Positions 1 to 64,000 of a DNA stretch of 64,000 bases are shown here, in pieces. Source of the DNA: Myxococcales bacterium (GTDB lineage Bacteria > Myxococcota_A > Polyangia > Polyangiales > Houyiibacteriaceae). A model generated the notes under the pieces. The model worked only from the letters and a program-made list of their open reading frames with translations, did no database searches and was not told the origin of the DNA. The stretch covers positions 1-64,000 of the forward strand of contig JAOTVB010000014.1 of the NCBI GenBank assembly GCA_029863605.1, written 5' to 3'. Position 1 is the first letter of the stretch, and each line of letters begins with the position of its first letter. Both the position numbers and the translations under genes were made by a program.

Positions 1-77
1 AGGCCGTCTAGGGCATCGCGCAAGCGCGGGCTCCCTGGGTTGCGCAGGTAGATCGGCTCACCTACGCTCGCGTCCAT
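1..77 (-). CDS. Possible 5' end of a divergent gene (partial)
   Basis: The reverse strand is open from an ATG at 77-75 to the window edge and reads MDASVGEPIYLRN and so on for 25 codons, with mostly G or C in third positions, as in neighbouring genes. The two other plus-strand readings of this stretch either stop early or look non-coding. If real, its start codon overlaps the start codon of the forward gene at 76 (the bases CATG serve both). Too short to assign a function; it could be chance. Confidence 0.3.
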   Translation of the reverse strand, partial: MDASVGEPIYLRNPGSPRLRDALDG

Positions 78-1263
78 GTCGGACAAGGACGACATTTCCC
101 AAAAGACGCTAGCGGTTCACGGTGGCGAGCCGAGGACGTACCCGTACGACGCCTTGGCGGCGCCAATCACCCAGACCGCCACCTATTCTTTTGCTGATAC
201 GGCCGAGCTGATCGCCTATTTCGAAGGTCGCAAGGACCGCGAAGAGTACGGACGCTACGGCAACCCTTCGGTGCGTCTGGTCGAAGAAAAGGTCGCAGCT
301 CTCGAAGGTACCGAGGACGCGGCGGCATTTGCAAGCGGCATGGCCGCGGTGACGTCCACCATTTTGGCGCTGGTGAAGTCCGGCTCGCATGTGATCTTGT
401 TTGCCGACTGTTACCGGCGCACGAGGCAATTCGTGACCACGTTCTTGGGCCGATTCGATGTGTCGCACACCCTGATCCCGCCAGCCGACGTCGGCGCCCT
501 GAAAGAAGCGATTGTCCCGGAGACGCGCCTGGTGATCGCCGAGGCGCCCACCAATCCGTATCAAACGATTCCGGACCTCGAGGAGCTGGTTGCGATCTGC
601 AAAGAGAAGAAGATCAAGACGCTCATCGACAGCACGTTTGCGACGCCAGTCAACTTCAACCCCGCGCGCTACGGTATCGACTTGGTGATCCACAGTGCGA
701 CCAAATACCTCGCCGGCCACAATGATGTTCTCGGGGGCGTATTGGCGGGTAGTGCGGGGATGGTATCGCTCGTGCGAGACCTGCGGAGCCTGTTCGGCGC
801 GACTCTCGACCCTCACGCCGCGTACCTCATCCACCGTGGTATCAAGACGCTTGCGCTTCGCGTCGAGCAACAGAACGCGACCGCCCAGGCGATGGCCGAA
901 CGTCTCGAGAAGCATCCGCGCGTGCGACAGGTGTGGTATCCTGGGTTGGCATCTCACCCCAACCACGACACTGCGCGCCGACTGATGAGCGGTTTCGGAG
1001 GGGTGGTGACCTTCGAGCTGGATGCCGATCTCGAAGGCACGAGCCGTTTTGTCGACGCTTGTCGCATTCCCCGGATCGCGCCGAGCCTTGGCGGTGTCGA
1101 GTCGCTGATCGAGCAACCTGCCCTGATGAGTTACTTCGAGCTGAGCACTGAAGAACGCGAAGCGATCGGCATCAAAAACAACCTCGTGCGCCTCGCTGTG
1201 GGCATCGAAGATACCGATGAGCTTATTGCAGATGTGGTGGCAGCTCTCGACGCGACGCGCTGA
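76..1263 (+). CDS. Cys/Met metabolism PLP-dependent enzyme (cystathionine gamma-synthase/lyase family)
   Basis: A 395-residue fold-type I PLP enzyme of the trans-sulfuration family, cytosolic. The PLP lysine is Lys210 in the motif SATKYLAGH. Other family marks are the YGRYGNPS segment near residue 58, which contributes phosphate and active-site contacts from the neighbouring subunit, EAPTNP in the middle, and the C-terminal SLGGVESLIEQP segment. Length is typical (380-400). The family contains cystathionine gamma-synthase, cystathionine beta- and gamma-lyase, methionine gamma-lyase and O-acetylhomoserine sulfhydrylase; sequence alone does not settle which reaction this one performs, so no symbol is given. 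The ATG start places the conserved N-terminal TLAVHGGE motif at its usual distance. The next gene is separated by about 170 bases containing its own promoter, so this gene is probably transcribed alone. Confidence 0.93.
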   Translation: MSDKDDISQKTLAVHGGEPRTYPYDALAAPITQTATYSFADTAELIAYFEGRKDREEYGRYGNPSVRLVEEKVAALEGTEDAAAFASGMAAVTSTILALVKSGSHVILFADCYRRTRQFVTTFLGRFDVSHTLIPPADVGALKEAIVPETRLVIAEAPTNPYQTIPDLEELVAICKEKKIKTLIDSTFATPVNFNPARYGIDLVIHSATKYLAGHNDVLGGVLAGSAGMVSLVRDLRSLFGATLDPHAAYLIHRGIKTLALRVEQQNATAQAMAERLEKHPRVRQVWYPGLASHPNHDTARRLMSGFGGVVTFELDADLEGTSRFVDACRIPRIAPSLGGVESLIEQPALMSYFELSTEEREAIGIKNNLVRLAVGIEDTDELIADVVAALDATR

Positions 1264-1380
1264 GCATCGCCTCTGACACTGAAATTCGGCTCACAAAGCC
1301 CAACTGGAAGTCTTGGCTCCCACTGCGATGGCGACTGGTCACCTCTCGATGGGCTGAGGCGCAAGTGCGCGTAATCGCTG

Positions 1381-1408
1381 TTGACTCGCCGGGGGCCAAA
1401 GATATACT
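1381..1408 (+). promoter_or_regulatory. Sigma70-type promoter of the IHF-like gene
   Basis: TTGACT at 1381-1386 and TATACT at 1403-1408 are separated by 16 bases; each box matches five of six consensus positions. Transcription would start near 1415, so the transcript would begin at or just before the ATG at 1418. That leaves the ATG at 1433, preceded by GGGGAAAG inside the leader, as the better translation start. Confidence 0.6.
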
Positions 1409-1432
1409 CAGCGCCCAATGGGGAAAGAATCG

Positions 1433-1729
1433 ATGACGAAGTCGGAGCTCATCGACGCTGTGGCCCAGCGGACGAAGATCACCAAGAGTCGCGCTGAACA
1501 GGTTGTAAACTGCGTGTTCAACGCCATGACGGCAGCGCTCGAAAACGGGGAGGGGATCGAAATCCGCGGCTTCGGCAGCTTCACGGTTCGTCACTATAAA
1601 TCGTACCACGGCCGCAACCCTCGGACTGGCAAGCCGGTTCCCGTTCCTGAAAAACGTCTTCCGTTTTTCAAGGTCGGGAAAGAGCTCAAAGAGCTCGTCA
1701 ACGGCGGTGTTTCCGAGCCCGGCGAGTAG
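1433..1729 (+). CDS. ihfB: Integration host factor beta-type DNA-bending protein
   Basis: A 98-residue HU/IHF-family protein that binds and sharply bends DNA as a dimer. The start MTKSELI, the IEIRGFGSF strand, the GRNPRTG loop carrying the intercalating proline, and the final FKVGKELKE helix are closer to IHF beta than to HU. An in-frame ATG lies 15 bases upstream (1418), but the start at 1433 matches the family N terminus and has GGGGAAAG at 1420-1427 as ribosome-binding site. The promoter just upstream supports this choice. The stop is 9 bases before tyrS, so the two are probably co-transcribed. It could instead be one of several HU-like paralogues. Confidence 0.9.
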   Translation: MTKSELIDAVAQRTKITKSRAEQVVNCVFNAMTAALENGEGIEIRGFGSFTVRHYKSYHGRNPRTGKPVPVPEKRLPFFKVGKELKELVNGGVSEPGE

Positions 1730-1738
1730 GGGCGATCG

Positions 1739-2962
1739 ATGAAACCCGAAGCGCAGCTCGCCGAGCTCAAGCGCGGTGTGGTCGACCTGCACGTCGAGGC
1801 TGACCTGCTCGAGCGGCTAAGCGAGGGGAGGCCGCTCAAGATCAAAGCCGGCTTCGATCCAACCCGACCGGATCTTCACCTGGGTCACACGGTGCTCCTC
1901 AACAAGATGCGGCAGTTCCAAGACTTGGGCCACGATGTCGTCTTCATCGTTGGCGATTTCACGGCGCAGATCGGCGACCCGTCGGGCCGAAGCAGCACCC
2001 GTCCGGTGCCGACGCGAGAGGAGATCGAAGAAGGAGCGCGCACCTACGCTGAGCAGGCCTTCAAGATCCTCGACAAAAAGCGTACGCAAATCGTCTACAA
2101 CGGGGAGTGGTTGGGGAAAATGGCGTTCGATGACGTCATTCGTCTCGCTGGTAAGTACACCCTGGCCCGGATGATGGAGCGCGACGACTTCAAGCGTCGT
2201 TGGGCCGAGCACGTGAGCATTTCGCTCCACGAGTTGTTGTATCCTCTTGCACAAGCTTACGATTCCGTGGTGCTCGAATGCGACGTGGAGATTGGGGGCA
2301 CCGACCAGCTTTTCAATCTTCTCGTCGGTCGGGAGATCATGCGGGAGATGGGGCAGCGCCCGCAGATCGTCATGACGACACCGCTCCTCGAGGGGATCAA
2401 CGCACGCATCGAAAATGGCAAAATCGTAGGCGCGAAAATGAGCAAGTCGCTCGACAACTACGTCGGGGTCGACGAGGCGCCTAAGGAACAGCTCGGCAAG
2501 CTGATGAGCCTCTCGGATGATTTGATGTGGCGCTACTACGAGCTTCTTTCGAACGCGCCCGAGGCCGAAGTCCAACGCCTAAAACGGGCTTGTGCGGCCG
2601 GCGAGCTGAACCCGCGAGACGCGAAGATCGCGCTCGCGAAAGAAATCGTGTCGCGGTACCACGGGGCTCGAGAGGCCGATGCGGCCGAGGCTTCGTGGCT
2701 CGCCCAATTTTCCAAGCGCGAAATACCCGACGACATGCCCGAGCACGAGGTCGCCCTCGAGGAAGAAGACGTGTGGATCCCCAAGCTTCTCAGCGACTTG
2801 GGCCTGGTCAAGAGCTCGAGCGAGGGGCGTCGCCGCATCCAGCAGGGCGGTGTCGAAATCGACGGCGACCGCATTAGTGACCCTCAGGCCAAGCTCCCCA
2901 AGGGCGGCCCCTACGTCATCAAGGCCGGAAAGCGCGCCTGGGCGACCGTCACCCTGAAATAG
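1739..2962 (+). CDS. tyrS: Tyrosyl-tRNA synthetase
   Basis: A class I aminoacyl-tRNA synthetase of 407 residues that charges tRNA-Tyr with tyrosine in the cytosol. The HIGH-type signature is HLGH at residues 47-50, followed by DFTAQIGDPSGRS. The KMSKS motif is intact at 233-237. Residues from about 340 form an S4 RNA-binding domain (KSSSEGRRRIQQGGV). Sequence and length fit the bacterial TyrS/TyrZ branch. The start is 9 bases after the IHF gene with a purine-rich AGGGGCG ahead of it, which suggests a two-gene operon. A new promoter begins about 15 bases after the stop. Confidence 0.96.
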   Translation: MKPEAQLAELKRGVVDLHVEADLLERLSEGRPLKIKAGFDPTRPDLHLGHTVLLNKMRQFQDLGHDVVFIVGDFTAQIGDPSGRSSTRPVPTREEIEEGARTYAEQAFKILDKKRTQIVYNGEWLGKMAFDDVIRLAGKYTLARMMERDDFKRRWAEHVSISLHELLYPLAQAYDSVVLECDVEIGGTDQLFNLLVGREIMREMGQRPQIVMTTPLLEGINARIENGKIVGAKMSKSLDNYVGVDEAPKEQLGKLMSLSDDLMWRYYELLSNAPEAEVQRLKRACAAGELNPRDAKIALAKEIVSRYHGAREADAAEASWLAQFSKREIPDDMPEHEVALEEEDVWIPKLLSDLGLVKSSSEGRRRIQQGGVEIDGDRISDPQAKLPKGGPYVIKAGKRAWATVTLK

Positions 2963-2978
2963 GGACCCAAAACAGCCC

Positions 2979-3007
2979 TTGACATTGTAAATTTTACGCT
3001 GTAAACA
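2979..3007 (+). promoter_or_regulatory. Promoter and palindromic operator of the TetR gene, probably leaderless
   Basis: TTGACA at 2979-2984 is a perfect -35 box. Seventeen bases later TAAACA (3002-3007) can serve as a weak -10 box, which puts the start of transcription at about 3014, the A of the ATG. Two overlapping inverted repeats cover the promoter: GTAAATTTTAC (2987-2997) and TTTAC-GCT-GTAAA (2993-3005). The second resembles short palindromes bound by TetR-family repressors, so autoregulation is likely. No Shine-Dalgarno sequence precedes the ATG. Confidence 0.55.
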
Positions 3008-3013
3008 CCATCT

Positions 3014-3616
3014 ATGCCCCGTGCGAGTCTTACGGAAGAGCAGGTGGAGGTGTTTCGGACGCGCGCAGTAGGGGCGGCGACCGCGCTCTTCGCTGACCTC
3101 GGGTACCAGGGGGTGACGCTTCGGGCGCTCGCAGCGGAGCTCGGGGTCAGCCCGATGACGCCGTACCGGTATTTCAAGAACAAGGAAGAGCTGTTCGCGA
3201 TGGTACGCGCCGACGCCTTCCGGCGGTTCGCCGATGCGCAGCGCGACGCTTCGAACGGAATCGAAGACCCGGCCGAGGCGCTTCATGCCCTCGGGATGGC
3301 CTATGTCACGTTCGCCCTGAACGACCCTGACGCGTACCACATCATGTTCGAGCTTCGTCAAGCGCCCGCGGGAACCTACCCGGAGCTCGAAACGTCACAG
3401 GCGCGTGCGTTCTCTTACCTCCTCGCGGCAGTCGAAGGTGTCATCGACGCCGGCCTCATGGATGGAAAGCCAGTCCAGCAGGCGCACTTTCTTTGGGCCC
3501 GGGTGCACGGCCTCGTGTCGCTTCACCTCGCCGGCAAGTTGGCGATGGGGTGTTCATTGGAGGACCTGCTGCCCGAGGTCTTCGAGAAACTACAAGCGGC
3601 CAATAGGTCCGCATAG
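3014..3616 (+). CDS. TetR/AcrR-family transcriptional regulator
   Basis: A 200-residue regulator. The N-terminal helix-turn-helix covers roughly residues 12-58, with ATALFADLGYQGVTLRALAAELGVSP and the typical YRYFKNKEELF helix that closes the DNA-binding domain. The C-terminal ligand-binding half (about 70-195) resembles the TetR_C type common beside lipid and redox genes, with the AYHIMFEL segment. It is followed after 9 bases by a CrtI/RetSat-like oxidoreductase and then by a flavin-reductase-like gene, so it probably controls these and itself. The ligand cannot be inferred; the neighbours suggest an isoprenoid or another hydrophobic compound. Confidence 0.9.
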   Translation: MPRASLTEEQVEVFRTRAVGAATALFADLGYQGVTLRALAAELGVSPMTPYRYFKNKEELFAMVRADAFRRFADAQRDASNGIEDPAEALHALGMAYVTFALNDPDAYHIMFELRQAPAGTYPELETSQARAFSYLLAAVEGVIDAGLMDGKPVQQAHFLWARVHGLVSLHLAGKLAMGCSLEDLLPEVFEKLQAANRSA

Positions 3617-3625
3617 GAGAGCCAC

Positions 3626-5275
3626 ATGCGTATCGGAACTTCGTACAAACAGCATCGTGATCTCGCTGATCGATGGGATGCCATCGTCATCGGCTCGGGC
3701 ATCGGCGGGCTTGCTGCCGCTGCCACGCTTGCGAAGCTTGCGGATAAGCGAGTGCTGGTGTTGGAGCGGCACTACACCGCGGGCGGCTTCACGCACACGT
3801 TTCGGCGTCCCGGCTACGAATGGGATGTCGGCGTCCATTACATCGGCGAGGTCTCCAGGCCGGGCTCGGCGATGAGGCGTGTCTTTGATTTCGTGACCGA
3901 CGGCGCGCTCGAGTGGGCCGACATGGGCGATGTCTACGATCGCATCATCATCGACGACCGGTCGTACGACTTCGTCAAGGGTCGCGAGCAATTTCGAGAA
4001 AAGCTCCACGGCTACTTCCCCAAGGAAACCCGCGCGATCGATGACTATCTCGAAAAGGTCCGCGCCACCTCGAGAAAGGGCCAGCTCTTTTTCGCCGAAA
4101 AAGCGGTGCCGAGTTTGGTCTCGTCGGTGTTTGGCGGCCTGATGCGAAGGCCGGTTCTCAAAGAGGCGCGGGTCACCACCCGTCAGGTGCTCGAAAGCCT
4201 CACCCAAGATCAAGAGCTGATCGGCGTCCTGACGGGACAGTGGGGCGACTACGGATTGGTGCCAGCGGAAAGCAGTTTCTTCATCCACGCCATGGTTGCG
4301 GGTCACTATCTCAACGGTGGCGCGTATCCCGTGGGCGGCGCCTCACGGATCGCCGCGACCATCCTGCCCGTCATCGAAAGTGCCGGAGGTGAGGTCGTCA
4401 CCAATGCCAACGTGCAGAGGGTCTTGATCGAAGAGGGACGGGCGGTTGGTGTGATCCTCGAAGACGGTCACGAGCTGCGCGCGCCTTTGGTGATCAGCGA
4501 TGCGGGAGTCGCCAATACCTACGGCCGCCTCCTCCCGAACGATGTCGCCGAGGACCGCGGCCTTCGCACCAAAGTCGATGTGATCGAGCCCTCGGTCGCG
4601 CACCTCTCCGCCTACATCGGCCTCCGAGGCACGACCGAGGACCTTCAGCTCCAAAAGACCAATCTATGGGTCTACCCGACGCCGCATCACGAGGAGAACG
4701 TTCGGCGTTTCGTCGACGACAAGAACGCTCTGCCGCCGGTCGTCTACCTGTCGTTTCCGTCCGCGAAAGATCCGGACTTCCAGCGACGCTATCCCGGCCG
4801 CTCGACGATCGAGGCGATCACCCTCGCGCCCTACTCGTGGTTCGAGTCCTGGGAGGGCACCACATGGAAGAAGAGAGGCGCAGATTACGATGCGTTCAAA
4901 GGCGAGCTCGAGGCGCGATTGCTCGAGACTCTCTACGAGCAGGCCCCGGCAACGCGCGGCAAAGTCGAGATCTGCGAGCTCTCGACCCCCCTCACTACCC
5001 GGAACTTCGCCAATCACCCACGTGGCGAGATCTACGGTTTGGCGCATACCCCCGCACGCTTCGAGCAGCGGTGGCTCCGGCCGCGCACCCCGATCAAAGG
5101 TCTCTACCTCACCGGCGCCGACGTCTGCTCGGCGGGAGTCGGGGGCGCATTGATGGGCGGGATGCTTTGCAGCTCTGCAGTGCTCGGACGCAACGTTCTC
5201 GGCACCGTTCTGCAGCGAAAGGCGCAAAGCCTGCGCGACACCGCGGCCTCACACGAAGTTTCCGCGCACGCTTGA
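3626..5275 (+). CDS. Phytoene desaturase/retinol saturase-like FAD oxidoreductase
   Basis: A 549-residue amine-oxidase-fold flavoprotein. The dinucleotide-binding motif GSGIGG is at residues 23-28, followed by VLERHYTAGGFTHTF and the DVGVHYIGEV stretch characteristic of the CrtI / all-trans-retinol 13,14-reductase group. The C terminus has the second FAD-contacting segment, GLYLTGADVCSAGVGGALMGG. Such enzymes act on membrane-soluble polyenes or related lipids, desaturating, saturating or isomerising them. No other carotenoid gene lies nearby, so the substrate is unknown. A GGAGA ribosome-binding site precedes the ATG. The gene follows the TetR gene by 9 bases. Confidence 0.85.
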   Translation: MRIGTSYKQHRDLADRWDAIVIGSGIGGLAAAATLAKLADKRVLVLERHYTAGGFTHTFRRPGYEWDVGVHYIGEVSRPGSAMRRVFDFVTDGALEWADMGDVYDRIIIDDRSYDFVKGREQFREKLHGYFPKETRAIDDYLEKVRATSRKGQLFFAEKAVPSLVSSVFGGLMRRPVLKEARVTTRQVLESLTQDQELIGVLTGQWGDYGLVPAESSFFIHAMVAGHYLNGGAYPVGGASRIAATILPVIESAGGEVVTNANVQRVLIEEGRAVGVILEDGHELRAPLVISDAGVANTYGRLLPNDVAEDRGLRTKVDVIEPSVAHLSAYIGLRGTTEDLQLQKTNLWVYPTPHHEENVRRFVDDKNALPPVVYLSFPSAKDPDFQRRYPGRSTIEAITLAPYSWFESWEGTTWKKRGADYDAFKGELEARLLETLYEQAPATRGKVEICELSTPLTTRNFANHPRGEIYGLAHTPARFEQRWLRPRTPIKGLYLTGADVCSAGVGGALMGGMLCSSAVLGRNVLGTVLQRKAQSLRDTAASHEVSAHA

Positions 5276-5330
5276 GCGGACACCCGGATCGCTTCGCGGG
5301 GTGTCTCCGATTGAGTATGCTACGCGGACT

Positions 5331-5915
5331 ATGACTCCCCTCGACATTTCGCATCCGCTTTGGGAACAGGTCTACATGGTGGCCCCGCTGACCATCATTG
5401 GGACGCGCGAGCCCGATGGCACATACGACCTCGCCCCAAAGCACATGGCCATGCCGCTCGGTTGGCAGAACCACTACGGCTTCGTTTGCACGCCTTCGCA
5501 TGCGACCTACGCGAATGCGCGGCGCGAAGGTTGCTTCACGGTGAGCTTTCCTAGGCCGGATCAGATCCTGCTCACCAGCCTCACTGCCGGGCCGCGTTGT
5601 GACGACGCCCAAAAGCACGCGCTCGACGCGGTGCCCACCATCCCAGCGACGAAGATCGATGGCGTGCTCCTCGACAATGCGTATCTCCATTTCGAATGTG
5701 AGCTCGAGAAGATCATCGATGGCTTCGGGATCAACAGCCTCATCATCGGGGGGATCGTCGCCGCCGCCGTGGCCGAAGACAGCGCCCGATACGCCGACGT
5801 CGATGCGCAGGAGATGATCGCGCATTCGCCAATGCTGGCCTATCTCCACCCCGGCCGCTTTGCGAAAATCGTCCAAACCCAGGCTTTCCCCTATCACGTG
5901 GGCTTTCGACGCTGA
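5331..5915 (+). CDS. Flavin reductase-like (FMN-binding split-barrel) protein
   Basis: About 194 residues with the features of the flavin-reductase-like family: an N-terminal strand VAPLTIIGTREPDGTYDLAPKH, then a cysteine- and aromatic-containing FVCTPSHATYANARREGCFTVSF segment, where such proteins bind FMN. The family includes NAD(P)H:flavin oxidoreductases and proteins of unknown role; this one is divergent in the central part. A GTG at 5301 would add ten residues, but the ATG at 5331 starts at the conserved region. The gene lies 55 bases after the oxidoreductase gene and 9 bases before the M20 peptidase, so it may belong to either transcript. Confidence 0.75.
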   Translation: MTPLDISHPLWEQVYMVAPLTIIGTREPDGTYDLAPKHMAMPLGWQNHYGFVCTPSHATYANARREGCFTVSFPRPDQILLTSLTAGPRCDDAQKHALDAVPTIPATKIDGVLLDNAYLHFECELEKIIDGFGINSLIIGGIVAAAVAEDSARYADVDAQEMIAHSPMLAYLHPGRFAKIVQTQAFPYHVGFRR

Positions 5916-5924
5916 CCGATCCCG

Positions 5925-7100
5925 ATGAACGAGGACCAGCCGAAACGAATTGTCGAGCATCTCGAAGGGAGGCGTCCTGAGATGCTCGAGCTCCTCGAGC
6001 TCCTGGTTCGCGCAGAATCCCCATCCGAGGAGCCAAGCGCCCAAGGCCGGATGCTTGGCTTGCTTTCGGATGCGTTCCTCGAGCGTGGGTTTCGACCTCG
6101 GGTCATCCCTGGAAAACAGAGCGGCGGCATGTTGCTTGCGATGCCGGTGAGCCGCGTGCGGCGCCGCCCTCATCAGCTCGTCCTTGGCCACTGCGACACC
6201 GTGTGGCCGGTGGGGACCCTCCAGTCGATGCCAATCAAGATCGAAGAAGGGACTTTTTGGGGACCCGGGTGTTTCGACATGAAAGCAGGATTGGTCCAAG
6301 GCCTCTTTGCTCTCGATGCCCTTCGTGCAACCGGTGCTGACACGTTTTCGGTCACCCCGGTGTTCTTCATCAATTCCGACGAGGAGATCGGAAGCCGCGA
6401 TTCGACGAGCGTCATCAAACGCCTCGCGCGCTCGGCCGATCGATGCTTCGTTCTCGAGCCATCCCTCGGCCCCGAGGGACACCTCAAGACCGCTCGCAAA
6501 GGGGTGGGGCGCTTCACGATCCGGGTGCTGGGCAAGGCGGCTCATGCCGGGCTCGACCCGGGCAAGGGAGCAAGCGCCATTCTCGAGCTCTCTCTCGTGA
6601 TTCAGAAGTTGTTTGCTCTGAACGACGCCGAAAAGGGAATCACTGTCAACGTCGGAACCATCGATGGCGGCCTCAGCCCAAACGTCGTCGCGCCTACGAG
6701 TCAGGCGACAGTCGATGTCCGCGTTCCGACGAGCGCGGATGCGGAGCGAATCGAGCGCATGATCCATGCATTGCGGGCCGAGACGCCGGGAACGACGCTC
6801 GAGGTGGAAGGCTCGATTGGCCGTCCGCCGATGGAGCGCACCCCCGGCAACCAAAAGCTTTGGCTGCTGGCGCGCCGAGGTGCCGAGGACCTCGGCATTC
6901 AGATCGATCAAGTCACCGCCGGGGGAGGCTCGGACGGCAACACGACGAGCCAGTATGCGCCGACCCTCGATGGTCTCGGTGCGGTGGGCGCCGGGGCCCA
7001 TGCGGCGAACGAGCATTTGGTCTTGGAAAGGATGGTCGAGCGTTCCGCTCTCCTGGCGCGGCTGCTCTCGTTCCCTCCGCTCGCGGAGGCTGGACTATGA
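5925..7100 (+). CDS. M20-family metallopeptidase (glutamate carboxypeptidase-like)
   Basis: A 391-residue zinc hydrolase of the ArgE/DapE/CPG2 superfamily, which removes C-terminal or acyl-linked amino acids. Metal-binding residues are visible: His89 and Asp91 in LGHCDTV, bridging Asp118 in GCFDMKAG, and the NSDEEIGS glutamate pair that holds the catalytic base and a ligand. The dimerisation lid follows (VGRFTIRVLGKAAHAGLDPGKGASA), then the late GGGSDGN segment. There is no signal peptide, so it acts in the cytosol. Its stop overlaps the start of the next gene (ATGA at 7097-7100), which implies translational coupling to the P-loop protein. The exact peptide or N-acyl substrate is unknown. Confidence 0.88.
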   Translation: MNEDQPKRIVEHLEGRRPEMLELLELLVRAESPSEEPSAQGRMLGLLSDAFLERGFRPRVIPGKQSGGMLLAMPVSRVRRRPHQLVLGHCDTVWPVGTLQSMPIKIEEGTFWGPGCFDMKAGLVQGLFALDALRATGADTFSVTPVFFINSDEEIGSRDSTSVIKRLARSADRCFVLEPSLGPEGHLKTARKGVGRFTIRVLGKAAHAGLDPGKGASAILELSLVIQKLFALNDAEKGITVNVGTIDGGLSPNVVAPTSQATVDVRVPTSADAERIERMIHALRAETPGTTLEVEGSIGRPPMERTPGNQKLWLLARRGAEDLGIQIDQVTAGGGSDGNTTSQYAPTLDGLGAVGAGAHAANEHLVLERMVERSALLARLLSFPPLAEAGL

Positions 7101-8113
7101 CCGGCAAGATCTTTCATGGCTCGCTCACACGGATCACGGATTTCGACCGTACTGGCTTCGATTGCCAGTCGTTGCCGCGCGAACAATGGGAGGCTGGAGA
7201 TTATGTCGTGGGCCAGGTGGCCATTACGCGGGGTGGGCTCTCGGCCATCGAGCTCAGGAGCGGCCGACTGATCCAAGCCATCGAGGGAGACTCGGTCCTT
7301 GGAGCGCTGGGGGTGCGCCATGCCACCCTCGAGATCGTGGGTTCGTGGAAAGAAGTGGCGGCTGACGGGCACATGCACCTGCTGACCGCCGCCGGACTCC
7401 TCGGCCGGGCCACCTCCGTATCCAGGATGATCGGAGTACCGATGCGCGTCGACTATCAAGGTCATGCGATGCGCAACGGTACCAAGCTGCGCATGAAGGA
7501 CTTTGCCAAGGCGCCCTCGAAGACACATGACTATGACGTTCCGACGATTCTAGTGATCGGCACGTCGATGTCGGCCGGTAAGACGACGTCCGCCAAGATC
7601 ATCGTGCGCCAACTCAAGCGCGCGGGACACCGCGTCGTCGGTGCAAAGCTCACGGGCGCGGGTCGGTATCGCGACATTCTCGCGATGCGGGACGCCGGAG
7701 CGGACGACATCTTCGATTTCGTCGATGTGGGGTTGCCTTCGTCCGTGCTGGATCCCGAAGACTTCCGACCACGCCTGCGCGATCTACTCGGTCTCATCGT
7801 CGAAGCGAAGCCCGATTTGGTCGTCGCAGAGGCTGGGGCATCGCCACTCGAGCCCTACAACGGCGACACCGCGCTCGAACAGATTCAGGACTCCGTCGCG
7901 ATGACCGTTCTCTGCGCGTCCGACCCGTACGCGGTGGTCGGTATCATGCGCGGCTACCAGATGATGCGACCCGATTTGGTGGCTGGGCTCGCAACCAGCA
8001 CGAGCGCCGGCGTCGAGGTCATCGAGAAGCTCAGTGGCGCAAAAGCGCTCAACATGCTGAATCCGGCGAGTATCCCCGAGCTCCGCCGGTTGCTCGCCAA
8101 TGCTGTTGGCTGA
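7097..8113 (+). CDS. P-loop NTPase, DUF1611/MobB-like, unknown function
   Basis: A 338-residue protein in two parts. The N-terminal 140 residues are a beta-rich domain (GDYVVGQVAITRGGLSAIELRSG, then SVLGALGVRHATLEIVGSW) that I do not recognise. The C-terminal half carries a Walker A motif GTSMSAGKTT at residues 155-164, followed by VVGAKLTGAGRYRD and a later VVAEAGASPLEPYNGD segment. The layout recalls DUF1611 proteins or MobB-type nucleotide-binding adaptors, without a clear match to either. The reading frame is open further upstream, but the ATG at 7097 overlaps the stop of the M20 gene and is the natural start. Tight coupling suggests a joint role with the peptidase, perhaps ATP-dependent handling of the same small peptide. 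Confidence 0.7.
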   Translation: MTGKIFHGSLTRITDFDRTGFDCQSLPREQWEAGDYVVGQVAITRGGLSAIELRSGRLIQAIEGDSVLGALGVRHATLEIVGSWKEVAADGHMHLLTAAGLLGRATSVSRMIGVPMRVDYQGHAMRNGTKLRMKDFAKAPSKTHDYDVPTILVIGTSMSAGKTTSAKIIVRQLKRAGHRVVGAKLTGAGRYRDILAMRDAGADDIFDFVDVGLPSSVLDPEDFRPRLRDLLGLIVEAKPDLVVAEAGASPLEPYNGDTALEQIQDSVAMTVLCASDPYAVVGIMRGYQMMRPDLVAGLATSTSAGVEVIEKLSGAKALNMLNPASIPELRRLLANAVG

Positions 8114-8121
8114 GAGGGGCG

Positions 8122-9471
8122 CTACAACTCGGTCAGGGCGATGATGTCGGCACGGGCCGGGACGTCGTCCGGGACTTCCTCGAGCAACAGATCTGCTGGG
8201 CAGGCGGCCCGTTCCAAAAGGGCCCTCAGCGGTCCAAGCAGAACCGATTCGTTTTCCCCTGCGTCGTTGCGGTCGTCGATCCGCCTCAAGCCCGCCTCGG
8301 CGAGCTCCAGGATCTCGCCAGCCCAGTCGGCGACCTCTCGTCCCAAGAATCGAGTACGAACGCCATGCCGAGCGAATGATTCGCGACGCCGCTCGACCTC
8401 TTGGTACGACCATCCGTCGACCACTGCCTCGAGGGCACCAAAACTCCGATCATCGTAGAGGAGCCCCTTCCACAACGCGGGAAGCGCGAACGACATCTCG
8501 TTGCGCTGCGCGTCGGCCCCACGGTATTCGAGTGTGCTCTTCAGACGGACCTCCGGAAACAAGGTTCGTAAGTGGACTACCCAATCGTCGTAGATGGCCT
8601 TCACGCCCTGAAAGCCATCGTTCATGAACGAACGAAAAGTCTGACCGGTATTGTGATAGACGTTGCTGCCGCGCTTCACGAGAAACATGGGCGCGTCGAT
8701 CGCCCACTCGACGTAATCGAGGTACCTCGGGTGGTCCTTCCAGGCGAAGGGCAGCAATCCGGATCGATCGGGATCCATGTGCAGCCACACCAGCGCACGG
8801 TACGATTGAAAGCCAGAGCGCCGGCCTTCCTGCCAGGGGCTGTTGGCAAACATCGCAGTAATGAGCGGCTGCGCGCGCAGCCCCACTCGAAGCTTGCGCA
8901 TGGCGTCTTCCTCGGATGCGTAGTCTAGGTTGGCCTGCACGGTAGTGGTCTTCGTCATCATCTCCGCCGCCATCGATCCGCGCTGCGGCAGGTATTCGCG
9001 CATGACCTCGTAGCGAAGTTTCGGAACCCAACCGAGCTCCTCGACACGAGCGAACGGGTGACAACCGAGACCGAGCCAAGTGAGCCCAAGCTCCTCGATG
9101 ATGGGCGAGAGCTCTTGCCAGTGAGCTTCGGACTCCGCCTTTCCTTGGTGCACGGTTCGATAAGGAGCGCCCGAAAGCTCGATCTGCGAGCCTGGCTCGA
9201 GGGTGACCGACGCGTCCCCGCGCCGGAGCGAGACTATTGGGCCATCCTCGAGCTCCTGTACCGGCTCCCATCCCCGTTCGTGGATCAAGTAATTGAAGAT
9301 CGTCAGCACGCTGACCGGGCCGTCATAAGGCAGCGGCGATCCGTCCGCCCGACCGACCGCGCACCGCTCCGCTTCGGTTCCGATCAACCAGCGTTCGCGA
9401 GGCTTTTCAGCCTCGTGAAAAAGCACGAGCAAGTCATCCAACTTGCGAACAGGAGCATCGGGTGTGGGCAA
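8122..9471 (-). CDS. gshA: Glutamate-cysteine ligase (plant/proteobacterial type)
   Basis: A 449-residue GCS2-family ligase that joins glutamate and cysteine with ATP, the first step of glutathione synthesis. Family features are the IGTEAER motif near residue 30, GSQIELSGAP, the GCHPFA loop, MREYLPQRGSMAAEMMTKTTTVQANLDYASEEDA, and TLEYRGADAQ. The length (about 450) fits the plant-like class used by many proteobacteria. No glutathione synthetase gene (gshB) is adjacent. The gene converges on the P-loop gene with 8 bases between stops, and diverges from the TRAP solute-binding gene across about 130 bases that must hold both promoters. Confidence 0.92.
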   Translation of the reverse strand: MPTPDAPVRKLDDLLVLFHEAEKPRERWLIGTEAERCAVGRADGSPLPYDGPVSVLTIFNYLIHERGWEPVQELEDGPIVSLRRGDASVTLEPGSQIELSGAPYRTVHQGKAESEAHWQELSPIIEELGLTWLGLGCHPFARVEELGWVPKLRYEVMREYLPQRGSMAAEMMTKTTTVQANLDYASEEDAMRKLRVGLRAQPLITAMFANSPWQEGRRSGFQSYRALVWLHMDPDRSGLLPFAWKDHPRYLDYVEWAIDAPMFLVKRGSNVYHNTGQTFRSFMNDGFQGVKAIYDDWVVHLRTLFPEVRLKSTLEYRGADAQRNEMSFALPALWKGLLYDDRSFGALEAVVDGWSYQEVERRRESFARHGVRTRFLGREVADWAGEILELAEAGLRRIDDRNDAGENESVLLGPLRALLERAACPADLLLEEVPDDVPARADIIALTEL

Positions 9472-9599
9472 GTGTCCTCGGGTCGGCCGGTTGGGCGCCG
9501 GACCCTACCACGAAGCCCAGAAACGCGCCGCTCGGCCGTCTCTCGTTGACCGGCGTGTGCCCGCTTCCTTTTGGTCGAATAAGTCGTTAGAAGGTTCCG

Positions 9600-10607
9600 A
9601 TGAGCAAAGTCTTCTACTTGGGTGGGGTCGCGTTGGTGCTGAGCCTCGCGGTCGCGGGGCCATTGCCGGCACAAGAGCCTGAATTCGTGATGGAGGTGGG
9701 GACTGTCGCGCCTCCCGGAAGCCCGTGGGCCGACCAACTGAAACGATTCAAGAAGGATGTTCAGTCACGCACCGACGGCCGAGTCAAGGTGAAGCTTCGA
9801 CTCGGACGCGGGAACGAACGCTCGTTGGCGCGACGCGTCCAGATGGGAAGCATGCAGTCGTTTGCGGGGTCCGTGGGTGGGATGAGCTCGATCGTACGGG
9901 AGGTCAACGTCATCGAGTCGCCCTACCTGTTCGCGGACTTCGCCTCGGCCGACAAAACCCTCGACGACCCCGCAGTCAAAGAGCAGATGAAGAAGATCCT
10001 GGCCAAGCGCGGCTTGATCTTCGGAATCTGGTCCGAGAACGGATATCGTTCGTATTTCAGTCGGCGCCCGATCCGCAAGCCGAGCGACATGAAGGGGATT
10101 CGGTTCCGATCGCAGGAGTCAATGGTGCATGTCGAGACCTACCAGGCGTACGGAGCGACCCCGGTCCCGATCGACGTTGCGAACACCCTCATGAGCTTGC
10201 AAACGGGAGTCGTCGACGGTTTCGACAATACGCCACTCTTCGCGATGGCCGGAACGTGGTACCAGGGGCTCAAGGAGGGGGAGCGCAACTTGTTCCTCAG
10301 CCGCCACTGTTACCAGCCCGCGTTGCTCGTGTATTCGAAGAAGTGGTTCAATGGCCTCCCGAAAGACATTCAAGACGTACTGACGAGCGTGCCCTACGAG
10401 CTCACGGTCTGGGGTCGAGGCCAAGTCCGCAAGATCGAGCCCGTTCTCCTGAAGAACCTGGCCCGCTACGGCTACGAAATCTACGAACCCACCGCCGACG
10501 AACTGGCCCCCTTCAAGGCTGCTCAACGACAGGTCCCGGACCTCGTCGCCAAACAGATGGGGCCGGCCGGTCAGGCGCTGCTGAAGGAAATCCGCAGAGC
10601 GATGTAG
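9600..10607 (+). CDS. dctP: TRAP transporter solute-binding protein (DctP family)
   Basis: A 335-residue periplasmic binding protein with an N-terminal signal peptide (LGGVALVLSLAVAG, predicted cleavage near PLPAQ). Typical DctP features are VGTVAPPGSPWADQLKRF, the KGIRFRSQES segment whose arginine usually pairs with a substrate carboxylate, PIDVANTLMSLQTGVVDGFDN, and the late tryptophan-rich helix. In TRAP systems this protein delivers organic acids to membrane subunits DctQ and DctM. Neither subunit is encoded here: a divergent ligase lies upstream and a convergent SulP gene downstream. A ribosome-binding site AGAAGG (9589-9594) lies 5 bases before the ATG. It probably works with subunits encoded elsewhere. 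Confidence 0.88.
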   Translation: MSKVFYLGGVALVLSLAVAGPLPAQEPEFVMEVGTVAPPGSPWADQLKRFKKDVQSRTDGRVKVKLRLGRGNERSLARRVQMGSMQSFAGSVGGMSSIVREVNVIESPYLFADFASADKTLDDPAVKEQMKKILAKRGLIFGIWSENGYRSYFSRRPIRKPSDMKGIRFRSQESMVHVETYQAYGATPVPIDVANTLMSLQTGVVDGFDNTPLFAMAGTWYQGLKEGERNLFLSRHCYQPALLVYSKKWFNGLPKDIQDVLTSVPYELTVWGRGQVRKIEPVLLKNLARYGYEIYEPTADELAPFKAAQRQVPDLVAKQMGPAGQALLKEIRRAM

Positions 10608-10659
10608 CCGCGGTCAGCTTGACGCCGCACCAACAGCTAGAAAAGAAGCGGATCCTGGC

Positions 10660-12312
10660 TCACTCCTCCTTGGGGGGCGGCGGGGGCGACGGGATCAGCG
10701 AGTTTCGGCGGGTCGCCGCGCGGATGCCGCCTCGGGTGTAGCGGCCGATCAACGAGCGCCACTCCATGACGACGCGCCCGCCGCTTTCGTTGTGGCGCAA
10801 TTGGAAGGCGGCGATCAAATCGAGACACGCATGGTCGATGAAGTCGAGCTCGTCAAAGTGCATGTGGAGCTCGGTGCCGGGCGGGATCTCCTCCAGCGCG
10901 GCAGCGAGCCTGGGAAGGGCGAGAAACGTAGCCGCGCCGTGGAGGTGGAGCTCGATGCGCTCGTCCCGATCGACGCGGTCGATGTCGAGATGTGCCAACG
11001 AATAGACCAACCTGAGTGTCGAAAGCACCAAGCCGATGACGATGCCCGTCAGCAGGTCGATGGCCACGATACCTGTCACGGTCGCCAGGTAGATCCCGAA
11101 CACCGGCCATCCGTACCCCAGAAGCTTTCCCAGGGTGGATACCTGCACAAGGCGGATGCCGACGTAGATCAGGATAGCAGCCAGCGCCGACTCCGGAACG
11201 AACCCGAGGAGCCCGGGGAGCAGCACGACGAAGAGGAAGATCCACGTTGCGTGCATGATCGAAGACCACTTGCTATGCGCGCCCGCCTCGACGTTGGCCG
11301 TGCTGCGGCTGATGACCCCCGCGATGGGGAGCGATCCCAGGGCGCCGCAAACGAGGTTCCCGAGTCCTTGAGCGGCGAGCTCTCGATCATAATTGGTGCG
11401 GCCGCCCCGCTGGTGCATCTGGGCCACGGCGGTCGAGCAAAGCAAGGTCTCGGCGCTGGCAACGAACGCCAAGGCCACCCCCGAGATCCAGATCCGGGTT
11501 TCCATGAGCTTCGAAAGCGAGCCCGCGCTCGGCAAGGTAACGTACTCGAAAAGAGAGTTCTTCACGACCACGTAGTCGATCGGAAGCCGGAGGACAGCCG
11601 CCGCGATCGACGCTACGAGGACGCCCATCAGCGCCCCGGGAAGGAAATGCAGCCTCGCGGGCCGGAAGCGATCCCAAAGCACGATGGTGAGCAACGTTGC
11701 CACGCCGATCAGAGCCGCGATGTAGTGCGTGCGGTCGCCCCCGGTGGTCACTGCCTTGAGCACGCCGGCGGGGATTTGGACGATGTTGTAGAGGACGCTT
11801 CCTTCAACATCGTTGCCGATCATCACGTGGAACTGCTTGGCGACGATGATCACCCCGATCCCAGCCACCATGCCTCGGATCACCGCTGGAGAGACCGCGC
11901 GGAAATAGGTGCCGAATTTCATCAAGCCCGCGGCGGCCTGAATGGCTCCGGCGATCATGACGATGACCGCTAGGCTCATCAGGCCGTATGGGTCTTCTTC
12001 GTTGCGATATGCGAGGACCCACTCGAGCATGAGCACGCTCAGGCCTGCTGAAGGTCCTGCGATTTGAAGTGGCGCGCTACCTAGAAAGCCGACGAGCACA
12101 CCGCCTACTACTGCGGTGATCAGCCCAAGCATCACCGGTACGCCCGATGCCCGCGCGATCCCCATCGACAACGGGAGTGCGATGAGAAACATCACCACGG
12201 AGGGCGGCACGTCTTTGACGATCACCCTCAGCTTCTCATCTAGTGCAGAGATCCCCGGCTCCTTCGATCTGCAATCGGCCTCAAAGAGAAGCCTTATACC
12301 ACGGTCGGCCAC
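10660..12312 (-). CDS. SulP-family anion transporter with STAS domain
   Basis: An inner-membrane transporter of the SLC26/SulP family (sulfate, bicarbonate or other anions). Multiple hydrophobic segments cover about residues 35-420, including PPSVVMFLIALPLSMGIA and the family-typical AGPSAGL motif. The C-terminal ~110 residues form a STAS domain (ELHMHFDELDFIDHACLDLI). A GTG at 12312 gives 550 residues with 33 before the first membrane segment. The frame stays open to a TTG at 12420, but the added residues are not membrane- or family-like and would run up to the pyrE start. The start is therefore approximate. The substrate cannot be told from sequence. It converges on the TRAP gene and diverges from pyrE. 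Confidence 0.88.
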   Translation of the reverse strand: MADRGIRLLFEADCRSKEPGISALDEKLRVIVKDVPPSVVMFLIALPLSMGIARASGVPVMLGLITAVVGGVLVGFLGSAPLQIAGPSAGLSVLMLEWVLAYRNEEDPYGLMSLAVIVMIAGAIQAAAGLMKFGTYFRAVSPAVIRGMVAGIGVIIVAKQFHVMIGNDVEGSVLYNIVQIPAGVLKAVTTGGDRTHYIAALIGVATLLTIVLWDRFRPARLHFLPGALMGVLVASIAAAVLRLPIDYVVVKNSLFEYVTLPSAGSLSKLMETRIWISGVALAFVASAETLLCSTAVAQMHQRGGRTNYDRELAAQGLGNLVCGALGSLPIAGVISRSTANVEAGAHSKWSSIMHATWIFLFVVLLPGLLGFVPESALAAILIYVGIRLVQVSTLGKLLGYGWPVFGIYLATVTGIVAIDLLTGIVIGLVLSTLRLVYSLAHLDIDRVDRDERIELHLHGAATFLALPRLAAALEEIPPGTELHMHFDELDFIDHACLDLIAAFQLRHNESGGRVVMEWRSLIGRYTRGGIRAATRRNSLIPSPPPPPKEE

Positions 12313-12427
12313 TCGATCGATCGCTGGGATTCCCGTCGACAGCAGGAGCTGCGCCCAAGCAAGGCAAAGGGCCGCCCGCCTGCAATTCTTGGTTGCGCCG
12401 GCGCCCTGGACGTGGTGCAAATGGCCC

Positions 12428-12976
12428 GTGGATCAGCTTCTCGAGCTTCTCCGGGAGCGGGGTTTCCGTCGTGGCAGCTTCGTATTGAGCTCGGGGAAGG
12501 AAAGCGACTTCTTCATCGATTGTAAACCGGTGGCGCTGCTGGCGCGCGGCCATGTCCTGATCGGAGAGGCCTTGCTCGAACGAATTCGAGATCTCCCCGG
12601 TTCCCTTTCCGCGGTTGCGGGGGTCGAGCTCGGCGGATGCCCGCTCGCTTCAGCAGTCGCTTATGCCTCCGCCGAAAGCGACGACCCACTCGACGCGGTC
12701 TACGTTCGCAAGGAGCCAAAAGCGCACGGTACGCGCAAAACGCTCGAGGGCGCGGACCGACTCACTGCTGGGGCACGCCTTGCTATCGTCGAAGACACGG
12801 TGACCACTGGCCGCTCTACACTCCGCGCGATCGATGCCGTCCGAGAAGCGGGCTTCGAAGTCGCCGGGGTCGTCGCGGTGGTGGACCGACTCGAAGGCGG
12901 CGCAGAAGTGATCACCGGCGCTGGGGTAAGCTTCAGCGCGCTCTATGATCGCACCGACTTCATGGGAGAAACATGA
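12428..12976 (+). CDS. pyrE: Orotate phosphoribosyltransferase
   Basis: A 182-residue type I phosphoribosyltransferase that makes OMP from orotate and PRPP, step five of pyrimidine synthesis. The N terminus has LLELLRERGFRRGSFVLSSGKESDFFIDCK. A YVRKEPKAHGT segment forms the flexible catalytic loop, and the PRPP-binding motif VEDTVTTGRST lies near residue 125. The frame is open far upstream, but similarity begins at the GTG at 12428 (VDQLLELL), which I take as start. Its stop overlaps the start of the following lipoprotein gene (ATGA at 12973-12976). The other pyr genes in this window, pyrC and carA, sit about 43 kb away. Confidence 0.92.
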   Translation: MDQLLELLRERGFRRGSFVLSSGKESDFFIDCKPVALLARGHVLIGEALLERIRDLPGSLSAVAGVELGGCPLASAVAYASAESDDPLDAVYVRKEPKAHGTRKTLEGADRLTAGARLAIVEDTVTTGRSTLRAIDAVREAGFEVAGVVAVVDRLEGGAEVITGAGVSFSALYDRTDFMGET

Positions 12977-13620
12977 TTCGAACCTGCGCATGGTTGATGG
13001 TCGTTCCCCTACTATTCGCTTCGGGCTGCAAGCAACATGCCCTCACGATGGAGCCGGGTCCTCGCGTGTTCACACCCGAGTCATATCCCTATGTTTGGGA
13101 GGCGTGGACGCGGGACGAAGAGTCGTTCTCCTGGAAAGAGCTGAGCCACGAGCTTCACGTCACCGCGACATTCGAATCCTGGGAATTTCGCTGGGCCTAC
13201 GTCGTCCGCTATGCCCGTGACTACAGTCTGCTGCCGAGGGCCCGAGACGAGATGCTTCAGGCCAGCCTCGCCAGCTCCCGCCAAGAGCACCGCTTCTTCG
13301 TCACCCTGGCCGGATTCGATTTCAGGGAGTCCAATCTGGTCAGCAAGCAATCCGCTTGGCGTGTCCTCTTGGTCGACCCGCAGGGCAATCAAAGCGTCCC
13401 GATCTCGATGGAGCGCGTGCGCCGGCCGAGCGCCGTGGACCGCGTGTACTTCCCCCAGGTCGATCCGCTCCGAGAGACATTTCGCCTGATTTTTCCCGCA
13501 GTTGAGCCGGATGGTCGAAAGACGATTCCCGACGGCTCCCCCTTCATCGTGCTCCGATTCACTGGCGCGCGCGGCCGGGTCGACCTTCGCTGGGATTTGC
13601 GACCTTCCCAAGGCACCTGA
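12973..13620 (+). CDS. Lipoprotein of unknown function
   Basis: A 215-residue protein with a short signal peptide ending in a lipobox (PLLFASGC), so a lipid-modified cysteine near residue 19 is expected. The rest is soluble and mixed alpha/beta, ending in short strands (FIVLRFTGARGRVDLRWDL). I recognise no family. It is translationally coupled to pyrE and followed after about 100 bases by a second lipoprotein gene with its own strong ribosome-binding site. Being soluble and anchored, it is probably at the outer or inner membrane, facing the periplasm. Confidence 0.75.
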   Translation: MIRTCAWLMVVPLLFASGCKQHALTMEPGPRVFTPESYPYVWEAWTRDEESFSWKELSHELHVTATFESWEFRWAYVVRYARDYSLLPRARDEMLQASLASSRQEHRFFVTLAGFDFRESNLVSKQSAWRVLLVDPQGNQSVPISMERVRRPSAVDRVYFPQVDPLRETFRLIFPAVEPDGRKTIPDGSPFIVLRFTGARGRVDLRWDLRPSQGT

Positions 13621-13718
13621 CGAAGGTTTGACAGTCGCGATCCTCGCTCGCTATCATGCTGTGGTCGCGTAAGCCTTGGTAACGAATGGGGAAACGGGGC
13701 CAAGCGGGGAGGTTCAGC

Positions 13719-15407
13719 ATGAAGATGCGCCACAAGGGGTGGGCGGTTGCAGTTGTCATTGCAGCCCTGAGTTTTGGTTGTCACGCGGCCGACGATGATC
13801 CGGAAGGGCAAGCCGGGGAGCTTGCCGATCCCGTCCGGCGGGAAAACGCGATCTTCAATCTGAAGGGTATCTATACCCAAACGCTTGCTGCGAATGCCGG
13901 TGACCGAAGCAGCTCGGAGGTCGAGGCCGTCGCCGATGTGATCGTGAAGCCGTTGACGGACACGTACCTCGCGTTTCCTGAGGACAGGATCAACGGGATG
14001 GCCATTCTGGATCTGCTCCACGAGATGCAGGACCCGAGAAGTCTCCCGGCACTCCTCGACGCGCTCAACTGGCGCACCGAAGTCTCAGAGGACCATGCGA
14101 TCCGGGCAGCCCAGACGATTCAAGTGATCGAGGTGCCCGAAGGGGAGGTGCAAAACGTGGTCCAAGCGTTGGCGCGCTCGCTCGAGCGCATCACAGGGTC
14201 GCGATCCGAGGACAACAAGATGCGGATTGCCATGATCCGTGCGCTTGGCTCCCTCGAGGACCGTGGGGCAACCGAGATTCTGACCGTCATTGCTACCAGG
14301 CAAGACGAAAACCAGAACTTCCTGATCAACCGCCTAGCGGCCCAGCAACTCGGTGAGCTCCGCGACCCGGCCGCCATTCCTGCGTTGATTCGATGCCTCT
14401 TTCTTTTCGCGCCCAACCGCCCGGACCTACGTATGAATGACGTCGCAGCCGAAGCGCTCATTTTGATCGGCCGTCCATCGCTCGAGCCGCTCCTCCAGAT
14501 GCTGCAAGGCAAAGACGCAACGGCGAATGCGATTGCCAAGAGCTACATCGACTCGATCAAAGCGCGTCGTCCGGACCTCGCGACGAAGATGACTGTTCGG
14601 CAGGTGACCGGTGCGGAAGCCTCCTTTGCGCTCGGTGCGCTTGGATTTTCCGAGGCGCTAGAGCCGCTCCTACAGGAAGCCAGCGCGTCTGATACTGCCC
14701 GCAAGCTCAACGCGGCGATCGCCCTGGTGCGCCTCAAAGTGCCGGCCGCTCAGCGTGACAGGGTGCGTTCGACGCTCAAGCAGGTGTACGGCAGCTTGCC
14801 CAAGGGCTACGACGGCGTACGCATGCAGGGGCAGTTGCTGGCGGCGATGGCGCATACCTATGACGCCGAGCTCATGCCGTTCATCCTCGAGCAGCTAAAT
14901 GACAAGAACGCCAATCCAGAGGTCCGTTTGATCGCAGCCCAGAACTACGCGCTCCTCGCCAACAAGGCGGACGCGGCGAAGCTCGCTGCAGCGATCGCGA
15001 ACGAGCAGCCGTCAGAGGCTGGGGGCTACCGCGAGAAGTTCGCCGAACACAAGCCGCTCATGACGCTTGCGGAAGAATGCGACACGGCGGTGGCGTGCTG
15101 GGTGGGCAAGGTCGCCAGCGCTGATCCGAACGTTGCACGCAAGGCCGCCTACATGCTGGGTCGCTACGGCGTGGGAAGCAGCGAAGCGATCGCGGCCTTG
15201 GTTGGTCGGCTGGGGAGCGAAGATCTCGGCGTTCGCTTGGGAGCTCTCATGGCGCTCGACAAGATTGCGGAAGACGGTGCTCCGGATGCGGTGTTGAAGA
15301 TCGATGAGCTTCGCAACCGCGAGGAAGGGCAATCGGTCTGGACGATGTTCCGCGTCGAAGCGCTTCCCATTCAAGCACGGCTTCGAAGCCGGCAGGAAAA
15401 GAGCTGA
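13719..15407 (+). CDS. HEAT-repeat lipoprotein
   Basis: A 562-residue lipoprotein. The signal peptide ends with IAALSFGC, giving an acylated cysteine near residue 21. The body is almost wholly alpha-helical and made of HEAT-like pairs: phrases such as DPRSLPALLDAL, DPAAIPALIRCL, EALEPLLQEA, NPEVRLIAAQNYALL and DLGVRLGALMALDKIA recur at roughly 30-40 residue spacing. Such arrays are protein-binding scaffolds. The start at 13719 has GGGGAGG seven bases upstream; an earlier in-frame ATG at 13686 lacks one. The next gene, a lipoprotein PPIase, follows after 18 bases, then a kinase, so the three look like an operon with an envelope role. Confidence 0.8.
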   Translation: MKMRHKGWAVAVVIAALSFGCHAADDDPEGQAGELADPVRRENAIFNLKGIYTQTLAANAGDRSSSEVEAVADVIVKPLTDTYLAFPEDRINGMAILDLLHEMQDPRSLPALLDALNWRTEVSEDHAIRAAQTIQVIEVPEGEVQNVVQALARSLERITGSRSEDNKMRIAMIRALGSLEDRGATEILTVIATRQDENQNFLINRLAAQQLGELRDPAAIPALIRCLFLFAPNRPDLRMNDVAAEALILIGRPSLEPLLQMLQGKDATANAIAKSYIDSIKARRPDLATKMTVRQVTGAEASFALGALGFSEALEPLLQEASASDTARKLNAAIALVRLKVPAAQRDRVRSTLKQVYGSLPKGYDGVRMQGQLLAAMAHTYDAELMPFILEQLNDKNANPEVRLIAAQNYALLANKADAAKLAAAIANEQPSEAGGYREKFAEHKPLMTLAEECDTAVACWVGKVASADPNVARKAAYMLGRYGVGSSEAIAALVGRLGSEDLGVRLGALMALDKIAEDGAPDAVLKIDELRNREEGQSVWTMFRVEALPIQARLRSRQEKS

Positions 15408-15425
15408 GCCCGCGGCCGGTGCGCC

Positions 15426-16331
15426 ATGCGCCGAGACTTCATCGTCACTTGGGCCTGTCTGCTATGGGGCTTTGGCGTCGGGTGTGAACGCCCGACGAAC
15501 GAAGCTCTTTCCGCAAAGGTGCAGACCGCTGTGGTCACCGAGGTCGTGGCCACGGTCGGGGGGCACGCCATCGGGGCACCGGACGTGCGAGAACGGGTGA
15601 CGCTCGACGGCGTCAGTGCGAAGGACGCGCTAGGCGCCCTCGTCGAGGAGGAGTTGCTCATACAGGAGGCGCAGAGGACCGGACTCTCCGAAGATCCCGA
15701 GGCGATGCGTGCCGTCGACCGAATGATCGTGCGAGCGTTCCTTCGCGACCTCGAACGCGAAAATACGCCCGAAGGCATCTCGAACCAGCAGGTACGGGCG
15801 GACTTTGAACGACACCGAGAGCAGTTTCAGCTCCTCGAGCGCCGCGCGTCCTGGCATGTCTTGGTGAAAGCGGACACGGTAAAAGCCCGCGAGCTGGCGG
15901 CTGGGATTCTCGACGAAGCGCGACAAGCCGACGATCCGAGGGAGGTCTTCGAGCGCTACGCAGAAGGGGCTGCAGATGACCTCGATGTACCGGTCGTTGT
16001 CGAAGAGCTGCCTCCGATCAGCATCAAGGCTGACATCGAAAAACCTTATAAAGACAAACTCTTCGCCGCAAAAACTCTAGGACCTTTGACAGAGCCGGTC
16101 CGCACTTCTTACGGATGGCACGCCATCGTGCTCACCGAGATTCAGCCGGGCGCGGTGCGGACGCTGGGGGATGTCGAAGATGAGATCCGCGACCGACTCA
16201 GCCGGAAGCGACGTTTTGAAAAGCTCGTAGAGGTGGTCAAGCGGCTCGAGGCTGAAGACCGCGTCGTCTACAACCAGGCCGTCGTCGAGCGGCTGATGAG
16301 TGTGCGGGAGCTACCCAAGCGTGCAGAGTGA
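15426..16331 (+). CDS. Parvulin-like peptidyl-prolyl isomerase lipoprotein
   Basis: A 301-residue protein with a signal peptide ending in WGFGVGC, a lipobox. Residues about 40-120 form a SurA/PrsA-like N-terminal chaperone region (VGGHAIGAPDVRERVTL, ALVEEELLIQEAQRTGL). Residues about 140-250 resemble a parvulin domain (RASWHVLVKADTVKARELAAGIL, then LTEPVRTSYGWHAIVLTEIQPG). The tail is a charged helix. It probably helps fold outer-membrane or secreted proteins in the periplasm, as PrsA and SurA do, but whether the domain is catalytically active cannot be judged here. Its 3' end overlaps the start of the kinase gene by about 11 bases. Confidence 0.8.
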   Translation: MRRDFIVTWACLLWGFGVGCERPTNEALSAKVQTAVVTEVVATVGGHAIGAPDVRERVTLDGVSAKDALGALVEEELLIQEAQRTGLSEDPEAMRAVDRMIVRAFLRDLERENTPEGISNQQVRADFERHREQFQLLERRASWHVLVKADTVKARELAAGILDEARQADDPREVFERYAEGAADDLDVPVVVEELPPISIKADIEKPYKDKLFAAKTLGPLTEPVRTSYGWHAIVLTEIQPGAVRTLGDVEDEIRDRLSRKRRFEKLVEVVKRLEAEDRVVYNQAVVERLMSVRELPKRAE

Positions 16332-17394
16332 CCCGCCGAGAATCGGCCAGCGGCTTGGCCCTTACATCGTCGAAGAACCCGTCGGCGAGGGCGCCATGGC
16401 ACGCGTGTACCAGGCCCGTCATACGGGCACCGGCCGCGAGGTCGCGGTCAAGGTTCTTCACGCCAGGGTTGCGAACGACGAGGTCGCGGTCGAGAGGTTT
16501 CGAAGGGAATACGAGACGGCAAGCTCGTTGAGCCACGACCGCATCGTCGAGGTGGTGGACTTTGGTCAAACCGTAGACGGCTCGTACTTCATGACCATGG
16601 AGTACCTCGAGGGTCAGGAGCTCGGCCTGGTGCTCGAGAAGGAAGGGGCTCTGGGGCCGGCCAGAGTGGTTCGAATCGTCTGTCAGCTCGCACTCGGCTT
16701 GCACCATGCGCATGCCGACGGAGTCATTCACCGTGATCTCAAGCCGGGCAATATCTTCGTGTCCGCGGGGGAGGGCGGCGACGAGGTGAGCATTCTCGAT
16801 TTCGGGTCTGTGAAGCTTCAGCTCGTGTCGGGCCGGAAGCTCACTGCGCTCGGCACGACGCTCGGCTCACCCTGTTACATGTCTCCCGAGCAGGCGATGG
16901 GGAAGCTCGATGTAGACCAGCGAACGGATGTGTTTGCGCTGGCCGCCATCCTGCATGAGCTTGCCACTGGGCAGGTAGCGTTTGGGGGAGACGAAGCGGC
17001 CGAGATCCTGATGAAGATCGTCGCCGAGGAGCCGCCGCCGGTCAGCGCATCCAACCATGCATATTCGTGGGCGTTCGACGACGTCGTCAAGAAGGGGCTC
17101 CACAAAGACAAAACAAAGCGTTTCGGAAGCGCGGTGGAGCTTGCAGAGGCAATGCTCCGTTCGCTCGGGCTCGACGCCGATGTCGAGAAATGGGCTCGTA
17201 GCTCGGAAAGCGCGATTGTCGATGCCCTCGAGAGCTCCACGGATACGACGGAGGTCGCGTCACCGCCGCCGATGGTTTATCCGACGAGCGTCCCCGCTCC
17301 CCTGCCTCGACGCTCGAGCGGACTAGTCTCGGTTCTGACGGCGGTCTTGATGTTCCTCGCCGTGGTCGCGACGGTTTGGGCGATTCTCTCCTGA
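16321..17394 (+). CDS. Ser/Thr protein kinase with C-terminal membrane anchor
   Basis: A 357-residue Hanks-type kinase. The glycine loop is GEGAMARVY, the ATP-binding lysine is in VAVKVL, the catalytic loop is HRDLKPGNIF with Asp139, the metal-binding motif is DFGSVK, and the activation segment ends in SPCYMSPEQ. After the kinase domain (to about residue 270) comes a short linker and a single membrane helix (LVSVLTAVLMFLAVVATVWAIL) at the very end, leaving no extracytoplasmic sensor. The GTG at 16321 is preferred; an in-frame GTG at 16300 would add seven residues. Overlap with the PPIase gene indicates co-translation. A soluble signal or a partner protein must provide the input. Confidence 0.9.
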   Translation: MQSDPPRIGQRLGPYIVEEPVGEGAMARVYQARHTGTGREVAVKVLHARVANDEVAVERFRREYETASSLSHDRIVEVVDFGQTVDGSYFMTMEYLEGQELGLVLEKEGALGPARVVRIVCQLALGLHHAHADGVIHRDLKPGNIFVSAGEGGDEVSILDFGSVKLQLVSGRKLTALGTTLGSPCYMSPEQAMGKLDVDQRTDVFALAAILHELATGQVAFGGDEAAEILMKIVAEEPPPVSASNHAYSWAFDDVVKKGLHKDKTKRFGSAVELAEAMLRSLGLDADVEKWARSSESAIVDALESSTDTTEVASPPPMVYPTSVPAPLPRRSSGLVSVLTAVLMFLAVVATVWAILS

Positions 17395-17396
17395 GG

Positions 17397-19196
17397 TCAC
17401 TCCTGAAGCTCAAGAACGACTCCGCGCACCTCGTAGAGTCGGGGCGCATGTGCTGGCGTCCGATCGGGGGAAAACGCACTCGTCGAGGTCACGGCGGTCA
17501 CCCCGATGCCGGCCCGTAGCGCTTCGAACAGCGCCTCGCGGGTCTGGTATCCCTGACGAAGGGTGGCCGAGATCATTCGGTACGCGTCGTAGCCATAGGC
17601 CGCAAAAGTGTCGGGCGGCCGCCCGTAGCGCTCCTCGTATGCTTCTCGAAAATGAACGTTCGTTGGCGCTTCCGATGCGTCGTAGAAGGGCACGACGACG
17701 AGCGCCCCTTGGAGGTAGCGGGATGCCCGCTCCAACAGCTTCGACGACCAACTCGGGCTCGGAAGGAGAAAGCGCACCTCGCGTGCGCTCCAGGCGCCCT
17801 CCGCTGCAAAGGTTGGGGCGATCGATGCAACTTGATCGGCGACATCAGCGAGTAGCACGACGTCACAGCCTTCCTCGAGCAGCGTTTTTACGTAGTCGAC
17901 GAACGACCGAGTACCCGGCGGATAGGCCACACCTTCGCAGGAGCGACCGCCAGCCGCTGCCACCTCTTCATCGAAGATCCGTTGAAGCGTTCGGCCGTAG
18001 CCGTGGTCTGGGTACAGAATCACGTAGCGAGTCGCACCCCGCGCGCGCGCTTGTGTGACGAGTGCGCGAACCTCCTCGCGTGGGCTGTAGAGAAGGCGGA
18101 AAACCTGATCGCCTTCTCCCGTCGTGTCCTCGGCGACTGAGAAAGTCAGCAGCGGCACGCCAGCGCGCTCCGTCGACTCGGCGGCAGTTGAGATAGTCCG
18201 GGTTTCGACCGGGCCCAGGACGGCTACCACTCGTTGGTCGCCGATCAGCGACCCCACGGCTACGGTGGTCTTTGACGGGTCGCCAGCAGTATCCTCGACG
18301 ATCAGCTCGGGACCGCCCTCGTGAAGCGCAGCGAGCTGCATTCCCTGCAGCAGCTGCCGACCGACCTCGCGGCCGCGTCCGCTCAGCGGCAACAGGGCGC
18401 CGAGCACATAAGGATTGCCGTGCAGAAACTCATCGCCTCGAGCCACGAGCACGCGCACTTCGGGGTCCTCGATCGCGGCGCTTTGTCGCAGCGCGTCGGT
18501 CGACCTAGCGATGAGGTCGGCGTCCTGCGTTTCTAGGCCGTGCTCGAGCATTCGACGGGCGACCGCGAGCTGTGGGAAAGCGCCCGGACGAAGCTCGGCG
18601 AAGAGAGCTGACGCCTGTTCGATGGTGAGCTTCATGGCGAGGACTTCGAGCACCGCGCTCGCACGTTCGGGGTCAGGCGCCTCACCCCCCTTCGCGAGGA
18701 GCTCGTCGATCACGTGTAGAGCGAGCGGGGCATCGAGGGTCTGCTCGGACGCTCCGAGCGTGGTCTTCCAGAGCAACTCCTGTTCGGCATCGGCGAACCG
18801 TTCGCCTGCGATCGGGTCCAGGGTCCCGAGGGCTTGATCCGGCTCCTTCGAATCCAGTTGGCACGCCGCGTATCGAAGGGAAGCGCGAACTGCGATTGCT
18901 CGATCTTGGCTATCCTGGGCCTGCTGAAAGTGCAGCGTTGCCCGCGCGCAGCCGGAGCTCGCCGCTTCCAGGATTCCTAGCTCGAGTCGGGCGAGGTCGG
19001 CTTCGACAGTCCCCGGATGAGAGACGATGAAGCTCTCGTAGGCGTTACGCGCGCCGGCCGCATCTCCAGCTGAGACGAGCGTCCGCGCGCGTTCGATCTC
19101 GGCTGGGGGCGTTTTCTCGACCGGACTCTGCAGGCCTTTCGGCGCGCAACTAACCAAGACGATCAACGCCGCGCAGGCGCCGGCACCGCGAAGCAT
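17397..19196 (-). CDS. LpoA-like penicillin-binding-protein activator lipoprotein
   Basis: A 599-residue lipoprotein. The signal peptide ends in LIVLVSC, and a TPR-like helical region follows (residues about 30-270, with ERARTLVSAGDAAGARNAYESF). The C-terminal half (about 285-590) is a type 1 periplasmic-binding fold, with GALLPLSGRGREVGRQLLQGMQLA, VVAVLGPVETRTISTAAEST and YVILYPDHGYGRTL. TPR plus this fold is the layout of E. coli LpoA, which activates PBP1a from the outer membrane. The frame is open for 76 further codons upstream, but the ATG at 19196 overlaps the stop of the preceding Fe-S gene (ATGA) and begins the signal peptide. A plain amino-acid-binding role is the alternative. Confidence 0.8.
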   Translation of the reverse strand: MLRGAGACAALIVLVSCAPKGLQSPVEKTPPAEIERARTLVSAGDAAGARNAYESFIVSHPGTVEADLARLELGILEAASSGCARATLHFQQAQDSQDRAIAVRASLRYAACQLDSKEPDQALGTLDPIAGERFADAEQELLWKTTLGASEQTLDAPLALHVIDELLAKGGEAPDPERASAVLEVLAMKLTIEQASALFAELRPGAFPQLAVARRMLEHGLETQDADLIARSTDALRQSAAIEDPEVRVLVARGDEFLHGNPYVLGALLPLSGRGREVGRQLLQGMQLAALHEGGPELIVEDTAGDPSKTTVAVGSLIGDQRVVAVLGPVETRTISTAAESTERAGVPLLTFSVAEDTTGEGDQVFRLLYSPREEVRALVTQARARGATRYVILYPDHGYGRTLQRIFDEEVAAAGGRSCEGVAYPPGTRSFVDYVKTLLEEGCDVVLLADVADQVASIAPTFAAEGAWSAREVRFLLPSPSWSSKLLERASRYLQGALVVVPFYDASEAPTNVHFREAYEERYGRPPDTFAAYGYDAYRMISATLRQGYQTREALFEALRAGIGVTAVTSTSAFSPDRTPAHAPRLYEVRGVVLELQE

Positions 19197-20338
19197 CAAC
19201 GATCCTCCCGGCAGCTCTCCTCGAGTAGCGAAGCGAACGACAGAACCGGGTCGTTGCCGTTTTTGCTGAGTTGCCTTGCCGAGCCGGGGCACGCGGTGAC
19301 GATGTTGCCGCCACCGACCCAAGCGTGCTGCGCGACGCGGTTCTTTGCGATCGCGGCGGCCGTTTGTGGATCGGTTCGCGGCAACTGACCGCCTCCACCG
19401 CTGCAAATGCTGTCGTGACGACATTGATGGAACTCTTCGACCTCGCTTGCGAGAATCTTGGCGAGGACTCGTCGTGGTGCCTCATACACGCCAAGCCCTC
19501 GGCCGAGTCGGCATGGGTCATGATAACGCGCGGTCATCGGTTTCGGCAGGGGCTCGATTCGGTCGATGTGCTGTGCCGCCAGCTCGCTGAGATGGATCAT
19601 CCGGTCGGCGGGAGGGGTGAGGCCGTGACGAACACTTTCTATCTTGAGCGCATGAAGGCACCCCGGATCGAGGAACACCACGAGGCGTGCTGTCGAAATC
19701 GCCAAAAGAGCCTCGGTCGCCGCGCGCCTGAATCCGTTAGGATCGCCCGCTTCGAGCAGCGGGAGGCCGCAACATCGGTCGGCGACGACTTGCACGGGAG
19801 CGTCAGCCAACGCTCGCGTCGCACGCCAACCCGCGACGGATTCGTCGGCGCACAACACGTTGGCCGTGCAGCCCGGGAAGTACATGACGTCGGGCTGAGC
19901 GTCTGTCGCAGAAGACGTATAGAGGCGGGAAGCCGCCAGGGCGGCGTTTCGTTCTCGGCGTTTGTGCTCTTGCAGAACGGCGACAGCACGCGTTGGTGCG
20001 CGGCCCTGCTGGATCGCCTCTGCCCTAGCTGCGTAGAGGGTCGCCGCCACTTCGTTTCGGTGCGTGCAGTGCGTACGGCACCGGAGGCATCCGGAACATC
20101 CATACCAGCTCGCGGCCACGGTCTCGCTCATGTCGAGGTTGCCGTCGTTTACATGGTGGGCCGAGGTCATCTTGGCCCAAGGCGTCGTGGTCTCGCTCGA
20201 TTGTGCCACCGAGACCGGGCAGGAGAAGCGGCACATCTTGGGGCAATACGCGCAATAAGTATGCTGTTTCGTGAAAGGCTCGAGTAACGGAAGGTTGTCG
20301 GCCATGCGGTCCGCACGATACATGGCCTTTCGATACAT
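19196..20338 (-). CDS. Fe-S (CCG-domain) heterodisulfide reductase-like protein
   Basis: About 380 residues. The N terminus has cysteine clusters CAYCPKMCRFSCP and, near residue 80, CSGCLRCRTHC, which fit 4Fe-4S ligation. Two CCG-type repeats follow: the first around FPGCTANVLCADES and DRCCGLPLLEAG, the second around YHDPCRLGRGLGVYE with the CSGGGG segment. This is the layout of GlpC/LutA/HdrD-like subunits that pass electrons to or from a dehydrogenase. No flavin dehydrogenase gene is adjacent, so its partner is unknown. Several ATG codons are possible starts (20338, 20323, 20305); the first is used. It sits between ksgA and the LpoA-like gene on one strand with minimal gaps. Confidence 0.82.
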   Translation of the reverse strand: MYRKAMYRADRMADNLPLLEPFTKQHTYCAYCPKMCRFSCPVSVAQSSETTTPWAKMTSAHHVNDGNLDMSETVAASWYGCSGCLRCRTHCTHRNEVAATLYAARAEAIQQGRAPTRAVAVLQEHKRRERNAALAASRLYTSSATDAQPDVMYFPGCTANVLCADESVAGWRATRALADAPVQVVADRCCGLPLLEAGDPNGFRRAATEALLAISTARLVVFLDPGCLHALKIESVRHGLTPPADRMIHLSELAAQHIDRIEPLPKPMTARYHDPCRLGRGLGVYEAPRRVLAKILASEVEEFHQCRHDSICSGGGGQLPRTDPQTAAAIAKNRVAQHAWVGGGNIVTACPGSARQLSKNGNDPVLSFASLLEESCREDR

Positions 20339-20353
20339 CGCCAAGCAGGCCGG

Positions 20354-21196
20354 TCAGCCAGCGGAAGTCCAATGCTCGGCAAGGCGCGCGAACTCTGCAA
20401 TCGAGAGGGTTTCTCCACGCCGTGCCGGGTCGATTTCCGCCGATTGAAGGGCTCGCGCGGCCCGATCGGGGTCGCCCAGATTCCGCAGCGCGTTCCGGAG
20501 GGTTTTTCTGCGCGTCTGGAATGCGGCTCGAACGACGGCCCGAAGCGCATCAGTCTCCTCGGCCAGGGGCGCCTCTCGCGGTAGCAGGCGGACGACCGTG
20601 CTATCGACCTTGGGAGCAGGATAGAACGAGCCGGGTCGGAGACGACACACGGTTTCGACCTCGAACACGGCCTGCACGAAAACCGTCAAGGCGCCGTATT
20701 CCTTATGACCGGGCTCCGCGATCAAACGGTCTCGGACCTCCTTTTGCACCATCAACACAGCGCCGACGACAGCATCCCGATCGTCGACCACCCGACGCAC
20801 GATCGCGCCCGTCGCTCTATAGGGGAGGTTCCCCGTGAGCACCAGTTTCGAACCCTGGGTCTCGGCATGGCTGCGCAGATCAAACTCGGCCGCGTCGGCT
20901 TCGACGACCTGCAAAGATTCCTCGCCTGCGTACTCGCGGCGTAGGACATGTATCATATCACGGTCGAGCTCCACGGCCGTGACGCGGCACCCTCGGGCAA
21001 GAAGCGCATGCGTGAGCGCGCCAAGCCCTGGCCCAAGCTCGACAACCTCTTGCCCGAGCTCCGTGACCGCATCAGCGATCCGTGCGATGGCACCCGCTTG
21101 AATCAGAAAGTTCTGCGAGAAGGCGCGCTTGGGGTGCAGGTCGTACTTTCGAAGAAGATCCCTCGCGTCGGGGGGTGCACCCTCAGAATCGCTCAT
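20354..21196 (-). CDS. ksgA: 16S rRNA adenine dimethyltransferase
   Basis: A 280-residue SAM-dependent methyltransferase that dimethylates the two adjacent adenines near the 3' end of 16S rRNA. Motifs: KRAFSQNFLI at the N terminus, the SAM-binding VVELGPGLGALTHAL, VTAVELDRDM, and the catalytic LTGNLPYRATGAIV (an NLPY motif). Length is normal. It is the first gene of a reverse-strand group of three, 15 bases before the Fe-S gene. A 145-base divergent region separates it from the forward 57-residue gene. Confidence 0.95.
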   Translation of the reverse strand: MSDSEGAPPDARDLLRKYDLHPKRAFSQNFLIQAGAIARIADAVTELGQEVVELGPGLGALTHALLARGCRVTAVELDRDMIHVLRREYAGEESLQVVEADAAEFDLRSHAETQGSKLVLTGNLPYRATGAIVRRVVDDRDAVVGAVLMVQKEVRDRLIAEPGHKEYGALTVFVQAVFEVETVCRLRPGSFYPAPKVDSTVVRLLPREAPLAEETDALRAVVRAAFQTRRKTLRNALRNLGDPDRAARALQSAEIDPARRGETLSIAEFARLAEHWTSAG

Positions 21197-21268
21197 CGGG
21201 TCAACTCGCTAAGATCATGGGGGTTTTGACACAATAGACGCACTTCAGCTTCCGTTGTCCCACACCCG

Positions 21269-21296
21269 TTGTCATCGGAGAAGGCGTTATTATATT
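21269..21296 (+). promoter_or_regulatory. Promoter of the 57-residue protein gene
   Basis: TTGTCA (21269-21274) and TATATT (21291-21296) are 16 bases apart, each with five of six consensus matches. The predicted leader is about 40 bases and contains AGAGG (21331-21335), placed 6 bases before the ATG at 21342. Confidence 0.5.
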
Positions 21297-21341
21297 GGTT
21301 GCGGCCGTGGATTGACCTACGTTAAGGATAAGAGGATTCCA

Positions 21342-21515
21342 ATGCTTCCGGGCTTCATCATCGATCAAATCCGACAGCGTGAAGAAGAGGAACAAGCCAA
21401 GCAGTGGATTCCTCAGCTTGAGCTTCCGGTGCCGGCCCGAGAAGGAGCCCCCGCGCCTGATGCGGATGATGAATCCGAGCGTGGCGTCGTGATCATCGAC
21501 CTCGTCACTGACTGA
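21342..21515 (+). CDS. Small acidic protein of unknown function
   Basis: A 57-residue protein starting MLPGFIIDQIRQREEEEQ. The first half is an amphipathic, highly charged helix; the middle is proline-rich (LPVPAREGAP), and the end is acidic followed by hydrophobic VVIIDLV. No cysteines or membrane segment. The frame is open for 29 more codons upstream, but those are arginine-rich and lack a ribosome-binding site, whereas AGAGG precedes the ATG at 21342. It has its own promoter and stands 20 bases ahead of the sigma54 activator gene. I do not recognise a named family. Confidence 0.65.
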   Translation: MLPGFIIDQIRQREEEEQAKQWIPQLELPVPAREGAPAPDADDESERGVVIIDLVTD

Positions 21516-21535
21516 CAATCAGCTACTATGCGAGT

Positions 21536-23920
21536 GTGTCAGATCGTGCCGAACAGGGCCTGATTGAGCTAGCCGAGACGCTGCGAGAAGCCGTGCAGCA
21601 GGGCGACGAAGCCGAGCGAGTTGCGGCCGAGGCCGCGTTGGTTTGGTGCCACGTCGAGCAGGGGGCGTTGGGCGCGGCCTTCCGATCGTTGTGGGAGCAC
21701 GACCGGGGTGCCAATGGGGTGGATGGACAGCAGCTGGTACGCGCCGAGCTCCAAGCCTTTTGTGGAAACGAGGAGGGGGCGCTGAGCCTGCTGGCCGGAA
21801 TGGTGGCGGGCCCTGCCGTCTCGCTTGTACGTGCCAGGGTCGCCGCCTCTCGCGGAGACTGGGAGTCGGCGGTGCCTTGGGCTCTGGAGGCTCGCGGGGA
21901 TGAAGGGCTGCGCTCGCGCGCTACGCTCCTAGCAGTTCGCGCCCAAATCGAGTTGGGTCGATCCGGAGAGGCCCGAACCCTTCTCGAATCGCTGACCGGA
22001 GAAACGGGAGTCGTCGGCTTGGAGCGTGCGTTGTTTCGGGCTCGCCTTTCGGACGACCCGCTCGCGGGGGCGTCGTCGGTTGCCGACCAGGCGCGAGCGC
22101 ATGGCGCGGTGCGGCTCTTGGCCGATGCATGTGCCGATATCAGCATGCTTCACGCATCGCGCGGCGATGAAGAGGAGGCTCGCATCGCCGCCGTCCAAGC
22201 AGTTGAGCTATGGGACGATATGGCGACCTCGCTCGCCCCGCCTTTGCGAGCTGGCTTTTGGTGCGATGCGAGACGGGCGTGGATCCGCACGGCCTCGAAA
22301 CGAAAGAAGCCGGAAGTCGCGACTTCGTCTGGGTCGGGTCTTTCTCCATTGCTCGCCAATCTGCGCCGACTCGCCAGCGAGCGAGACCTCGCGAAGTTGC
22401 TCGCGCTCATCACCGACGGGGCGGTAGCGCTGAGTGGAGCCGAGCGTGGATTCGTATTGCTCACCGATGAACATGGTGCGCTCGAAACCGCCGCGATCCG
22501 AACCGCGGAAGATCAGCTGGGACCGCAGACCGCCGCTTTCAGTCGTTCGATCGCGGAGACCGTCCTCATAGACGGCGACCCCGTCGTCACGGTGGATGCG
22601 TCGCACGATGCCCGCGTTCAAGACTATCTCTCGGTGCACCAACTCATGTTGAAGTCGGTTGCGTGCCTCCCGATTCGGTCTCGTGGCCGCATCTGGGGCG
22701 TGCTTTACCTCGAGCACCGCAGCATGAGCGGCCGCTTTTCGGGCACCGACCTCTCTCTCCTTCGGGCGTACGCCGATCAGGCAGCGATCGCGATCGAGAC
22801 TTCGCGCCTTTTCGAGCAGGTCGAGCGCCACAAGCAGGACCTCGAACGGACCAATGAAGCACTCCGTGAGGCCAACGAGCATCTGGAGCAGCGGATCCAA
22901 GGTCAGGCGGACGCTCTGCAGCAGACGCGAAGGGAAGTCGCGCGCCTTCATGCTTCGAGGTCGATGGGCAAGCGTTGGGGCCTGGTCGGCGCGAGCGAGG
23001 GGATGCGTCGGGTGTACGACGTGCTCGATCGTGTCGCGGCGAGCGATGTGCCGGTGGTGATCACCGGCGAGAGCGGAACAGGCAAGGAGCTAGTCGCGCG
23101 TGCGCTCCACGAAAGTAGCGCGCGTGCTAATCAGCCGTACGTCTCGATCAACTGCGGCGCGATCCCAGACGGGCTTCTGGAAAGCGAGCTTTTTGGGCAC
23201 GTTGCTGGCGCGTTCACGGGCGCTAGTCGCACGCGTGAAGGTGTTTTCGTGCAGGCGCATGGAGGAACGCTTTTCATGGATGAGATCGCCGACATGCCGC
23301 CCCGGATGCAACTCGATCTCCTTCGCGTTCTGCAAGAGCAACGCGTGCGACCGGTGGGCGCCTCCGAAGAAAAGTCGATCGACGTCAGGCTGGTGACCGC
23401 CACCAAGAGCCCGCTTTCCGAGCTGGTCGCAGAGGGCAAGGTGCGCGAGGACCTCTATTACCGACTCGCGGTCGTCGAGCTCCGTCTACCGCCGCTTCGG
23501 GACCGCCGGGAAGACATCCCTCTGCTTTGCGAGCACTTTCTCGGCCGCATTGCTGACGAGCGCGGGGAGCCAAAGAAGATCCTGAGCCGGGCAGCGTTGC
23601 AACGGCTGTGTGCGCACGATTTTCCTGGAAATGTGCGGGAGCTCGAGCATTTGCTCGTGAACGCCACGGTGTTCGCGGTGGGCGACACAATCGAAGTTGA
23701 GGAGCTTGCCATCCAAGCGAAGGATGGGGTCATCGAGAAGGAGCCCGTGTTGGACAACTATCGCGACTTCAAGGATGCCGAGCGGAACCGAATTCTCACC
23801 ACGCTGAATGCACACGGCTGGAATCGTGCAAAGGCAGCGCGAGCCCTCGGGATGGCGCGGCGCACTTTCTACCGACGGTTGAAAGAGCACAACATCGAGC
23901 TTCCGACGGAGGGTGCATAG
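21536..23920 (+). CDS. Sigma54-dependent activator with GAF sensor
   Basis: A 794-residue enhancer-binding protein. Residues 1-260 are alanine-rich helical repeats of TPR type. Residues about 285-430 form a GAF domain (LALITDGAVALSGAERGFVLLTDEHG to LLRAYADQAAIAIE). A coiled coil follows (RHKQDLERTNEALREANEHLEQ). The AAA+ domain has Walker A GESGTGKE starting at Gly511, the sigma54-contacting GAFTGA at 558-563, and Walker B LFMDEIADM. The C terminus is a Fis-type helix-turn-helix (RAKAARALGMARRTFYRRLKEH). With an intact GAFTGA it should activate sigma54 promoters. There is no receiver domain, so the GAF domain or the N-terminal repeats sense the signal. The start is GTG. Confidence 0.93.
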   Translation: MSDRAEQGLIELAETLREAVQQGDEAERVAAEAALVWCHVEQGALGAAFRSLWEHDRGANGVDGQQLVRAELQAFCGNEEGALSLLAGMVAGPAVSLVRARVAASRGDWESAVPWALEARGDEGLRSRATLLAVRAQIELGRSGEARTLLESLTGETGVVGLERALFRARLSDDPLAGASSVADQARAHGAVRLLADACADISMLHASRGDEEEARIAAVQAVELWDDMATSLAPPLRAGFWCDARRAWIRTASKRKKPEVATSSGSGLSPLLANLRRLASERDLAKLLALITDGAVALSGAERGFVLLTDEHGALETAAIRTAEDQLGPQTAAFSRSIAETVLIDGDPVVTVDASHDARVQDYLSVHQLMLKSVACLPIRSRGRIWGVLYLEHRSMSGRFSGTDLSLLRAYADQAAIAIETSRLFEQVERHKQDLERTNEALREANEHLEQRIQGQADALQQTRREVARLHASRSMGKRWGLVGASEGMRRVYDVLDRVAASDVPVVITGESGTGKELVARALHESSARANQPYVSINCGAIPDGLLESELFGHVAGAFTGASRTREGVFVQAHGGTLFMDEIADMPPRMQLDLLRVLQEQRVRPVGASEEKSIDVRLVTATKSPLSELVAEGKVREDLYYRLAVVELRLPPLRDRREDIPLLCEHFLGRIADERGEPKKILSRAALQRLCAHDFPGNVRELEHLLVNATVFAVGDTIEVEELAIQAKDGVIEKEPVLDNYRDFKDAERNRILTTLNAHGWNRAKAARALGMARRTFYRRLKEHNIELPTEGA

Positions 23921-23926
23921 GCGGGG

Positions 23927-23950
23927 CCACCGCCCCCACACTATCGCCTA
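23927..23950. repeat. Copy 1 of a dispersed GC-rich repeat at a convergent gene end
   Basis: The 24-base element CCACCGCCCCCACACTATCGCCTA differs at one position from the copy at 42504-42527. Its CCGCC (23930-23934) can pair with GGCGG at 23920-23924 to form a short hairpin. It lies between the stop of the sigma54 activator gene and the end of the convergent LysM gene, whose stop codon is its last three bases. No U-tract follows on either strand. Confidence 0.6.
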
Positions 23951-24874
23951 ATTCGCGGGTGAGACGGCCGTGGGGACCCCAGCGTCGTACTGCTCCGGTG
24001 TCTCTCCGGGCGGCAAGTACAAAGGTGGCTCTCCCGCACGCGACCAATCCACCCAGTAAGCTGCCTCAGGGCGCACATCGATGTGGATGAAACTGCTCCG
24101 CGGGTAGTAGCCGACTCCCACCCTGGTCATGGTGAGGCAGTAATCGCGCAGCACTTCGTTTGGAACGCCCTCGACGCGTACATCGACGGCTTCACCCGTC
24201 GAGTGCCTGCTCGACCTGGTGCCGTCCTCGGGAGGCGCGCGGTAGGCGCTCATCACGATGATGGTGCGCCCGTTGAAGTGGTCCGCCAAGTCGGCGAGCA
24301 CCCGCATGAGCCGGACGCTCGGGCGTCTCACCGCGTCCTTCTCCCGATCGCGAAGAAAACGCGCGAGGCGTGAGCGAGCTTTTGGGTCGTTCTTGCCGTT
24401 CTTGTCGAAGAGCCGGACTCGCAGGCTCTCCTTGCTGGCGGGACGCTCCAAGGTGACGAGCCCACTGAGCTTCGCGTTTCGGGCTTTGGCTTCCTTGGCT
24501 GAGACGCTGTACCCGGGCAGCTCGAGTCGTTGCCCGACGCGAAGGGTTGAATCGGGTTTGAGACCGTTGGCCCTCGCCAGGGCCTTCACGCTCACTTTGT
24601 TCAACTTCGCGATGCCGATCAGCGTTTGTCCTGGATAGACGAACACGACGCCCTTGGGCGGGACTCGAAGAACCTGCCCGACGCGGAGGTTGGAGGTCTT
24701 CTTGAGGCGATTCGCGGCGGCGAGGTTGGTGACCGAAACCCGGTAACGCTTGGCGATAGCTCCTAGGGTCTGGCCTTGCTGCACAGAGTGCTTTCGCTGT
24801 GCCTGGGCCGATGCGCTGAGGAACAAGACCAAAAACGCCACAGCGACAGCGCGCCACACCCCAAACGAGCTCAT
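23948..24874 (-). CDS. LysM-domain protein with M15/DUF882-type peptidase domain
   Basis: A 308-residue secreted protein. The signal peptide (VAVAFLVLFLSASAQA) is followed by two LysM peptidoglycan-binding repeats (residues about 28-72 and 76-120; each has the GQTL..IAK pattern). The C-terminal domain (about 165-295) has the zinc-site motifs of peptidase M15A/YcbK-like proteins: SSRHSTGEAVDVRV (His and Asp) and FIHIDVRP (His). It probably cleaves or remodels peptidoglycan in the periplasm. The frame is open for 65 codons upstream, but the ATG at 24874 begins the signal peptide. It faces the pil-operon regulator across an AT-rich gap. Confidence 0.85.
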   Translation of the reverse strand: MSSFGVWRAVAVAFLVLFLSASAQAQRKHSVQQGQTLGAIAKRYRVSVTNLAAANRLKKTSNLRVGQVLRVPPKGVVFVYPGQTLIGIAKLNKVSVKALARANGLKPDSTLRVGQRLELPGYSVSAKEAKARNAKLSGLVTLERPASKESLRVRLFDKNGKNDPKARSRLARFLRDREKDAVRRPSVRLMRVLADLADHFNGRTIIVMSAYRAPPEDGTRSSRHSTGEAVDVRVEGVPNEVLRDYCLTMTRVGVGYYPRSSFIHIDVRPEAAYWVDWSRAGEPPLYLPPGETPEQYDAGVPTAVSPAN

Positions 24875-25245
24875 CACGACCCGCCGAGTATTGATGAGTG
24901 GTAGGGTGGGGGCCAGTTGCCGGGCCACAAGCCCGCCGGAAACCAAACCGGCCACGAGGTGAGACCGAGCCTCACCCACATATTTTTTGCCATTGACCCC
25001 CAGCATTGCCACCATGAATTCCGACGTCTTCGTTCGTTGACAACCGGTAGGTTCGCGCGTCGAGCACAAGCAGTGTGAGACGATCGCGGATGTCTGCGTT
25101 CCGCTGCCAAGGTTCGTATAATTTATATATAATTAGCATCTAATTTAACACTAAATTTTTCAAAGTTGCTTGACCCTAGAGTGGTTCGGCCATAACGTTG
25201 GATGAGACTGGCAAGGTGCCTTTCCGACCTCTTACGAGCCGAGGC
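24875..25245. other. Divergent intergenic region with AT-rich promoter block
   Basis: This 370-base gap holds no convincing gene. Its distinctive part is an AT-rich block at about 25111-25166, starkly different from the surrounding GC-rich DNA. It contains TATAAT (25117-25122) and several TAAATT/ATTTAA stretches, so it probably supplies promoters or UP elements for the reverse LysM gene and the forward pil operon. TTGACC at 25170-25175 is a possible -35 box toward the pil genes, with only a weak -10 box. I found no sigma54 -24/-12 motif. Confidence 0.5.
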
Positions 25246-25566
25246 ATGACTCACGACCCCGAGGCACACGAAGCGATGCCGAAACCGGAAACGGGTGAGG
25301 CTGTCTCTTCGCAGCGCGATGACGATGGGGCGACCAAGCCCAAGACGAGCAAGAAAAGTGGCAACAAGCCCAACAATGTTCGCAAGATTCGCATCGAGCG
25401 CATGATGTCCAAGGCTGAGTTGGCTCGTCGCGCGAACCTATCGGTTTTGACGATCGATCGCGTCGAGAAGGGTTTTGGATGTCGAATGGACACAAAGCGA
25501 AAGATTCTCGAAGCTTTAGGTCTGAGGCTCGCCGATCGGGTACGCGTGTTCGGTGAGGAGGAGTAA
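25246..25566 (+). CDS. XRE/Cro-type helix-turn-helix regulator upstream of pilM
   Basis: A protein of about 106 residues. The first 45 are charged and unstructured (KPKTSKKSGNKPNN). The rest is an XRE-type helix-turn-helix: MSKAELARRANLSVLTIDRVEKG, then TKRKILEALGL. It is very likely a DNA-binding regulator or a nucleoid-type factor. It ends 9 bases before pilM, and its end carries GAGGAG, which could serve pilM, so it is the first gene of the pilus operon. The start is uncertain: a TTG at 25198, ATG at 25246 and ATG at 25276 are all in frame, none with an ideal ribosome-binding site. Control of pil expression is inference. Confidence 0.75.
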   Translation: MTHDPEAHEAMPKPETGEAVSSQRDDDGATKPKTSKKSGNKPNNVRKIRIERMMSKAELARRANLSVLTIDRVEKGFGCRMDTKRKILEALGLRLADRVRVFGEEE

Positions 25567-25575
25567 TGCGCCCAA

Positions 25576-26625
25576 ATGTCGTCGGAGGGGAAGAACTTAA
25601 TCGGGGTCGACGTCGGTTCGAGCTCGATTAAGGTCTGCGAAATCAAAGAGGGGCGTAAGGGAGCGAGGACCATCACTCGGTTCGGCTTCCACCCATTGCC
25701 TGCCGAGACCATCGTCGACGGGCACATCATCAACTCCGGCGCGGTCGTCGAGGGGCTCGAGAAGCTTTTCGCCCGGTCAAAGCGCCGCAACGTGGCGCTA
25801 CGCGCCAGCGGACACAGCGTCATCATCAAGAAGATCACCATGCCGCTGATGACGGCCGGTGAGCTTCAAGAGCAGATCAACTGGGAGGCTGAGCAGCATA
25901 TTCCCTTTGATCTCGACGAGGTTCATGTCGATTATGAGGTCCTGCATGAGCGCACCGATCACGGCCAAATGGACGTGCTTCTGGTCGCAGCCAAGAAAGA
26001 AGAGATCACAGATCTTACGAACCTAGCGATGGAAGCTCGACTTCGCCCGATGGTTGTCGACCTCGACGCATTCACGGTGCAAAACGTCTACGAGATGGGG
26101 TACGGCGTGGCGAAACCCGACGAGACCATCGTCCTAGTCCATGTGGGTGCCGCAACGACGACGGTAAACATTCTCGCGGATGGGACTACCGCTTTCACGC
26201 GCGATATCGCGAATGGCGGCAATGCGATCACCGAGGAAATCCAGCGGCAGCTCGGTATCGGCCGGGACGAGGCCGAGTCGTATAAGTGCGGAGGTGAAGG
26301 GCGCGGGATCGTACCGCGTGAGGTCCCCGAGATCGTAAATCAGGCGGTCGAGCAGCTTGCCGGCGAGATTCAGCGCTCGCTCGACTTCTATCTCGCAACC
26401 AGTGGAGACCGTGATCTGACGCGTGTCTGCGTATCAGGAGGTACGGCGAACATCCAAGCGCTCCTGGACATCATCGAGTCGCGCTCGCAGGTGCCCGTTG
26501 AAGTGCTCGATCCGACACGTGTGGCCGAGGTCGATGAGCGTGCGGTTGCGGAGTTGCAAGGCCGAGCTTCGCAGGCGGTGGTCTGTATCGGGTTGGCATT
26601 GCGAAAAGAGCGGGAGCGACACTGA
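25576..26625 (+). CDS. pilM: Type IV pilus assembly protein PilM
   Basis: A 349-residue cytoplasmic actin-like ATP-binding protein that links the pilus motor to the PilN/PilO inner-membrane platform. The phosphate-binding loop is IGVDVGSSSIKVCEI near residue 10. QINWEAEQHIPFDLDEVHVDYEVL is a family hallmark, followed by VVDLDAFTVQNVYE and a second nucleotide segment (ETIVLVHVGAATTTVNIL). The C-terminal VCVSGGTANIQALLDII completes the fold. Length is typical. The TGATG junction couples it to pilN by one base. First of five consecutive pil genes. Confidence 0.96.
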   Translation: MSSEGKNLIGVDVGSSSIKVCEIKEGRKGARTITRFGFHPLPAETIVDGHIINSGAVVEGLEKLFARSKRRNVALRASGHSVIIKKITMPLMTAGELQEQINWEAEQHIPFDLDEVHVDYEVLHERTDHGQMDVLLVAAKKEEITDLTNLAMEARLRPMVVDLDAFTVQNVYEMGYGVAKPDETIVLVHVGAATTTVNILADGTTAFTRDIANGGNAITEEIQRQLGIGRDEAESYKCGGEGRGIVPREVPEIVNQAVEQLAGEIQRSLDFYLATSGDRDLTRVCVSGGTANIQALLDIIESRSQVPVEVLDPTRVAEVDERAVAELQGRASQAVVCIGLALRKERERH

Positions 26626-27296
26626 TGATTCGCATCAATCTACTGCCCAGCGATAAGAAAAAGCGTGCCAGACGCCTTGCGCCGTCGCCATTGCCTTCGG
26701 CTGATCTAAGCCTCGGAGCCTGGGGCGCGGTGTACGGCGGCGCCATCGCCGTTTGGATCGCGATTCTCGGGATCTTGTACTTCGTTCAAAGTGCGGAGCT
26801 GGAGACGGTGGCTGAAGAGAACAAGACACTTCAGGCCCGTCGCGACGAGCTACACGGCAAGACCAGTGGCTTGGCCGAGGTGGAGGCACGCCTCGAAAAA
26901 AGCCGTCGCCTGGAGCAGGTGGTGCAAGAGCTCGAACGGGCTCGCCGAGGCCCCACCCGCGCCGTGATGGAGCTTTCGAGGGTGCTGAGCACCCCGGGCG
27001 GGCCGACGATCGATCCTGAAGAGCTCGAGCGCATGCGACAGGACAATCCCCTCGCCGGCTACAATGAATCCTGGGACGTTCGGCGTTTATGGCTCACGCG
27101 CTTCGAGGAGATCGAGCGAGAGTGCACGATGGCGGGCATGGGACGTAGTAACGAAGACGTGGCCGAGTTTCTGAAACGGCTGACCCTGAGTGACATCTAC
27201 GACGACGTGACGTTGCAGCGAACGCGCTCGGCCGTCGACCCGGAAACTGGCCTTCAGACGGTGGGCTTCGATATTACGTGCAGGGTGAAGTACTAA
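26625..27296 (+). CDS. pilN: Type IV pilus assembly protein PilN
   Basis: A 223-residue bitopic inner-membrane protein. It begins with IRINLLPSD, the conserved cytoplasmic segment that docks into PilM. One membrane helix (GAVYGGAIAVWIAILGILYFV, about residues 35-58) is followed by a coiled coil (ELETVAEENKTLQARRDEL) and a periplasmic ferredoxin-like domain that pairs with PilO. It overlaps pilM by one base at the start and pilO by one base at the end, so the three are translated together. It is slightly longer than many PilN proteins because of an extended periplasmic region. Confidence 0.94.
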   Translation: MIRINLLPSDKKKRARRLAPSPLPSADLSLGAWGAVYGGAIAVWIAILGILYFVQSAELETVAEENKTLQARRDELHGKTSGLAEVEARLEKSRRLEQVVQELERARRGPTRAVMELSRVLSTPGGPTIDPEELERMRQDNPLAGYNESWDVRRLWLTRFEEIERECTMAGMGRSNEDVAEFLKRLTLSDIYDDVTLQRTRSAVDPETGLQTVGFDITCRVKY

Positions 27297-27868
27297 TGGC
27301 GAGCCTGGAAGACACATTCGTTGGAATGCCCGGCTGGGCGAAGGGGCTGACCCTAGTCGGCGTGCTGGCACTTCTCGGCGCCGGATACTATGCCGTCGTG
27401 CACAGCAGCATTTCGGGCGAGCTCGAGGCTTCCCGACAGCAGAAGCAGCAGCTTCAGGATCAGATTCGGGATGCCGAGCGGAGGGAGAAGCAATACCTCG
27501 AGCTCACGCAGGAGCTTGCGAACCGGGAGGCATCCGATCGGCAGAACCGGCGGATCCTTCCTGAGGACTCCGAGATTGCTGGTTTCCTTCAAGACCTCAA
27601 CCGGGTCGCGGAGCTGAGCGGCCTCACGATTCGGCTCGTCGAGCCCCGCCCCGAGCAGCGCCAGGAGCTGTACTCGAAGATCCCGGTCGTGCTCGCGCTG
27701 ACTGGTCGATACCATCAGCTCGGCAAGTTCTTCTACAACGTGAGCAAGCTCGATCGCGCGATCAGCATGGAGAACATCCGGATGACACAACCGCGGCAAC
27801 TGCCATCGGGGGAGGTGGTCATCAACGTCGATGTACGCGCGACAACGTATCGGCGGCCGCCGAGCTAA
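27296..27868 (+). CDS. pilO: Type IV pilus assembly protein PilO
   Basis: A 190-residue bitopic protein with a short cytoplasmic start, a membrane helix (LTLVGVLALLGAGYYAVV), a coiled coil (ELEASRQQKQQLQDQIRDAERREKQY) and a periplasmic PilO fold (LPEDSEIAGFLQDLNRVAELSGLTI, then VLALTGRYHQLGKFFYNVSKL). It forms heterodimers with PilN and contacts PilP. The ATG overlaps the pilN stop (TAATG), with GGGTGAAG as ribosome-binding site. An in-frame extension upstream is open but lies within pilN and is not needed. Confidence 0.95.
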   Translation: MASLEDTFVGMPGWAKGLTLVGVLALLGAGYYAVVHSSISGELEASRQQKQQLQDQIRDAERREKQYLELTQELANREASDRQNRRILPEDSEIAGFLQDLNRVAELSGLTIRLVEPRPEQRQELYSKIPVVLALTGRYHQLGKFFYNVSKLDRAISMENIRMTQPRQLPSGEVVINVDVRATTYRRPPS

Positions 27869-27879
27869 GGGGAGTGACG

Positions 27880-28503
27880 TTGAAGATTTCGTTCATCAGG
27901 TTTTGGTGTTTGGCTCTGTTGGTCGCGACGGTAGGGGTCGCAGGTTGCGGTGGCGAAGGCGCGGAAGATTCGTTTCAGGGGTTCCTCGCCGGTGCGGCGA
28001 CCGAAGAGCAACCGCCGTCCGAAGCTGAGGTTGCGGCAAAGAAGGCGGCGGCCGTTGCGGAGGCCCAAGCTCACGTATTCAGCGATGAAGACTTCACCGA
28101 GCTCGACATTCAAAATCGCGATCCGTTTCGTTCGTACGCAAAGGCGTTCAAGGCTCAAGCTGCCGCGCCCGCACAGCGTCGCGTGTTGATGCCGAGCACG
28201 AGTCTCGACGAGATGAATTTGATCGCGATCGTAACAGGCATTGCGACACCCCGTGCGATGCTTACAGACACCGCCGCGGTGGGACATGTCGTGCGGCGTG
28301 GGGACTATATCGGTCGTCCTGAAGTCGTTCAGACCGGTGGCGCAGAGGGAATGCCAGTCACACTGAACTGGCGTGTGGATAGGATCCGCCCTGGTTCCGT
28401 GGTTCTGACCCGAGAAGACCCCTCTTCGCCCGACAAGCCACCGCTCACTCGCGTCATGCCTCTGCACGAGGGCGGCGAACCAGTTCCGATCGCGACGCCT
28501 TAA
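27880..28503 (+). CDS. pilP: Type IV pilus assembly lipoprotein PilP
   Basis: About 207 residues. The signal peptide ends in a lipobox (ATVGVAGC), giving an inner-membrane lipoprotein. A flexible alanine-rich linker (EAEVAAKKAAAVAEAQ) precedes the folded PilP domain (FTELDIQNRDPFRSYA, SLDEMNLIAIVTGIATPRAML, VRRGDYIGR). In the pilus machine PilP connects PilNO to the secretin PilQ. The TTG at 27880 is chosen because AAGGGGAG lies 5 bases ahead; a GTG at 27874 is too close to that site. Confidence 0.93.
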   Translation: MKISFIRFWCLALLVATVGVAGCGGEGAEDSFQGFLAGAATEEQPPSEAEVAAKKAAAVAEAQAHVFSDEDFTELDIQNRDPFRSYAKAFKAQAAAPAQRRVLMPSTSLDEMNLIAIVTGIATPRAMLTDTAAVGHVVRRGDYIGRPEVVQTGGAEGMPVTLNWRVDRIRPGSVVLTREDPSSPDKPPLTRVMPLHEGGEPVPIATP

Positions 28504-28577
28504 AGAATCCGGTCGATTTCTTGCCCCGGTCCGCACCGCCGTTCGATGATTAACGGTAGCTGGCAGAGGAGTCAGGA

Positions 28578-30749
28578 ATGCGTATTCATTGGGGTCTCGC
28601 TTTGGCCGTAGGGGCAACTTTCGCATGGGGGAATCTCGCCCATGCGGTCGGACCCAAAATCGACCGAGTTCAAATCAACGGCGAACGCGACGAAGCCCAG
28701 GTTTCGATCGAGGGTGCGTTCAGTGATCCGCGGTACGCGGTTCGTGCGGAGGAGGGTGGTCGTCGCATCGTCATCGACGTCGACGAGGCCTCGTTGCCTT
28801 CCGGCGGTATCGAGACGAGCGGAAGCAACTCGCTCGTCGCGCAAACGGTTGCCAGCACTACGGCGCGTGGCGCGCGCATCGTGCTGAGCTTGACCGGCAA
28901 GGCGACGTATCACGCCCGCGCCAGCGACAATCGGATTACCATCAAGCTCCGACGCGGCGCGGGTAAGGCGACCTCCAGTCACAAGAGTCGGCCAGCCAAG
29001 GCCTCAAGAGCTCGGATCCAATCCGTGCAACTCGAGAAGAGGGGCGGGCGTGACCGGGTCGTCATCGAGGTTGAGGGCGACGTGGACTTCCGCGTATCGA
29101 CGCGCGACGGGTCGGCGCCTCGTCTCGAAGTGATCGGTGCCCAAATCGGGTCCAGCGCCAAGCGCCGTCTCGAAGCCCCGCGGGGCGTGAGCTTCCGATC
29201 GGTCGAGCTCAAGCAGAAGGGCGACCGGGCCGTGGTCGAAGTGTTTGGATCCGAGGGTGCTGCCGGTACCGCAATCCGTTCCGGCGACCGCATCGTTTGG
29301 ATGTTCTCGCCGACCGCCACAGAGACGCGCCCGTCGACCCGGACGATCGCGAGAGAGAAGGATTATTCGGCCGAAGTGGACGGTCCAGAGGTTGCTGGCT
29401 TCTTGAGCAAGCTTCCGATGCAGGTCGGGGGGAAGGGCGGCCGGCGCTATTCGGGTCGCCGAATCGACCTCGACTTCAAGGACGCCGACATCCACAACAT
29501 TCTTCGGCTGCTGTCGGAGGTTGGTGGCGTGAATGTCGTCACGGCAGACAACGTCGGCGGCACCGTCACGATCCGCATGCGCGATGTTCCATGGGATCAG
29601 GCGCTCGACGTCGTGTTGCAGGCCAAGGCCCTGGGGATGGTGCGGCAGGGCAATCTCATTAGAGTGGCGCCCCTAGCGCAACTAGAGCAAGAGCGAGAGG
29701 CAGCCATCGCACGACAGAAGCAGCAAGAGCAGCTCTCGCCGCTCGAGACTAGGCTGATTCCGGTAAGCTACGCGAACGCACAGCAGCTACAGCCGCGCGT
29801 AAGCGAGCTCTTGACCGAGCGCGGCTCGGTTTCGGTCGACGATCGAACCAACATGCTCATCGTGCGCGACATCGTGGGACAGCTCGACAACGTCGAAGAC
29901 CTCGTTCGAAGCCTGGATACGCAGACGCCGCAGGTGTTGATCGAGTCGCGGATCGTCGAAGCGAGCAGCAGTTATTCGCGAGACATTGGCATTCAGTGGG
30001 GTGGTTCTGCCGTGATGAGCGGTGCCACGGGTAACCCAACGGGCTTGCGTTTCCCGTCGGACCTCGGCATTTCGGGTGGTGTGCCGGTCGACGGCGCGCC
30101 AACCAATGGCATCTCGCCCTTCAACCCGAACGTCAGCAACCCGAACTTCGCCGTGAACCTACCCGCGGTGACCGGTAGCGGGTCCGGTGGTGCCCTCGGC
30201 TTGACGATGGGCAGCTTGAGCGGAGCGGTGAACCTGAACGTACGGCTCAGCGCCGCAGAGGCCGCCGGGTCTGTACGGATTATCAGCTCGCCTCGGGTGC
30301 TCACGTTGGACAACGAGGAAGCGTCGATCTCGCAGGGCACGTTGATCCCGTTCTCACAGGTCAGCGCGCAGGGCGTCAATACCGCCTTCCAGGAGGCGAA
30401 GCTCGAGCTCAATGTCACGCCGCATGTGACCGCCGACGGTTCGGTCGCGATGAATGTGAAAATTACCCGAAACGAGCCGGACTTCGGTCGTACAGGCGCA
30501 AACGGCGATCCGACCATCCTCGAGCGCGAGGCCACAACGCAGCTTCTCGTCGACGATGGCGACACAGCCGTTATCGGCGGCATCTACACCCGCAACACGG
30601 GCCGCAATGTCGACCAGGTGCCTTTCTTCGGCGATATCCCGGTTCTCGGCGTGTTCTTCAAGCGTCGTCGCTTCCGCGAGGACCGAAACGAGCTTTTGAT
30701 CTTCCTCACGCCGAGAATCGTCAACCGCGCGCTGGCGCTTCCGGAGTAG
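28578..30749 (+). CDS. pilQ: Type IV pilus outer-membrane secretin PilQ
   Basis: A 723-residue secretin forming the outer-membrane pore for the pilus. After the signal peptide (GLALAVGATFAWGNLAHA) there are one or two AMIN domains for peptidoglycan binding (about residues 25-120 and 145-240). A secretin/TonB short N domain follows (about 295-350; RIDLDFKDADIHNILRLL and GTVTIRMRDVPWDQALDVVL), then an N1 domain (ETRLIPVSYANAQQLQPRV), and the C-terminal pore domain with VLTLDNEEASISQGTLIPF and the final VPFFGDIPVLGVFFKRR. A GGAG ribosome-binding site precedes the ATG. It closes the pilMNOPQ run and is followed by aroK-aroB, a neighbourhood also seen in gammaproteobacteria. Confidence 0.96.
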   Translation: MRIHWGLALAVGATFAWGNLAHAVGPKIDRVQINGERDEAQVSIEGAFSDPRYAVRAEEGGRRIVIDVDEASLPSGGIETSGSNSLVAQTVASTTARGARIVLSLTGKATYHARASDNRITIKLRRGAGKATSSHKSRPAKASRARIQSVQLEKRGGRDRVVIEVEGDVDFRVSTRDGSAPRLEVIGAQIGSSAKRRLEAPRGVSFRSVELKQKGDRAVVEVFGSEGAAGTAIRSGDRIVWMFSPTATETRPSTRTIAREKDYSAEVDGPEVAGFLSKLPMQVGGKGGRRYSGRRIDLDFKDADIHNILRLLSEVGGVNVVTADNVGGTVTIRMRDVPWDQALDVVLQAKALGMVRQGNLIRVAPLAQLEQEREAAIARQKQQEQLSPLETRLIPVSYANAQQLQPRVSELLTERGSVSVDDRTNMLIVRDIVGQLDNVEDLVRSLDTQTPQVLIESRIVEASSSYSRDIGIQWGGSAVMSGATGNPTGLRFPSDLGISGGVPVDGAPTNGISPFNPNVSNPNFAVNLPAVTGSGSGGALGLTMGSLSGAVNLNVRLSAAEAAGSVRIISSPRVLTLDNEEASISQGTLIPFSQVSAQGVNTAFQEAKLELNVTPHVTADGSVAMNVKITRNEPDFGRTGANGDPTILEREATTQLLVDDGDTAVIGGIYTRNTGRNVDQVPFFGDIPVLGVFFKRRRFREDRNELLIFLTPRIVNRALALPE

Positions 30750-30868
30750 AGCCGGGCACGTACACTGTCCCCGGGCCTGAATGCTCAGGTCACTGCCGCA
30801 GTCTCGGTCACGGGCACTGCCGCTGACACTGGTCTGCCGCTGAGTAGCCGGGTATCGCTTCCCCTCGT

Positions 30869-32443
30869 ATGCTTCGCTTCGTGCGTGTCTTTCTCTCAGG
30901 CCCCATGGGGGCTGGCAAATCCACCGTGGCTGGAGCGGTCGCGGACCGGCTCGGAACCACTGCGATCGATCTCGACGAGCGGGTCGAGGCCCTTGCAGAG
31001 AAGACGATTCCACAAATCTTTGCCGAGCAGGGGGAGGGGGCCTTTCGAGCGCTCGAGAAGCGTGCTCTCGCCGAGCTGTCGGCGGATGTTGGGGTGGTAG
31101 CGCTCGGGGGCGGGACGACCGTCGACGACGACACGCGGCAGTCGCTTCTGCAGGCTGGGATCCTCGTCACGCTCACGGCGAGCCCATCGACGCTTGCAGA
31201 GCGCATCGGGGCAGGGACGAGTCGCCCACTCCTAGGGGCCGACCCCGAGGCCGACCTCGCGCGCATCATCGAGGCGAGGGCGCCTGCATACGCCGAGGCG
31301 CATGCCGTGATCGACACCGAAGCTTTCAATCTCGACCGGATTGCGGCTGAGGTCGTGGCGGTGCGCGATCGGGCGCCGATCGTAGTCCCACTAGGGCTCC
31401 GCACCTATCGGGTCGAAGTTGGCCGAGGCGTCCGTCACCGGGTCGGGAGCCGCGCGGTCGAGCATGCTGCGGGGGATGCGATCTTGGTTTTTGATGGCGA
31501 CGAAGACCGTGGGTGGCCCAAGGAGGCGATAGACGACCTCACCGCGGTCGGCAAGCCTCCGATCGAGGTGCAGCTTCCGGGTGACGAAGTCAGCAAGAAC
31601 ATCGTGAGCGTCGAGAAAATTTGGGACACGGCCCTCGAGGCGGAGGTCGATCGTCGCGCGATCGTCATTGGAGTCGGCGGAGGCGTGATCGGAGATCTCG
31701 CGGCATTCGCGGCCTCGACACTCCTTCGTGGCGTGGCCCTCGGGCAAGTTCCGACGACGCTCCTGTCGATGGTGGACAGCTCCGTGGGAGGCAAGACCGG
31801 ATTCAACCGCGCGCGAGGGAAGAACCTCATCGGCACATTCTACCAGCCGAAGTTCGTGCTCTGCGACATCGACACCTTGTCGACACTCCCTACCGAGGAA
31901 CGGACATCAGGGCTCGCCGAGGTGGTGAAGAGCGCGTGGCTCGATTCGGAGGAGTCGGTGGCGATGCTCGAGCGAGACGCAGACGCCTTGCTCGAGGGCG
32001 ACCCAGACGCGACGATTCGTGCGGTTCGGATGTCCGTGATGCTCAAGTCGCGGATCGTTCACCAAGACGAGCGTGAAGCGGGCCGCCGCATGTTGCTCAA
32101 CCTCGGTCACACGGTGTGCCATGGGCTCGAGGCCGCGAGCGACTACCAAGGGCTGCGCCACGGCGAGGGCGTCGCGCTTGGGATGATCGCGGCGATGCGG
32201 GTCGCCGCGAAGCTCAAGGGAGGGCGCGCGCAAGAGACCGAAAGGCTCAGCGAGCTGCTTCGGCGACTGGGCCTCCCGATCGACCTCGATCGGAGGCTCG
32301 ATGAGCGGGTGCTCGGGTTCATCGGCTCCGATAAAAAGCGCCGAGGGACCCAAATTCACTTCGTAATTCCCAGGCTTCCCGGCCAAACCGAGATCGCGAT
32401 CATCGGCCTCGATGAGGTCCGAAACGCGCTTCGCCAAGGCTAG
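30869..32443 (+). CDS. aroKB: Fused shikimate kinase / 3-dehydroquinate synthase
   Basis: A 524-residue bifunctional shikimate-pathway protein. Residues 1-165 are shikimate kinase: Walker A GPMGAGKST at 11-19, DLDERVE, the FRALEKRAL segment with the substrate arginine, and ALGGGT. Residues from about 175 are 3-dehydroquinate synthase: LPGDEVSKN, VGVGGGVIGDLAAFAAST, PTTLLSMVDSSVGGKTGFN and NLGHTVCHGLEAAS with metal-binding histidines. The reactions are steps five and two of aromatic synthesis. In many bacteria aroK and aroB are separate, adjacent genes downstream of pilQ; here they are one frame with no stop between. Confidence 0.95.
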   Translation: MLRFVRVFLSGPMGAGKSTVAGAVADRLGTTAIDLDERVEALAEKTIPQIFAEQGEGAFRALEKRALAELSADVGVVALGGGTTVDDDTRQSLLQAGILVTLTASPSTLAERIGAGTSRPLLGADPEADLARIIEARAPAYAEAHAVIDTEAFNLDRIAAEVVAVRDRAPIVVPLGLRTYRVEVGRGVRHRVGSRAVEHAAGDAILVFDGDEDRGWPKEAIDDLTAVGKPPIEVQLPGDEVSKNIVSVEKIWDTALEAEVDRRAIVIGVGGGVIGDLAAFAASTLLRGVALGQVPTTLLSMVDSSVGGKTGFNRARGKNLIGTFYQPKFVLCDIDTLSTLPTEERTSGLAEVVKSAWLDSEESVAMLERDADALLEGDPDATIRAVRMSVMLKSRIVHQDEREAGRRMLLNLGHTVCHGLEAASDYQGLRHGEGVALGMIAAMRVAAKLKGGRAQETERLSELLRRLGLPIDLDRRLDERVLGFIGSDKKRRGTQIHFVIPRLPGQTEIAIIGLDEVRNALRQG

Positions 32444-32508
32444 AGTACGGAAATTTGGCAGCTTGCCTTCGGGATCGATACCATGAAAGCACCCTCTGGA
32501 GGGGCTCT

Positions 32509-33243
32509 ATGCATCGATTCATCATCGTGGCTTTCGCGGTTCTGACGGTTGCGAGCTGCAACCGATTCCCGCACAACGGACTGCAAATTGGCGGCATGCT
32601 GCCCCTCGAGGAAAACTGTTCGCTCGATCCGTCCACCGACGAGAGACAGACGCGGGGGCTTTGGGACGTTGCAGCGCCGTTTGGGGACTTTCCACGAACC
32701 CCGCGCTTCGTGGTGTCGCCGCTTTTCGAGAGTTACATCATCAGCCGAGCGACCGATATCCAGGCCGAACAAAACAATCTTCAGGTCACCAATCTCGAGG
32801 TCACGCTCCAGACCCCAGATGGCGCCACTCTGGTTCTTCCAGAAACATTGCCCAATCCCTATCGTGTCACCGCGAGTGCAAACCTAGAGGTCGCACTCGA
32901 CGGATCGTTTAGCAGCAGCGCGACGTTCTCGATCGCGATTCCATCGTCGTATCGACAGGCCGTGGCGGACGCCGTATTCGGGGCTGGCTTCAACGAGATG
33001 ATCGTCATCATCCAGGCAATTGGGACGACGATGGGGGGCTTCACACAGAAGTCCGCGCCGTTCTTGTGGCCGGTCGACCTGTGCATCGGGTGTATGGACC
33101 TGTGCCCGACACAAGCAGATGCCGATAACCTAAGCGACTTGGGCCTCGAAGGCCTGTTGAGCTCGTGCCTGCCGGGTCAAGACGGGTACCTGTATTGTCA
33201 GTACGAGATACCGCCGCCCCCGGACCCGATGGCGACTCCCTAG
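32509..33243 (+). CDS. Lipoprotein of unknown function
   Basis: A 244-residue protein with a lipobox (FAVLTVASC) near residue 17, probably anchored at the outer membrane. The body is beta-rich (NLEVTLQTPDGATLVL, NLEVALDGSFSSSATFSIAIP) and the end has several cysteines (DLCIGCMDLCPTQ, LLSSCLPGQDGYLYCQYE) that could form disulfides. A GGAGGGG ribosome-binding site supports the ATG at 32509 over an in-frame start 54 bases upstream. Its stop overlaps the stop of the convergent sppA gene (CTAG at 33240-33243). No family recognised. Confidence 0.75.
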   Translation: MHRFIIVAFAVLTVASCNRFPHNGLQIGGMLPLEENCSLDPSTDERQTRGLWDVAAPFGDFPRTPRFVVSPLFESYIISRATDIQAEQNNLQVTNLEVTLQTPDGATLVLPETLPNPYRVTASANLEVALDGSFSSSATFSIAIPSSYRQAVADAVFGAGFNEMIVIIQAIGTTMGGFTQKSAPFLWPVDLCIGCMDLCPTQADADNLSDLGLEGLLSSCLPGQDGYLYCQYEIPPPPDPMATP

Positions 33244-35003
33244 CGGAGCGAAAAGAAGAACGGCGGCACGAGCGCGACGTGCTCCTGGCCGAGGACGACG
33301 AGGGCGTCTCGCCAGGTTTCCAGGGGCAGCCACGGCTCGAGGCGCGTGTGCTTTCGAAGCCAGAGCTCGGTCAGCAAGCCCACCTCATCGTCGCCATTCT
33401 CGCCGAAAATCTCGTTGATCGCGTCGAGGATCCCCTTTGATGAGGGCCAAACCTCGACCTCGGAATCGGGGCCGAGGCCGCCCCCGGCGCGCGCCTTGGC
33501 GAGTGCGTCGCTCAGACCTGCCATCTCGTCCACGAGCCCGAGCACCCGAGCGTCCTGAGCGGTCAGTACGCGCCCCTCAGCGGCCGCGAGCACTTTGTCG
33601 CGCTCCATCTCGCGACCCTCGGCGACGCGTGCGATGAAGCGGTCGTAGGTGTCCCGGAGAAGCGCTTCGAAGGCTTGGCGCTCGGTGGGGGTGAGCCCGC
33701 GAACCGGGGTGGACCATGCGGCACGCTTGCCGCGCTGAAGCACGAAGGTGTTGACGCCGAGCTCGGTGGCGAGGCCCTCGAAGTTGAATTTGCCTCCGAC
33801 CACCCCGATGGAACCGACGAGGCTGTCGGGGTGCGCCAGGATCTCGTTTGCTGCCGAGGCGATGTAGTACCCGCCGCTTGCAGCCATGTCGCCGACGCTG
33901 GCGATGAGGGGCTTGGACTCGGCGACTTGGTGCGCAGCTTGCCACATACGATCGCTCGCAAGCGCAGAGCCGCCTGGCGAGTTGATCCGTAGCACCACTG
34001 CTTTGACATTGTCGTCCTTGGCGAGGCGCTCCATCTCGCGGATGAAGGGTCCCGAGGCCGCGTCGCCCATGGTCGTGCGTTCGGCCTCGACGATGTTACC
34101 CGTGACAAAAACCAGCGCGACGCGCTCGCCGCCCGCGGAAGGTTCGTCGTGGTGACCGCTCAGCAAGTCCAGGAACTGTCCCACGGTCAGCTTGTCCTGC
34201 TGCGGGACCATCCGCATACGTCGTACTGTATCGACGCTTGCAGCCTTCTTGATCTCTTCGCGAGCAGCGCCAAGGAACTCGACGGAATCGATCAGCCCAG
34301 CCTCGGCTGCGGCCGAAGAGACATAGGGGCCGGCGTCGATCAAGGCTTTCGCTTTGTCGGTGTCGCCGTCGACGCGTTTTGATGTCGCGGCAACCAACGA
34401 GCCGTACAGGTCATCGAGGATCGCGTCCATCGATTCTTTGGCTTCTGGCGGCATGTCGTCCCGGATGAACATGTCGCCCGCGCCCTTGTAGCGACCCATG
34501 TGAAGGATCTCGGCTTGCACGCCGATCTTTTCTAGAAACGAACGCGCATAGATCATCACGGCGGCAGGGCCGACCAAGTCGAGGACGCCCGCGGGAGACA
34601 TGCTGATGCGGTCGCAAGCTGAGGCGAGAAGCAAGTACGCGACGTTATCCGCCGTCTCCAGATGGCAGTGAACCGGTCGCGCCTCGCCACGGAAGCGATC
34701 CAGCGCCTCGGTGAGGTCGCCAACGCTTCCCCATGCTCCACCCAGTGGGCCGATGCGCACCAGCAGGCCGCGGACATTCTCGTCGTCAGACGCTTTCCAG
34801 ACTTGTTGAAGGATGTCGTGGAGGGTGGGCCGCGGTCTCGAAAAGGGGTCGTGCTCGGCACCGTCGACGTAGGGTTGCAGGATCCGAAGCTCGCGAACCT
34901 CGGCTTTGTCGGCGTCGGTTTCAGAGCGATCGCAGGAGGCGGCACCCAGCACAAACAGGGCGAGAGAAACACAGAGAGCGAGCTGGCGCGATATTGGATT
35001 CAT
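33240..35003 (-). CDS. sppA: Signal peptide peptidase SppA, 67K type
   Basis: A 587-residue serine protease of the S49 family with both halves of the long (E. coli-like) form. The catalytic lysine is Lys173 in MGRYKGAGD in the N-terminal half, and the nucleophile is Ser376 in GDMAASGGYYIAS in the C-terminal half. Both are intact. The N terminus is a signal peptide with a lipobox-like LGAASC, unlike the plain membrane anchor of E. coli SppA, so it may be a lipoprotein. SppA degrades leftover signal peptides in the membrane. Its start overlaps the stop of the upstream zinc-ribbon/TPR gene (ATGA), so the two are co-translated. Confidence 0.92.
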   Translation of the reverse strand: MNPISRQLALCVSLALFVLGAASCDRSETDADKAEVRELRILQPYVDGAEHDPFSRPRPTLHDILQQVWKASDDENVRGLLVRIGPLGGAWGSVGDLTEALDRFRGEARPVHCHLETADNVAYLLLASACDRISMSPAGVLDLVGPAAVMIYARSFLEKIGVQAEILHMGRYKGAGDMFIRDDMPPEAKESMDAILDDLYGSLVAATSKRVDGDTDKAKALIDAGPYVSSAAAEAGLIDSVEFLGAAREEIKKAASVDTVRRMRMVPQQDKLTVGQFLDLLSGHHDEPSAGGERVALVFVTGNIVEAERTTMGDAASGPFIREMERLAKDDNVKAVVLRINSPGGSALASDRMWQAAHQVAESKPLIASVGDMAASGGYYIASAANEILAHPDSLVGSIGVVGGKFNFEGLATELGVNTFVLQRGKRAAWSTPVRGLTPTERQAFEALLRDTYDRFIARVAEGREMERDKVLAAAEGRVLTAQDARVLGLVDEMAGLSDALAKARAGGGLGPDSEVEVWPSSKGILDAINEIFGENGDDEVGLLTELWLRKHTRLEPWLPLETWRDALVVLGQEHVALVPPFFFSLR

Positions 35004-37402
35004 GGTGGTGTTGCTTCCGACTCCTGCGTAGGCGCGCCCGGGCCCTGTGGCTCCTGCTGCGGTTCGGGGTCCGGTTTGGGTTTGGGCTCCGCGGAGGGTT
35101 CGGGCTCGCTCTCGGAGTCGCTCTCGGGGAGCTTCACCCGCGGGTCCAGTTTCTTGATCGCGGCTCGGGCGGCCGCGACATGAGTGCCGGACGGACGCCT
35201 CTTCAAGTAAGTGTAATACGCGGAAACCGCCTCATCAGTCTTTCCGAGGCGCTCGTAGCCGCGGCCGAGATTGTAGTAGCCGTCAGGGTGGCCTCGCTGC
35301 GCGGCGCTTCTGAAGTAGCGCAGCGAAAGCTCGTAGTCGCCGGAGGCGAACGCCACGCGCCCGAGCGCATCGGTCGCGTCGCCGGAGCCCGGGCGAGCTT
35401 CGAGAGCGCTCTCGAAAAGGGCGCGTGCTTTGAGATAGTCACCCCCGGCGAGCGAAGCCTCGCCCTCCCGCATGTACCAACCGAAATCCCGAAGCGGCGG
35501 CCGCCCGTCGATGAACGCGTCGGACCCCGCAGCTTCGGCGAGGCGATCATACTCGTCATACTCGGGCCGCGTGCGAGAACGAGCCGCCCGCCTCCCGTTC
35601 TCGGCACGCCCCGTCGCACCCACAGCCTCTGCGGCAGTCGCTTCTCGAGCCTCTTTCTCGACCGCTTTCTCCGCCACAACCCCCGCCAGTGCCTCCGTCT
35701 CCGTCCCTGTCGCTGTCCCAGCGTCTGCCGCCGCCGCCGCTGCCTCTGTCCCAGCCTCTGCCTCTGCCCCCGCGTCTGCGGCGGCCCCAGCATCCACCAC
35801 CACCACCGCCACCTTTTCGAGCTGGCCAAGCAGCGCGATGGCAGCCGGGTGGCTCGGGTTGATCGCGAGGGCCGCCTCGACCTCGCTGCGCGCGCGACCA
35901 GTCGCGCCAGACGCAAGCTCGGCTCTGGCACGCAGCAATCTGTAGCGAATCCCCTCGGGCGCCCGCTCGGCGGCCTGTACGGCGCTTACGAGCCCTGCGT
36001 CTAGCTTGCCGTCGTGCTCCGCAGCCTGAAGGAGGGAATCGATCCGGGAAAACTCTGCAGTGCGGCTGAACGGCATGAGCCGAGCCTTCTCGAGCGACTC
36101 GCGGGCGCGTTTGGTGTCACCACTCAGGCGCAACGCATCGGCCTCCACAAGTCTGGCGTCTAGCCCTTTGGCGTCGAACATCAGCGCTTGCTCGGCGTGT
36201 TTGAGGGCTGCCTTCGCGTGAGCTTCGCGAGAAGGCCCGTCGTCGCCAGCTCCTGCGCCGTCGTCCATCGCCTGGGCGGCGAGTGCATGTGCCCGCGCCA
36301 AGAGGATCAGGAGTTGAGCGTCTTCGCCGCCGCGGGCCTCAATCGCGCGATCATAGGATGCGATCGCGCTTTGGTAGGCTTCGAGGTGGTCGGCTGCGAG
36401 GGCCGAGTCGCCCTCTTCGATCGCTGCCTCTGCTTCTTCGGCAGAAGAGCCAAAACCGAGAATGTCGGCGACCTGCTGCCATCGCGTCGCCATCAGCGCA
36501 AGGCCTCCTATCAACACGAGGAGCACGAGCCACCGCGCTGGTGACCATCCACGACCTGGGAGCTCGGGGATGTCCTCATCATCCTCGTAATACCCCGGGG
36601 GCGGGGTGCTCCGACGCCGGGAGCTGCTCGGCTCTTCGAACACCGCATCTTCGATGTCGCCTTCCGATGAGGGCGCGGGCCTTTCGGGAAGGGTGAACGA
36701 GCTGCTTTCCGGATCGACTGGCGGCATCGACGCGTCGCCGGCATCGGGAAGCCGCAGAGAGTCGGACGCATCTGCCGGAGCGGGCGCGCTTTCGCTCTCG
36801 GTCTCGGGAAGCCGCACCGAGTCCGCCGTGTAAACATTGCGGCTCACGGGCCCGGGAACCTCCACGGGGGTGGTGACGTACTCATCGCCCTTCTCGCGGT
36901 CCGTGTTGCGCCCACCGCTGGATGCAGGGGTTGCCGGGGCGACCGGCTTGGGGACCGGCACGACGCCGAGGAGGGTGGGTTGCCTCATCCGCCTCCCCGG
37001 CGGCAGGCTCGAGTCGGAAGTCGATCCGGTCGGCGCAGGGGGCACCGGAGAGGGGATGTCGGTTCGTTCTCCGGCGCCCGCAGCGTGGAAGAAAGTCTCG
37101 AGCTCGGGGATCGCGCCGAGTGGCTTGAAATCCTCGTCGCCGCGTGAGATCTGGTCGTCGGGGGTAAGCTCACCCGAACCGATCCGCCGTTGAAGCTCCC
37201 TCAGGGTGTCGATCGTATCGACCAACCCGTCCGATCGCAGCAGTCGCCAAGTGCTCGTCGATCGGTCAGGGTCTTCCTGCGCCTTTGGATAGACCTTGAA
37301 GACGTGACCGCAGTTGGTGCACTTCACGCTCGTTCCGCGTCCCGAAAGGAGCGTTTCGTCGAACTCGTACTCAGTGCCGCAGCGCTCGCAAGTAACGTCC
37401 AT
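35000..37402 (-). CDS. Zinc-ribbon / GYF / TM / TPR membrane protein
   Basis: An 800-residue protein with a composite layout. Residues 1-40 form an MJ0042-type zinc ribbon (CERCGTEYEF and CTNCGHVF, two CxxC pairs). Residues about 50-108 look like a GYF_2/DUF4339 domain (WRLLRSDGLVDTIDTLRELQRRI). A long Pro/Ser/acid-rich linker follows to about 285, then one membrane helix (ARWLVLLVLIGGLALMA). The rest, presumably periplasmic, has TPR repeats, interrupted by an Ala/Glu/Gly-rich low-complexity insert (about residues 530-590) and ended by more TPRs (YYNLGRGYERLGKTDEAVSAYYTYL) and a Pro/Glu tail. The N-terminal half resembles the gliding-motility protein GltJ/AgmX; the C-terminal half does not. 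It is coupled to sppA. Function unknown. Confidence 0.8.
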   Translation of the reverse strand: MDVTCERCGTEYEFDETLLSGRGTSVKCTNCGHVFKVYPKAQEDPDRSTSTWRLLRSDGLVDTIDTLRELQRRIGSGELTPDDQISRGDEDFKPLGAIPELETFFHAAGAGERTDIPSPVPPAPTGSTSDSSLPPGRRMRQPTLLGVVPVPKPVAPATPASSGGRNTDREKGDEYVTTPVEVPGPVSRNVYTADSVRLPETESESAPAPADASDSLRLPDAGDASMPPVDPESSSFTLPERPAPSSEGDIEDAVFEEPSSSRRRSTPPPGYYEDDEDIPELPGRGWSPARWLVLLVLIGGLALMATRWQQVADILGFGSSAEEAEAAIEEGDSALAADHLEAYQSAIASYDRAIEARGGEDAQLLILLARAHALAAQAMDDGAGAGDDGPSREAHAKAALKHAEQALMFDAKGLDARLVEADALRLSGDTKRARESLEKARLMPFSRTAEFSRIDSLLQAAEHDGKLDAGLVSAVQAAERAPEGIRYRLLRARAELASGATGRARSEVEAALAINPSHPAAIALLGQLEKVAVVVVDAGAAADAGAEAEAGTEAAAAAADAGTATGTETEALAGVVAEKAVEKEAREATAAEAVGATGRAENGRRAARSRTRPEYDEYDRLAEAAGSDAFIDGRPPLRDFGWYMREGEASLAGGDYLKARALFESALEARPGSGDATDALGRVAFASGDYELSLRYFRSAAQRGHPDGYYNLGRGYERLGKTDEAVSAYYTYLKRRPSGTHVAAARAAIKKLDPRVKLPESDSESEPEPSAEPKPKPDPEPQQEPQGPGAPTQESEATPP
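35713..35762. repeat. Imperfect tandem repeat in the low-complexity insert
   Basis: CTGTCCCAGCGTCTGCC (35713-35729) recurs as CTGTCCCAGCCTCTGCC (35746-35762) with 33-base spacing and one mismatch. They sit within a wider pyrimidine-rich GCC/TCT/GTC tract (about 35680-35815) that encodes the Ala/Glu/Gly-rich insert on the other strand. The period is a multiple of three, so copy-number change would keep the frame. Confidence 0.6.
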
Positions 37403-37521
37403 CAGCTATGAAACAGTCGCCGGAGTCTAGCCGACCTTTCGAGAATGTCGAAAGGCCCCAGGGGCTTGTCCGTCGCTGCGATTGGTCCTCGTCCCGGATT
37501 GTTGCTAGTAAAGCCCAGCGG

Positions 37522-38193
37522 ATGCGTCGCGATTTAGCCGCCGTGATCGATCACACCTTGCTCCGCCCGGATGCAGTCCCCCCGGATTTCGAACGGCTCT
37601 GTGCGGAGGCTGCTCATTACAACCTCGGCGCCATATGTGTCAACTCGACCCATGTGCGCCGCTGCAGGGAGCTTCTGGGCAGTTCGGGCGTCAAAGTCGT
37701 TGCCACGGCCGGCTTTCCGCTAGGGGCCGCCAGCGCGATCGCCAAGGCTGCGGAGGCGTGTCAGGCGGTACGGGACGGGGCGGACGAGATCGACATGGTT
37801 TGTCAGATCGGCGACCTCAAATCGGGCCAGGAGCGGGCGTTCATCGAAGACATACGAAAAGTCGTCGGTGCAGCAGAGGGACGGGTGGTGAAGGTGATCC
37901 TCGAAACCTGCCTGTTGAGCGACGACGAGAAGCGCCAGGGCGCCCTGTGGGTTCGGCAGGCGGGAGCGGCGTTCGTCAAGACGTCGACGGGGTTTTCGGT
38001 CGGAGGCGCGACCGAGAAAGACGTGCGCTTGCTCCGAGGCGAGGTCGGTCCAGATTTCGGGGTGAAGGCTGCGGGGGGAATCCGCGAGGCTGAGGGTGCT
38101 GATAGAATGATTGCGGCTGGGGCGAATCGGCTCGGAACGAGCGCCGGGGTCGCGATCGTGACAGAATATCGAGAGGGCGACGCAGGGTACTGA
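37522..38193 (+). CDS. deoC: Deoxyribose-phosphate aldolase
   Basis: A 223-residue class I aldolase that splits 2-deoxyribose 5-phosphate into acetaldehyde and glyceraldehyde 3-phosphate. Visible family motifs are IDHTLLRPDA at the start, ICVNSTHV, VVATAGFPLGA, VVKVILETCLL and the Schiff-base lysine in FVKTSTGFSVGGAT. An in-frame ATG at 37408 would add 38 residues that do not look like the family; the ATG at 37522 gives the usual length. It ends one base before the thioredoxin-rhodanese gene start (38195) and diverges from the zinc-ribbon gene. Confidence 0.94.
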   Translation: MRRDLAAVIDHTLLRPDAVPPDFERLCAEAAHYNLGAICVNSTHVRRCRELLGSSGVKVVATAGFPLGAASAIAKAAEACQAVRDGADEIDMVCQIGDLKSGQERAFIEDIRKVVGAAEGRVVKVILETCLLSDDEKRQGALWVRQAGAAFVKTSTGFSVGGATEKDVRLLRGEVGPDFGVKAAGGIREAEGADRMIAAGANRLGTSAGVAIVTEYREGDAGY

Positions 38194-38194
38194 A

Positions 38195-38833
38195 ATGACG
38201 GTTCACTCGGTTACAGACGCAACGTTCGAAGCAGAAGTCATCCGGTCCGAGCTTCCGGTTCTCGTGGACCTCTACGCGGATTGGTGCCAGCCCTGTAAGC
38301 AGCTTTCACCGATTGTTGCGCAGGTCGCCGAAGAGCTCGCCGGCAAAATCAAGGCCGTCAAGGTCGATGTCGATAGCAATCCCATGGTCGCACAGACCTT
38401 CCGTGCCCAATCGATTCCGATGTTGCTCGTCCTTCATCAGGGCAGGGTGGTCCAACACCACGTTGGCGTGCTCGACAAGCCTGGGCTGCTCCGCCTGCTC
38501 GAGCCCGTGATGCCACGATCAGCTGCCGAAGTGCGTGCGGAAGAGCTGGCTGCATGGCTAGCGCAAGGCAAAGCGCTGCCCGTGGACATTCGCGACGATG
38601 CATCGTACCGACGCTATCGAATTCCGAATGCGATCAACATCCCCGCCAAAGAGCTCGCAGGCCGCGCGGAGGAGCTTCAGCCCTTCGACGGTCGCATTCG
38701 CGTGCTCTACGGACGAAGTGACGAGGCCAAAGAGTGGAGCGAGAAGCTGCAGGCGGACGGAGTGCAAGTTGGCTTTCTTTCTGGCGGGTTTCTCCATTGG
38801 GAAGCCGACGGGCTCGACGTGGAGCGCGATTGA
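38195..38833 (+). CDS. Thioredoxin fused to a rhodanese-like domain lacking the catalytic cysteine
   Basis: A 212-residue fusion. Residues 1-105 are a thioredoxin fold with the redox motif WCQPC (usual form WCGPC) and the cis-proline context SIPMLLVLHQG. Residues about 118-210 are a rhodanese fold (LPVDIRDDASYRRYRIPNAINIP, then GGFLHWEADGL). The loop that normally carries the catalytic cysteine (CRSG type) reads VLYGRSDEAK, so the cysteine is replaced by glycine and sulfurtransfer is unlikely. The second half may bind rather than catalyse. No signal peptide, so cytosolic. It follows deoC immediately and overlaps the next small gene. Confidence 0.88.
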   Translation: MTVHSVTDATFEAEVIRSELPVLVDLYADWCQPCKQLSPIVAQVAEELAGKIKAVKVDVDSNPMVAQTFRAQSIPMLLVLHQGRVVQHHVGVLDKPGLLRLLEPVMPRSAAEVRAEELAAWLAQGKALPVDIRDDASYRRYRIPNAINIPAKELAGRAEELQPFDGRIRVLYGRSDEAKEWSEKLQADGVQVGFLSGGFLHWEADGLDVERD

Positions 38834-39174
38834 AGCGTTCGCTCGAGATTCTGACCGAGCCCGTGGGAGATCCAGGGCCGCAGCCTCGAGTCCTACGGGC
38901 GGGCGATACGACACTGATGGTTTTCGACGAGGGCGACGGCAGTTCGTCGAGCCGATTGGCCTCGTACATGACGGACGTGGGCGCAAGACAGCTCGACGCC
39001 GAGCGAGTAGCCGATCCGAATCGCGGACCGATCCGAATCGCAATTCGCTTTCCAGCATTGACGGCGGAGGCGCGTAAGCGAGCAGCGGCGTTGGAAGCCG
39101 GTGCCGATGTCGTGCTCGGTTCGGCTCGGCCGGTTTTCGCCAGGCGGCTGGTCGAAGCACTCCTTGGCGATTGA
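38830..39174 (+). CDS. Small protein of unknown function
   Basis: About 114 residues if translation starts at the TTG at 38830, which overlaps the stop of the thioredoxin gene (TTGA). The frame is open further upstream but only inside that gene. It is mixed alpha/beta (RSLEILTEPVGDPGPQ, DTTLMVFDEGDG, IRIAIRFPALTAEARKRAAALEAGAD) without a recognised family. It lies between two redox-related genes and ends 24 bases before the DUF255 gene. Confidence 0.5.
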   Translation: MKRSLEILTEPVGDPGPQPRVLRAGDTTLMVFDEGDGSSSSRLASYMTDVGARQLDAERVADPNRGPIRIAIRFPALTAEARKRAAALEAGADVVLGSARPVFARRLVEALLGD

Positions 39175-39198
39175 TGAGGCCAGCTGTATAGGCCGGCT

Positions 39199-41235
39199 AT
39201 GGCCAATCGACTCGCGAACGAGCTTTCGCCTTACTTGAAGCAGCACGCCCACAACCCGGTCGATTGGTACCCGTGGGGTGACGAAGCTCTCGAACGAGCC
39301 AAGAACGAGGGGAAGCCCATTTTTTTGTCGGTTGGGTACAGCGCCTGTCATTGGTGCCACGTGATGGAGCGCGAGTCCTTCGACGATCCCGACGTCGCGC
39401 AACTGATGAACGAGTTGTTTATCAGCGTCAAAGTCGATCGTGAGGAGCGGCCAGACCTCGACAAGATCTACCAGACCGCTGTGCAGTTGATGACGAGACG
39501 AAGCGGCGGTTGGCCGCTCACCGTGTTTCTCACCCCCGACTTGAAACCGTTTTACGGGGGTACGTATTTTCCGCCAGAGGACCGGCACGGGATGCCCGGA
39601 TTTCCGAAGGTGCTCCGATCTGTCGCACGCACTTACGAGGAGCAGGCCGATGAGGTCGAGTCGATGGCGGCGGAGGTCGTCGAAGCGCTTCGATCACTCG
39701 ATGAGCAAAGTGGTAATGGAGACGTCGATCGCGAGGCGGCCCTCGCTGCTGCACGGCAGCTCGGCATGCGGTTCGACGATCGCTACGGGGGCTTGGGCGA
39801 CGCGCCAAAATTTCCCAACACCATGAGCCTCGACGTCATGCTGCGGGCGTATCGCCGAAGCGGTGACGAGCTCTGGCTGTCGCGGGTGAGGCAGTCGCTC
39901 GATGCCATGATCGACGGTGGGATTCACGATCACCTCGGCGGCGGATTTCACCGCTACGCGACCGATGCGCGGTGGCGCATCCCTCACTTCGAGAAGATGT
40001 TGTACGACAACGCCCTGATCGGGCGGCTGTTGGTCGACGTATGGAGGGTAACCGGGGACGTTCGCTACCGGGAGACGTGCCTCAGGCTTCTCGAATATGT
40101 CCAACGCGAGATGAGCGCAGACGAGGGTGGTTTCTACGCCACACAGGACGCCGACAGCGAGGGACGAGAGGGCGCCTTTTTCGTGTGGACGGCTGCTCAG
40201 CTCGTCGAGGTCCTCGGGCCCGAGGATGGGTCCCTCGCGGCCCGCTACTACGGGGTGGACGAAGCGGGCAATTTCGAAGAGGGGACGACCGTGCTTCATC
40301 TGACGCGGTCGATCTCGGCCCTCGCCAGGCAGGTGGGCGCGACCGAGGGCGCCCTTGCCAGCCGTCTCGAGGGTATTCGCAGAAAACTCTTTGATGCCCG
40401 GGAGCTGCGCCCCAAACCGTTTAGAGATGAGAAGATTATTACCTCGTGGAACGGGATGATGGCGGGAACGTTCGCCGAGGCGGGCGCTGCCTTCGGCGAG
40501 CCCCGATTCGTCGCGCGTGCGACCGAGGCCTTGGCGTCCCTCCGAAAGACGCTTTGGAGCCCGCCGTCGCTCTCTCGGATCTCGAAGGATGGGTTGCGGC
40601 AAGGTCGCGGCTTCCTGGTCGACTATGCCGAGGTCTCGAATGCGGCCCTCGACCTCTATGAAGCGAGTTTCGTGGACGAGTGGGCCCATTGGGCGCAAGA
40701 GCTCGCCGAAGCTGCGCTCGACAAGTTCTGGGACGAGGCAGAGGGGCTCCTCTACTTCGCCGAGCAAAGCGACGACCTGGTGCTCCGGAGCGAGGACAAC
40801 GTCGACACAGAAACGCCCTCGGGAAGCTCGAGCATGCTACGCGCGTTGATGCGCCTCGACGCCCTTCTCCAGACAGGGCCCTATCGCGAAGTCGCCGAGC
40901 GGGTGCTCGCGCGACGCGCCGCTTCGGCAGTCGCAAATCCGTTCGGCTACGGGCATCTGATCGGCGTGGTCGATCAATGGATTCACGGCCCGTGTCACGT
41001 CTTGTTCGTCGGCGGCAAGAGCCACGACCGAGAACTTCGCGCCTTGGCCGACGCGGCGCGCGCAACCTTCGTGTTGGATCGCATGTTGACCACGGCCGGA
41101 GAGGGCGAAGACGTTTCACAACGCCTGATCGGAGAAGTGCCCACCAAAATGGGAGCGTACGTGTGCCGAAATCAAACGTGCTCGGCACCGATCGAAGACC
41201 CAGCCGTGCTTCGCAGGGCGCTCGAGGAGGTCTGA
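39199..41235 (+). CDS. DUF255 thioredoxin-like protein (YyaL/SPATA20 family)
   Basis: A 678-residue cytosolic protein. The N-terminal ~170 residues are the DUF255 thioredoxin-like domain: [21 protein letters not shown], then [20 protein letters not shown] with the CHWC redox-type motif, DREERPDLD and [10 protein letters not shown]. The remaining 500 residues form an (alpha/alpha) barrel like those of glycosidases and epimerases ([31 protein letters not shown]). The family is widespread, and its biochemical role is poorly defined. It follows two small redox-linked genes, which agrees with a role in thiol or sugar metabolism. Confidence 0.93.
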
Positions 41236-41303
41236 GGCTCGACTTGCGCCGCTAGGGCTAACAGCTAGGTTGCCGCCGACATCCTGATTTCAAGGTTGAG
41301 TTC

Positions 41304-42452
41304 ATGGCGGAAATGCCCGAGTACATCCCTGGGCTTGCCGGCGTTCCGGCGGCGCGCACGAGTATATGTCTCATCGATGGCATCGTTGGGAAGCTCCAGT
41401 ATCGGGGCTATCCGATCGAAGTTCTCGCGGAACAAGGCACCTACGAAGAGGTCGCCTACTTGCTCTTGTTTGGGAAGCTCCCGACCACTCGGCAGCTTGA
41501 CGAATTTCGCGGTCAATTGATCGCGGAGCGCGGGCTGAAGTTCCGCATCATCGATTTGCTCAAGACGTTGCCCGAAAGCGGTCACCCGATGGACGCGCTC
41601 ACGGCGGCCGTTGCAGCCATGGGCATGTTCTACAAGGGCGATCACATCGAAGACCTCGAGTTTCGCCGTCTAAGCGTGATTCGCCTGATCGCGAAGCTGC
41701 CGACCATCGTCGCTGCTTGGCATCGTATCCGGCGGGGCGATGACCCGATCAAACCGAGCACCGAGCTCAGCCACGCGGCGAACTTCCTCTACATGCTCGA
41801 GGGCGAAGTGCCTACGCGACTGGCCGAGCGGGTGTTCGATGTCGCGCTCGTCCTTCACGCCGAGCACTCGATGAACGCCTCTACGTTTACGGCGCGAGTG
41901 ACAGGGTCGACCTTGACCGACCCGTATGCGGTCGTCGCCTCCGCAATCGGAAGTTTAGCAGGGCCTCTTCACGGCGGGGCCAACGAGCAAGTTCTCGCGA
42001 CGCTAGAAGACATCGAGGACCGCTCGCCTCAAGCCGTTCGCCGGTGGGCCGAAGACAGGCTCGCGCGAAAAGAAAAGATCATGGGCTTTGGTCATCGCGT
42101 CTACAAGGTCAAGGACCCGCGGGCCACCATTCTCCAAGGTCTCGCGACGCAGTTGTTTCGGAAGTTTGGCTCGACGCCGGACTACGATCTCGCGGTCGAG
42201 CTCGAAGGGCAGATGACCGACCTGGTCGGAAGCAAGGGTATCTACCCCAACGTCGACTTCTACAGCGGGATCGTTTACCAGAAGCTAGGGATCCCCATCG
42301 ACCTGTTTACGCCGATTTTCGCGGTTTCGAGGGTCTCAGGCTGGCTCGCCCACCTGCTCGAGCAACTCGAAAACAATCGCATCTTCCGGCCAAGCCAGAT
42401 TTGGATCGGCGAAGCCGATCGTACTTTCGTGCCGATCGAAGAGCGGGGCTGA
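41304..42452 (+). CDS. gltA: Citrate synthase
   Basis: A 382-residue type II-like citrate synthase that condenses oxaloacetate and acetyl-CoA. The catalytic histidines lie in LHAEHSMNAST and in MGFGHRVYK, and the active-site aspartate is in YPNVDFYSGIVY. GPLHGGANEQVL is the family signature. Length fits the short Gram-positive/archaeal-like class (about 370-385) and not the NADH-sensitive E. coli type, which is longer. A few bases after the stop is the first copy of the GC-rich repeat shared with 23.9 kb. Confidence 0.95.
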   Translation: MAEMPEYIPGLAGVPAARTSICLIDGIVGKLQYRGYPIEVLAEQGTYEEVAYLLLFGKLPTTRQLDEFRGQLIAERGLKFRIIDLLKTLPESGHPMDALTAAVAAMGMFYKGDHIEDLEFRRLSVIRLIAKLPTIVAAWHRIRRGDDPIKPSTELSHAANFLYMLEGEVPTRLAERVFDVALVLHAEHSMNASTFTARVTGSTLTDPYAVVASAIGSLAGPLHGGANEQVLATLEDIEDRSPQAVRRWAEDRLARKEKIMGFGHRVYKVKDPRATILQGLATQLFRKFGSTPDYDLAVELEGQMTDLVGSKGIYPNVDFYSGIVYQKLGIPIDLFTPIFAVSRVSGWLAHLLEQLENNRIFRPSQIWIGEADRTFVPIEERG

Positions 42453-42454
42453 GT

Positions 42455-42473
42455 CCGCCCCCGCACTATCGCC
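42455..42473. repeat. Copy 2 of the dispersed GC-rich repeat
   Basis: CCGCCCCCGCACTATCGCC lies 3 bases after the citrate synthase stop and is repeated exactly at 42507-42525, 52 bases later. It matches the core of the copy at 23927-23950 with one base changed. Confidence 0.65.
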
Positions 42474-42503
42474 CGGACGCCTTCGACGGCGGTTTGTCCC
42501 GCC

Positions 42504-42527
42504 CCACCGCCCCCGCACTATCGCCTA
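42504..42527. repeat. Copy 3 of the dispersed GC-rich repeat
   Basis: This 24-base copy differs from 23927-23950 at one base. An upstream GGCGG (42488-42492) can pair with CCGCC at 42499-42503 or with the repeat's own CCGCC (42507-42511). The stop codon of the reverse apbE gene falls inside it, in a different frame from the LysM gene at the first copy. Confidence 0.65.
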
Positions 42528-43615
42528 GTACAGCCGGGAAGGCGTCCATCGATGAGGTCTGCGTTGAAGCGTATTCGTTTCTTTGCCTTCGGCGTCATGT
42601 AGACCTTGCAGTCCGCCCCCACGATGACGGCTTCAGCAGGGTAGGCGATGCGCCTGAACATCTTCAATGCCTTCTCGGGACCGAGAACGAATGCTGCCGT
42701 GCTGAGAGCATCTGCGTAGATGCCTTCCGCAGTCATCACGGTGACCGAGAGAGACTCGGTCGCGGGCCGGCCCGTCTGGGGGTCGATGATGTGGTGCCAC
42801 CGTTGTCCGGCCCCATCGAAAACCGCGTGCTCGTAGTCGCCCGAAGTGGAAAACGACGCGCCCGTCGACTCGAGGGCGGCGAAATACTCGTTGGGGTTGC
42901 GTGGATGTTGAATGCCGACACGCCAGGGACGCCCATCCCGGACGCCGTGCACTTGAACCTGGCCGCCACCAAAAATCATGTAATTCTCGACTCCACCGCC
43001 GCGCAAGATCGCGCCCGCTTGGTCGAGCGCGTACCCCTTCGCGATACCCCCGGTTCCAATGGCCATCCCGCGCTTGCGTAGGTACACGGTGTGGTACTTC
43101 TTGCTGACCTTGATCTTCTTGTAGTCGATCAGCGCGAGCCGTGGCTTGATCTGCGCCTCGCTGGGAATCTTCACACTCTCCGGCCGGAAGTCGTAAAGTC
43201 CCCAGAGCGCAGCCCACGAAAGATCAAATGCGCCGCGCGACCACATCGACACGTCGATGCCGGCGTCGATCACACGCAAGGTGTCGTCGCCAACGTTCAC
43301 CTGGCGCTTTCCGGCGGACGCGTTGATCTTGGAGACGTCACTATCGTCACGCCATTCCGACAGCACGTTCTCGAGGCGCTCTATTTCCTCGAAAGCGCTC
43401 CGAATCACAGCCTCGGCGTTTGGGGGGGGTGCGTCTACCTGGATCCGAAACACCGTGCTCATCATGGGTCGCGTCCGAGACAGAAGCGGCGGCGGCTCTT
43501 CATTGGCGGTTTCGGTAGTGGGATCTCGCTGGCTCTTCTCGCCGGCGTTTTCGCAGCTCGTGGCTAACGTGATGATGGCGATCGCCACGATCGCTCGAAG
43601 TGACCCCTTCGACAC
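42518..43615 (-). CDS. apbE: FAD:protein FMN transferase (ApbE family) lipoprotein
   Basis: A 365-residue ApbE-family protein with a lipobox (ATLATSC), expected in the periplasm. ApbE transfers FMN from FAD to Thr/Ser of flavoproteins such as RnfG/NqrC, or supports Fe-S cluster repair. Features are RPMMSTVFRIQVDAP at the N terminus, FDLSWAALWGLYDF, the AIGTGGIAKGYALDQA segment, and WHHIIDPQTGRPA with YADALSTAAFVLG. The start codon is GTG. No target flavoprotein gene is adjacent. It diverges from the DUF4159 gene and converges on citrate synthase over the repeat pair. Confidence 0.92.
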   Translation of the reverse strand: MSKGSLRAIVAIAIITLATSCENAGEKSQRDPTTETANEEPPPLLSRTRPMMSTVFRIQVDAPPPNAEAVIRSAFEEIERLENVLSEWRDDSDVSKINASAGKRQVNVGDDTLRVIDAGIDVSMWSRGAFDLSWAALWGLYDFRPESVKIPSEAQIKPRLALIDYKKIKVSKKYHTVYLRKRGMAIGTGGIAKGYALDQAGAILRGGGVENYMIFGGGQVQVHGVRDGRPWRVGIQHPRNPNEYFAALESTGASFSTSGDYEHAVFDGAGQRWHHIIDPQTGRPATESLSVTVMTAEGIYADALSTAAFVLGPEKALKMFRRIAYPAEAVIVGADCKVYMTPKAKKRIRFNADLIDGRLPGCTRR

Positions 43616-43689
43616 GGCGCAACTGTCGTCGCGAACTCATCACCCGTCAACCCGGCTTGCGCTTTCATGCATGATTGGTACTGCTCACT

Positions 43690-44457
43690 ATGATCTTGGG
43701 GTCCGGGGTGCGTTCTGCTTGCTTCGCTTTGGTACTGGTCTGCCTTTCAGTAGCTCCGGTAGAGAGTGCCTCTGCATTCGGCGATGCGACCGAGGTAGAG
43801 ATCGTGTCATTGGATGTCAGCAGGGGCGACGACCGCAGCCAATCGGTCACCGAACGTCTGGCATGGGAGGTCCGCAAGAGAAGCAGCGTCGAGCCGATGC
43901 TGGAGCCCGGGCGCGCTCGTCTAGGCGACGACTCGCTCTTTCGCAGCCCGTTCATCTATTGGCGCGGCACCGACGAAATTGCGCCCTTCAGCGAGGAGTC
44001 GGTCGACGCGCTTCGGCGCTACGTACACCGGGGCGGGTTCATTCTCGTCGATGACGGTTCGGCAGGCAGCGAGGGATTCGATCGTGCGGTGCGTCGGGAG
44101 TTGCTCCGAGCATTCCCAGCAACCCCGCTGAAGCCGATCCCCGACGACCACACCATCTATCGTTCGTTCTACTTGTTGGACCGACCTGTGGGGCGGCTCG
44201 CGGGCCCCGAGTTCCTGGAGGGCATCAAGTACGGCGACCGCATTGCGATCGTCTACAGCCGGCACGACCTTGGAGGGGCGCTGCAGCGCGACAAGCTTGG
44301 CGCGTGGAGTCAAGCCGTGGTTCCAGGGGGAGAGCGTCAACGCGAGAGCGCCATACGCTTGGCAATAAACATCGTCCTTTATGCACTGTGCACGGACTAC
44401 AAAGACGACCAGGTCCATGCTCCCTTCATAATGCGACGACGAGGCTCGGGGCCCTGA
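43690..44457 (+). CDS. DUF4159-type secreted protein
   Basis: About 255 residues with an N-terminal signal (ACFALVLVCLSVAPVESASAF). The remainder fits the DUF4159 group, a glutamine-amidotransferase-like fold without the catalytic cysteine: LRRYVHRGGFILVDDG, AFPATPLKPIPDDHTIYRSFYLL, RIAIVYSRHDLGGAL and the late AIRLAINIVLYALCTDYKDDQVH. Such genes accompany MoxR/VWA-type membrane clusters of unknown role. The following gene is exactly such a membrane VWA-like protein. A TTG at 43675 is an alternative start. The two genes are 3 bases apart. Confidence 0.8.
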   Translation: MILGSGVRSACFALVLVCLSVAPVESASAFGDATEVEIVSLDVSRGDDRSQSVTERLAWEVRKRSSVEPMLEPGRARLGDDSLFRSPFIYWRGTDEIAPFSEESVDALRRYVHRGGFILVDDGSAGSEGFDRAVRRELLRAFPATPLKPIPDDHTIYRSFYLLDRPVGRLAGPEFLEGIKYGDRIAIVYSRHDLGGALQRDKLGAWSQAVVPGGERQRESAIRLAINIVLYALCTDYKDDQVHAPFIMRRRGSGP

Positions 44458-44460
44458 GGT

Positions 44461-46683
44461 TTGTCCTTGGAAGATTGGCACTGGCAGCTTGGAATAGCGG
44501 GCGGCGCGACCACGGCGTGGGTGGTCGGCCTTGCGTTTCTCACCTTGTGGCTTCTCGAGCTTCGGTCGATTCGTGGTGAGAGCAGCGCGTTCCGCCGATT
44601 CACGCTCGGCGCCCTCGGTGGCCTGAGCATCCTTGCGGTCTACGCCCTCGCACTTCAGGTCACGCTCGTCCGCGAGGCCTTCGAAGAGGTCGCTGGGGGA
44701 ACGGCCCTGCTCATCGACAACTCGCGAAGCATGACTCTCTCTGGTTCCAGCGGCGAACGGAGCGACGCGGTACGTGCGCTGATTCGAAAATGGCAAGACG
44801 ATGACCGGGTAGAGCCGCTCGTCTATCGCTTCGGATCGGAAACACGCGGCGCGATCTGGAACGACCTCGCCGACACTTATGATCCGACCGATGATGAGAC
44901 CAACATCCGAGAGGGTCTCAGCACCGTGCTCGAGAGGGGTATCGAACAGGAGCTCGGCTCGGTGATCGTGATCACGGACGGAGCAGACCCCAGCTTTCGA
45001 GCCGAATCCCTATCGCTCCATGCGTCCGCCCCGGCCATACACTCGGTCGTGATCGGCGGCGATGATCGACTCGACGACCAAGCCATCGTATCGCTCCGTG
45101 CAGATTCGACGGCCTATGTCGGTGTGCCCGCCGTGATCCGCGCGGACGTGCGGGCTATCGGTAAGCTTCGCGAAAAAGAGCTAAGCGTCCAACTGTGGCA
45201 CGAGAATCGATTGAGTCAGGAGCAGTGGGTAGCGCTCGATGCCGAGGGCAGAGGGGACGTGACTTTCGAGGTCGCGCCGCAACGGCCTGGCCGGGCCTTG
45301 TATCGCCTCGTCATACCGACGCATGCAGACGACGAAGTGCCCCAAAACAACGGACGGGCCGTGTTGCTCAGGGTAGGGCGTGACAGAGTTCGCGTGTTGC
45401 TCGTGGCGGGTCGTCCGAGCTGGGACGTCCGCTTTCTACGCGATTTCATCAAACGAGACGGCTCGGTCGACCTGATTTCGTTTTTCATCCTCCGTGCTCC
45501 TAGCGATCTAACGGCCGCGCCGACCAACGAGCTGGCACTGATCCCTTTTCCCACGGACGAGTTGTTTCGTGAGCATCTGGGCAGTTTCGATGTCGTGATT
45601 TTTCAAAACTTCGACTTCGCGCCCTACGAGATGGAGGCATACCTTCCGCGCATTCGGGATTACGTGAAACGCGGGGGGTCGTTTCTGATGATCGGGGGCG
45701 ATCATTCGTTCTCGCTCGGAGGGTACGGCGGGACCCCCATCGAGCAAGTGTTGCCCGTAAAGCTGCCAGCGGGAGGAGGTGTCGTCACGGGAAGCTACCG
45801 GCCTCAGCCGAACCGGCAGCTGATACGCCATCCGATCGTTGCCCTCGGGCCTGATCCTAGTCTGACTCGGCGGACGTGGGAGGCCCTGCCACCTCTTCAT
45901 GGAGCGAACGCGATCGCTGGCGTCAAGGAAGGCGCGCAAGTCCTGCTTCAACATCCGCGCGCGCGTCTACCGGGTGGCGCGCGCCTTCCAATCTTGATCG
46001 TCGGAGAAGCGGATCGGGGTCGTGTCGCTGCCATGACCGCCGATGCGTCTTGGAGGTGGAGGTTCGCAAGCGATGATGCGACCGTGGGATCGGACGAGTA
46101 CGAGCTGTTTTGGGATCGCCTGGTGCGCTGGCTCACGCGCGACCCTCTGCTCGAGCCAGCGCGGATTTCGACAGACCGCGATCGCTACGGGATCGGCGCA
46201 CCGGTGATCGTCTCGGGGCTGCTGAGAGACGAGCGGTATCGACCAATCGCGAACGAGCGCGTCTCGCTTCGTGTCGAGCCGACTCGGGACGAAGTCGCAG
46301 GCGAGGTCACCGCCCAAACCGACCTGGATGGTCAAGTCCGCGCCACTCTCCAGGGGCCGACCGCAGCGGGTGCCTACGAAGTGAAAGCGAAAGCCGATGG
46401 TGAAGACATCGCCGCCGAAGTGTTTTTGGTGGAAGAAAGTGGCGACGAGCTAGCCAACCTCGAAGTCAGCTCGACCGAGCTCCAAGCAGCAGCCAAGCGC
46501 ACCGGGGGCCGGGTCTTTCTTTCGATCAACGATGTACCCCTACTGGCGGAGCTCGCGGCCACGACGCGCAAAACGGCCGGGCTGATCTCCAAACAGCCGT
46601 TGCTGCACCCGCTTTTCTTGTTCCTCACGGTGGCCGTCCTAGCGCTGACCTGGGTGCTTCGTCGCCGTTGGGGTCGTCGCTAG
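44461..46683 (+). CDS. Membrane VWA/glutamine-amidotransferase-like protein
   Basis: A 740-residue membrane protein. Two hydrophobic segments at the N terminus (residues about 8-35 and 48-70) are followed by a VWA-like domain with a near-complete MIDAS motif DNSRSM near residue 87 and the VIVITDGAD strand. Then come Ig-like strands, a glutamine-amidotransferase-like region (VLLVAGRPSWDVRFLRDF, YVKRGGSFLMIGGDHSFSLGGYGG), beta-rich segments, and a C-terminal membrane helix (LFLFLTVAVLALTWVLRRR). This is the layout of large BatA/DUF4159-associated proteins. The start codon appears to be TTG. It is in a pair with the DUF4159 gene; a related BatA-like gene lies at the end of the window. Confidence 0.85.
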   Translation: MSLEDWHWQLGIAGGATTAWVVGLAFLTLWLLELRSIRGESSAFRRFTLGALGGLSILAVYALALQVTLVREAFEEVAGGTALLIDNSRSMTLSGSSGERSDAVRALIRKWQDDDRVEPLVYRFGSETRGAIWNDLADTYDPTDDETNIREGLSTVLERGIEQELGSVIVITDGADPSFRAESLSLHASAPAIHSVVIGGDDRLDDQAIVSLRADSTAYVGVPAVIRADVRAIGKLREKELSVQLWHENRLSQEQWVALDAEGRGDVTFEVAPQRPGRALYRLVIPTHADDEVPQNNGRAVLLRVGRDRVRVLLVAGRPSWDVRFLRDFIKRDGSVDLISFFILRAPSDLTAAPTNELALIPFPTDELFREHLGSFDVVIFQNFDFAPYEMEAYLPRIRDYVKRGGSFLMIGGDHSFSLGGYGGTPIEQVLPVKLPAGGGVVTGSYRPQPNRQLIRHPIVALGPDPSLTRRTWEALPPLHGANAIAGVKEGAQVLLQHPRARLPGGARLPILIVGEADRGRVAAMTADASWRWRFASDDATVGSDEYELFWDRLVRWLTRDPLLEPARISTDRDRYGIGAPVIVSGLLRDERYRPIANERVSLRVEPTRDEVAGEVTAQTDLDGQVRATLQGPTAAGAYEVKAKADGEDIAAEVFLVEESGDELANLEVSSTELQAAAKRTGGRVFLSINDVPLLAELAATTRKTAGLISKQPLLHPLFLFLTVAVLALTWVLRRRWGRR

Positions 46684-46778
46684 TCGTCGCAAGCGGAGGC
46701 GCTTTTGGCATTCTCGCATGAGATGAGGGAACGGGCTGGACATCGCCTGACGTCATCCTAGAACTAGCCGTCTCGCCC

Positions 46779-49700
46779 ATGCAGCGCACCAAGTTACGCG
46801 GCGCCCGTACGCACAATCTTCGCTCCATCGACCTCGATATCGACCCAGGCACCTATCTGGCGATCGTGGGGCCTTCGGGGGCAGGGAAGTCCTCGCTTGC
46901 GTTCCGCACGCTTTACGCCGAGGGACAGCGGCGTTACGTTGAGAGCTTCAGCGCGTATGCGAGGCAGTTCCTCGAACGGCTCTCGCGTCCACCAGTCGAC
47001 GAGCTCGACCCAGTCCCCGTTGGGATCGCCGTGGACCGCCAAGCCCCGGTTCGGACGAGTCGTTCGACCGTCGGCACGATGACCGAGATCGCCGACTACG
47101 CGAAGCACCTTTGGGCTCACGCAGCCGAGCTACATTGCCCGACGTGCGACACGATCGTCCATCGGGATGCCCCGACGCGCGCCGCCCAAACGGTCATGAA
47201 GGAGCTGGCGGGTAAGAAGCTTCTGGTAACTTACCCCGTCGCCGTGGCCGACAAGGAGCACTTTCTGGGCGTTCGGGAAGCCCTCTTGCGGGACGGGTAT
47301 CGCCGCGTCCGAGTGAAAGGCAAAGTGAGCGATCTCGACGAGGTCAGGCCTAGTGACGTCACCAATGGACGGAGCAGCACCCTCGACGTCGTCGCGGACC
47401 GCACCGTCGCCCGGGAGCGAGATCACAGTCGGCTCGTCGAGGCGATCGAGATGGCCATGAAGCGGGGGACCGGCCGCGCCAGCGTGTGGACGGCCACCGG
47501 CGAGGAGCTCGGATTTTCGGAGGGGCTCCATTGCCCCACCTGCGACCGTTCCTTTCGACGGGCGACGCCTGGGTTGTTCAGCTTCAACAGCCCCATTGGG
47601 GCCTGCGAAACCTGCCGCGGGTTCGGCCGCACGATCGAGATCGACCTCGACCGCGTGATCCCCGACTACGATCTCTCCGTGGAGGACGGTGCGATTCGAG
47701 CTTGGCAGGGCAAGGCGACCACCTGGGAGCGCAAGGAGCTGCGCAAGCAAGCCAAGAAGGCTGGTGTGCCTCTGGGGGTTCCGCTCCGGGACTGGAACCC
47801 GACCCAGATCGCGTGGTTGATCGACGGGGACGAGCTTGGATACCCGAAGGGATGGTGGGGAATTCGAAGTTGGTTCCGTTGGATGGAGTCGCGCGCGTAC
47901 AAGATGCACGTCCGTGTGTTTCTTTCTCGGTATCGAAAGTACGAGACCTGCAAAGACTGCGATGGGACACGGTTGAAGCCCGAGGCACTAGCGTGGCGGA
48001 TCGACGACCTGAGCTTGCCTGACCTCTACGCACTTTCCGCATCGAACGCGCTTGCGTTTCTACAGCGCCAGGATAAGCGATTCGAGGGAGATGCGGGGGC
48101 GGCCCTCTTGTGGCGTGAGGCGATCGGGCGACTGAGCGCGCTTCACGAAGTCGGCCTCGGGTACCTGTCTCTCGATCGCACATCGAGGACGCTATCGGGC
48201 GGGGAGACGCAACGCGTCGCGCTGACGAGCGCTCTTGGGGCGACCCTCAACGGCGCGATGTTCGTCCTGGACGAGCCGACGGTGGGGCTCCATCCACGGG
48301 ACGTCGAACGGCTGCTTGGCGTGGTGCGCGCGCTCGCGAAAGACGAGAACGTCGCCGTCGTGGTGGAGCACGACCCCGAGATGATCCTCGGCGCCGATCG
48401 CGTGGTCGAGCTCGGGCCCGGTGCGGGTGAGAACGGGGGCGAGATCGTATTCGATGGAACGCCTGCAGCGCTCCGACGCGCCAAAACCGCGACCGGAGCG
48501 GCTCTGAAGCTCAACGGATCCATCGTGCGGGCGCGCCGTGAGCCCAAAGGTTGGCTCGAGCTGAAGGACGCCTCGGGGCACAACTTGCGCGGTGTTGACG
48601 TCTCGTTTCCGCTCGGGGTCATGACGTGCGTCACAGGCGTCAGCGGGTCGGGCAAGAGCAGCCTCGTTCTCGAGACTCTGCTCCCCGCGCTTCAAAGGCT
48701 GCTTGGCGTCAAGTCCGAGCAGGCAGCACTCGAGCACGCGACGCTGACCGGCTTCGAATCGCTTAAGGGCGTCGTCGGCGTGGATCAGGCGCCGCTTGGA
48801 CGGACCTCGCGCGGCAATGCCGCAACCTATCTCAAGATCTGGGATATCTTTCGCAAGCGCTTCGCCGCCCAATCCATCGCTAAGCAAAGGGACTACAAGC
48901 CCGGGTTCTTCTCGTTCAATGTCGAAGGCGGCCGTTGCGAGGCATGTCGAGGCGATGGTGCCGAAACCGTGGAGATGCAGTTCCTGGCGGACGTCGTCTT
49001 CTCGTGCCCCGAATGCGGCGGGAAGCGGTTCGCCGGGCCGGTTCTCGATATCGAGTACAGGGGGCTCAATGTCGCGCAGGTGCTGCAGCTGACCGCACAG
49101 GAGGCCGCCAAGCGCTACGCCGACGACCCGTCGATCCAACGTGGCCTGTCGCCGCTTCTCGACGTCGGTCTCGGCTACCTTCGGCTCGGCCAGCCCTTAA
49201 ACACGCTGTCTGGGGGCGAAGCGCAACGCCTCAAGCTCGCAGAGGCGCTCCTCCGGGCATCACCTGGCTCTCTTCTGATCTGTGACGAGCCTACCGCCGG
49301 TCTTCACGCCAACGACGTTCAGCCGCTGGTTCGCGTGCTCGATGGGCTCGTCGAGCGGGGGGACACCGTGATCGTGGTCGAGCACGACATGCAGATCGCG
49401 GCACACGCCGACTACGTCATCGACCTCGGGCCCGGCGCCGGGGCGGAGGGAGGGTGCATCGTGGCGATTGGCGTCCCTGAAACGGTCGCCAAGCGCAAGG
49501 GTTCGCAGACTGCCCCGTATCTGGCGCGGGCGATCGGCGGCAAGCCTCCGACGAAGTCGAGGCACCGCCGTAAGAAGGCGAGTCTCGTGCGCAGCCAGGA
49601 CCAGAAGATAAAGATCGTCGGCGCCCGGGAGCACAATCTCAAGAACGTGAACGTTCAGATCCCACGCGACCAACTCGTGGTGCTCACGGGACCGAGTGGA

Positions 49701-52106
49701 AGCGGCAAGAGCACCCTGGCGTTCGACGTTTTGTTCGCGGAGGGTCAGCGGCGCTATCTCGAAACGCTCTCACCCTACGCGCGGCAGTACATGCCTCAGC
49801 TCCCGCGCCCGTCGGTCGATCAAGTGCTTGGTGTTCCACCGAGTGTGTCGCTCGAGCAGCGCCTGACCCGGGCAGGTGCCAACTCGACCGTGGCCACGGT
49901 GACCGAGGTTTCGCACTATCTGCGGCTCATCTGGGCCCGTATAGGCGTGCTGCACTGCGTCGACTGCAAGGTGCCGATCTCGGCACGTCCCGTGTCTGAG
50001 CTCGTCCGCGATGTCCGCAAAGCGTTCGCCGGCAGGACTATCACGATCCTGGCGCCCGTCGTGCGCGGTCGAAAGGGGATTCATCGTGAGCTTCTCGCCA
50101 AGGCGCAGCGGGACGGTTTCACCGAGGCGCGGATCGACGGTCAGCTCGAGACCCTAGAGCCGGGTATGAAGGTCGACCGCTACATCGAGCACGACATCGA
50201 GCTGGTGGTCGGCAAGACGCGGGTCAAAAGCCCTGAGCTATTAGAGCTTCTCGATCGTGCATTAACCTTCGGGAATGGTGCCGCATGGGTCCTCGCTGGA
50301 GACCAACAGATGCAGCTTTCCAGCAAGCAGGCTTGCCCGAGCTGCGGACGCGGCTACCCGGAGCTCGATCCGCGTTTCTTTTCGTTCAATACCCGCCAAG
50401 GGCAGTGTCCGGAATGCGAAGGCCGCGGGGAGATCGTTAAAAAGAAGTGGCGTGGCCGGCGTCGGAAGCGGGCGGAAGAGCGCCGCTTGTGCGACGTTTG
50501 TGACCAGACGCGCCTTTCCCCGCTGGCGCGTGGGGTCACGGTTGATGACATGTCGATCACGTCTCTTTTCGACCAGAGCGTGTCCGAGGCGATGCAGACC
50601 GTTCGGGCCATGCGCCTCGGCGGACGCGACTCCACCATCGCCCATACGCCACTGCAGGAAGCCCTCCGCCGGCTGACGTTTCTCGAAGAGGTCGGCCTCG
50701 GTTATCTTGGACTTGGGCGTGCAGCCAACACGTTGAGCGGCGGTGAAATGCAGCGTGTTCGACTGGCCGCACAGCTTGGAAGTGGGCTGACCGGCGTCTT
50801 GTACGTGTTGGACGAGCCTACCATCGGGCTTCATCCCCGCGATACAGGGCAACTGCTAGGGGCGTTGCGGGGGCTCGTAGAACGAGGGAACTCCGTCCTA
50901 GTGGTCGAGCACGATGCCGACACGATCCGTGCTGCCGACCACGTAATCGATATTGGGCCAGGAGGCGGCAAGCATGGCGGGAGAGTGGTTTCGCAGGGGT
51001 CGCTCGCAGAGATGAAGGACTCGGTCACCGCGGCAGCACTCGCCCGGCCACCGAGGATTCCGGTGTCCCGACGTTCCACCAAAGAGGTCTCATGGCTCAC
51101 GCTTTCCGGGGTTGCTCACCACAACTTGAAGAGCATCGACGTCCGTTTTCCGCTGGACCGTTTCGTCGCGGTCACCGGCGTAAGCGGGTCCGGCAAGAGC
51201 TCTCTCATCCGGGAGGTGCTCCTTCGAGCGACGCGTGATGCGGTTGGCCTCGTCAACGACTCGCCGGCTGGTCCATTTCGGCGGATCGACGGCTTCGAGC
51301 GGCTCAACCGCGCCATCGAGGTCGACCAAAGCCCGATCGGACGCACACCGCGCTCGGTGCCCGCCACGTATATCGGGATTTGGAACCTAGTGCGTAGGCT
51401 CCTAGCGGGAACTCCCGAGGCTCGGGCTCGAGGATACGGCCCGAGCCGGTTTTCGTTCAACGTGGAGGAAGGCCGATGTCCCGAGTGTAAAGGGCAGGGT
51501 TCGATTCTCGTCGAGATGGCCTTTCTACCCGACGTCGGCGTTCCCTGCGAGACCTGCAATGGCTTTCGATTTACCCCGGAAACCCTGGAAGTGAGATGGC
51601 AGGGGTTGAACGCGGGGGAGCTTCTCGATCTCGAGGTGACTGAAGCAGTCGACGTGTTTGCCCCTGTGAAAGCGATCCGAGAGCCTTTGAAGTTGCTGGT
51701 GGATCTGGGGCTCGGTTACCTCCATCTAGGTCAAGCTTCAAACACGCTAAGCGGCGGGGAAGCGCAGCGCATCAAGCTGGTGTCCGAGCTTGCGACCGGA
51801 CTGAACACGGGCCCGACCCTCTACGTCATGGACGAGCCCACGACCGGCCTTCACCGGGACGATGTAGACCGATTGCTCGGCGTCCTCCTGCGCCTCGTGG
51901 ACCGAGGCGACACGGTCATCGTCATCGAGCACCACCCCGACGTGATGCTCGCCGCAGATTGGGTGATCGACCTCGGCCCCGAGGGCGGTGCCGGCGGCGG
52001 CCGGGTCGTCGCACAAGGCACCCCCGAAACGATCGCCAAACGAAAGCGCAGCCACACCGGCCACGTCCTGAGGCGCGAACTTCAATCTAGCGCGTGCTCT
52101 TCGTGA
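46779..52106 (+). CDS. uvrA: Tandem (double-length) UvrA excinuclease subunit
   Basis: A 1775-residue protein made of two complete UvrA units. Unit 1 (residues 1 to about 935) has P-loops at Gly31 and Gly620; unit 2 (about 940-1775) at Gly971 and Gly1467. Four ABC signature motifs ([36 protein letters not shown]) and four Walker B motifs ([36 protein letters not shown]) are intact, as are the four Cys4 zinc modules (CPTC with CETC, CEAC with CPEC, CPSC with CPEC, CPEC with CETC). UvrA normally dimerises to find bulky DNA lesions and load UvrB; here the dimer is covalent, as known in Chlamydia. The first half of unit 2 is about 90 residues shorter between its P-loops than that of unit 1. The start is ATG at 46779. 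Confidence 0.97.
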
Positions 52107-52112
52107 TTGTCT

Positions 52113-52133
52113 TGGCACTCCAATCACGTGCCA
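52113..52133. terminator. Possible bidirectional hairpin between convergent genes
   Basis: TGGCAC (52113-52118) and GTGCCA (52128-52133) form a 6-base-pair stem with a 9-base loop, between the uvrA stop and the convergent HAD gene. No U-tract follows, so a classic intrinsic terminator is doubtful. Confidence 0.3.
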
Positions 52134-52171
52134 CCCGTTCTATGTGACGCCCCAACTCGTACGTGCCGTCG

Positions 52172-52960
52172 CTAGGTTTCCGCTTGGCTTTCCCACCATT
52201 CGGGCAGGTCCGCGACCGAATCCAAGACCGCCTCTGGGCTTATGTCACCCTCCAAGTCGATCGGGCGGAACTTCCCGGTGCGGACGAGAATGCCGGTGAG
52301 GCCGACAGTCTGTGCCCCGCCGACGTCCGCACGAATGTCGTCCCCGATCATCGCAACCTTCGCTGGAGAGATTCCAAGCTTCCTTACTGCGGCTTCGAAG
52401 AAATCGTGGGCGGGTTTGCCCATCACCACCGCCTCGCAGTCGGCCGCGTGCTCGAGGGCCTTGATGAACGGAGCGACGTCCAAGACCAGGCCATCGTCCC
52501 CTTCGGCGTAGCGGGACATGCCTAGGGCGATCAGGACCGGTCGCGGTTGCGCCATGAGCAGGCGAAAAGCCCGATTCAGCGTTGCGAAATTCCATGCGTC
52601 GCCGATATCGCCAACGACCACGCTGCCCGCGCCCTCTTCGGCCGCGTCGCCTAGAATCTCGAGCCCTGCGAAATCCTGACGTGTCGCTTCTCGAACGAAA
52701 AGCGCGAGCGGCGTCGCGTCGCACTCAGAAAGGTACTCGCGTGCGGCAACCGGCGGCGCGAAGATGTGTTCCGCCGACACCGACAGCCCCATCGCGTCGA
52801 GGCGCTCGACGAGCGCGCTCCTAGGTTTAGAGCTCGTGTTGGTGACGAAGAGGTGAGGAATTTTCCGTCGCTCACACCACTGGAGCGTTTCGACCGCGCC
52901 GTCGATGACGCAATCCGCCTCGTACAGCACTCCGTCGAGATCGAAGAGAAGCGCCTGCAT
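52172..52960 (-). CDS. HAD-IIA family sugar-phosphatase-like hydrolase
   Basis: A 262-residue haloacid dehalogenase-superfamily phosphatase. Motif I is LLFDLDGVLYEAD with the nucleophile Asp7 and acid/base Asp9. Motif II is FVTNTSSKPR, motif III includes VVMGKPAHDFF, and motif IV is MIGDDIRADVGGAQ. The C2a cap (about residues 90-180) places it in the NagD/LHPP-like group. The substrate is unknown; relatives act on nucleotides, sugar phosphates or phospholysine. It is transcribed alone, convergent with uvrA and divergent from the GH31 gene. Confidence 0.9.
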   Translation of the reverse strand: MQALLFDLDGVLYEADCVIDGAVETLQWCERRKIPHLFVTNTSSKPRSALVERLDAMGLSVSAEHIFAPPVAAREYLSECDATPLALFVREATRQDFAGLEILGDAAEEGAGSVVVGDIGDAWNFATLNRAFRLLMAQPRPVLIALGMSRYAEGDDGLVLDVAPFIKALEHAADCEAVVMGKPAHDFFEAAVRKLGISPAKVAMIGDDIRADVGGAQTVGLTGILVRTGKFRPIDLEGDISPEAVLDSVADLPEWWESQAET

Positions 52961-53087
52961 AGCAACCGGTCCCGGTTTGGTCGCTCACTATAGGCGCTAC
53001 CAGAGCGAACGCCACAGACACGAATGCGCAACTTTTGCACTACCGACGAATGCTCTCCGTCAGGCATCCTAACCGCATGTGGGCACG

Positions 53088-55304
53088 ATGGTAGAACGCT
53101 CTGCGAGATGCGCCGGACGTAGCGCGATTATCCTGATCACGATTTGCTTATCGGGTGCCTGCACAGAATCCGGCAGCGAAGTGGCCAGCGATTGCGTACA
53201 GGCGCAGGGTCTGATCAGCCAACGAATCGCTCGCTTCGCCCCGAGGGATGTCGAGTGTGAATCACTGCCGGCTTCAATGGCTCTCGTCGAGCCGCGGCTC
53301 AGCACCGCAAACGTTCCCGATTCCTGGGCGACTGCCCCGCTCTTCAGCACGTCCGGCGCGCGCCGGTTCGCAACGATCGCGACCGCCGAAGGAACGAGCC
53401 TCTACGGCACGGGAGAAATTGCCGGCCCGCTCCTTCGCAACGGACAGGTGACCGAGGTGTCGACGATGCAGCCGTTTCGTCGGGACCCGCCACCGGGCCT
53501 CGGCTCCCTCGAGTACGACGATGCAACGCCCAATCTCTATCAGGCTCACCCGTGGGTTTTGGGGGTGCGCGCCGACGGCTCCGCTTTTGGCGCGCTGGCC
53601 GACACGAGTTACAGACTACGTATCGACCTGACGGCCGGAATCGTCTTCAGCGGCGAAGAGCCGTTTCCGGTGATCGTGATCGAGGGAGACTCGCCCCAAG
53701 AGGTTCTGAGGCAGCTAGGCGAGCTGACGGGAACGATGGAATTGCCGCCGCTCTGGGCGCTCGGCTACCAACAGGCTCGCTGGTCCTACCTCCCGGATGC
53801 ACGCGTGCGAGAAGTCGCTGACGAATTTCGCGCCCGATCGATCCCGTGCGACGTGATCTGGGTCGACATCGACTACATGGACGAATTTCGGATCTTCACC
53901 TTCGAACCTGAAGGCTTCTCAGACCCCTCCGGTCTCAACGACTACTTGCACGGCCAGGGGTTTCGTTCGGTTTGGATCCTCGATCCCGGGGTCAAAGTCG
54001 ACCCCGGTTACTCCGTCTACGAAGAGGGGCTAGCCGGCGAACACTTCCTGCTTGGTCCAGACGGCGAGCCTTTCACCGGAGGCAGCTGGCCCCTTGATTC
54101 GCACTGGCCAGACTTCACGCGGCCCGAGACGCGTGAATGGTGGAAAGCGTATTTTCCCGCCTTCTTAGGCAACGGCCTCGATGGCATTTGGATCGACGTT
54201 AACGAGCCGTCTCTGATCTTCCCGGTGGGTGCACAGTTTCCAGAAGATGTCGTTCATCGTGGCGGCGGTGGCCTTCCCGAGGCGACACATAGGCGTTACC
54301 GGAATGCATACGGACTTCTCATGGCGCAGGCAACGTTCGAGGCGCTTCGGGAAGCCAGGCCGCAGCGTCGCCCTTTCGTTCTGTCCCGCTCGAATTTCAT
54401 CGGGGGACAACGGTACGCTGCGATGTGGACGGGGGACAATAGCGCTAGCTGGGCTCATCTCTATTGGTCGGTCACGATGTCGCTCAACATGGGCCTTTCC
54501 GGACAGCCTTTCGTGGGGCCGGACATCGGCGGTTTCTTCAAGACACCGAGTCCCTCGCTCTACGCGCATTGGATCGGGGTGGGCGCCTTGTTTCCGTTCA
54601 GCAGAACGCACACCGTGAGTGGATCAGCGGACCAAGAACCGTGGTCATTTGGTGCCGAGGTCGAATCGACGGCGCGCACGGCAATCGAGCGCCGCTACCG
54701 ACTCTTGCCTTACCTCTACACGCTGTTCCACGAGGCCTCGACGATCGGGCTTCCTGTCTGGCGGCCTGTGTTCTTCGCCGATCCATCAGACGCCTCGCTT
54801 CGCGCCGAGGACCACGCATTCTTGTTGGGCGCTGATGTATTGGTCGAACCCGTTCTCACTGAAGCTGATCCGCACGAGTTCGCTCTTCCAGACGGGGCGT
54901 GGCGACCATTCACGTTGGTGGGCGAAGACTCCGACTCCGATCCCGCGATCCCGACTCTGAAGGCACGAGGCGGCGCGATTATTCCGCTTGGGGAAGTGAT
55001 TCAAACCACGACCGAACCTTCGCTCGAGCCCCTGACGCTCCTAGTGTCGCTCGACGACCGCGGTCAGGCCGAAGGAATCTTGTACGAAGACGACGGCGAA
55101 GGATATGACTACCGAGATGGAGACTATCTGCTGACGACCTATGCGGCCGAGCGCATCGACGGGACCGTCGCGCTGACTATCGCCAGTCAGGAAGGTGATC
55201 GTCAACGACCCGAGCGCACCGTCAATGTGGTGGTGCTGACCGACGAGGGCACCTTCTTCGGCACGGGGTCGGAGACATCGGTGATTCGGGTGCCACTACA
55301 GTAG
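53088..55304 (+). CDS. Glycoside hydrolase family 31 lipoprotein (alpha-glucosidase-like)
   Basis: A 738-residue GH31 enzyme with a signal peptide ending in LSGAC, so probably lipid-anchored to the outer membrane or cell surface. The catalytic nucleophile is Asp370 in DGIWIDVNEPS, and the acid/base is Asp450 in MWTGDNSASW. Other family regions are LPPLWALGYQQARWSY, VIWVDIDYMD and FVGPDIGGFF. A C-terminal beta-sandwich follows (VEPVLTEADPHEFALPDG onward, to YEDDGEGYDYRDG). GH31 covers alpha-glucosidases, alpha-xylosidases and related enzymes; the exact specificity cannot be read off. A GTG at 53079 would add three residues. No transporter or other carbohydrate gene lies nearby. Confidence 0.93.
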   Translation: MVERSARCAGRSAIILITICLSGACTESGSEVASDCVQAQGLISQRIARFAPRDVECESLPASMALVEPRLSTANVPDSWATAPLFSTSGARRFATIATAEGTSLYGTGEIAGPLLRNGQVTEVSTMQPFRRDPPPGLGSLEYDDATPNLYQAHPWVLGVRADGSAFGALADTSYRLRIDLTAGIVFSGEEPFPVIVIEGDSPQEVLRQLGELTGTMELPPLWALGYQQARWSYLPDARVREVADEFRARSIPCDVIWVDIDYMDEFRIFTFEPEGFSDPSGLNDYLHGQGFRSVWILDPGVKVDPGYSVYEEGLAGEHFLLGPDGEPFTGGSWPLDSHWPDFTRPETREWWKAYFPAFLGNGLDGIWIDVNEPSLIFPVGAQFPEDVVHRGGGGLPEATHRRYRNAYGLLMAQATFEALREARPQRRPFVLSRSNFIGGQRYAAMWTGDNSASWAHLYWSVTMSLNMGLSGQPFVGPDIGGFFKTPSPSLYAHWIGVGALFPFSRTHTVSGSADQEPWSFGAEVESTARTAIERRYRLLPYLYTLFHEASTIGLPVWRPVFFADPSDASLRAEDHAFLLGADVLVEPVLTEADPHEFALPDGAWRPFTLVGEDSDSDPAIPTLKARGGAIIPLGEVIQTTTEPSLEPLTLLVSLDDRGQAEGILYEDDGEGYDYRDGDYLLTTYAAERIDGTVALTIASQEGDRQRPERTVNVVVLTDEGTFFGTGSETSVIRVPLQ

Positions 55305-55329
55305 CCGCATCGCTTAACCCTGGTGCGGC
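55304..55329. terminator. Possible hairpin at the GH31 gene end
   Basis: GCCGCA (55304-55309) pairs with TGCGGC (55324-55329) across a 14-base loop, directly after the GH31 stop and 20 bases before the end of a convergent gene. No U-tract. A weak candidate only. Confidence 0.25.
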
Positions 55330-55349
55330 CGCCCCCAAGATTCTCCCGG

Positions 55350-55817
55350 CTACCGGGTCCCAAGCTCTTTCAGGTCGGGGCCGGCCCACAAAGGCTCATC
55401 CAGTTTCTGTTGGAGGTCGGCGGCGGTGAGGCCCTGCCGGATCTCCCGGACGATCAAGCCATTCGGTCCGAAGTCGAAGAGCGCGAACGGGCAGATCAGC
55501 CTGCGGATCGCGATTCCAGTTTCGTCCCGTGCTTGGATCAGAGAGTCGAAGCGGTCGTAGTCCGAAGCGCTGAGACCAATGATCGGACACCTCAACACAG
55601 GAGGCGCATAGGCCGTCGTGGCGGACCCGCTTGGCGACACCGACGCAACCTCGACGAACGCCAGCTTTGCCGACTGCGGTTCCGTCAGGTGCTCGATCGA
55701 GCCGCTCAAGGCCTGAGGAAGCCCTGCGCCGAGCCAGATCCCGTGAATCGATTGGCATTCCTGCGCAGCGCGCCGAAGCACGTGCGCTACGTCAGCTTCG
55801 TTGGCGGGCGATGACAT
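55350..55817 (-). CDS. CoA-transferase subunit B-like protein, short
   Basis: About 155 residues from the ATG at 55817, which overlaps the end of carA by 26 bases. The N terminus (RAAQECQSIHGIWLGAGLP) and the C terminus (RRLICPFALFDFGPNGLIVREIRQGLTAADLQQKL) recall subunit B of CoA-transferase family I, whose end usually reads as a DLAVFD strand plus a PGVTVEEV helix. The usual subunit is about 210-220 residues, so the central part appears shortened and key active-site residues cannot be assigned. No subunit A gene is nearby. It may be a degenerate relative or an unrelated small protein; I rate the family call as moderate. Confidence 0.5.
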   Translation of the reverse strand: MSSPANEADVAHVLRRAAQECQSIHGIWLGAGLPQALSGSIEHLTEPQSAKLAFVEVASVSPSGSATTAYAPPVLRCPIIGLSASDYDRFDSLIQARDETGIAIRRLICPFALFDFGPNGLIVREIRQGLTAADLQQKLDEPLWAGPDLKELGTR

Positions 55818-56901
55818 CGGTGAAGCGCCGAAATAGATAGCGCGAGTCGTGAGGGCCGGCGGCAGCTTCGGGATGATATTGAACACTGAAGGCACCCGTC
55901 TCGAGGTGCGCGATGCCCTCGCAGGTGTCGTCGTTGAGGTGCAGGTGGGTCACGCTACACTTGTTTTCGAGTGAGTCGACATCGACGCAGAACCCATGGT
56001 TCTGTGTGGTGATTTCGACGCGACCGGTCTCGAGGTCCTTGACCGGCTGGTTGAGCCCTCGATGCCCGAACTTGAGCTTGTACGTTTCGCCTCCGAGCGC
56101 GAGGCTCATGAGCTGGTGCCCCAAGCAGATCCCGAAGATCGGGCGCTTGCCGAGCAGGTCCCGCACCGTCTTGATCCCCTGGGTGACTGCCGCCGGATCG
56201 CCCGGACCGTTCGACAAGAAGACACCGTCGGGATCGTACGCGAGAATCTCGTCCGCCGTGGCGGTGGCTGGGACGACGGTCACCTTGCACCCTTCGTCGA
56301 CGAAGCAACGTAGGATGTTGAGCTTGACGCCGAAGTCGACGGCGACGACATGCCACGGTGGGGCGTTCTGGCGGGGCTCGGCCCAGACACCGCTGCCCTC
56401 GGTCCATTCGAAGGTTTCCGTAGTGGTGACCTCGCCCGTGAGGTCTTGGCCGGTCATCGGTGGCGCCGCTTGAGCCCGGTCGTGCAGCGTCGCCGGATCT
56501 TCGGCGCCTACCGCCGCCATCTGCGCCCCGACGTCGCGTATGTGACGGGTCAACGTTCGGGTGTCGACCCCGGATAACCCAACGATGCCTTCCTTTTTGA
56601 GATACGTGTCGAGAGATTGGACCGCGCGCCAGCTGCTCGACACCTCCGAAAGCTCACGGACGACGAACGCCCGCAGGGCGGGGCGCCTGGCTTCGGCATC
56701 TTCGAGATTGATACCCGTGTTGCCGATCTGCGGCGCGGTCATCGTGACGATCTGTCCGCAGTACGAGGGGTCGGTCAGGACCTCTTCGTAGCCTGTCATT
56801 CCCGTCGTGAAGACGGCTTCACCGACAGCGGTTCCCGACGCACCGAACGCGAGGCCGCTGAACCGGGTTCCGTCTGCAAGTACGAGGTGTCCTTCTTTCA
56901 T
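55792..56901 (-). CDS. carA: Carbamoyl-phosphate synthase small subunit
   Basis: A 369-residue glutaminase subunit that supplies ammonia to CarB for carbamoyl-phosphate, used in pyrimidine and arginine synthesis. The N-terminal domain begins KEGHLVLADGTRFSG and includes TTGMTGYEEVLTDPSY. The class I amidotransferase domain has the nucleophile Cys259 in GICLGHQ and the HPE catalytic pair in YHPEA. The frame is open 42 codons further upstream, but the ATG at 56901 overlaps the pyrC stop (ATGA) and fits the family. carB is not in this window. Confidence 0.95.
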   Translation of the reverse strand: MKEGHLVLADGTRFSGLAFGASGTAVGEAVFTTGMTGYEEVLTDPSYCGQIVTMTAPQIGNTGINLEDAEARRPALRAFVVRELSEVSSSWRAVQSLDTYLKKEGIVGLSGVDTRTLTRHIRDVGAQMAAVGAEDPATLHDRAQAAPPMTGQDLTGEVTTTETFEWTEGSGVWAEPRQNAPPWHVVAVDFGVKLNILRCFVDEGCKVTVVPATATADEILAYDPDGVFLSNGPGDPAAVTQGIKTVRDLLGKRPIFGICLGHQLMSLALGGETYKLKFGHRGLNQPVKDLETGRVEITTQNHGFCVDVDSLENKCSVTHLHLNDDTCEGIAHLETGAFSVQYHPEAAAGPHDSRYLFRRFTDVIARQRS

Positions 56902-58220
56902 GATCGTTCGAGTTCGTAGGCCACAGCGCCTCCGACGACCGTCATCGTGGGACGGCCCGTCAGCTCGCGGCCGAGCAAAGGTGTATTGTGTGACCTGGAG
57001 CGTAGCGCCTCTTCGGTGAGAATCCATCGAAGGTCGGGGTCGATGACTGTGACGTCCGCACGTCTCCCCTCCCGAAGGGACCCCCCTTCGAAATCCGGAA
57101 TGAGACGGCCCGGCGCAGCGGAGAGGGCCTCGACGAACCGAAGGGGCTTGATGACGTCATCACGCACCAGCTGGAGGAGTGACGCGATTGCGGTCTCGAG
57201 GCCGTTGATACCGACCGCCGCAGTCTCGAACTCACAATCTTTTTCGAGTTCGCTATGGGGTGCATGGTCTGTCGCGATGCAGTCGATCGTGCCATCCGCC
57301 AGCGCTTCGAGGAGCGCCTCCCGGTCCTCTGCTTCGCGAAGCGGAGGATTGACCTTGCAATACGTGTCGTAGCTGAGAAGGGCCTCGTCGGTGAAGAGCA
57401 AGTGGTGCGGAGTCACCTCTGCGGAGACGCGCAAGCCCCGCGACTTTGCCTCTCGAATCAGCCGGACCGCTCCAAGGCTCGAGATGTGCGCGACGTGATA
57501 GCGAGCGCCGGTGAGCTCGGCCAGAATCAAGTCCCGCGCCACGATGATGTCTTCAGCGGCCCGCGGCCAACCGCGAAGCCCGAGTTGCGTCGACTTCGCA
57601 CCTTCGTGCATTTGCGCGCCCTTGGTCAGGTCGTGGTCTTCGCAGTGTTGGCTCACGAGCAAATCGAACGTTCGGGCGTATTCCATCGCGTGTCGCATCA
57701 CAGCTGCGTTCATCACGCAGAGCCCATCGTCGCTGACTCCGATGGCGCCGGCCTCCCGCAAGTCCGCCATCTCGGTAAGCTCGACACCTTTCTGCCCTTT
57801 GGTGACCGCTCCGAAAGGCAGCAGCCGCGTGCCGCCGAGGTCCTGCGCGCGCGCCAGGATCATTTCGGTGATCGCTCGATTGTCGTTGATCGGATGCGTG
57901 TTCGGCATCGGACAAACTGCAGCGAAACCACCGGCAGCCGCGGCGGACAACCCCGAGGCGATGTCTTCTTTGTACTCTTCGCCGGGCTCACGCAGATGGA
58001 CGTGTAGGTCGACGAAGCCGGGGCACACCCAGGACCCTTCGACATTGACGACGCGAACGTTCTCGTCGTTGGAAAACCCGGCGCCGGCGTCGCGCCCAAC
58101 CGCTCTGATACGCCCTGCCTCGATCACGACGTCGGCGGTTTCGTCGAGGCCCGAGGATGGATCGAGAACCCGCCCACCCCTGAGGATCAGAGGGATCGGC
58201 GGGGTCACGTGCGTCAACAT
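56898..58220 (-). CDS. pyrC: Dihydroorotase
   Basis: A 440-residue class I dihydroorotase of the amidohydrolase superfamily, step three of pyrimidine synthesis. Zinc-binding histidines are in DLHVHLREPG near residue 73, with the usual CPMPNTHPINDN segment. Later histidine and aspartate motifs are VSQHCEDHD, YHVAHISSLGAV and CIATDHAPH. Length and motifs fit the PyrC/AllB-like type found next to carA in many bacteria. Its stop overlaps the start of carA, so pyrC-carA is a coupled operon. Confidence 0.95.
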   Translation of the reverse strand: MLTHVTPPIPLILRGGRVLDPSSGLDETADVVIEAGRIRAVGRDAGAGFSNDENVRVVNVEGSWVCPGFVDLHVHLREPGEEYKEDIASGLSAAAAGGFAAVCPMPNTHPINDNRAITEMILARAQDLGGTRLLPFGAVTKGQKGVELTEMADLREAGAIGVSDDGLCVMNAAVMRHAMEYARTFDLLVSQHCEDHDLTKGAQMHEGAKSTQLGLRGWPRAAEDIIVARDLILAELTGARYHVAHISSLGAVRLIREAKSRGLRVSAEVTPHHLLFTDEALLSYDTYCKVNPPLREAEDREALLEALADGTIDCIATDHAPHSELEKDCEFETAAVGINGLETAIASLLQLVRDDVIKPLRFVEALSAAPGRLIPDFEGGSLREGRRADVTVIDPDLRWILTEEALRSRSHNTPLLGRELTGRPTMTVVGGAVAYELERS

Positions 58221-58262
58221 ACCGGTCCGCGCTTACGTGACGGACCCAAACCAGTCAACCCG

Positions 58263-58508
58263 TTAGCCGGCCTTCCGATGCATCTCGTCGTCGTCCTCCG
58301 CGGCAGCGACGGTGCCGACCGAGGAGGAAACTTTGGCCTGAGCTTTCTTCTCCTCGACACGTTTCTTCATCGTCATGACTTTCCGGTAGACTGAGGCGAA
58401 GTCTTTGTTGCGCGTGGCCATATTCGGAGTACCGCCGCGCAAGAGGGTTTGCAGGATGAATTCGAGAACTTGAATCTCGCCTTCGGAAAAACTGTTGCTG
58501 ATGCGCAT
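58263..58508 (-). CDS. Small protein of unknown function
   Basis: An 81-residue protein beginning MRISNSFSEGEIQVLEFILQTLLRGG, a compact helical start, followed by a basic stretch (SVYRKVMTMKKRVEEKKAQAK) and an acidic tail (AAAEDDDEMHRKAG). No membrane segment or cysteine. The gene is preceded on its strand by a 240-base region with a cluster of inverted repeats. It lies 42 bases from the pyrC start on the same strand. Family unknown. Confidence 0.6.
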   Translation of the reverse strand: MRISNSFSEGEIQVLEFILQTLLRGGTPNMATRNKDFASVYRKVMTMKKRVEEKKAQAKVSSSVGTVAAAEDDDEMHRKAG

Positions 58509-58615
58509 GGTTCCGATCTACCACCCGTGTCGATGCATGACAATCAGTGACGAGCAATGTAGGGCCATGACCTGTCATGCGTGTTGGAACTTTGCGCTCT
58601 AAGTATCTGTGATTC

Positions 58616-58669
58616 CGATAGTTTTCAGGTTGCCAATCCAACTATCGACGATCGCCAAATCGATAGGTT
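58616..58669. repeat. Cluster of CGATAGTT-type inverted repeats upstream of the 81-residue gene
   Basis: CGATAGTT (58616-58623), its exact inverse AACTATCG (58640-58647), and CGATAGGTT (58661-58669) alternate in orientation. The second and third also give CTATCGA (58642-58648) paired with TCGATAG (58660-58666). The arrangement could be an operator set or the stem of the pilB transcript end. The rest of the 58509-58748 gap shows nothing else I can name. Confidence 0.4.
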
Positions 58670-58748
58670 AGTCGGATGCATGGTTGACAAAGTAGGTCGG
58701 GGTCGACCCCGTCGCGGTCGGGCGACAAAGAGCTACGGAGAGGCCTGA

Positions 58749-60452
<1,704 letters not shown>

Positions 60453-60707
60453 CCCAGTTACTTCCCTCACCGAAGTACAGCATTAGTATATTTATTCACA
60501 AAAATGACCCAGACTCAAGTGTAGGTGGAAAGGGACCCTTGCAGGCAACGATTTGGGGGAGGACCTACATTATGGGAGCTACCTCACTTCGGGGAAAGCT
60601 CCTTTTGCGGCAAACAAGGGTTTCGTAGGGGTTTCGGCTGGATCCCAGTCATCTTGGCGGAGGCCGATCCGCTTGCCGGTGCCTGGGACACGGAGTAGCC
60701 CGCGCAG
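60453..60707. other. Divergent intergenic region upstream of pilB
   Basis: This gap separates pilB (reverse) from the TPR-like membrane protein gene (forward). A short AT-rich stretch at about 60480-60502 (around ATTAGTATATTTATTC) probably contains the pilB promoter. I could not assign firm -35 and -10 boxes, nor a sigma54 motif. The GC-rich half near the forward gene shows no gene. Confidence 0.4.
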
Positions 60708-61604
60708 GTGGCGAAGCCAAAAAAACAGATCACCGCGGCCCCTCGAGACGCTGGAGAGGCCCTCGGGCAGCTCGAGCAGCCCACGATGAACTGGAAGGTC
60801 ATCGGGCTCTTGGGCGTCGCGCTGGCGGTGGTCTGGGTCATCGGCGGGATCCTCATGCCGACGATCGGTTACGTCGGGTTGATCGTGGCGGGGGTGCTGA
60901 CCGCGGTCGCGTTGGGGTTTCTGATTTGGATATGGAGGCTCACGCGAAAGTCGGCCGATATCGCTGCGATTCTCAAAAGCGCGACCGACAAGGAAGGTCG
61001 CGCTGCAGCGCTCGAGCAACTCCGCGCCAGACAAGCTCCGGGAGGCAAAGACGCGTTGAACGCGATCGCTCAGGCGCAGCTGGTAGCTCAGGAACATCCT
61101 GCCGAGGCGATCAAGATTCTCGAAGCCATCGACCTCAAGAAAGCGCCGGCGCTGGTCCACGACGATGTTCGTGCCAATCTCGCGATGTTCTACCTCATGA
61201 CGGGTCGAGCGCGGGATGCTCGGGAGCTTGCAGACGAGATCCGCCTCGACCGACAGCCCCAGGCCAAGGCTAAGGCCATGTACGCAGCGGTCGTCGCCGA
61301 AGCTTTCGCGCGCACCGGAAAAGCCGAGGACGCGCGAAAGCTTTTAGAAACCTACGACCCTGACGACAAAGAGTTTGGGCAGGTCGCAGGGATGCTTCTG
61401 CGCGCGCAGGTCTACACATACATGGCGACCAAGAAGCGCGGGCGCGCCAAACAAGCGATGGAGCAACTCCTCGAAGTGGATCCAAACATGGTCGCCGCAT
61501 TCGTCCAACGCGGCACACGCCCCGAGCTGAGCCGACTCGCCAAGCAAGTCTTGGCAGGGGCGGGCGCACTTCCCAAGCAAAAGATGCGCGTGCGCACGCG
61601 CTAG
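60708..61604 (+). CDS. Membrane protein with TPR-like cytoplasmic domain
   Basis: A 298-residue protein. Two hydrophobic helices (residues about 28-50 and 52-76: IGLLGVALAVVWVIGGILM and YVGLIVAGVLTAVALGFLIWIW) are followed by a 215-residue helical domain with TPR-like pairs (HPAEAIKILEAIDLKKAPALVHDDVRANLAMFYLMTGRARDARELADEI, then AFARTGKAEDARKLLETYDPDDKEF). It starts at a GTG (60708). It lies opposite pilB and 7 bases before prmC. No specific family recognised; a scaffold role is the natural guess. Confidence 0.75.
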   Translation: MAKPKKQITAAPRDAGEALGQLEQPTMNWKVIGLLGVALAVVWVIGGILMPTIGYVGLIVAGVLTAVALGFLIWIWRLTRKSADIAAILKSATDKEGRAAALEQLRARQAPGGKDALNAIAQAQLVAQEHPAEAIKILEAIDLKKAPALVHDDVRANLAMFYLMTGRARDARELADEIRLDRQPQAKAKAMYAAVVAEAFARTGKAEDARKLLETYDPDDKEFGQVAGMLLRAQVYTYMATKKRGRAKQAMEQLLEVDPNMVAAFVQRGTRPELSRLAKQVLAGAGALPKQKMRVRTR

Positions 61605-61610
61605 TAGCTC

Positions 61611-62468
61611 GTGACCTCACGCACTTGGACAATCCGTGAAGTCCTCGAATGGACGACGAGCGACTTTGCCTCACGGCAGATTGCGACGCCCCGCTTGGAT
61701 GCGGAGCTCTTGGTAGCTCAAGCCCTTGGTACTGACCGGGTGGGCCTGTACTTGGATCTCAATCGCCCTTTGGTGGACGACGAGCGCGCCGCGATCCGTG
61801 TCCTCGTCAGCCGGCGTCGGGATCGCGAACCCGTCGCCTACATTCTCGGTTACCGGGACTTCTATGGGCGCCGATTCTCAGTCGACGCGTCGGTGTTGAT
61901 CCCACGGCCGGACACCGAGACCCTGATCGAACACGCACTCGAGTGCATCCCCGAAGACAGGCCGTTCCGAGTGCTCGATGTGGGAGCGGGAAGCGGAGCG
62001 ATCGCGCTGACGCTGGCGGCCGAACGGCCCCTCGCAATCGTGACCGGGACCGACGTCTCCGAGGATGCCTTGCGCGTTGCTCGGAAGAACGCGGCGGGGC
62101 TCGGCCTCGGCGATCGGGTCCGCTTCGTGAAGGCGAACCTGGTAGACGAGAGCTTTGAGCACGATCTCGTGGTTTCGAATCCGCCGTACGTCACGCATGC
62201 ACAATTGGCGGAACTCGAGCCCGAAGTGCGGGACTACGAACCGAGCGCCGCGCTCGAGGGAGGCGAGGATGGCCTCGATGTCGTGCGGGCGCTGCTTGCT
62301 GCCGCCGCCAGGGTTACGCGCGCCGGCGCACGGATGTTGATCGAGGTGGGCGAAGGTCAATCCGGGTCGGTCCTCGCGCTGGCCGAACGCAGCGACGCCT
62401 GGAAGCCGGTTGGCACGCATCCCGATCTCAATCGGATCGAGCGAGTCGTTTACCTCCGCCGCACCTGA
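61611..62468 (+). CDS. prmC: Release factor glutamine N5-methyltransferase
   Basis: A 285-residue SAM-dependent enzyme that methylates the glutamine of the GGQ motif in release factors RF1 and RF2. The N-terminal helical domain begins TWTIREVLEWTTSDFA. Then come RREPVAYILGYRDFYGRRFSVDASVLIPRPDTE, the SAM motif VLDVGAGSGAIAL, and the catalytic NPPYVTH. The start is GTG, and the gene is normally sized. Its last 19 bases overlap the end of the convergent BatA-like gene. Confidence 0.94.
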   Translation: MTSRTWTIREVLEWTTSDFASRQIATPRLDAELLVAQALGTDRVGLYLDLNRPLVDDERAAIRVLVSRRRDREPVAYILGYRDFYGRRFSVDASVLIPRPDTETLIEHALECIPEDRPFRVLDVGAGSGAIALTLAAERPLAIVTGTDVSEDALRVARKNAAGLGLGDRVRFVKANLVDESFEHDLVVSNPPYVTHAQLAELEPEVRDYEPSAALEGGEDGLDVVRALLAAAARVTRAGARMLIEVGEGQSGSVLALAERSDAWKPVGTHPDLNRIERVVYLRRT

Positions 62469-64000
62469 CGGAGCCACACGTCGGCGAAGAGCAGCCCGAG
62501 GGCGAGGGTCAGAAGCCATGGCGTGAGCGGCTCTTCGAGCCCTCGCAAGGTGACTCCGCCAGGACGGTCGAAGCCGGTAGCCACGTCTGGCAACTCGTCG
62601 GGAACGAGGTCGCTCTCGCCGCTTGGGGCGTTGACGACGAACGCGAAGCGGGGGCCTTGGACTCCGTTGACTAGCACGCGGTATGCACCGATTTCGGTCG
62701 TCTCCCGAAACGCCACACGGTCTGCTTGCGGCAGGTCCAACGTGCGGCCCGATGGAGTGATCACTTGAATGCGCTGGGTTTGCGTCGACCCTGGGAGCGA
62801 TACGGCTTGGAACGGCTCCACCGAGTGCTCCGTACGACCAGCGAGCCGCGCTAGGGTCTGCAAAACGAAAGGGACGAATGCGGGCTGGTAGGGCAGATCC
62901 GTCCATGCGTCGTCGAGCGTCGTCGCGAGCATCGCCACGCGCCCGCTCCGATACCGATGCTCCACCATAGCCGGCGAGCCGTCGCTGAACCGCGCCGTCA
63001 CGACCGCATCGAGCGAAGTCTCCTCAATCGGCGCTCGGCCGTTGACGGTCACCTGGGCGAGCTCGGGAAGGCCTTCCGAGCGTAGTGACAAAGGCCCATC
63101 GTCGGTCCGGGTAGCCGTATATCGGCCGGGCAACAAATCTCGCAGAACGTTTCCGTACGCGCGAGGGTTGATCTTGTTGCCTGCAGTGACCCACAGACTA
63201 CCTCCACCGGACACAAAACGCTGTAGGAGCGGGAGCCACTTCGAATCCAACGTAGCGTTGGCCAACACCACCACGTCCGACCGAATGATGGCGCTTTCCG
63301 AAAAATCTTGTGCGTCGAGCGTTTCGACGGCAAAGGAGCGGCCTGCCTGAGGCGCGACCTCCAGGGCTTGGGCGATGAAGGCGGTTTCCCGCCTTCGTGG
63401 ATCGGGATGCGGATCGCCGTCGACCAGCAGGACGTGGATCGTGTCGGAGCCGAGCAGAACGCCTCTCACGTTGTCGGCTGAGAGCACGTCGTCGGGATCG
63501 AGTTGCATCTCCACCACGGCATCCACCGATCCGGCCGGCAGCGTCAACACCGCCACGCCTTCCTTTCCGGACCACTCGACCGGGCTCGTTTGCGTGTCTT
63601 GGCCCTTGCGGCGCAGTCGAATGTTCTGCGGCCTAGTGGTGTTGGTGCCCGACACTTTGGCCTCGAGCTGAAGTCCTTTGTCGGAATCCCTGCTGCCTGT
63701 CACCTCCACCGCCCGAATCCAACGGTTATCGGGGTTGGGTGTGGCGACCTGCTCGAAACCGATACTTACGCCCCGAGTGGGCCAATCGCATTCTTCCGAG
63801 TGTGCGCCCTTCGTGAAATCCGAAAACACCACCAGCCGCCGCTCTCCGAGGTCGCTCTCCAAGAGCAAGTCGACCGCCAGTCGAACGGCGTCACACAGCG
63901 CGTTCGCTCGAATCGAGCGCTCTTCGATCTCTCCAAAAGCATCTGTTGCCAGTTCGACCTCGGAGCTCCGCCGGAGCCAAACGCGCGGTGGCTTTCCGGC
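62450..64000 (-). CDS. BatA-like membrane VWA protein, 3' part
   Basis: The frame is open from the stop at 62450 to the window edge, 516 codons, so the start lies outside. The visible part includes a VWA-like segment (RRLVVFSDFTKG), Ig-like strands, a glutamine-amidotransferase-like region (HVLLVDGDPHPDPRRRETAFIAQAL, RFVSGGGSLWVTAGNKI), a segment that monitors bound area (VAMLATTLDDAWTDLPYQPAFVPFVLQTLARLAG), and a C-terminal membrane helix (PWLLTLALGLLFADVWLRQVRRR). This matches large BatA/DUF4159-associated membrane proteins and is related in layout to the gene at 44.5 kb. Its stop overlaps prmC by 19 bases. Confidence 0.85.
   Translation of the reverse strand, partial: AGKPPRVWLRRSSEVELATDAFGEIEERSIRANALCDAVRLAVDLLLESDLGERRLVVFSDFTKGAHSEECDWPTRGVSIGFEQVATPNPDNRWIRAVEVTGSRDSDKGLQLEAKVSGTNTTRPQNIRLRRKGQDTQTSPVEWSGKEGVAVLTLPAGSVDAVVEMQLDPDDVLSADNVRGVLLGSDTIHVLLVDGDPHPDPRRRETAFIAQALEVAPQAGRSFAVETLDAQDFSESAIIRSDVVVLANATLDSKWLPLLQRFVSGGGSLWVTAGNKINPRAYGNVLRDLLPGRYTATRTDDGPLSLRSEGLPELAQVTVNGRAPIEETSLDAVVTARFSDGSPAMVEHRYRSGRVAMLATTLDDAWTDLPYQPAFVPFVLQTLARLAGRTEHSVEPFQAVSLPGSTQTQRIQVITPSGRTLDLPQADRVAFRETTEIGAYRVLVNGVQGPRFAFVVNAPSGESDLVPDELPDVATGFDRPGGVTLRGLEEPLTPWLLTLALGLLFADVWLRQVRRR

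Follow-up and report, generated by a model that had tools for sequence, protein, structure and literature searches.

The window, that is, the whole stretch of 64,000 nucleotides that was analysed, belongs to a genome of 4.2 Mb in 54 contigs that is listed as 100% complete. Near its start, three genes follow one another on the forward strand, the last of which encodes a P-loop protein that we call PL. The genes and the parts of PL are as follows:

5301..5915, + strand: flavin-reductase-like protein (PF01613) of 204 aa, 51.8 bits against a cut-off of 27, encoded upstream of M20
5925..7100, + strand: M20 metallohydrolase of 391 aa, over the cut-off for both Pfam M20 and M20_dimer, nearest solved relative carboxypeptidase G2
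7097..8113, + strand: P-loop protein PL of 338 aa, with an ATGA overlap with the M20 gene
7097..7534, + strand: all-beta portion at the N terminus of PL, assigned to no family, residues 1-146 (DSSP of the model), containing the invariant R74
7535..8110, + strand: P-loop domain at the C terminus of PL, residues 147-338 (VIA-align)
7559..7588, + strand: Walker A motif GTSMSAGKTT, PL residues 155-164, in which G161, K162 and T163 do not vary among the 76 aligned sequences

The first-pass annotation had described a typical M20 metallopeptidase tied by an ATGA overlap to a protein with an unrecognised N-terminal domain and a clean Walker A motif in its C-terminal half, and this description was confirmed. 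The ATGA at 7097-7100 is common to both reading frames, with the PL start lying within the M20 stop. The M20 protein scored 83.9 bits with Peptidase_M20 (cut-off 24.6) and 71.3 bits with M20_dimer (cut-off 21), and its best PDB match was carboxypeptidase G2 (6xj5/1cg2; phmmer E 3e-29), with which it shares the M20 and dimerisation domains. In the alignment of the two proteins, the H.D, D and EE positions coincide, as does the C-terminal H, and we take these to be the M20 metal ligands and the catalytic Glu. Carboxypeptidase G2 hydrolyses N-acyl-glutamates. Unlike the carboxypeptidase G2 entry, the window protein overlaps PL and comes after a flavin-reductase-like gene, and it stayed under the cut-off of the NCBIfam glutamate carboxypeptidase model (NF004788; 207.2 against 349 bits).

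PL itself was over the cut-off of no model in Pfam or NCBIfam. The sole Pfam hint at E<=0.001 was DUF1611_C, with 21.9 bits against a required 25 over 39 residues around the Walker A motif, and neither Pfam nor NCBIfam yielded a match to the N-terminal part (residues 1-146) of the window protein. PL matched neither DUF1611_N, nor the DgcN equivalog NF041892, nor the bioD model (TIGR00347, curated cut-off), and DUF1611_N had no match anywhere in the window genome. A contig search with PL returned three loci, whose named relatives were Myxococcales or Polyangiaceae MAGs, and searches of an open-access library turned up no paper that describes PL or an N-acylglutamate synthase of the P-loop kind.

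An AlphaFold2 model based on 76 aligned sequences, of which the window sequence is one, reached a pLDDT of 94.0 and a pTM of 0.92; a first model from 11 sequences (mean pLDDT 59.5) had given uninformative fold matches and was set aside. Residues 1-146 are mostly beta in the model, with short helices at 16-19 and 133-136. Structural comparison with VIA-align, whose rows cover mainly residues 146-338, placed CTP synthetase, dethiobiotin synthetase (BioD) and two DUF1611 structures in a tie at Z ~14-16 for the C-terminal domain (2g0t 15.6, 2obn 13.9), with an rmsd of ~3-4 Å over 173-190 residues; HypB and SRP GTPases followed closely (Z 13.5-14.2). Thirteen positions are invariant in the alignment: R74, G122, M158, G161, K162, T163, K184, G187, D193, F208, G212, E245 and G297. 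Along with the Walker A K-T, K184 and D193 align with the K and D of dethiobiotin synthetase, and E245 with its E. In BioD, these K, D and E residues bind Mg-ATP and substrate, and their alignment suggests that PL uses Mg-ATP as well. PL thus shares the fold of the BioD and CTP synthetase amidoligase domain in residues 147-338, but differs from BioD in its extra N-terminal part, in its operon contexts and in the lack of a bioD model match.

Remote profile similarity was found to the DUF1611/DgcN set (hhalign 94.1%, E 1.3e-7) and to BioD (90.9%, E 1.1e-6), the latter with a profile of two BioD sequences only, those found by motif among 12 fetched loci; neither family is therefore clearly closer. 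The C-terminal P-loop fold is common to PL and DgcN/DUF1611 (NF041892, PF07755, PF17396), and the NF041892 DgcN model carries the name N-acetyltransferase. D-glutamate is N-acetylated in the DgcN pathway. The true DgcN among the loci studied here (L153; NF041892 544 bits against 480) has GKM in its Walker A motif where PL has GKT, and a G where PL has K184 in the profile alignment. With this difference, a DUF1611_C score under the cut-off and no DUF1611_N, membership of the window PL in the DgcN family was rejected.

To see how far M20 and PL belong together, we searched for the pair across genomes. Among the 19 genomes of the window genus, several of which are incomplete assemblies, PL was found in 10 and M20 (E<=1e-60) in 12. 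Both genes occur in nine genomes and are neighbours in four of these (G000, G017, G008, G012); M20 is present without PL in three (G005, G013, G002), PL without M20 in one (G006), and six have neither. The identical 4-base overlap recurs in three congeners, whose PL proteins are 74-93% identical. Three genomes from other families of the phylum (G356, G352, G330) encode a window-type PL of 47-53% identity with an M20 gene (52-63%) directly upstream. Overall, M20 lies directly upstream in 7 of the 13 window-type PL loci, and adjacency elsewhere is thus not rare. The same overlap in three congeners, together with the adjacency in three genomes of other families, indicates that the ATGA overlap is not due to chance, and the seven paired loci mark the pairing as an old arrangement that has since been disrupted or reshuffled on several occasions within the window genus. 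Of the strict pairing previously proposed, the pairing is therefore real and the strictness was rejected, as only four of the nine congeners with both genes have them adjacent.

The third member of this recurring gene set is the flavin-reductase-like gene. It precedes M20 in all seven paired loci, in G356 only in part at a contig end, and in G352 the flavin-reductase domain is fused to a beta-CASP metallohydrolase. In the five genus genomes where M20 and PL lie apart, flavin reductase and M20 stay joined wherever a contig covers both, and the two are also kept in three congeners without PL. The neighbours of PL in congeners without adjacency, named by eye from their translations, were IleRS, a PolX-like protein, a P-type ATPase, an FtsX-like protein, a GMC oxidoreductase and RtcB, and no common theme was seen among them in this reading.

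The wider distribution of PL was more informative about its possible function. Matches to the PL profile were obtained in 81 of the 377 Myxococcota genomes sampled; five of these reached no better than ~1e-4, and in the other 76 the E-value was 4e-29 or lower. Three types were distinguished among the 76: an arginine type (PLarg) in 66, an ABC type in five and the window type in six, with G352 encoding both a window-type and an arginine-type protein. The six window-type genomes comprise three of the window genus in addition to G356, G352 and G330. These types formed supported groups in a maximum-likelihood tree of 80 rows (100/100 for window, 98/95 for arginine, 100/99 for ABC), which took in 57 of the 66 PLarg rows, nine being omitted to limit the alignment. 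Identity between PLarg and the window PL is ~24-33%.

PLarg is embedded in arginine biosynthesis operons, the best-preserved of which show it flanked by argG and argC. At locus L084, the genes run carB and carA (divergent), argG, PL, argC, argD, carbamoyltransferase, argB, M20 deacylase and argH. The best NCBIfam models were over the cut-off for argC, the carbamoyltransferase, argB and carA and below it for argG, argD, M20 (ArgE/DapE) and argH; the best model for the carbamoyltransferase was N-acetylornithine carbamoyltransferase, and carB was identified solely from its length and location. The step left without a gene in this operon is the N-acylation of glutamate. In 65 of the 66 PLarg loci, an arginine gene of the same strand lies no more than 5 kb away, the exception being G104, whose contig extends 8.5 kb to the upstream and 0.5 kb to the downstream side. 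The distance to argC is at most 500 bp in 58 of the 66 loci (57 of the 62 with more than 1.5 kb of contig downstream), and the same holds for argG in 41 of the 66. Of the eight PLarg genes without a close argC, three border on a contig end, and the contexts of the other five (G178, G265, G140, G135, G187) are looser. An M20 gene was found on the same strand as PL in 31 of the 66 fetched stretches, and in 24 of the 29 with both argB and argH on the stretch. The closest PDB match of the M20 protein from L084 was 3ct9 (E 6e-42), labelled acetylornithine deacetylase and presumably from Bacteroides thetaiotaomicron.

Of the known enzymes for the first step, ArgJ, NAGS-K and ArgA were sought, and they are rare or absent in genomes with PLarg. 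ArgJ (E<=0.001) was found in 4 of the 66 PLarg genomes (G287, G332, G341, G364) versus 205 of the 311 others (Fisher p 1.2e-20, a statistic that ignores phylogeny); at this threshold it was counted in 209 of the 377 genomes, and over the model cut-off in 194. NAGS-K, the fused NAGS-kinase, was over the cut-off in none of the 61 PLarg genomes searched (of 66). Nor was ArgA over its cut-off in any of the 66, where its model matched best to ArgB-like kinase parts (approximately positions 2-285 of 429), with weak matches to the GNAT part in several genomes (G341 82 bits; G378, G293, G186 and others 52 or less). Of 14 control genomes, just one gave an ArgA match over the cut-off, so this absence excludes ArgA proper only and not every GNAT. 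Neither ArgJ nor PLarg was found in 106 genomes, and the first 80 of these were examined for ArgA, acylornithine carbamoyltransferase and ArgC, which were over the cut-off in 1, 25 and 33, respectively. With ArgC in only 33, the remaining genomes may in many cases belong to organisms that are auxotrophic for arginine.

The carbamoyltransferases encoded beside PLarg point to the nature of the acyl group. According to a review (PMC4581275), acetylornithine carbamoyltransferase is recognised by Glu92, Asn185 and Lys302, and the succinylornithine enzyme by A/S/P/V/Q at 92, P at 185 and V/I/E at 302; in the account of GapMind (PMC7311316), a preference for the succinyl substrate goes with S, P, A or V at that position. 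Position 92 could be read in 51 PLarg loci, the gene being absent from the other 15 stretches, and was A in 34, V in 8, Q in 4, P in 3 and S in 2. All three succinyl-type residues were present in 41 of these 51 proteins and two or one in the remaining ten, and none had the E/N/K set. That set, typical of N-acetyl substrates, was found in 19 of the 25 over-cut-off carbamoyltransferases from the 80 genomes examined that lack both ArgJ and PLarg (548-575 bits for the 19), and 17 of these 19 genomes had NAGS-K over its cut-off (not G121 and G225). In the genomes examined, two routes thus segregate, NAGS-K with an acetyl-type carbamoyltransferase versus PLarg with a succinyl-type one, and this segregation makes PLarg the best candidate for the N-succinylglutamate synthase.

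Eight of 27 carbamoyltransferases from PLarg-free genomes were not of the E/N/K type, six of them over the family cut-off and two below it (G182, G157). The surroundings of these six were inspected. The contigs of G199, G260 and G174 end where PL would lie. In G173 argG directly adjoins argC, and no PL was present on the stretches of G248 and G181. Contig ends do not explain these last three genomes, so another synthase must exist.

On these grounds, we lean towards the view that PL represents an undescribed two-domain P-loop family that acylates the amino groups of amino acids, with PLarg as N-succinylglutamate synthase and the window PL and M20 as a make-and-break pair. Operon context and exclusion make PLarg a strong candidate for the missing synthase, and its chemistry we infer: it would succinylate L-glutamate as step 1 of arginine biosynthesis via succinylated intermediates. 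The acyl donor would be ATP plus the acid, in line with the intact GKT, K184, D193 and E245, or else an acyl-CoA as in DgcN. Only tentatively, and with somewhat less than an even chance of being right, would we specify PL as a new class of amine-acylating P-loop enzymes, BioD-like ATP-dependent N-acyl-amino-acid synthetases whose N-terminal beta domain is unassigned, in which PLarg is the missing N-succinylglutamate synthase and the window clade and M20 form and break N-acyl bonds in a dedicated cycle. The reaction proposed for PLarg is the step assigned to ArgA, ArgJ, NAGS-K, S-NAGS, ArgO, Cg3035 and BT3761/Cabys_1732; PL is a P-loop protein, and the known N-acetylglutamate synthases belong to other protein families (for some of them, PMC3827942).

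It is unlikely, yet worth weighing first among the alternatives, that PLarg is an accessory or regulatory ATPase and that an unlinked GNAT of the BT3761/Cabys_1732 kind carries out step 1. BT3761 is a GNAT. It has been proposed as N-succinylglutamate synthase of the same succinylated route in Bacteroides (excerpt of PMC7311316), and both the weak GNAT-part matches in PLarg genomes and the three PLarg-free genomes that imply another synthase are compatible with such an enzyme. Five operon gaps and two stretches after operons were read by eye, however, and contained a two-component system in four cases and no recognised GNAT. The constancy with which PLarg adjoins arginine genes (65 of 66 genomes), its rare co-occurrence with ArgJ and the absence of co-occurrence with NAGS-K in the 61 genomes searched fit a replacing enzyme better than a regulator.

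A little less probable still is that PL is a BioD-like ATP-dependent ligase that carboxylates or amidates an unrelated metabolite, with M20 as a general peptidase in the same transcript. The BioD and CTP synthetase folds are indeed top structural matches, and PL aligns with BioD at its K, D and E positions, but such a ligase would leave unexplained why PLarg occupies a slot in arginine operons whose missing step is the N-acylation of glutamate. That the window PL and M20 serve D-amino-acid salvage in the manner of DgcN-DgcA, M20 acting as deacylase in the last step, is improbable: PL is remotely similar to DgcN, and dgcN is described as a key gene in D-Glu racemisation (PMC12363236 and PMC10845958), but PL has GKT and no DUF1611_N, and no DgcA-like epimerase was recognised among those neighbours of window-type PL that were scanned.

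Returning to the amino-acid acylation that we favour, its application to the window differs from that to the arginine operons. The window genome encodes ArgJ (C28:279755-280930) and does not need the window PL for arginine, and a role of the latter in arginine synthesis was therefore rejected. The window PL is a paralogue that serves another purpose and most likely forms an N-acyl amino acid, probably an N-acyl-glutamate-like one, and the overlapping carboxypeptidase-G2-like M20 would hydrolyse the same bond, so that one enzyme would protect and the other deprotect. The substrate of the pair we infer from the sister clade and from the M20 partner, and to carry the PLarg function over to the window clade is an extrapolation across the identity given above. 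The first-pass annotation had suggested a single pathway, in which small peptides or N-acyl amino acids are possibly taken up or activated. Its N-acyl amino-acid branch is plausible, given the carboxypeptidase G2-like M20 and a sister clade in the slot of the N-acylglutamate synthase, and uptake and murein peptides found no support; the stronger claim concerns the sister clade.

If PLarg has the proposed function, a P-loop family fills the N-acylglutamate slot in about one in six of the sampled Myxococcota genomes (66 of 377). It would be a further solution to step 1, neither ArgA, ArgJ nor NAGS-K, and would extend succinylated arginine synthesis to a phylum other than Bacteroidetes. For the M20-PL pair of the window, the sister clade yields a concrete hypothesis.

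Beyond the phylum, plasmid searches returned distant relatives only (8 and 4 records). According to its annotation, a gene cluster on a Priestia megaterium plasmid combines PL with genes for M20, PEP mutase, a split TPP enzyme and an ATP-grasp protein; the Priestia sequence sits on a long branch of the PL tree, where its placement is not sure. The M20 proteins of the arginine operons and of Priestia are only distantly similar to that of the window (e.g. 29% over 245 residues). It suggests that the association of PL with M20, which recurs in these different contexts, is functional rather than inherited.

Three genomes (G173, G248 and G181) contained neither PLarg, the candidate N-succinylglutamate synthase of myxococcotal arginine operons, nor ArgJ or ArgA over the cut-off. 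Their arginine gene groups (L227 for G173, L230 for G248, L228 for G181) included a carbamoyltransferase of the non-acetyl type, and these genomes imply a further N-acylglutamate synthase. ArgC over the cut-off was absent from 47 of the 80 Myxococcota genomes examined (the first 80 of the 106 without ArgJ and PLarg), suggesting arginine auxotrophy in lineages that lack all three, some of which are represented by incomplete assemblies. At four PLarg operons, a response regulator gene, recognized by eye, was found on the opposite strand, either between the carbamoyltransferase gene and argB (L100, L106, L111) or past the carbamoyltransferase gene (L108).

The surroundings of the P-loop protein (PL) family and of the remotely similar DUF1611-family protein DgcN included the following features:

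Window 8122-9471, minus strand: plant-type glutamate-cysteine ligase (GCS2), convergent with PL; TIGR01436, 421.9 bits, slightly below the cut-off of 463
L076 10543-12522: beta-CASP metallo-beta-lactamase and flavin-reductase-like domain in one fused gene, immediately upstream of M20-PL
L070 (NZ_CP085446.1 80738-97391) 4724-13412: Priestia megaterium plasmid gene cluster with a PL homologue
L153 1360-2774, myxobacterial genome: true DgcN (NF041892), then the start of an enolase-superfamily-like epimerase (by eye)

The L153 genes look like an operon of the DgcN-DgcA type. The Priestia cluster encodes a PEP mutase, a split TPP enzyme, a carbamoyltransferase, two ATP-grasp proteins, the PL homologue, an M20 protein and an LLM oxidoreductase, and looks like a phosphonate peptide pathway including an N-acyl protecting step.

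In the third, ABC-type PL clade, an ABC transporter gene adjoined PL or was located within ~2 kb (L069, L071, L072, L024, L096, L148; L082, L083). In two Paracoccus plasmids an alpha/beta hydrolase gene adjoined PL, and in L083 HlyD-like, 7TM-transglutaminase/ATP-grasp-like and S51 peptidase genes came next.

Follow-up and report, generated by a model that had tools for sequence, protein, structure and literature searches.

Is a membrane protein with a front end like that of a gliding protein part of a motility machine, or does it serve the peptidase whose gene it overlaps? This question is raised by an 800-aa protein encoded upstream of sppA in a window of 64,000 nucleotides (the whole stretch of DNA analysed) from a Myxococcales bacterium. 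We therefore examined its domains, their resemblance to the gliding protein GltJ, the persistence of its link with sppA in relatives, and what these suggest about its role.

Domain architecture

The gene occupies positions 35000..37402 of the minus strand, including the stop codon, and is open without interruption for 800 aa. Its N-terminus is an MJ0042-type zinc ribbon (residues 1-40, 37283..37402) which matches Zn_ribbon_4 over residues 1-36 with an E-value of 1.5e-14 (Pfam, 54 bits vs a cut-off of 30.3) and whose closest fold is the zinc finger of ZitP (2nb9, Z 6.1 by VIA for residues 1-48). The original prediction of two CxxC pairs was confirmed as C5/C8 and C28/C31, and these pairs are invariant among relatives.

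The claim of a GYF_2-like domain required structural evidence, as residues 50-108 (37079..37255) score only 17.2-21.5 bits against GYF_2 (PF14237), below the gathering cut-off of 25.8, though 30 of 39 orthologues have matches at E<=0.1 (best 2.9e-6). We modelled the head in AlphaFold2 using 39 orthologous heads, obtaining a pLDDT of 76 overall and about 80 over the GYF part. The top Foldseek matches of this model were the ZitP zinc finger and a series of GYF domains including that of GltJ. For residues 49-107 the matches included the GYF domains of GIGYF2, Smy2 and GltJ; Foldseek gave probabilities of 0.96-1.0 to GYF domains and VIA returned moderate values (Z 5.7 to the GltJ GYF domain, 7z3c, and 5.2 to GIGYF2, 7rup). 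Despite these moderate Z-scores, the consistency of the structural matches and the recurrence of weak sequence matches mean that a divergent GYF fold is well supported by the model. The GP motif was absent from all 90 distinct family sequences inspected (0/90). This motif forms part of the PPG-binding pocket of GYF domains and hence the domain cannot be presumed to bind proline-rich PPG peptides.

A Pro/Ser-rich linker follows (residues 109-285, 36548..37078), which is predicted from its composition to be disordered and which is poorly conserved among relatives save for short motifs. One of these, TLLGV (residues 143-147, 36962..36976), conforms to a family pattern, T[LM]xG[VMI], that recurs in 37 of the 84 linkers (mean after shuffling, 0.33), a contrast that is inflated by the kinship of the sequences. 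The motif is possibly a site for binding of a partner; in the variable linkers of relatives it is often preceded by basic residues. The single membrane helix of the original prediction lies at residues 288-306 (36485..36541) and is the sole hydrophobic helix. Of 84 relatives, 58 have more positive charge N-terminal to this helix and 5 have more C-terminal to it, a bias that places the ribbon in the cytosol and the C-terminal half in the periplasm by prediction.

This C-terminal half consists of TPRs, as had been claimed, and not of a TonB-C domain, with AlphaFold2, VIA and Pfam in agreement. Modelling with 75 orthologous periplasmic halves refined the claim from one array to two separate domains, mostly with pLDDT >90, divided by a disordered stretch of ~75 residues, and the Pfam TPR matches likewise fall into two groups. 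Domain A (residues 320-540, 35783..36445) has a VIA Z of 19.0 to the TPR protein 2pl2 and domain B (residues 640-757, 35132..35485) has Z values of 16-18 to TPR domains. The intervening Ala/Glu-rich linker (residues 541-615, 35558..35782) has a pLDDT <50 over most of its length. It opens, just past domain A, with a conserved DAG (residues 543-545, 35768-35776; D543 82%, G545 81%).

Domain A contains three conserved polar residues, D422 (84%), R425 (95%) and R486 (84%). With G428 and G499 set as TPR position 15, these residues occupy positions 9, 12 and 2, respectively. In textbook numbering, these consensus positions point into the ligand groove. We infer that the three residues face the groove of domain A, and such conservation makes a specific TPR ligand likely. 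Overall, the protein is predicted to be a bitopic inner-membrane protein with a cytosolic zinc ribbon-GYF head and a periplasmic TPR arm. Defence-system models gave no match, and DUF3426 was not matched in the Pfam search of the protein.

Comparison with GltJ and ZitP

The original prediction likened this front end to that of GltJ/AgmX of Myxococcus gliding (NF033761). The GltJ zinc ribbon binds MglA, and cytosolic motifs of GltJ have reportedly been found to bind MglA-GTP and AglZ; our literature search on the GYF domain of GltJ gave nothing useful. Part of the likeness stands, for both proteins have an N-terminal MJ0042 zinc ribbon, a GYF domain, a disordered linker, one transmembrane helix and a periplasmic C-terminal domain, in that order, and in addition to the fold match to 7z3c there is a sequence match between the ribbon and that of GltJ (7zok, E 6e-6). 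A specific relationship with GltJ is not supported. With the curated GltJ model (NCBIfam, cut-off 450 bits) the protein scores 14.4 bits, the match covering residues 1-48 alone, and in a tree of heads all GltJ types sit on one branch with 100/100 support while the family of the 800-aa protein lies outside. Ribbon position 35 is phenylalanine in 117 of 117 family sequences, whereas eleven GltJ-type proteins have isoleucine or leucine. GltJ types also have a canonical GYF_2 domain with the GP motif, often farther from the ribbon, and a C-terminus that is TonB-like by inspection. Membership of GltJ was thus rejected on the model score, the residue at position 35 and the separate branch: the front end is built from parts of the GltJ kind, yet it is not a GltJ head.

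These comparisons bear on whether the protein is a GltJ-type component of gliding or focal adhesions, with a head recognizing MglA along with other motility factors of the cytosol and a TPR arm in place of the TonB-like arm. The shared order of parts and the matches to GltJ structures point in this direction, as do the presence in the same genome of one MglA-like protein and two GltJ-type proteins and the occurrence of TPR proteins in the Glt machinery (PMC3169522). We nevertheless regard this explanation as improbable given the differences in branch, position 35 and GP motif, the very low score with the GltJ model and the coupling of the gene to sppA. Moreover, the genome is already supplied with GltJ-type proteins, both of which have stronger GYF_2 domains. 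The broader implication is that the zinc ribbon-GYF membrane head of a gliding protein is a module reused in Myxococcota, where at least one more family, itself widely conserved, carries it on proteins ending in TPRs.

The best fold match, ZitP of Caulobacter (ZnR-TM-DUF3426), is likewise bitopic and has a ribbon with C5/C8/C28/C31 and an aromatic residue at position 35. It differs in having W35, a DUF3426 C-terminus and no GYF domain, as opposed to F35, TPRs and a GYF domain. The ZitP ribbon is a proven protein-binding tag for polar localization in which W35, stacked on the zinc site, is required for binding of PopZ, the equivalent residue in AgmX being isoleucine (PMC5182065). This precedent also bears on a further explanation, a zinc- or redox-sensing regulator in which detection of metal or stress by the ribbon would be relayed across the membrane to TPRs controlling proteolysis. 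Invariant CxxC pairs and a bitopic layout would suit such a regulator, but the zinc of the related ZitP is structural and its ribbon binds protein (PMC5182065), and no sensor output domain was found in the Pfam search of the 800-aa protein. We consider a sensor very improbable.

Another zinc-ribbon protein of the same genome (G000:C28:53458, L167), read in a 1198-aa frame, has a linker, a transmembrane helix and a helical C-terminus without a GYF domain.

Coupling to sppA

The downstream gene (33240..35003, minus strand) encodes a 587-aa SppA-type serine peptidase with K173/S346 and a predicted lipoprotein cysteine, Cys24. It matches Peptidase_S49 with an E-value of 4.4e-65 (Pfam) and exceeds the cut-offs of SppA_dom (242 bits) and TIGR00706, falling just under that of TIGR00705 (285.9 vs 311.45). 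It shares the two S49 domains and the Lys and Ser of catalysis with SppA of the 67K type. Whereas that type is anchored by a transmembrane segment, this peptidase is predicted to be a lipoprotein, and its gene is paired with that of a putative TPR scaffold.

Translational coupling of the two genes had been claimed and is borne out by a 4-base overlap, ATGA at 35000-35003 (35000..35003, minus strand), in which the stop of the 800-aa gene overlies the sppA start. Comparison of neighbourhoods in relatives showed that this coupling is conserved. Among 74 usable loci of the same order, meaning those where the gene is complete and the sequence extends far enough downstream, 52 have sppA as the next downstream gene on the same strand, mostly with a -4 overlap. 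In the loci of Polyangiaceae, Sorangium, Polyangium and Labilithrix, sppA alone was retained and the other ten window neighbours tested were lost. The pair also occurs in one genome from another order of the class (L212). The catalytic Lys is present in all 52 partner peptidases and the Ser in 51. Their N-termini fit a strict lipobox pattern in 31 of 52 cases, and most of the others have, by eye, a hydrophobic stretch ending in Cys. The partner is therefore predicted from sequence to be a lipoprotein in most cases, and such an N-terminus should put SppA in the same compartment as the TPRs.

A different picture emerges from loci without an adjacent sppA. The groove residues are conserved equally in these loci (R425 in 23 of 24) and the searched genomes that lack the adjacent gene still encode SppA homologues elsewhere, so the ligand of the TPRs may be something other than SppA. 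A protein of ~1500-1900 aa is encoded downstream in many of these loci, often overlapping or a few bases away (e.g. L042:8596-14001, L054:8065-12999, L056:7657-12999, L063:7369-12681 and L098:8329-13542). This protein has almost no Pfam match, apart from a weak TPR match in one instance, and is another candidate for a partner of the family. A search for it in the genome of the window gave only a weak match in a TPR-like frame, and the 1775-aa ORF at 46779..52106, considered as a counterpart, gave no match.

The same genome has a second SppA homologue (G000:C21:6513-7766) with 31% identity to the SppA of the window, near the MglA-like gene on contig C21.

Distribution of the family

Full-length homologues were detected in the genus, family and order in a search of 57 related genomes, and in a collection of named organisms including Sandaracinaceae, Polyangiaceae, Sorangium cellulosum, Polyangium fumosum and Labilithrix. 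In these relatives the cysteine ribbon is always followed by the GYF-like domain, the variable linker, a single hydrophobic helix and the TPRs, and occurrence of this layout in dozens of genomes excludes a chance assembly. A search with a profile of the head extended the family, with the same order of parts, to other classes of Myxococcota but gave no match in most members of one sampled genome family (f20). Family members beyond the class are not adjoined by sppA, and at two loci the gene adjoins unrelated housekeeping genes.

At seven loci outside the class (L203, L204, L206, L208, L209, L210 and L215) the gene adjoins one for a second zinc-ribbon protein, which in some loci is itself GYF-like with a transmembrane helix and TPRs. 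In L204 and L206, genes read by eye as resembling gatC/gatA, mtnA and rplU lie nearby.

Proposed role

Pairing of the genes suggests that the 800-aa protein and SppA have a joint role in the envelope, as the original prediction had proposed. Our preferred reading, held tentatively, is that the protein is an inner-membrane scaffold that delivers lipoprotein SppA, or the substrates of SppA, to sites that the head selects. By analogy with ZitP-PopZ and GltJ-MglA, the cytosolic head would bind a protein ligand that dictates the site or timing of accumulation of the 800-aa protein, and the long linker would provide reach between head and arm. The periplasmic TPR grooves may then keep SppA, the substrates of SppA or some other envelope partner close to the inner membrane, gene coupling would supply scaffold and peptidase in matched amounts, and SppA could remove signal peptides or fragments of membrane proteins at defined places. 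We count in favour of this scaffold the frequency of the pairing, its recurrence in another order, the survival of sppA alone through decay of gene order, the predicted sharing of a compartment by the TPRs and an SppA that keeps its catalytic residues, and the conservation of D422, R425 and R486; the fit of the ribbon to the ZitP localization tag favours a head that localizes. Against it we count the coupling of a large protein instead in many loci without sppA, the housekeeping neighbours outside the class and the possibility that gene coupling reflects dosage alone. A stricter version, in which the protein acts as a transmembrane subunit dedicated to positioning lipoprotein SppA, the head reading a location cue and the TPR arm recruiting the peptidase for spatially controlled clearance of signal peptides, seems unlikely.

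Nearly as likely as the SppA scaffold is a general scaffold for envelope assembly, whose main TPR ligand would be a partner found throughout the phylum and for which pairing with sppA would be a lineage-specific unit of co-expression. The spread of the family beyond the class without sppA alongside, conservation of the groove whether or not sppA adjoins, the existence of an alternative coupled partner and the tandem arrangement of other members with further zinc-ribbon genes are all consistent with this explanation, but it leaves unexplained why, across the order, sppA alone survives the decay of gene order.

If the SppA link is true, then SppA has a genetically coupled partner able to localize or regulate it. 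We know of no described SppA partner with the zinc ribbon-GYF-TM-TPR architecture, and a full-text literature search on SppA in Myxococcota returned nothing.

Other features of the window

Three further genes were observed in the window. The 1775-aa product of 46779..52106 (plus strand) reads as a UvrA-type protein, by eye two UvrA units head to tail; 30869..32443 encodes a probable AroK-AroB fusion, also by eye; and 38195..38833 encodes a thioredoxin-rhodanese fusion (Pfam).
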